Origin: Candidatus Micrarchaeaceae archaeon
GTDB lineage: Archaea > Micrarchaeota > Micrarchaeia > Micrarchaeales > CABMGC01
Direction of reading: 5' to 3'
Length of the DNA stretch: 9,037 bases
Assembly: GCA_027310795.1 (NCBI GenBank)
Contig: DAIDAD010000021.1
Span: 1 to 9,037 of the forward strand
The notes beneath the pieces are model-generated. The model searched no databases. It was given only the letters and a program-made list of their open reading frames with translations, and was not told where the DNA came from. The translations under genes were made by a program, and so were the position numbers. Numbering within the stretch: the first letter of the stretch is position 1; each line of letters opens with the position of its first letter. Positions 1-9,037 of the stretch are shown here, piece by piece.

Positions 1-117
1 AAGCAAATGTCTTATTTTATAGAAATGTGCCGCTTTCTTTAATTTGCATATTATCCTTTCAAAGATGGGCATTTTGCAGCCGCAGCAGGCTGTTTCCATG
101 AAACATTATTAAAAAAG

Positions 118-140
118 GCTTTCCTTTGAAGGCAGAAAGC
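118..140. repeat. Inverted repeat just upstream of the pilin-like gene promoter
   Basis: GCTTTC (118-123) and GAAAGC (135-140) form 6-bp inverted arms around a centre that contains the smaller inverted pair CCTT/AAGG (123-132). The right arm touches the TATA-like box and covers where a BRE would lie, so it could be an operator or only chance. The rest of 1-139 shows no gene I can support. A TATA-like string on the minus strand (about 15-25) might serve a divergent gene outside the window. Confidence 0.25.
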
Positions 141-148
141 TATTTAAA
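140..148 (+). promoter_or_regulatory. TATA-like box of the pilin-like gene
   Basis: CTATTTAAA lies after a purine-rich AGAAAG stretch that could act as a BRE. In archaea transcription usually starts about 25 bases downstream of the box centre, here near 170. That makes the ATG at 181 the first usable start, with a leader of about 10 nt, and argues against the ATGs at 148 and 157. Confidence 0.5.
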
Positions 149-180
149 TGTGGACGATGACATTGTTTCATAGTGGTTTG

Positions 181-585
181 ATGAATTGGACTACGATTAA
201 GTCAAAGTTGGCAGGCTCCGGTGTAGTGAACAGGATGATGCTTTTTGCCGTGTTGTTCGCTGGATCTGCAATGCTGTTCGCCCAGACTGGAACTGGAAGC
301 GGTTCCATATCGGCCGCTCTGTGTAGCGTCGTTTCAACAGTGCAGTTCGTCATAGGAATTGTTGCGATTCTACTCTTCGTGCTTGGCGGCGTGATATACG
401 CCATAGCGCACATGATGCCGAGCGCAGGGCAGTTCAGAGGAAGCCTGCAGGGCTGGTCTATGGGAATGATAGTCGGAGGCATAGTAGGGCTCATATTGGT
501 GATCCTGGCCCCTGGACTTATCAGCTTCATAATAACAGTTAGCGGTGCAGGAGGCTCTGTAAATCTATTCGCATGCGGCGGCTGA
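181..585 (+). CDS. VirB2/TrbC-like (CedA1-like) pilin candidate, small two-helix secreted membrane protein
   Basis: From the ATG at 181 the product is 134 aa. It has a positively charged start (K, K, R), a hydrophobic stretch and a likely signal-peptidase site after LFA, leaving a mature protein of about 100 aa starting QTGTG. The mature part holds two membrane helices (mature residues about 17-45 and 58-86) joined by a short loop with an Arg. The second helix is glycine-rich and ends in a VILAP-type segment. Signal peptide, about 100 aa and a two-helix hairpin with a short basic loop are the hallmarks of VirB2/TrbC pilins, and of archaeal CedA1/TedC relatives by architecture. Its only two mature cysteines lie before helix 1 and five residues from or nearer the C-terminus, so a disulfide is possible. 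In-frame ATGs at 148 and 157 would lengthen it but sit in or beside the TATA-like box. ATG 235 would lose the charged region. The family call is by architecture and motif resemblance only; another small membrane protein cannot be excluded. Confidence 0.6.
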   Translation: MNWTTIKSKLAGSGVVNRMMLFAVLFAGSAMLFAQTGTGSGSISAALCSVVSTVQFVIGIVAILLFVLGGVIYAIAHMMPSAGQFRGSLQGWSMGMIVGGIVGLILVILAPGLISFIITVSGAGGSVNLFACGG

Positions 586-620
586 TGCGGCAGAGGTTTC
601 TCCCTGTAAACGCATTAATA

Positions 621-659
621 AGGGCTGGGCTTCTGCCCAGCCTTCTTTTTTATTCTTAT
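621..659 (+). terminator. Hairpin plus T-tract terminator after the pilin-like gene
   Basis: A perfect 8-bp GC-rich stem (623-630 with 635-642) with a TTCT loop, extendable by a G-T and an A-T pair, is followed directly by a T-rich run (TTCTTTTTTATTCTTATT). It has the form of a bacterial intrinsic terminator. Archaeal terminators more often rely on the T-tract alone. It would separate the pilin-like gene from everything downstream. Confidence 0.75.
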
Positions 660-694
660 TGTTTTTAGAGCGAGGCTTTTGTAGTGCAGGGCGC

Positions 695-706
695 AAGCAT
701 ATGCTT
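695..706. promoter_or_regulatory. 12-bp perfect palindrome, candidate operator
   Basis: AAGCATATGCTT reads the same on both strands and overlaps the start of the TATA-like box at 704-712. A dimeric regulator bound here would cover the TFB/TBP site of the next gene. The position is suggestive, but no regulator gene is visible in the window. Confidence 0.35.
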
Positions 707-712
707 TAAATA
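704..712 (+). promoter_or_regulatory. TATA-like box of the six-helix membrane protein gene
   Basis: CTTTAAATA is centred about 46 bases before the GTG at 754. The predicted transcript start is near 735, giving a leader of about 19 nt. No clear Shine-Dalgarno sequence is present in that leader. Confidence 0.5.
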
Positions 713-753
713 GGTTTTTTGCCACATCTATTTGCGGTGTTTGTCTGGGTAGC

Positions 754-1476
754 GTGTTGTCAGATTCATTTGAGACCTATAAATCTAACATAAGGCTCGT
801 CGTCCTTTTTTCAATCCCTTTCATAATCGCATTCCTGATTCCACTGCTTGCGCCGCTTCCGACTTATGTCAGTGCAGGCGGAATATTCTTGAGAAGCGCA
901 AGCCTGTTTGCAAACGCTACGCCAATAGGGTTCAGCCTCATGGCGATTGCCGTATTCTTCTCTTTGTTATTCCTCAGCCTTGCATTTGTGTTGATAAGCC
1001 TCATAGTCAAGTCAAGGAGGACCCATGTGCGGATAGGGAAGATGGTGTTCAAGGAGATAGAGAAATACATAAGCAGGGTCTTCATCGTTCTTTTGATCTA
1101 TACTTTTGTACTGATAATAGCGAACGTTCTCGGATATTATTCAGGATACGAAGCGCTTGCCACAAGTGTTGTCGGGTTCTTCGGCTTCATAGCCATATTC
1201 TATGCGCCCAGCGCGATAGTAGTTGATGGAAAGGGAATTGCACGCGCTGTGAAGGAAAGCGTACAGCTTGTATTCAGGGAGCCGCAGTACTTCATAATAT
1301 GGCTTGTGGGCGCAATAATAGCAATATCAGCGGTTGATTTTGTCATAATAACATTGACAGGGTCTTTCATATCAAGTTACATCGTCCTTGTGGTAAATTC
1401 ATTGTTCATCCTCCCTTATTTCATAATCTTCCAGGCAGAGGCATACATGAAGAAGTTCAAGCTGCTGAAGCACTGA
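754..1476 (+). CDS. Six-helix integral membrane protein, DUF4013/YciC/GPDPase_memb-like
   Basis: The 240-aa product has no signal peptide and about six hydrophobic segments (residues about 14-34, 59-85, 108-127, 133-155, 179-202, 208-229), with a basic cytoplasmic-type loop at 86-107. The start SDSFETYKSNIRL and the segment at 151-178 (AP.AIV..GKG...AVKESVQLV) resemble the element before a helix in archaeal DUF4013 and bacterial YciC/GPDPase_memb proteins, where a conserved Gly and an A-x2-xS pair precede the next helix. The biochemical role of these proteins is not settled. It has no cysteine, unlike every other gene here, and does not share the central R-x5-R-x2-GG element of the downstream paralogues. 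It begins at GTG 754 (TTG 757 is possible) and has its own promoter between the pilin-like gene and the six-gene operon. A helper in membrane assembly of the apparatus is a guess from position. Confidence 0.8.
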   Translation: MLSDSFETYKSNIRLVVLFSIPFIIAFLIPLLAPLPTYVSAGGIFLRSASLFANATPIGFSLMAIAVFFSLLFLSLAFVLISLIVKSRRTHVRIGKMVFKEIEKYISRVFIVLLIYTFVLIIANVLGYYSGYEALATSVVGFFGFIAIFYAPSAIVVDGKGIARAVKESVQLVFREPQYFIIWLVGAIIAISAVDFVIITLTGSFISSYIVLVVNSLFILPYFIIFQAEAYMKKFKLLKH

Positions 1477-1522
1477 TTCTGACTACTGGATTAGCAGCTG
1501 CAATTCTGCCACACTCATATTC

Positions 1523-1531
1523 TTTATAAAT
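1523..1531 (+). promoter_or_regulatory. TATA-like box of the six-gene operon, leaderless transcript predicted
   Basis: TTTATAAAT is centred about 25 bases before the ATG at 1552, the spacing expected if transcription starts at or within a base or two of the start codon. This is the clearest promoter in the window and probably drives all genes to 8952. An 8-bp palindrome, GCAGCTGC (1494-1501), lies upstream; its relevance is unknown. Confidence 0.6.
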
Positions 1532-1551
1532 TATACCTGAACAACTATATC

Positions 1552-2829
1552 ATGCGACTGCAAGCCATGGTTCTGCTCTCTGCATCCATATTGGTTATTG
1601 GCCTTGCACACGCTTCGCTTTTCATAACGCCCCCGGGCTACTCGACTATAGTAACTAATCTCCCGTATCCCTGCTCCCCCGTGATAACTACCGGCGGTTC
1701 CATACCTTCTTCAGAATCAGGCGGCGCGCTGCTGACCTCGCTGCCTGCAAACGGCTATGCGATAGCCATAGCCGGGATTGCACTCGTGATATCGATAATG
1801 CTGGTGGCCATAATTTATATGATAAGCAAGCTCTTTCCGCATTTAGGGATACAGGGATGGATAAGCAATGAATACTGGGAAATCGCAAAGTCCGTGCTTC
1901 TTATCGTGATAGTATACGCGCTTCTGCTTTTCTTAAGCAATGTTGCGGTGAATGTTACGAACACTCCTGCATATGCATATTCAAGCAATACATACCTGAA
2001 CAACATAAACGGATTGCTCTATTCATCGGAAACCTATCTGCTTACTGTAGATTCCTACGTAGCTGCGGGCTGGTGCACCATCGGCAATGTGGAATTCGGC
2101 ACAGGATTGCTTTACAATTTTAATGTCAAGTACTACGTGCCCATACCTATTCCCATAATACTTGCAGGGCTGAAGTTCGGGGTTTCTTTCAATCCCCTGT
2201 CCCCGCCTTTGCTGATTGCAGGCAATGATGAGACAACCGGCCAGTTCTCATCTCTGATAATAGATATTGTACTCCTGCTGTATTACCCGCTCTCGATGGT
2301 TGTGCTCATCCTTATAGAGATTCTTCCCCTTCTCGTATGGGTGGGCCTTGGGTTCTTCATTCCTTTCGGCATCATATTCAGGGCGCTGCCGTTTCTAAGG
2401 GGCTTGGGAGGCACGTTCTTTGCGATAGGGATAGGGCTTGCCGTGATGCTTCCTGCGCTTCTGGTGGTCTTCAATTACCCAGTGACGCAGGTCATGCAAG
2501 GAATAGTGCCGATAGCGGCTGCCGCCCCGAGCAACACCTGCTCTTTCGGTGGCGCCCTGTTAAAATTTGCCTGCAATGCCTTTATGTCAATCATAGGAAA
2601 CGTTGTAAGGATCCGCACGTCCTTAGGATACGGCTTCTCCGAATTCAATGGCATTTACACTGTTTTAAATGCGCTTACCCCGTATATGGTATTCATGATT
2701 GCGCAGGAGATATTGTTCGTTCTTGACATGATAATAATATACGCGCTTCTTGACACTGTCGCCACGACTCTCGGAGGCAGCCTCAGCCCGTTGAAATCAG
2801 GGCTTGGGGGCAAGTTCAAGCTTATATAG
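1552..2829 (+). CDS. VirB6/TrbL/CedA-like polytopic membrane protein, paralogue 1 of 6
   Basis: This 425-aa protein opens with a signal peptide cleaved probably after LAHA (residue 21). A two-helix hairpin follows (about 70-92 and 113-130) whose loop carries NEYWEIAKS, the best match to the family's E-x2-E element. A long hydrophilic loop (131-233) contains Cys175 and an N-V-T sequon at 134. The core has a long hydrophobic block (234-276), then R277, R283, G286-G287 and a helix reaching Pro301. The last loop has Cys330 and Cys341, and the last helix (about 372-400) ends in an LGGS tail. All four cysteines lie in loops. This layout is that of VirB6/TrbL-type channel subunits of type IV secretion systems and of archaeal CedA. 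I infer that class from topology and gene context, not from a specific signature. Start: the ATG sits about 25 nt after the TATA-like box. It overlaps the next gene by one base. Confidence 0.6.
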   Translation: MRLQAMVLLSASILVIGLAHASLFITPPGYSTIVTNLPYPCSPVITTGGSIPSSESGGALLTSLPANGYAIAIAGIALVISIMLVAIIYMISKLFPHLGIQGWISNEYWEIAKSVLLIVIVYALLLFLSNVAVNVTNTPAYAYSSNTYLNNINGLLYSSETYLLTVDSYVAAGWCTIGNVEFGTGLLYNFNVKYYVPIPIPIILAGLKFGVSFNPLSPPLLIAGNDETTGQFSSLIIDIVLLLYYPLSMVVLILIEILPLLVWVGLGFFIPFGIIFRALPFLRGLGGTFFAIGIGLAVMLPALLVVFNYPVTQVMQGIVPIAAAAPSNTCSFGGALLKFACNAFMSIIGNVVRIRTSLGYGFSEFNGIYTVLNALTPYMVFMIAQEILFVLDMIIIYALLDTVATTLGGSLSPLKSGLGGKFKLI

Positions 2830-4016
2830 TGGTGCTTATGTTCTTCCTTCTCTCTGCACCTGGAACCGTATACCAGGCATGCGGCTTCGGCGGCGTTGAT
2901 GCAAACAACTGGGTGCAGATAAATGCGATTGTGCTGCTGATAGCGCTCTCCCTGGGAGGCGTGTTCTGGGCTTTAAGCAATATCATGTCGCCCAGGCAGG
3001 GGGAGAAGATGAAAGGATTGGTCAAGGCAGAGGTCTTCCAAGGAGTCATAGGGATAATGATAGTCGGGATACTGTTGTCCGTAGCCGTAGCCTGGTGCAA
3101 CATAGGCGCGTCGCTTACAAGCTCTGCGCTTTCCGGCATCGGCATTACAAATGTGCAGAACCCCATGCAGTTCTCAGAGACATACCTCCAGAACCTTGCT
3201 TTTGTAAAAGGGCTGTCGCTATTCGACACAGTATATTCAGAAACAGCGCTGCTGATGATCAACGGCATTGTCCTGCAGCATGTTGCAGCGCTGCTTGAAA
3301 AAATTCAAGAAGGATTTCTTCCCATACAGATAAGCTTTTCCAGCAGCGTCGCAAACCTCAGTGCGCTTTACGGCGGCGCTTTCTCGATTACAAGTTTTGT
3401 TGTTTTCGGCATAGTGTTCGGCATAATATTTATAATCTATCTGCTGCTGCCCCTGGTGTCTGCGACTGCCCTTACCGTGATAGTCCCGGTAGCGATAGCG
3501 ATGCGCATGATACCTTTTGTCGGCCCTAAGGTAAGGGAGATATCTGACCTGTTTTTATCCATTGCAATAGCAGCGTACTTCATATTCCCGCTGATGATAA
3601 TAATGAACAACCTGCTCCTCACTTACATGTATACCGCATGCAGCCCTATTGTGACCGTATGCAATCCTTATTCAAGCTACCTTGGCGCATACTCGCTGAA
3701 CAACATACCTGTCGGCACGCTCTTCACTACGAGCCCTACTTCCCTTGGAAGCGTATACTCGCTGCCAAAGGACTTCTTCGGAAATATCATTACAAGCAGC
3801 GGCGGGGTGCTTGCAACTGTAGTGCAGATACTCAAGAACATGGCGCTGCTTCCGGAAGTCTTCATAGGCATAGGGCAGGAAATTGCGGTTTTCACCTTTC
3901 AAGGAGTATTTCTGATCGGGCTTGACATACTAGTCACGGTAGCTTTTGCAAAGGCGCTGACTGAAGCGCTTAACTCCATATCCGGAGTGGTTTCAGGAGG
4001 CGCGTTCTGGGATTGA
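2829..4016 (+). CDS. VirB6/TrbL/CedA-like polytopic membrane protein, paralogue 2 of 6 (divergent core)
   Basis: The 395-aa reading starts at GTG 2829, sharing one base with the upstream TAG. GTG 2832 and ATG 2838 are alternatives, so the short hydrophobic N-terminus is uncertain. The hairpin spans about 29-50 and 69-89 with a basic loop (PRQGEKMKGLVKAE). LGGVFWALSNIM (42-53) closely resembles LGGVIYAIAHMM in the upstream pilin-like protein. The core element is altered: R226 is followed by a proline- and glycine-containing turn and K234/R236, the GG pair is missing, and R to Pro (254) is 28 residues rather than the 24 found in the other five. Cys18, Cys90 and the close pair Cys271/Cys278 lie in loops. 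The tail ends GGAFWD. It clearly belongs to the same family by order of elements, but is the most divergent member in the core. Confidence 0.55.
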   Translation: MVLMFFLLSAPGTVYQACGFGGVDANNWVQINAIVLLIALSLGGVFWALSNIMSPRQGEKMKGLVKAEVFQGVIGIMIVGILLSVAVAWCNIGASLTSSALSGIGITNVQNPMQFSETYLQNLAFVKGLSLFDTVYSETALLMINGIVLQHVAALLEKIQEGFLPIQISFSSSVANLSALYGGAFSITSFVVFGIVFGIIFIIYLLLPLVSATALTVIVPVAIAMRMIPFVGPKVREISDLFLSIAIAAYFIFPLMIIMNNLLLTYMYTACSPIVTVCNPYSSYLGAYSLNNIPVGTLFTTSPTSLGSVYSLPKDFFGNIITSSGGVLATVVQILKNMALLPEVFIGIGQEIAVFTFQGVFLIGLDILVTVAFAKALTEALNSISGVVSGGAFWD

Positions 4017-4017
4017 T

Positions 4018-5622
4018 ATGAAGAATATGGATTTACTGAAATATGTGCTCCTCTTTGCAGCAATCCTTATCCCTAATGCGCATGCGCAGAGCTTCATAAC
4101 CTCGGCAAGCACCTTCAATGGCTGGCTTACTGTGATTGTCTTGGGCATGGTGCTCAGCTCCATGCTCATAGGCATATACTACATGATGGGCTACCTGATG
4201 AACAACCAGAGGGCAAAGGCAGGGGCGAGGACAGAATTCGTCAAGCTCATAGCCGCTGTTATAGTGGTTGTGATTGTCATAGCAGTATTCAATTACTTCG
4301 GCTACTCGCTGCTCTTCACCAATGAGGTAAGCCAGGTGCAGATGACAAACATATGCAATCAGCTTTCAAACGCTAAAATAGATTTCATAAGCTCTAATAC
4401 CGTGCTTAACACGCCCCTCGGCGCAGTCTGCGCCAACATAATAGTGCCCTCGTCAAAGGTAGACCCGGTTACAAGGAACATTGATTATGGCCTTGGCGCG
4501 GTCTATGTCATAGAAGACAACCTAACAAACCAGTCGGCTGAATCGCTGAATGCGGTGTACATGCTTTCAACGATGCTCGCGTTCCTCAGGAATTATCAGA
4601 CACAGGATTCCGTATGCTTCCCTATAGAGTGCCTGATTCCTGATGTCCCGAGCATATTCCAGCTCACCGTAAGTGCATCGGTTTATGCAGGATACCAGGT
4701 CGGAGGCACTGTCCCAAGCGCGATATCCGTTGAAGCGCAGCTGATGTTCTACTTCTTTTTGTTCCAGTTGATATTGATAATACTCATGCTGTTGCTATGG
4801 CCATACCTTCTTGCTGCAGGCCTTATCTTTGAATCCACGATGTTCACGAGAAGGCTAGGTGGGCTTTTGATAGCGATAGTTGTTTCAAGCATGCTCGTAT
4901 ACCCGACCATTTACCTGTTCGAATACTCCTCCCTCAACAACATACAGAACCTGCAGCCTCTTGGCGCTTCGGCTGTTCCGGGCCTTGCGCTGTGCGGCGC
5001 GCCTGCAGGTGGCGCTGCGTTGGGGACAACGCCGCTTCTGAATGGCGATCCAAAAAGCGGAGTATATTGTTATACATCTGCGACGCAGCTTCCGCTGAGC
5101 TACATCTACAAAGTTACGCTGCCTGACCAGTTCTCAGACATGGTGCCGAACGCATACATCGATTATCCTGCGAATACAATGATACCCGCATGCCCTTCAA
5201 CGTCGTCTAACGGACTGTGCTTCATACCCAAAAGCCTGAACTTCTTCGTATTCCCGAAGATAGAGGACATACTGGAGTTGTATTTCACATGGCCTGCAGG
5301 AGGGAATCTCCTGAGTTTCGAGGCGCTGTTCATAATACCTGGCGTAAGCACAGGCATAGGGATAGTAAATGCGATCGCGTCGCTGACAAGCCTTCTTTCT
5401 GGCAATTTCATCGGTTCTTTCCCTTCATTCGTATATTACTACGTTGATCCTTCGCACACCATCGCTGCGCTGCTTGCACTGATAAACGTATATGCGATAG
5501 ACGCGGTTGTCGGCTTCATACTCCCTATCTTCAATATACTGATATTGCTATCGTCTATAATAGAGATATCGAAGCTGCTGGGAGGCGAGGGAAGCATTCT
5601 GGGGCTTGAAAAATTCATATAG
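4018..5622 (+). CDS. VirB6/TrbL/CedA-like polytopic membrane protein with enlarged loops, paralogue 3 of 6
   Basis: At 534 aa this is the longest member. A signal peptide ends at AHA (residue 23). The hairpin lies at about 36-60 and 77-99 with a basic loop (NNQRAKAGARTE). The first long loop (100-239) has Cys113, 138, 200 and 205 and two adjacent N-x-S/T sequons at 168-173. The core block (240-270) is followed by a variant motif: the family Arg is Glu272, but R278, G281-G282 and Pro296 keep the exact spacing. The second loop is expanded to about 130-175 residues (from 303) with Cys326, 351, 392 and 401, glycine- and proline-rich stretches and aromatic residues. The last hydrophobic region (about 480-515) ends in LLGGEGS. 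It starts one base after the previous stop. The enlarged loops probably form a folded exterior domain. Confidence 0.6.
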   Translation: MKNMDLLKYVLLFAAILIPNAHAQSFITSASTFNGWLTVIVLGMVLSSMLIGIYYMMGYLMNNQRAKAGARTEFVKLIAAVIVVVIVIAVFNYFGYSLLFTNEVSQVQMTNICNQLSNAKIDFISSNTVLNTPLGAVCANIIVPSSKVDPVTRNIDYGLGAVYVIEDNLTNQSAESLNAVYMLSTMLAFLRNYQTQDSVCFPIECLIPDVPSIFQLTVSASVYAGYQVGGTVPSAISVEAQLMFYFFLFQLILIILMLLLWPYLLAAGLIFESTMFTRRLGGLLIAIVVSSMLVYPTIYLFEYSSLNNIQNLQPLGASAVPGLALCGAPAGGAALGTTPLLNGDPKSGVYCYTSATQLPLSYIYKVTLPDQFSDMVPNAYIDYPANTMIPACPSTSSNGLCFIPKSLNFFVFPKIEDILELYFTWPAGGNLLSFEALFIIPGVSTGIGIVNAIASLTSLLSGNFIGSFPSFVYYYVDPSHTIAALLALINVYAIDAVVGFILPIFNILILLSSIIEISKLLGGEGSILGLEKFI

Positions 5623-5629
5623 TGTTTTT

Positions 5630-6766
5630 ATGAAGAGATTTATGACATTTGCCGTGCTTGCTCTGCTCCTGTTGCCAGTGCTGCAGGCTGACAGCCCGCC
5701 TTCGGGCCAGAGTTTTCTCAGCTGCTCTGCTCTCTTCTCAAACAGCGTAAACGGCAAGCCGCTTGTAAGCCCTGCAATAGCGGCTTACTCCTCTTATTCA
5801 GGATTAGTATCCACCGCACTGCTCGTAGTTGCCATGATGTTCATAGTCGTGGGGCTGATTTATGGATTGGGAATCGCATTCCGCTGGGATATGCTGAAGA
5901 ATTTTGCCAAGACCGAATACCTCGAAGGGTTTGTCAGCATACTCATAATAGTGTTTGTAGCCGGAGGCATAGCTGCGTTCAGCGGAGCCTTGGGCTTCAT
6001 AGGCGGACTGTTCAGCGTCGGTACGGGGACTACGATTCCCGGAAGCTTCCAGACCCTGTACGGCTCCTTATGCACCAACATCTTCAATAAAATGATAATA
6101 CCCGGAGTGCTTGTATACGTCTGGATATTCATCAACAAGCTGTTCTTTTCCATAATAACAGCCCTGACGATAGACCTGGCTCCCGGTGGTTTTGGGGTTA
6201 CGCTGCAGCCCCTGTTTGGCTTTGGCTTGGTGAACCAGCTGTTGTGGATCGAGGATGGCTTGGCTACCTTCATGCTCGCAGCCGGAGGCATGCTGATAGT
6301 GATGCTCTTCGTGATATATTACCTGTTCCCGATATTCCTATTCTTAGGAATAGCGCTAAGGACCTTCCCGTGGACGAGGGCGGCAGGCGGCGCGTTCATC
6401 GCCCTTTTCATAGCGTTTTACATCTTCTTCCCCGCAATAATGTATCAATTTACAGTGTCGTATTCATCAACAACAAACCCCAGCAGCAGCGCGCTTGGGT
6501 TATGCAGCAGCAACTCATGCCCCACCGGCATAGGAATAGCCCTTGGTTCTCTAAAAGCATACCTGGGCGTGCTCACTCTTGATGTCGGCTATACCGCATA
6601 CACGAACCTTCTGTACTTTTCCGAAATCTTCCTATACCTCGGGATTAATCTGCTTGGACTATTGATCTCGCTCCTGATATCATACGAGCTTGTGGAGACT
6701 TTTGGAAGGCTGCTCGGCGCGCCATCTGTAAAAGGGAGAGGCCTGTTTAAAAAGATATTTAAATAA
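5630..6766 (+). CDS. VirB6/TrbL/CedA-like polytopic membrane protein, paralogue 4 of 6
   Basis: I start this at ATG 5630, seven bases after the previous stop, because it gives a textbook signal peptide (MKRF, a Leu-rich core, cleavage after LQA). The reading frame extends to a TTG at 5606 inside the previous gene, but those eight extra residues are unneeded. The 378-aa product has a hairpin (58-82, 100-126) with FRWDMLKNFAKTEYLEGF between the helices, carrying E96 and E99. It has a loop with Cys148, a hydrophobic block ending at 243, then R244, T249-R250, G253-G254 and Pro268: the clearest form of the family core. The next loop holds Cys292 and Cys297, five apart. The last helix (about 325-352) leads to a short basic tail (KGRGLFKKIFK), which by the positive-inside rule should be cytoplasmic. 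Confidence 0.6.
   Translation: MKRFMTFAVLALLLLPVLQADSPPSGQSFLSCSALFSNSVNGKPLVSPAIAAYSSYSGLVSTALLVVAMMFIVVGLIYGLGIAFRWDMLKNFAKTEYLEGFVSILIIVFVAGGIAAFSGALGFIGGLFSVGTGTTIPGSFQTLYGSLCTNIFNKMIIPGVLVYVWIFINKLFFSIITALTIDLAPGGFGVTLQPLFGFGLVNQLLWIEDGLATFMLAAGGMLIVMLFVIYYLFPIFLFLGIALRTFPWTRAAGGAFIALFIAFYIFFPAIMYQFTVSYSSTTNPSSSALGLCSSNSCPTGIGIALGSLKAYLGVLTLDVGYTAYTNLLYFSEIFLYLGINLLGLLISLLISYELVETFGRLLGAPSVKGRGLFKKIFK
6757..6764 (+). promoter_or_regulatory. Possible internal TATA-like box at a gene junction
   Basis: ATTTAAAT overlaps the end of paralogue 4. A transcript from it would start near 6786, close to the in-frame ATGs at 6784 and 6790 of the next gene. The sequence also simply encodes the basic Lys-Ile-Phe-Lys tail, so it may be coincidental. 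Confidence 0.2.
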
Positions 6767-6771
6767 AAATA

Positions 6772-7863
6772 ATGATGTACGTTATGAATATGCTTCCATT
6801 AAATTTCTCCGGGTTCCTGCTCTCTGCAGCAGCTTGCACGCTTACCAATATCTTCTCTTCGCCATATACCTACTGGTTCCCGATAGTTGTGATTGCAGCG
6901 CTTGCAGTCATAATGGTGCTCATACTCATTGCCGTGATGGCGCCATTGATCGGCAGGACGAACCTGATAACATGGGCGAGGATAAAGGCCTATGAAGAGG
7001 TTGCGACCGTCCTCCTGGCAATAATATTCCTCAGCTTTTCATCAGTCATATGCGCGATAAACCCCGTAGGGGCTCTCGGCTCAATCGGCCTTGTCCCTTC
7101 GGCATGCCCAGGTTCTGGAGGCACCCCTGTAAATAATTTATGGGGATTGTCAGTCTGCAACATGTACATATTCAACCAGCATGTAACTGATGTGCTGCTC
7201 GGCGTTTACTGGATTAGCTTTATCGCAGACTTTACCCCCACGCTCTCTGCAGAAGCAACTTTCGGCGGGCTGGGGATATCATTCAGCGGTGTCAGCTTCT
7301 CGACGAATCCAAATACCATATACCTCTATCCGTTCTTCGTACTGCTGTTTGGCGAGATCATGCTCTCGCTGCTGCAGGTGGTCCTGCTCTCTTCGTCTGC
7401 ACTGCTGTTCTCCTTCCTCATAGGCATAGGGCTGATTGCAAGGGCCTTTGGGATAACGAGGACTTTTGGAAATGCAATGATAGCCCTTGGCATAGGGATA
7501 GGGTTCATATATCCGCTGCTGGTGAGCGTGACTTATGGTTTTGTAAATACGACTTTCAGCAACATCCTCTCGGCGCTGGGAACATCCGCCACGTATCTGC
7601 TGCAGGATTTAGGCTTCTCGGCGCTGCTCACCTTCCTGACCGGCTTGTTCTCTTCTAGCACAGTTGTCTCTTTTGGAACCGGGGTGGTTGCGCAGGTATG
7701 GAACCTATTAGGGCTGACTGTTCTTCTTGCATCGATGGTCGGCGTAGGGCTTATATTCATACCATTGCTGAATTTTGTCATATTAGATGCATTTGTCGTT
7801 GATTTCTCAAGCTCGCTCGGGCAGGGAATGTCGTTTATGGAGTTAATAACTGGACTGGTATAA
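6772..7863 (+). CDS. VirB6/TrbL/CedA-like polytopic membrane protein, paralogue 5 of 6
   Basis: The longest form is 363 aa from the ATG at 6772; ATGs at 6775, 6784 and 6790 are also in frame and the true start is unsure. The N-terminus is hydrophobic but a weaker signal peptide than in its neighbours. The hairpin (about 36-59, 77-96) has GRTNLITWARIKAYEE in its loop. A loop with Cys112 and Cys129 follows; Cys22 and Cys94 flank the hairpin. The core has R224, T229-R230, G233 (N234 in place of the second Gly) and Pro248, with exact family spacing. Later segments are glycine/serine-rich, and the last helix (about 310-345) runs into SSSLGQGMSF, the family's small-residue tail. An N-T-T sequon is at 259. 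It ends directly against the next start codon. Confidence 0.55.
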   Translation: MMYVMNMLPLNFSGFLLSAAACTLTNIFSSPYTYWFPIVVIAALAVIMVLILIAVMAPLIGRTNLITWARIKAYEEVATVLLAIIFLSFSSVICAINPVGALGSIGLVPSACPGSGGTPVNNLWGLSVCNMYIFNQHVTDVLLGVYWISFIADFTPTLSAEATFGGLGISFSGVSFSTNPNTIYLYPFFVLLFGEIMLSLLQVVLLSSSALLFSFLIGIGLIARAFGITRTFGNAMIALGIGIGFIYPLLVSVTYGFVNTTFSNILSALGTSATYLLQDLGFSALLTFLTGLFSSSTVVSFGTGVVAQVWNLLGLTVLLASMVGVGLIFIPLLNFVILDAFVVDFSSSLGQGMSFMELITGLV

Positions 7864-8952
7864 ATGAAATATTATCTGGTTTTGGTTGCTGTTTTCGGCT
7901 TCTTTACAGCCATGGGCATAAGCCATGCTTCTTCTTTTGTAACCCAGTACTGCTCTAGCACCGGACAGGTGCAGATTGTTGCCCCATGGTACTGCAGCGA
8001 CATAAACATTCAGGCCCAGAATGTCTGGAGCCAGTGGGAGCCGCTTGCGCTGATAGTGGCGTTCCTGTCGTTTCTGCTGGGCGCAGTCATATTCATGGCA
8101 GGCATAGTCTCAAAGAGCTCAAGGATAAGAAACTTCGGCGTGGGGGAGATATATGAATCGATAGCTTCGATCCTCATAGTCGTGGCTTTCCTTTTCATAG
8201 CGGCTACGCTGTTTGGGCTCCTGCCCGGCGTAGTTACGGGACCGATAAACCCTTACGATACTTCGCTTACTTATATAGCAAATACCATAAACACCACAAG
8301 TTCATTGGCTTCTAGGTTATTCATAATCGCCTCGTTAGACAGGTATTATGCAAGCATAACCACACAAATCTGCTTCCTTAATACATTAGTTTCTGTCTGC
8401 ACGCCTGAAGGTTTCAGGCCTTTCGCATTTACTATATTGCTGTGGTACTGGCCTGCATGGGCGCTGATGCAGTTCATGCTTGATGCGCTTTTTACGCTTT
8501 ATGTGCAGTATTACTTCATACTCTTCTTCCTTTACGCAGGCATGCCCGTATTCTTGATACCTGGAGTGATTCTTAGGGCATTCCTCCCTACAAGAGGTGT
8601 TGGTGGCATGATGATTGCAATAGCGATAGGCTTCTTCCTGGTAATGCCCGTGCTTTTCTCAATCGCATACTATTTCACTTCCACAAGCGCAATAAAAGGA
8701 TTGTCAAATACATACGCTACTCTAACACAGTACGGAGCTGGAACAGGGGCGCAGGCTGGTACATTGTCGCCGTATTCGCCGCTGGTCCTTGCCATTACAA
8801 ATGCGAACAGCGTGATGAACGGCTTCTGGCTCTCAATATTATTCTTCCCTGCACTTATCCTTGCAATCGCATATTCGGTAGTGATAAACTTAGCCCTGAT
8901 TATAGGGGGAACGGCAAAAGCTGGATCTACGGCCTTTATGAGGCTTGTTTAG
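7864..8952 (+). CDS. VirB6/TrbL/CedA-like polytopic membrane protein, paralogue 6 of 6
   Basis: The ATG follows the previous TAA with no gap (TAAATG), so the two are probably translationally coupled. The 362-aa product has a signal peptide (cleavage near SHA, residue 22), then Cys30 and Cys44 in the exposed N-terminal segment. A hairpin follows (60-82, 99-119) with a basic loop (KSSRIRNF) and EIYESIASIL, a close match to EYLEGFVSIL of paralogue 4. The next loop has an N-T-T sequon at 143 and Cys170/Cys179. The core shows R238, T243-R244, G247-G248 and Pro262, exactly as in paralogue 4. The last helix (about 318-347) ends in IIGGTAKAGS. This is the last gene of the operon. Confidence 0.6.
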   Translation: MKYYLVLVAVFGFFTAMGISHASSFVTQYCSSTGQVQIVAPWYCSDINIQAQNVWSQWEPLALIVAFLSFLLGAVIFMAGIVSKSSRIRNFGVGEIYESIASILIVVAFLFIAATLFGLLPGVVTGPINPYDTSLTYIANTINTTSSLASRLFIIASLDRYYASITTQICFLNTLVSVCTPEGFRPFAFTILLWYWPAWALMQFMLDALFTLYVQYYFILFFLYAGMPVFLIPGVILRAFLPTRGVGGMMIAIAIGFFLVMPVLFSIAYYFTSTSAIKGLSNTYATLTQYGAGTGAQAGTLSPYSPLVLAITNANSVMNGFWLSILFFPALILAIAYSVVINLALIIGGTAKAGSTAFMRLV

Positions 8953-9020
8953 GCACTTATTGTAGGGTTAGTTTAAACGAGTGCTTTTTGGTTTATTTTT
9001 TAGATTGCCTATATTTTTTA
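8953..9020 (+). terminator. Probable operon terminator (weak hairpin and T-rich tracts)
   Basis: GCACT (8953-8957) can pair with AGTGC (8980-8984), followed by TTTTT, TTTATTTTTTA and ATATTTTTTATT. The stem is weak, but repeated T-tracts after a stop codon fit archaeal termination. GTTTAAAC (8971-8978) is an 8-bp palindrome inside the loop. Parts of this A/T-rich stretch could instead be a promoter for a gene to the right. Confidence 0.4.
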
Positions 9021-9025
9021 TTAAG

Positions 9026-9037
9026 ATGGATTACGCG
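9026..9037 (+). CDS. Possible start of a further gene, cut by the window edge
   Basis: ATG GAT TAC GCG is open to the end, and TTTATTTTTTA (8992-9002) is roughly where a TATA box for a leaderless start would be. Four codons carry no product information, so this is only a flag. Confidence 0.15.

Follow-up and report, generated by a model that had tools for sequence, protein, structure and literature searches.

Six adjacent genes of a Candidatus Micrarchaeaceae archaeon, here called A to F, belong to an ordered set of six paralogues found in 15 families of Micrarchaeota, and the set probably, if by no means certainly, contributes one copy of each protein to a single hetero-hexameric VirB6/CedA-like channel that would be powered by a HerA/VirB4-like ATPase. 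The genes lie in tandem on the + strand at positions 1552–8952 of the window, the whole 9,037-nt stretch of contig DAIDAD010000021.1 (GCA_027310795.1) that was analysed. The set is fixed in number and order and is copied as a block.

Six tandem paralogues and their upstream neighbours

An earlier note, made from the sequence alone, had described A–F as tandem paralogues, which we confirmed by the open reading frames (ORFs), a common transmembrane (TM) layout, BLASTP and profile–profile comparison (Table 1). Neighbouring genes overlap or are separated by a few bases: A and B have base 2829 in common, C and D overlap by 17 nt given the TTG start of D, and E and F abut. A hydropathy scan predicted 6–8 TM segments per protein, in a layout common to all six. 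Identity of B–F to A is 15–24%, and D matched F by BLASTP at E=1.9e-10. Among the 15 pairings of the six orthologue-group profiles, 13 matched at E≤1.8e-6; the weak ones were B–C (0.0013) and B–F (0.0068), and B is the most divergent of the six by this comparison. The R-x5-R-x2-GG core that the note had assigned to all six genes held in part: only A, D and F contain the strict string, and B, C and E depart from it. Searches of the window with Pfam, NCBIfam and Rfam gave nothing useful for A–F.

Table 1. Features of the window, with positions counted from its first letter.
Feature	Position	Strand	Basis
P0, 145-aa pilin-like protein, VirB2/CedA1-like by likeness to first A–F hairpin	148..585	+	ORF list, profiles
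Terminator-like hairpin and T run after P0	621..644	+	consensus match; 8 such sites versus 9.7 expected in shuffles
Y0, 240-aa six-TM protein	754..1476	+	ORF list, hydropathy, relatives' loci
Candidate TATA-box-like TTTATAAAT, as we take it to be, 5′ of gene A	1523..1531	+	spotted by eye
Gene A, array position 1	1552..2829	+	ORF list, orthologue profile comparisons
Core motif of A, R-x5-R-x2-GG	2380..2412	+	
Gene B, array position 2, least firmly linked of the six	2829..4016	+	ORF list, orthologue profile comparisons
Core motif of B, degenerate, lacking GG and more widely spaced	3504..3548	+	
Gene C, array position 3, longer than the other five in the window	4018..5622	+	ORF list, position profiles
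Core motif of C, Glu replaces first Arg	4831..4863	+	
Gene D, array position 4, starting with TTG (in-frame ATG at 5630)	5606..6766	+	ORF list, profiles
Core motif of D, R-x5-R-x2-GG	6359..6391	+	
Gene E, array position 5	6772..7863	+	ORF list, profiles
Core motif of E, GN replaces GG	7441..7473	+	
Gene F, array position 6	7864..8952	+	ORF list, profiles
Core motif of F, R-x5-R-x2-GG	8575..8607	+	

Upstream of the array, P0 matched the V6 profile at E=3.5e-5 (model positions 16–99), and the P0 family did so at E=2.3e-6 (hhalign), against E≥0.046 for the controls Y0, N1 and N2; against single-group profiles the family gave E values from 1.3e-6 to 0.059. On these comparisons, the P0 family resembles the N-terminal hairpin of A–F. 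In relatives, Y0 is found directly upstream of the array (several f1 and f2 loci; families are given as group codes) or a few kb upstream (f11).

The six-gene set across Micrarchaeota

Among 95 loci counted, 75 arrays were bounded on both flanks, and 74 of these carried exactly six full-length copies (at least 260 aa, stop to stop), the remaining one being consistent with six if gene 3 is split; these arrays come from 66 genomes in 15 families. The 20 unbounded loci stand outside this count; seven of them still carry six genes, the window's array included. Loci L003–L005, L007–L012 and L014 recur among the G genomes and were counted once. The f1 and f2 loci were anchored by gene F alone, and arrays beyond these two families were mostly picked where earlier matches or clusters had appeared; the sets covered 84 of 94 proteins (A6) and, among 120 listed proteins each, 59 (A7), 33 (A9) and 74 (A10). 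In 17 of 18 position-by-position profile comparisons (L122 left out) the matches followed the diagonal, so the order of the six genes is kept in related archaeal genomes, as the note had proposed to check.

The basic pair of the core is retained at every position of 81 six-gene arrays (486 proteins): the first Arg in 467 proteins, with a minimum of 37 of 49 at position 3 of f1/f2, and the second Arg or Lys in 483. Outside the window's family, the six-gene block also occurs duplicated as a whole. On an array tree, rooted on f1/f2 by choice, the two arrays of a genome fell one into each of two clades in 10 of 10 two-array genomes; the tree holds 10 of the 11 such genomes because L122 was left out.

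Downstream of the array, the genomes of relatives encode a pair of 2-TM proteins as well as a HerA/VirB4-like ATPase with DUF87, AAA_10 and P-loop_TraG domains above cut-off. One ATPase gene follows the array in 14 of 17 loci (f1, f2 and f11), an ATPase gene is present at locus L058, and in the window's genome it lies on another contig, C70. Separate from the array, that genome also holds a one-copy locus, a version of the machine with a single channel gene (S), in which pilin, channel, N and ATPase genes stand in a row. The arrays are located on large chromosomal contigs of up to 1.18 Mb, and tblastn with F or S gave no match among 72,556 plasmid records. Giant membrane-anchored proteins adjoin many arrays, and five of them had no Pfam domain at E≤0.001.

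Because the set is constant at six and duplicated as a block, a hetero-oligomeric channel, one of two possibilities raised in the note, is the best reading of A–F, the ring itself being a prediction. It is less likely, though conceivable, that A–F belong to a type IV secretion system (T4SS)-like machine as hetero-oligomeric subunits but do not form a one-each hexamer, some building the ring and others acting as accessory gates, receptors or pilus-assembly factors. The pentameric state of R388 VirB6 (PMC9259494, available text), the divergence of B and the different protein sizes by position, which exceed 1100 aa at position 3 in some relatives' arrays, would suit such an arrangement; however, the same core recurs at six positions, with its basic pair in nearly all proteins, and all 81 six-gene arrays have six full-length genes.

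Relation to VirB6 and to known transfer systems

Membership of the VirB6 class, which the note had inferred, was not established by profile or structure searches. The PF04610 (VirB6/TrbL) profile had no match in the window's genome at E≤0.1, and this family was absent among those listed for 32 diverse V6 proteins (E≤10) and among the 25 of 28 families listed for 60 S proteins, the two sets having one protein in common. A 34-row profile of R388-type VirB6 did not match the A–F, F85, S60 or V6-32 profiles (E 0.26–0.89), TrwI alone did not match the V6 profiles, and PDB sequences gave nothing meaningful for F or for the 2-TM family. Foldseek with models of F and S gave nothing at E≤0.001. In the rows listed for these two models, R388 VirB6 (PDB 7o3v, 8rt9 and 8rtd) was the longest-aligned, as a middling match, and this comparison of folds with bacterial VirB6 is only suggestive. 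VirB6/TrbL proteins have a central cytoplasmic loop with a conserved Trp (PMC7648143, available text); the columns conserved at 90% or more in a 32-row alignment contained no Trp, and a conserved core Trp was found by position at position 4 of f1/f2 only.

Gene context strengthened the reading as a secretion machine through the HerA/VirB4-like ATPase and the pilin-like genes. Ced of Sulfolobales and Ted of Thermoproteales are described as archaeal DNA exchange systems with a channel (CedA/TedA), a pilin (CedA1/TedC) and an ATPase (CedB/TedB), and a CedA paralogue, CedE, has been suggested to hetero-oligomerise with CedA (PMC9905601 and PMC11868833, available text). Compared by description rather than by sequence, both those systems and the one studied here have a polytopic channel gene, with six or seven TM segments in Ced/Ted and 6–8 predicted by hydropathy in A–F, accompanied by nearby genes for a pilin-like protein and a HerA/VirB4-like ATPase, in a chromosomal setting. 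In both, the pilin resembles the N-terminal hairpin of the channel, which the sources, as far as available, give as a signature of CedA1/CedA and VirB2/VirB6. The array differs in its six fixed paralogues, where Ced/Ted have one or two, and in an ATPase separate from one or two 2-TM proteins.

In Rickettsiales, four (Anaplasmataceae) or five (Rickettsiaceae) VirB6 paralogues stand in tandem with virB3–virB4 (PMC7648143, available text), a likeness that extends to kept order, a neighbouring VirB4 ATPase and host-dependent cells; some of those copies have large surface-exposed extensions. They differ in being bacterial, recognisable TrbL/VirB6 proteins in four or five copies rather than six, and the available text does not mention the whole-array duplication present in Micrarchaeota. 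The solved R388 VirB6/TrwI differs as a homopentamer without a profile match to A–F (PMC9259494, available text). Nanohaloarchaea, another DPANN lineage, pair giant surface proteins with VirB4/TraG-like ATPases in SPEARE, proposed for host contact, but there the ATPase domain lies inside the giant protein, and the available text describes no six-channel array (PMC10266531).

We consider it improbable that A–F form a new archaeal membrane complex with a HerA-family ATPase, unrelated to VirB6/CedA and serving, for example, envelope assembly or adhesin export. The missing sequence match to VirB6, the middling fold match and the giant proteins beside many arrays, five without a Pfam domain, would agree with such a complex, but P0 resembles the first hairpin of the channel, and the one-copy locus counts against it because its row is made up of gene types that Ced/Ted loci are reported to carry.

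A putative hetero-hexameric channel

The other possibility raised in the note, several machines of different specificity, is disfavoured because one ATPase gene follows the array and the array is copied as a unit: six homo-oligomeric channels that differ in substrate and share an ATPase would suit such divergent paralogues, but are very unlikely given the fixed number and order and the block duplication, as independent channels should come and go one by one, and six separate machines were set aside on the same grounds.

Our best reading is an obligate hetero-hexameric VirB6/CedA-like channel in a type-IV-secretion-like machine. The ancestor may have been a homo-oligomeric channel of the one-copy type, amplified until each ring position had its own gene; loss of any one subunit would then break the ring, so that the set would be kept or copied whole. 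The ATPase from the downstream gene is predicted to power the channel, P0 to dock on or extend the ring, and the giant membrane-anchored proteins to contact the partner cell, with DNA or protein passing through the ring from cell to cell. For the 2-TM proteins, the prediction is a role as the N-terminal, membrane-anchored half of a VirB4/CedB split in two, an idea drawn from gene order and one fused ORF rather than from a match to VirB4.

More tentatively, and at somewhat less than even probability, the Micrarchaeota ring may consist of six permanently distinct paralogues of VirB6/CedA type, one per position, that were fixed before the families diverged and duplicated only whole, with the founder's one-copy relative in the same cells. 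Titles and abstract openings on Micrarchaeota and DPANN secretion, conjugation, CedA and VirB6 paralogues described no such array among the matches listed. Rickettsiales and Saccharolobus carry several VirB6/CedA copies; an ordered, block-duplicated set of six, found together with a one-copy relative in one genome, lets the idea of a hetero-ring be tested directly, and the array is a candidate for the machinery of cell-to-cell transfer in DPANN archaea that depend on a host.

Six paralogues and their conserved number

The window is an entire contig (C31; 9,037 bases) from a genome of 603 kb in 117 contigs that is 73% complete, and ORF calling filled it with eight plus-strand genes, encoding the pilin-like P0, the six-TM protein Y0 and the six tandem membrane proteins A–F. 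Searches of Pfam and NCBIfam gave no useful match for A–F. That the six are paralogues, as the earlier note proposed, is borne out by BLASTP (D versus F, 1.9e-10) and by profile–profile comparison, with E ≤ 1.8e-6 in 13 of the 15 pairs. They share a core, P...R-x5-R-x2-GG...P, but the exact R-x5-R-x2-GG string that the same note ascribed to all of them is present in A, D and F, whereas B, C and E carry degenerate forms. Conserved cysteines lie outside the predicted TM segments of A–F (for example, C30 and C44 of F, invariant in 85 rows) and possibly form disulfides.

Coordinates of the window's genes and of features at other loci
Feature	Location	Strand	Remark
P0	window, 148-585	+	pilin-like
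Y0	window, 754-1476	+	six-TM
A-F	window, 1552-8952	+	six paralogues
One-copy cluster	C23 (L024), 82-7295		
F fragment	L153:2916	+	113 aa
N-ATPase fusion	L177:5492-7843	+	783 aa
Three P0-like genes	L178:292-1551		
Three P0-like genes	L074:15020-16283		
Giant protein	L012:14445-21002	+	weak lysozyme-like (SLT_3) match just below cut-off
Giant protein	L099:11939-17542		
Giant protein	L101:13722-17960		
Giant protein	L104:12673-17595		
Giant protein	L107:13219-18699		
Giant protein	L108:15365-19888		

Gene order in related genomes, a check that the earlier note had suggested, was conserved: A-B-C-D-E-F was complete and in order in 9 of the 12 loci that F retrieved as the query, and the other three were cut by contig ends. 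These are the nearest named records; eleven of the loci came from Candidatus Micrarchaeota, the phylum name accordingly used for the window, and the remaining one from a MAG labelled 'bacterium'. The records of L011 and of proteins P0027 and P0104, which encode a system of this kind, are labelled 'bacterium' or 'Marsarchaeota', labels that may be wrong. F-type matches (E ≤ 1e-5) were found in 255 of the 295 genomes of the phylum and in 88 of the 96 with at least 90% completeness and at most 5% contamination; beyond family groups f1, f2 and f11 such hits score weakly and indicate membership of the A–F protein family (V6), not F itself.

Array genes were counted mechanically at 95 loci, and arrays with at least 800 bp on each of the two sides were regarded as bounded. 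Exactly six full-length genes were present in 74 of the 75 bounded arrays (66 genomes, 15 families). Seven were counted in one, L108, where the true number is likely also six because gene 3 appears as two ORFs, covering model positions 23–250 and 291–349. The other 20 loci are unbounded, including the array in the window, whose contig stops 85 bases 3′ of F. F-type genes of one f1 genome lay on three contigs (L145, L075 and C18 of G066), perhaps a sign of additional arrays or of a mixture of strains.

Descent of the positions and duplication of the set

Profiles were made separately for each array position and compared between family groups. The best partner was the same position in 6/6 cases for f1/f2 versus f11, in 6/6 for f11 versus the rest and in 5/6 for f1/f2 versus the rest, where position 4 scored 174 and the best partner 180. 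A tree was also built from 246 proteins (41 arrays); for 242 of them the closest protein from another family occupied the same position, a figure aided by the closeness of f1 and f2. The same tree clustered positions 1, 3, 4 and 6 of f1/f2 with a support of 90 and separated them from positions 1, 3 and 6 elsewhere, placed the single-copy homologue S next to position 4 from other families, and showed the divergent array L122 departing from the position clades. These tree groupings run against position orthology, which the profile comparison, taken here to be the more sensitive, tentatively favours. L122 is the second array of an f12 genome and has six genes, low scores and a position pattern unlike other arrays.

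Near-complete genomes of f3, f5, f6 and f7 (six genomes searched) contained two arrays of six and, in five of the six, a separate single gene among the matches listed; two arrays were also present in several more families. In a tree of concatenated cores from 40 arrays, the two arrays of every one of the 10 genomes represented twice were split between a clade with support 100 and one with support 80, and f11 stood beside the two clades when the tree was rooted on f1/f2. The simplest reading of these sequences is that the whole set of six was duplicated once and that all six were then kept in both copies. Taken with the core basic pair, whose first residue is retained in 467 and whose second in 483 of 486 proteins, this block duplication argues that the set is the unit under selection, which an obligate complex containing one of each protein would explain. 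Beside the complete array of L153, a fragment of the F C-terminus on the opposite strand is perhaps a duplication relic.

Partner genes and the one-copy cluster

In f1, f2 and f11, the mutually homologous 2-TM proteins N1 and N2 (about 275 aa) were encoded 3′ of the array in 16 of 17 stretches and a 500-aa ATPase downstream in 14. Two of the ATPase-less stretches stop within N2; the third (L063, from G017) has a complete six-gene array followed by 10 kb without 2-TM (N) genes or ATPase. The ATPase was present in seven of the nine complete F-query loci, and the L011 and L012 stretches have N genes without it. Further along there are usually genes for a small protein with two TM segments, a coiled-coil protein and one of 800 aa that also has TM segments. 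In the window's own genome, N1, N2 and an ATPase cut by the contig end sit on contig C70.

The ATPase scored above the cut-offs for the HerA central domain, AAA_10 and the TraG P-loop, and its PDB matches were HerA and VirB4-like chains. Outside f1, f2 and f11 it was found at E ≤ 1e-40 in 52 of 60 chosen genomes; the 17 ATPase loci there that were not of the one-copy kind had one N gene (15 loci) or two (2 loci), and no array genes within the fetched stretches. An N-type 2-TM region and the HerA-like ATPase form a single 783-aa ORF in one genome and two adjacent genes elsewhere, and this fusion supports N as a candidate partner on the amino-terminal side of the ATPase, comparable to the arrangement in CedB or VirB4.

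Likeness of a pilin to the N-terminal part of its channel is a published signature of CedA1/CedA and VirB2/VirB6 (Beltran et al.). With hhalign, the P0 family matched the 32-row V6 profile at its first hairpin with E = 2.3e-6, compared with 0.046 or worse for the controls Y0, N1, N2 and bacterial VirB6; values against single-group profiles ranged from 1.3e-6 (position 2, f1/f2) to 0.059 (S). Among 126 short membrane ORFs scanned, 18 matched V6 at E ≤ 1e-3, comprising 16 of the 44 P0 proteins and two truncated V6 genes. L178 has three consecutive P0-like pilin genes upstream of N and the ATPase, and L074 has three upstream of the array.

On contig C23 of the window's genome, a pilin-like gene, one V6-like gene (S), one N-like gene and a HerA-like ATPase gene lie in a row, and the genes that follow include one for a second, 742-aa HerA-like protein with a possible role as coupling ATPase. 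Each of A–F is related to S (profile probability 93–99), and the closest of them is F (E = 8e-25, 85-row F alignment). Comparable one-copy clusters are present in other genomes, and such a cluster would be a natural starting point for the set of six.

Many arrays lie beside genes for giant membrane-anchored proteins. The six in the table are 1,400–2,200 aa long, and between one and four TM segments are predicted in each; those of L099, L101, L104, L107 and L108 had no Pfam match at E ≤ 0.001. Together with the weak lysozyme-like match at L012, the giant proteins give a hint of contact with other cells.

Class and known parallels

The VirB6 class put forward in the earlier note was not supported as family membership: PF04610 and the VirB6 profile gave no match and the Trp conserved in VirB6 is not a conserved column of the 32-row V6 alignment, and A–F were not assigned to VirB6/TrbL. 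In function, the A–F set most likely corresponds to VirB6/CedA, the channel in machines that resemble a T4SS. Passages of two papers provide known parallels for multiple VirB6-type copies, namely the four or five tandem VirB6 copies of Rickettsiales (PMC7648143) and CedE beside CedA in Saccharolobus (PMC11868833). As far as literature searches show, what is new is an archaeal set fixed at six over 15 families, with a conserved order and duplicated as a unit.
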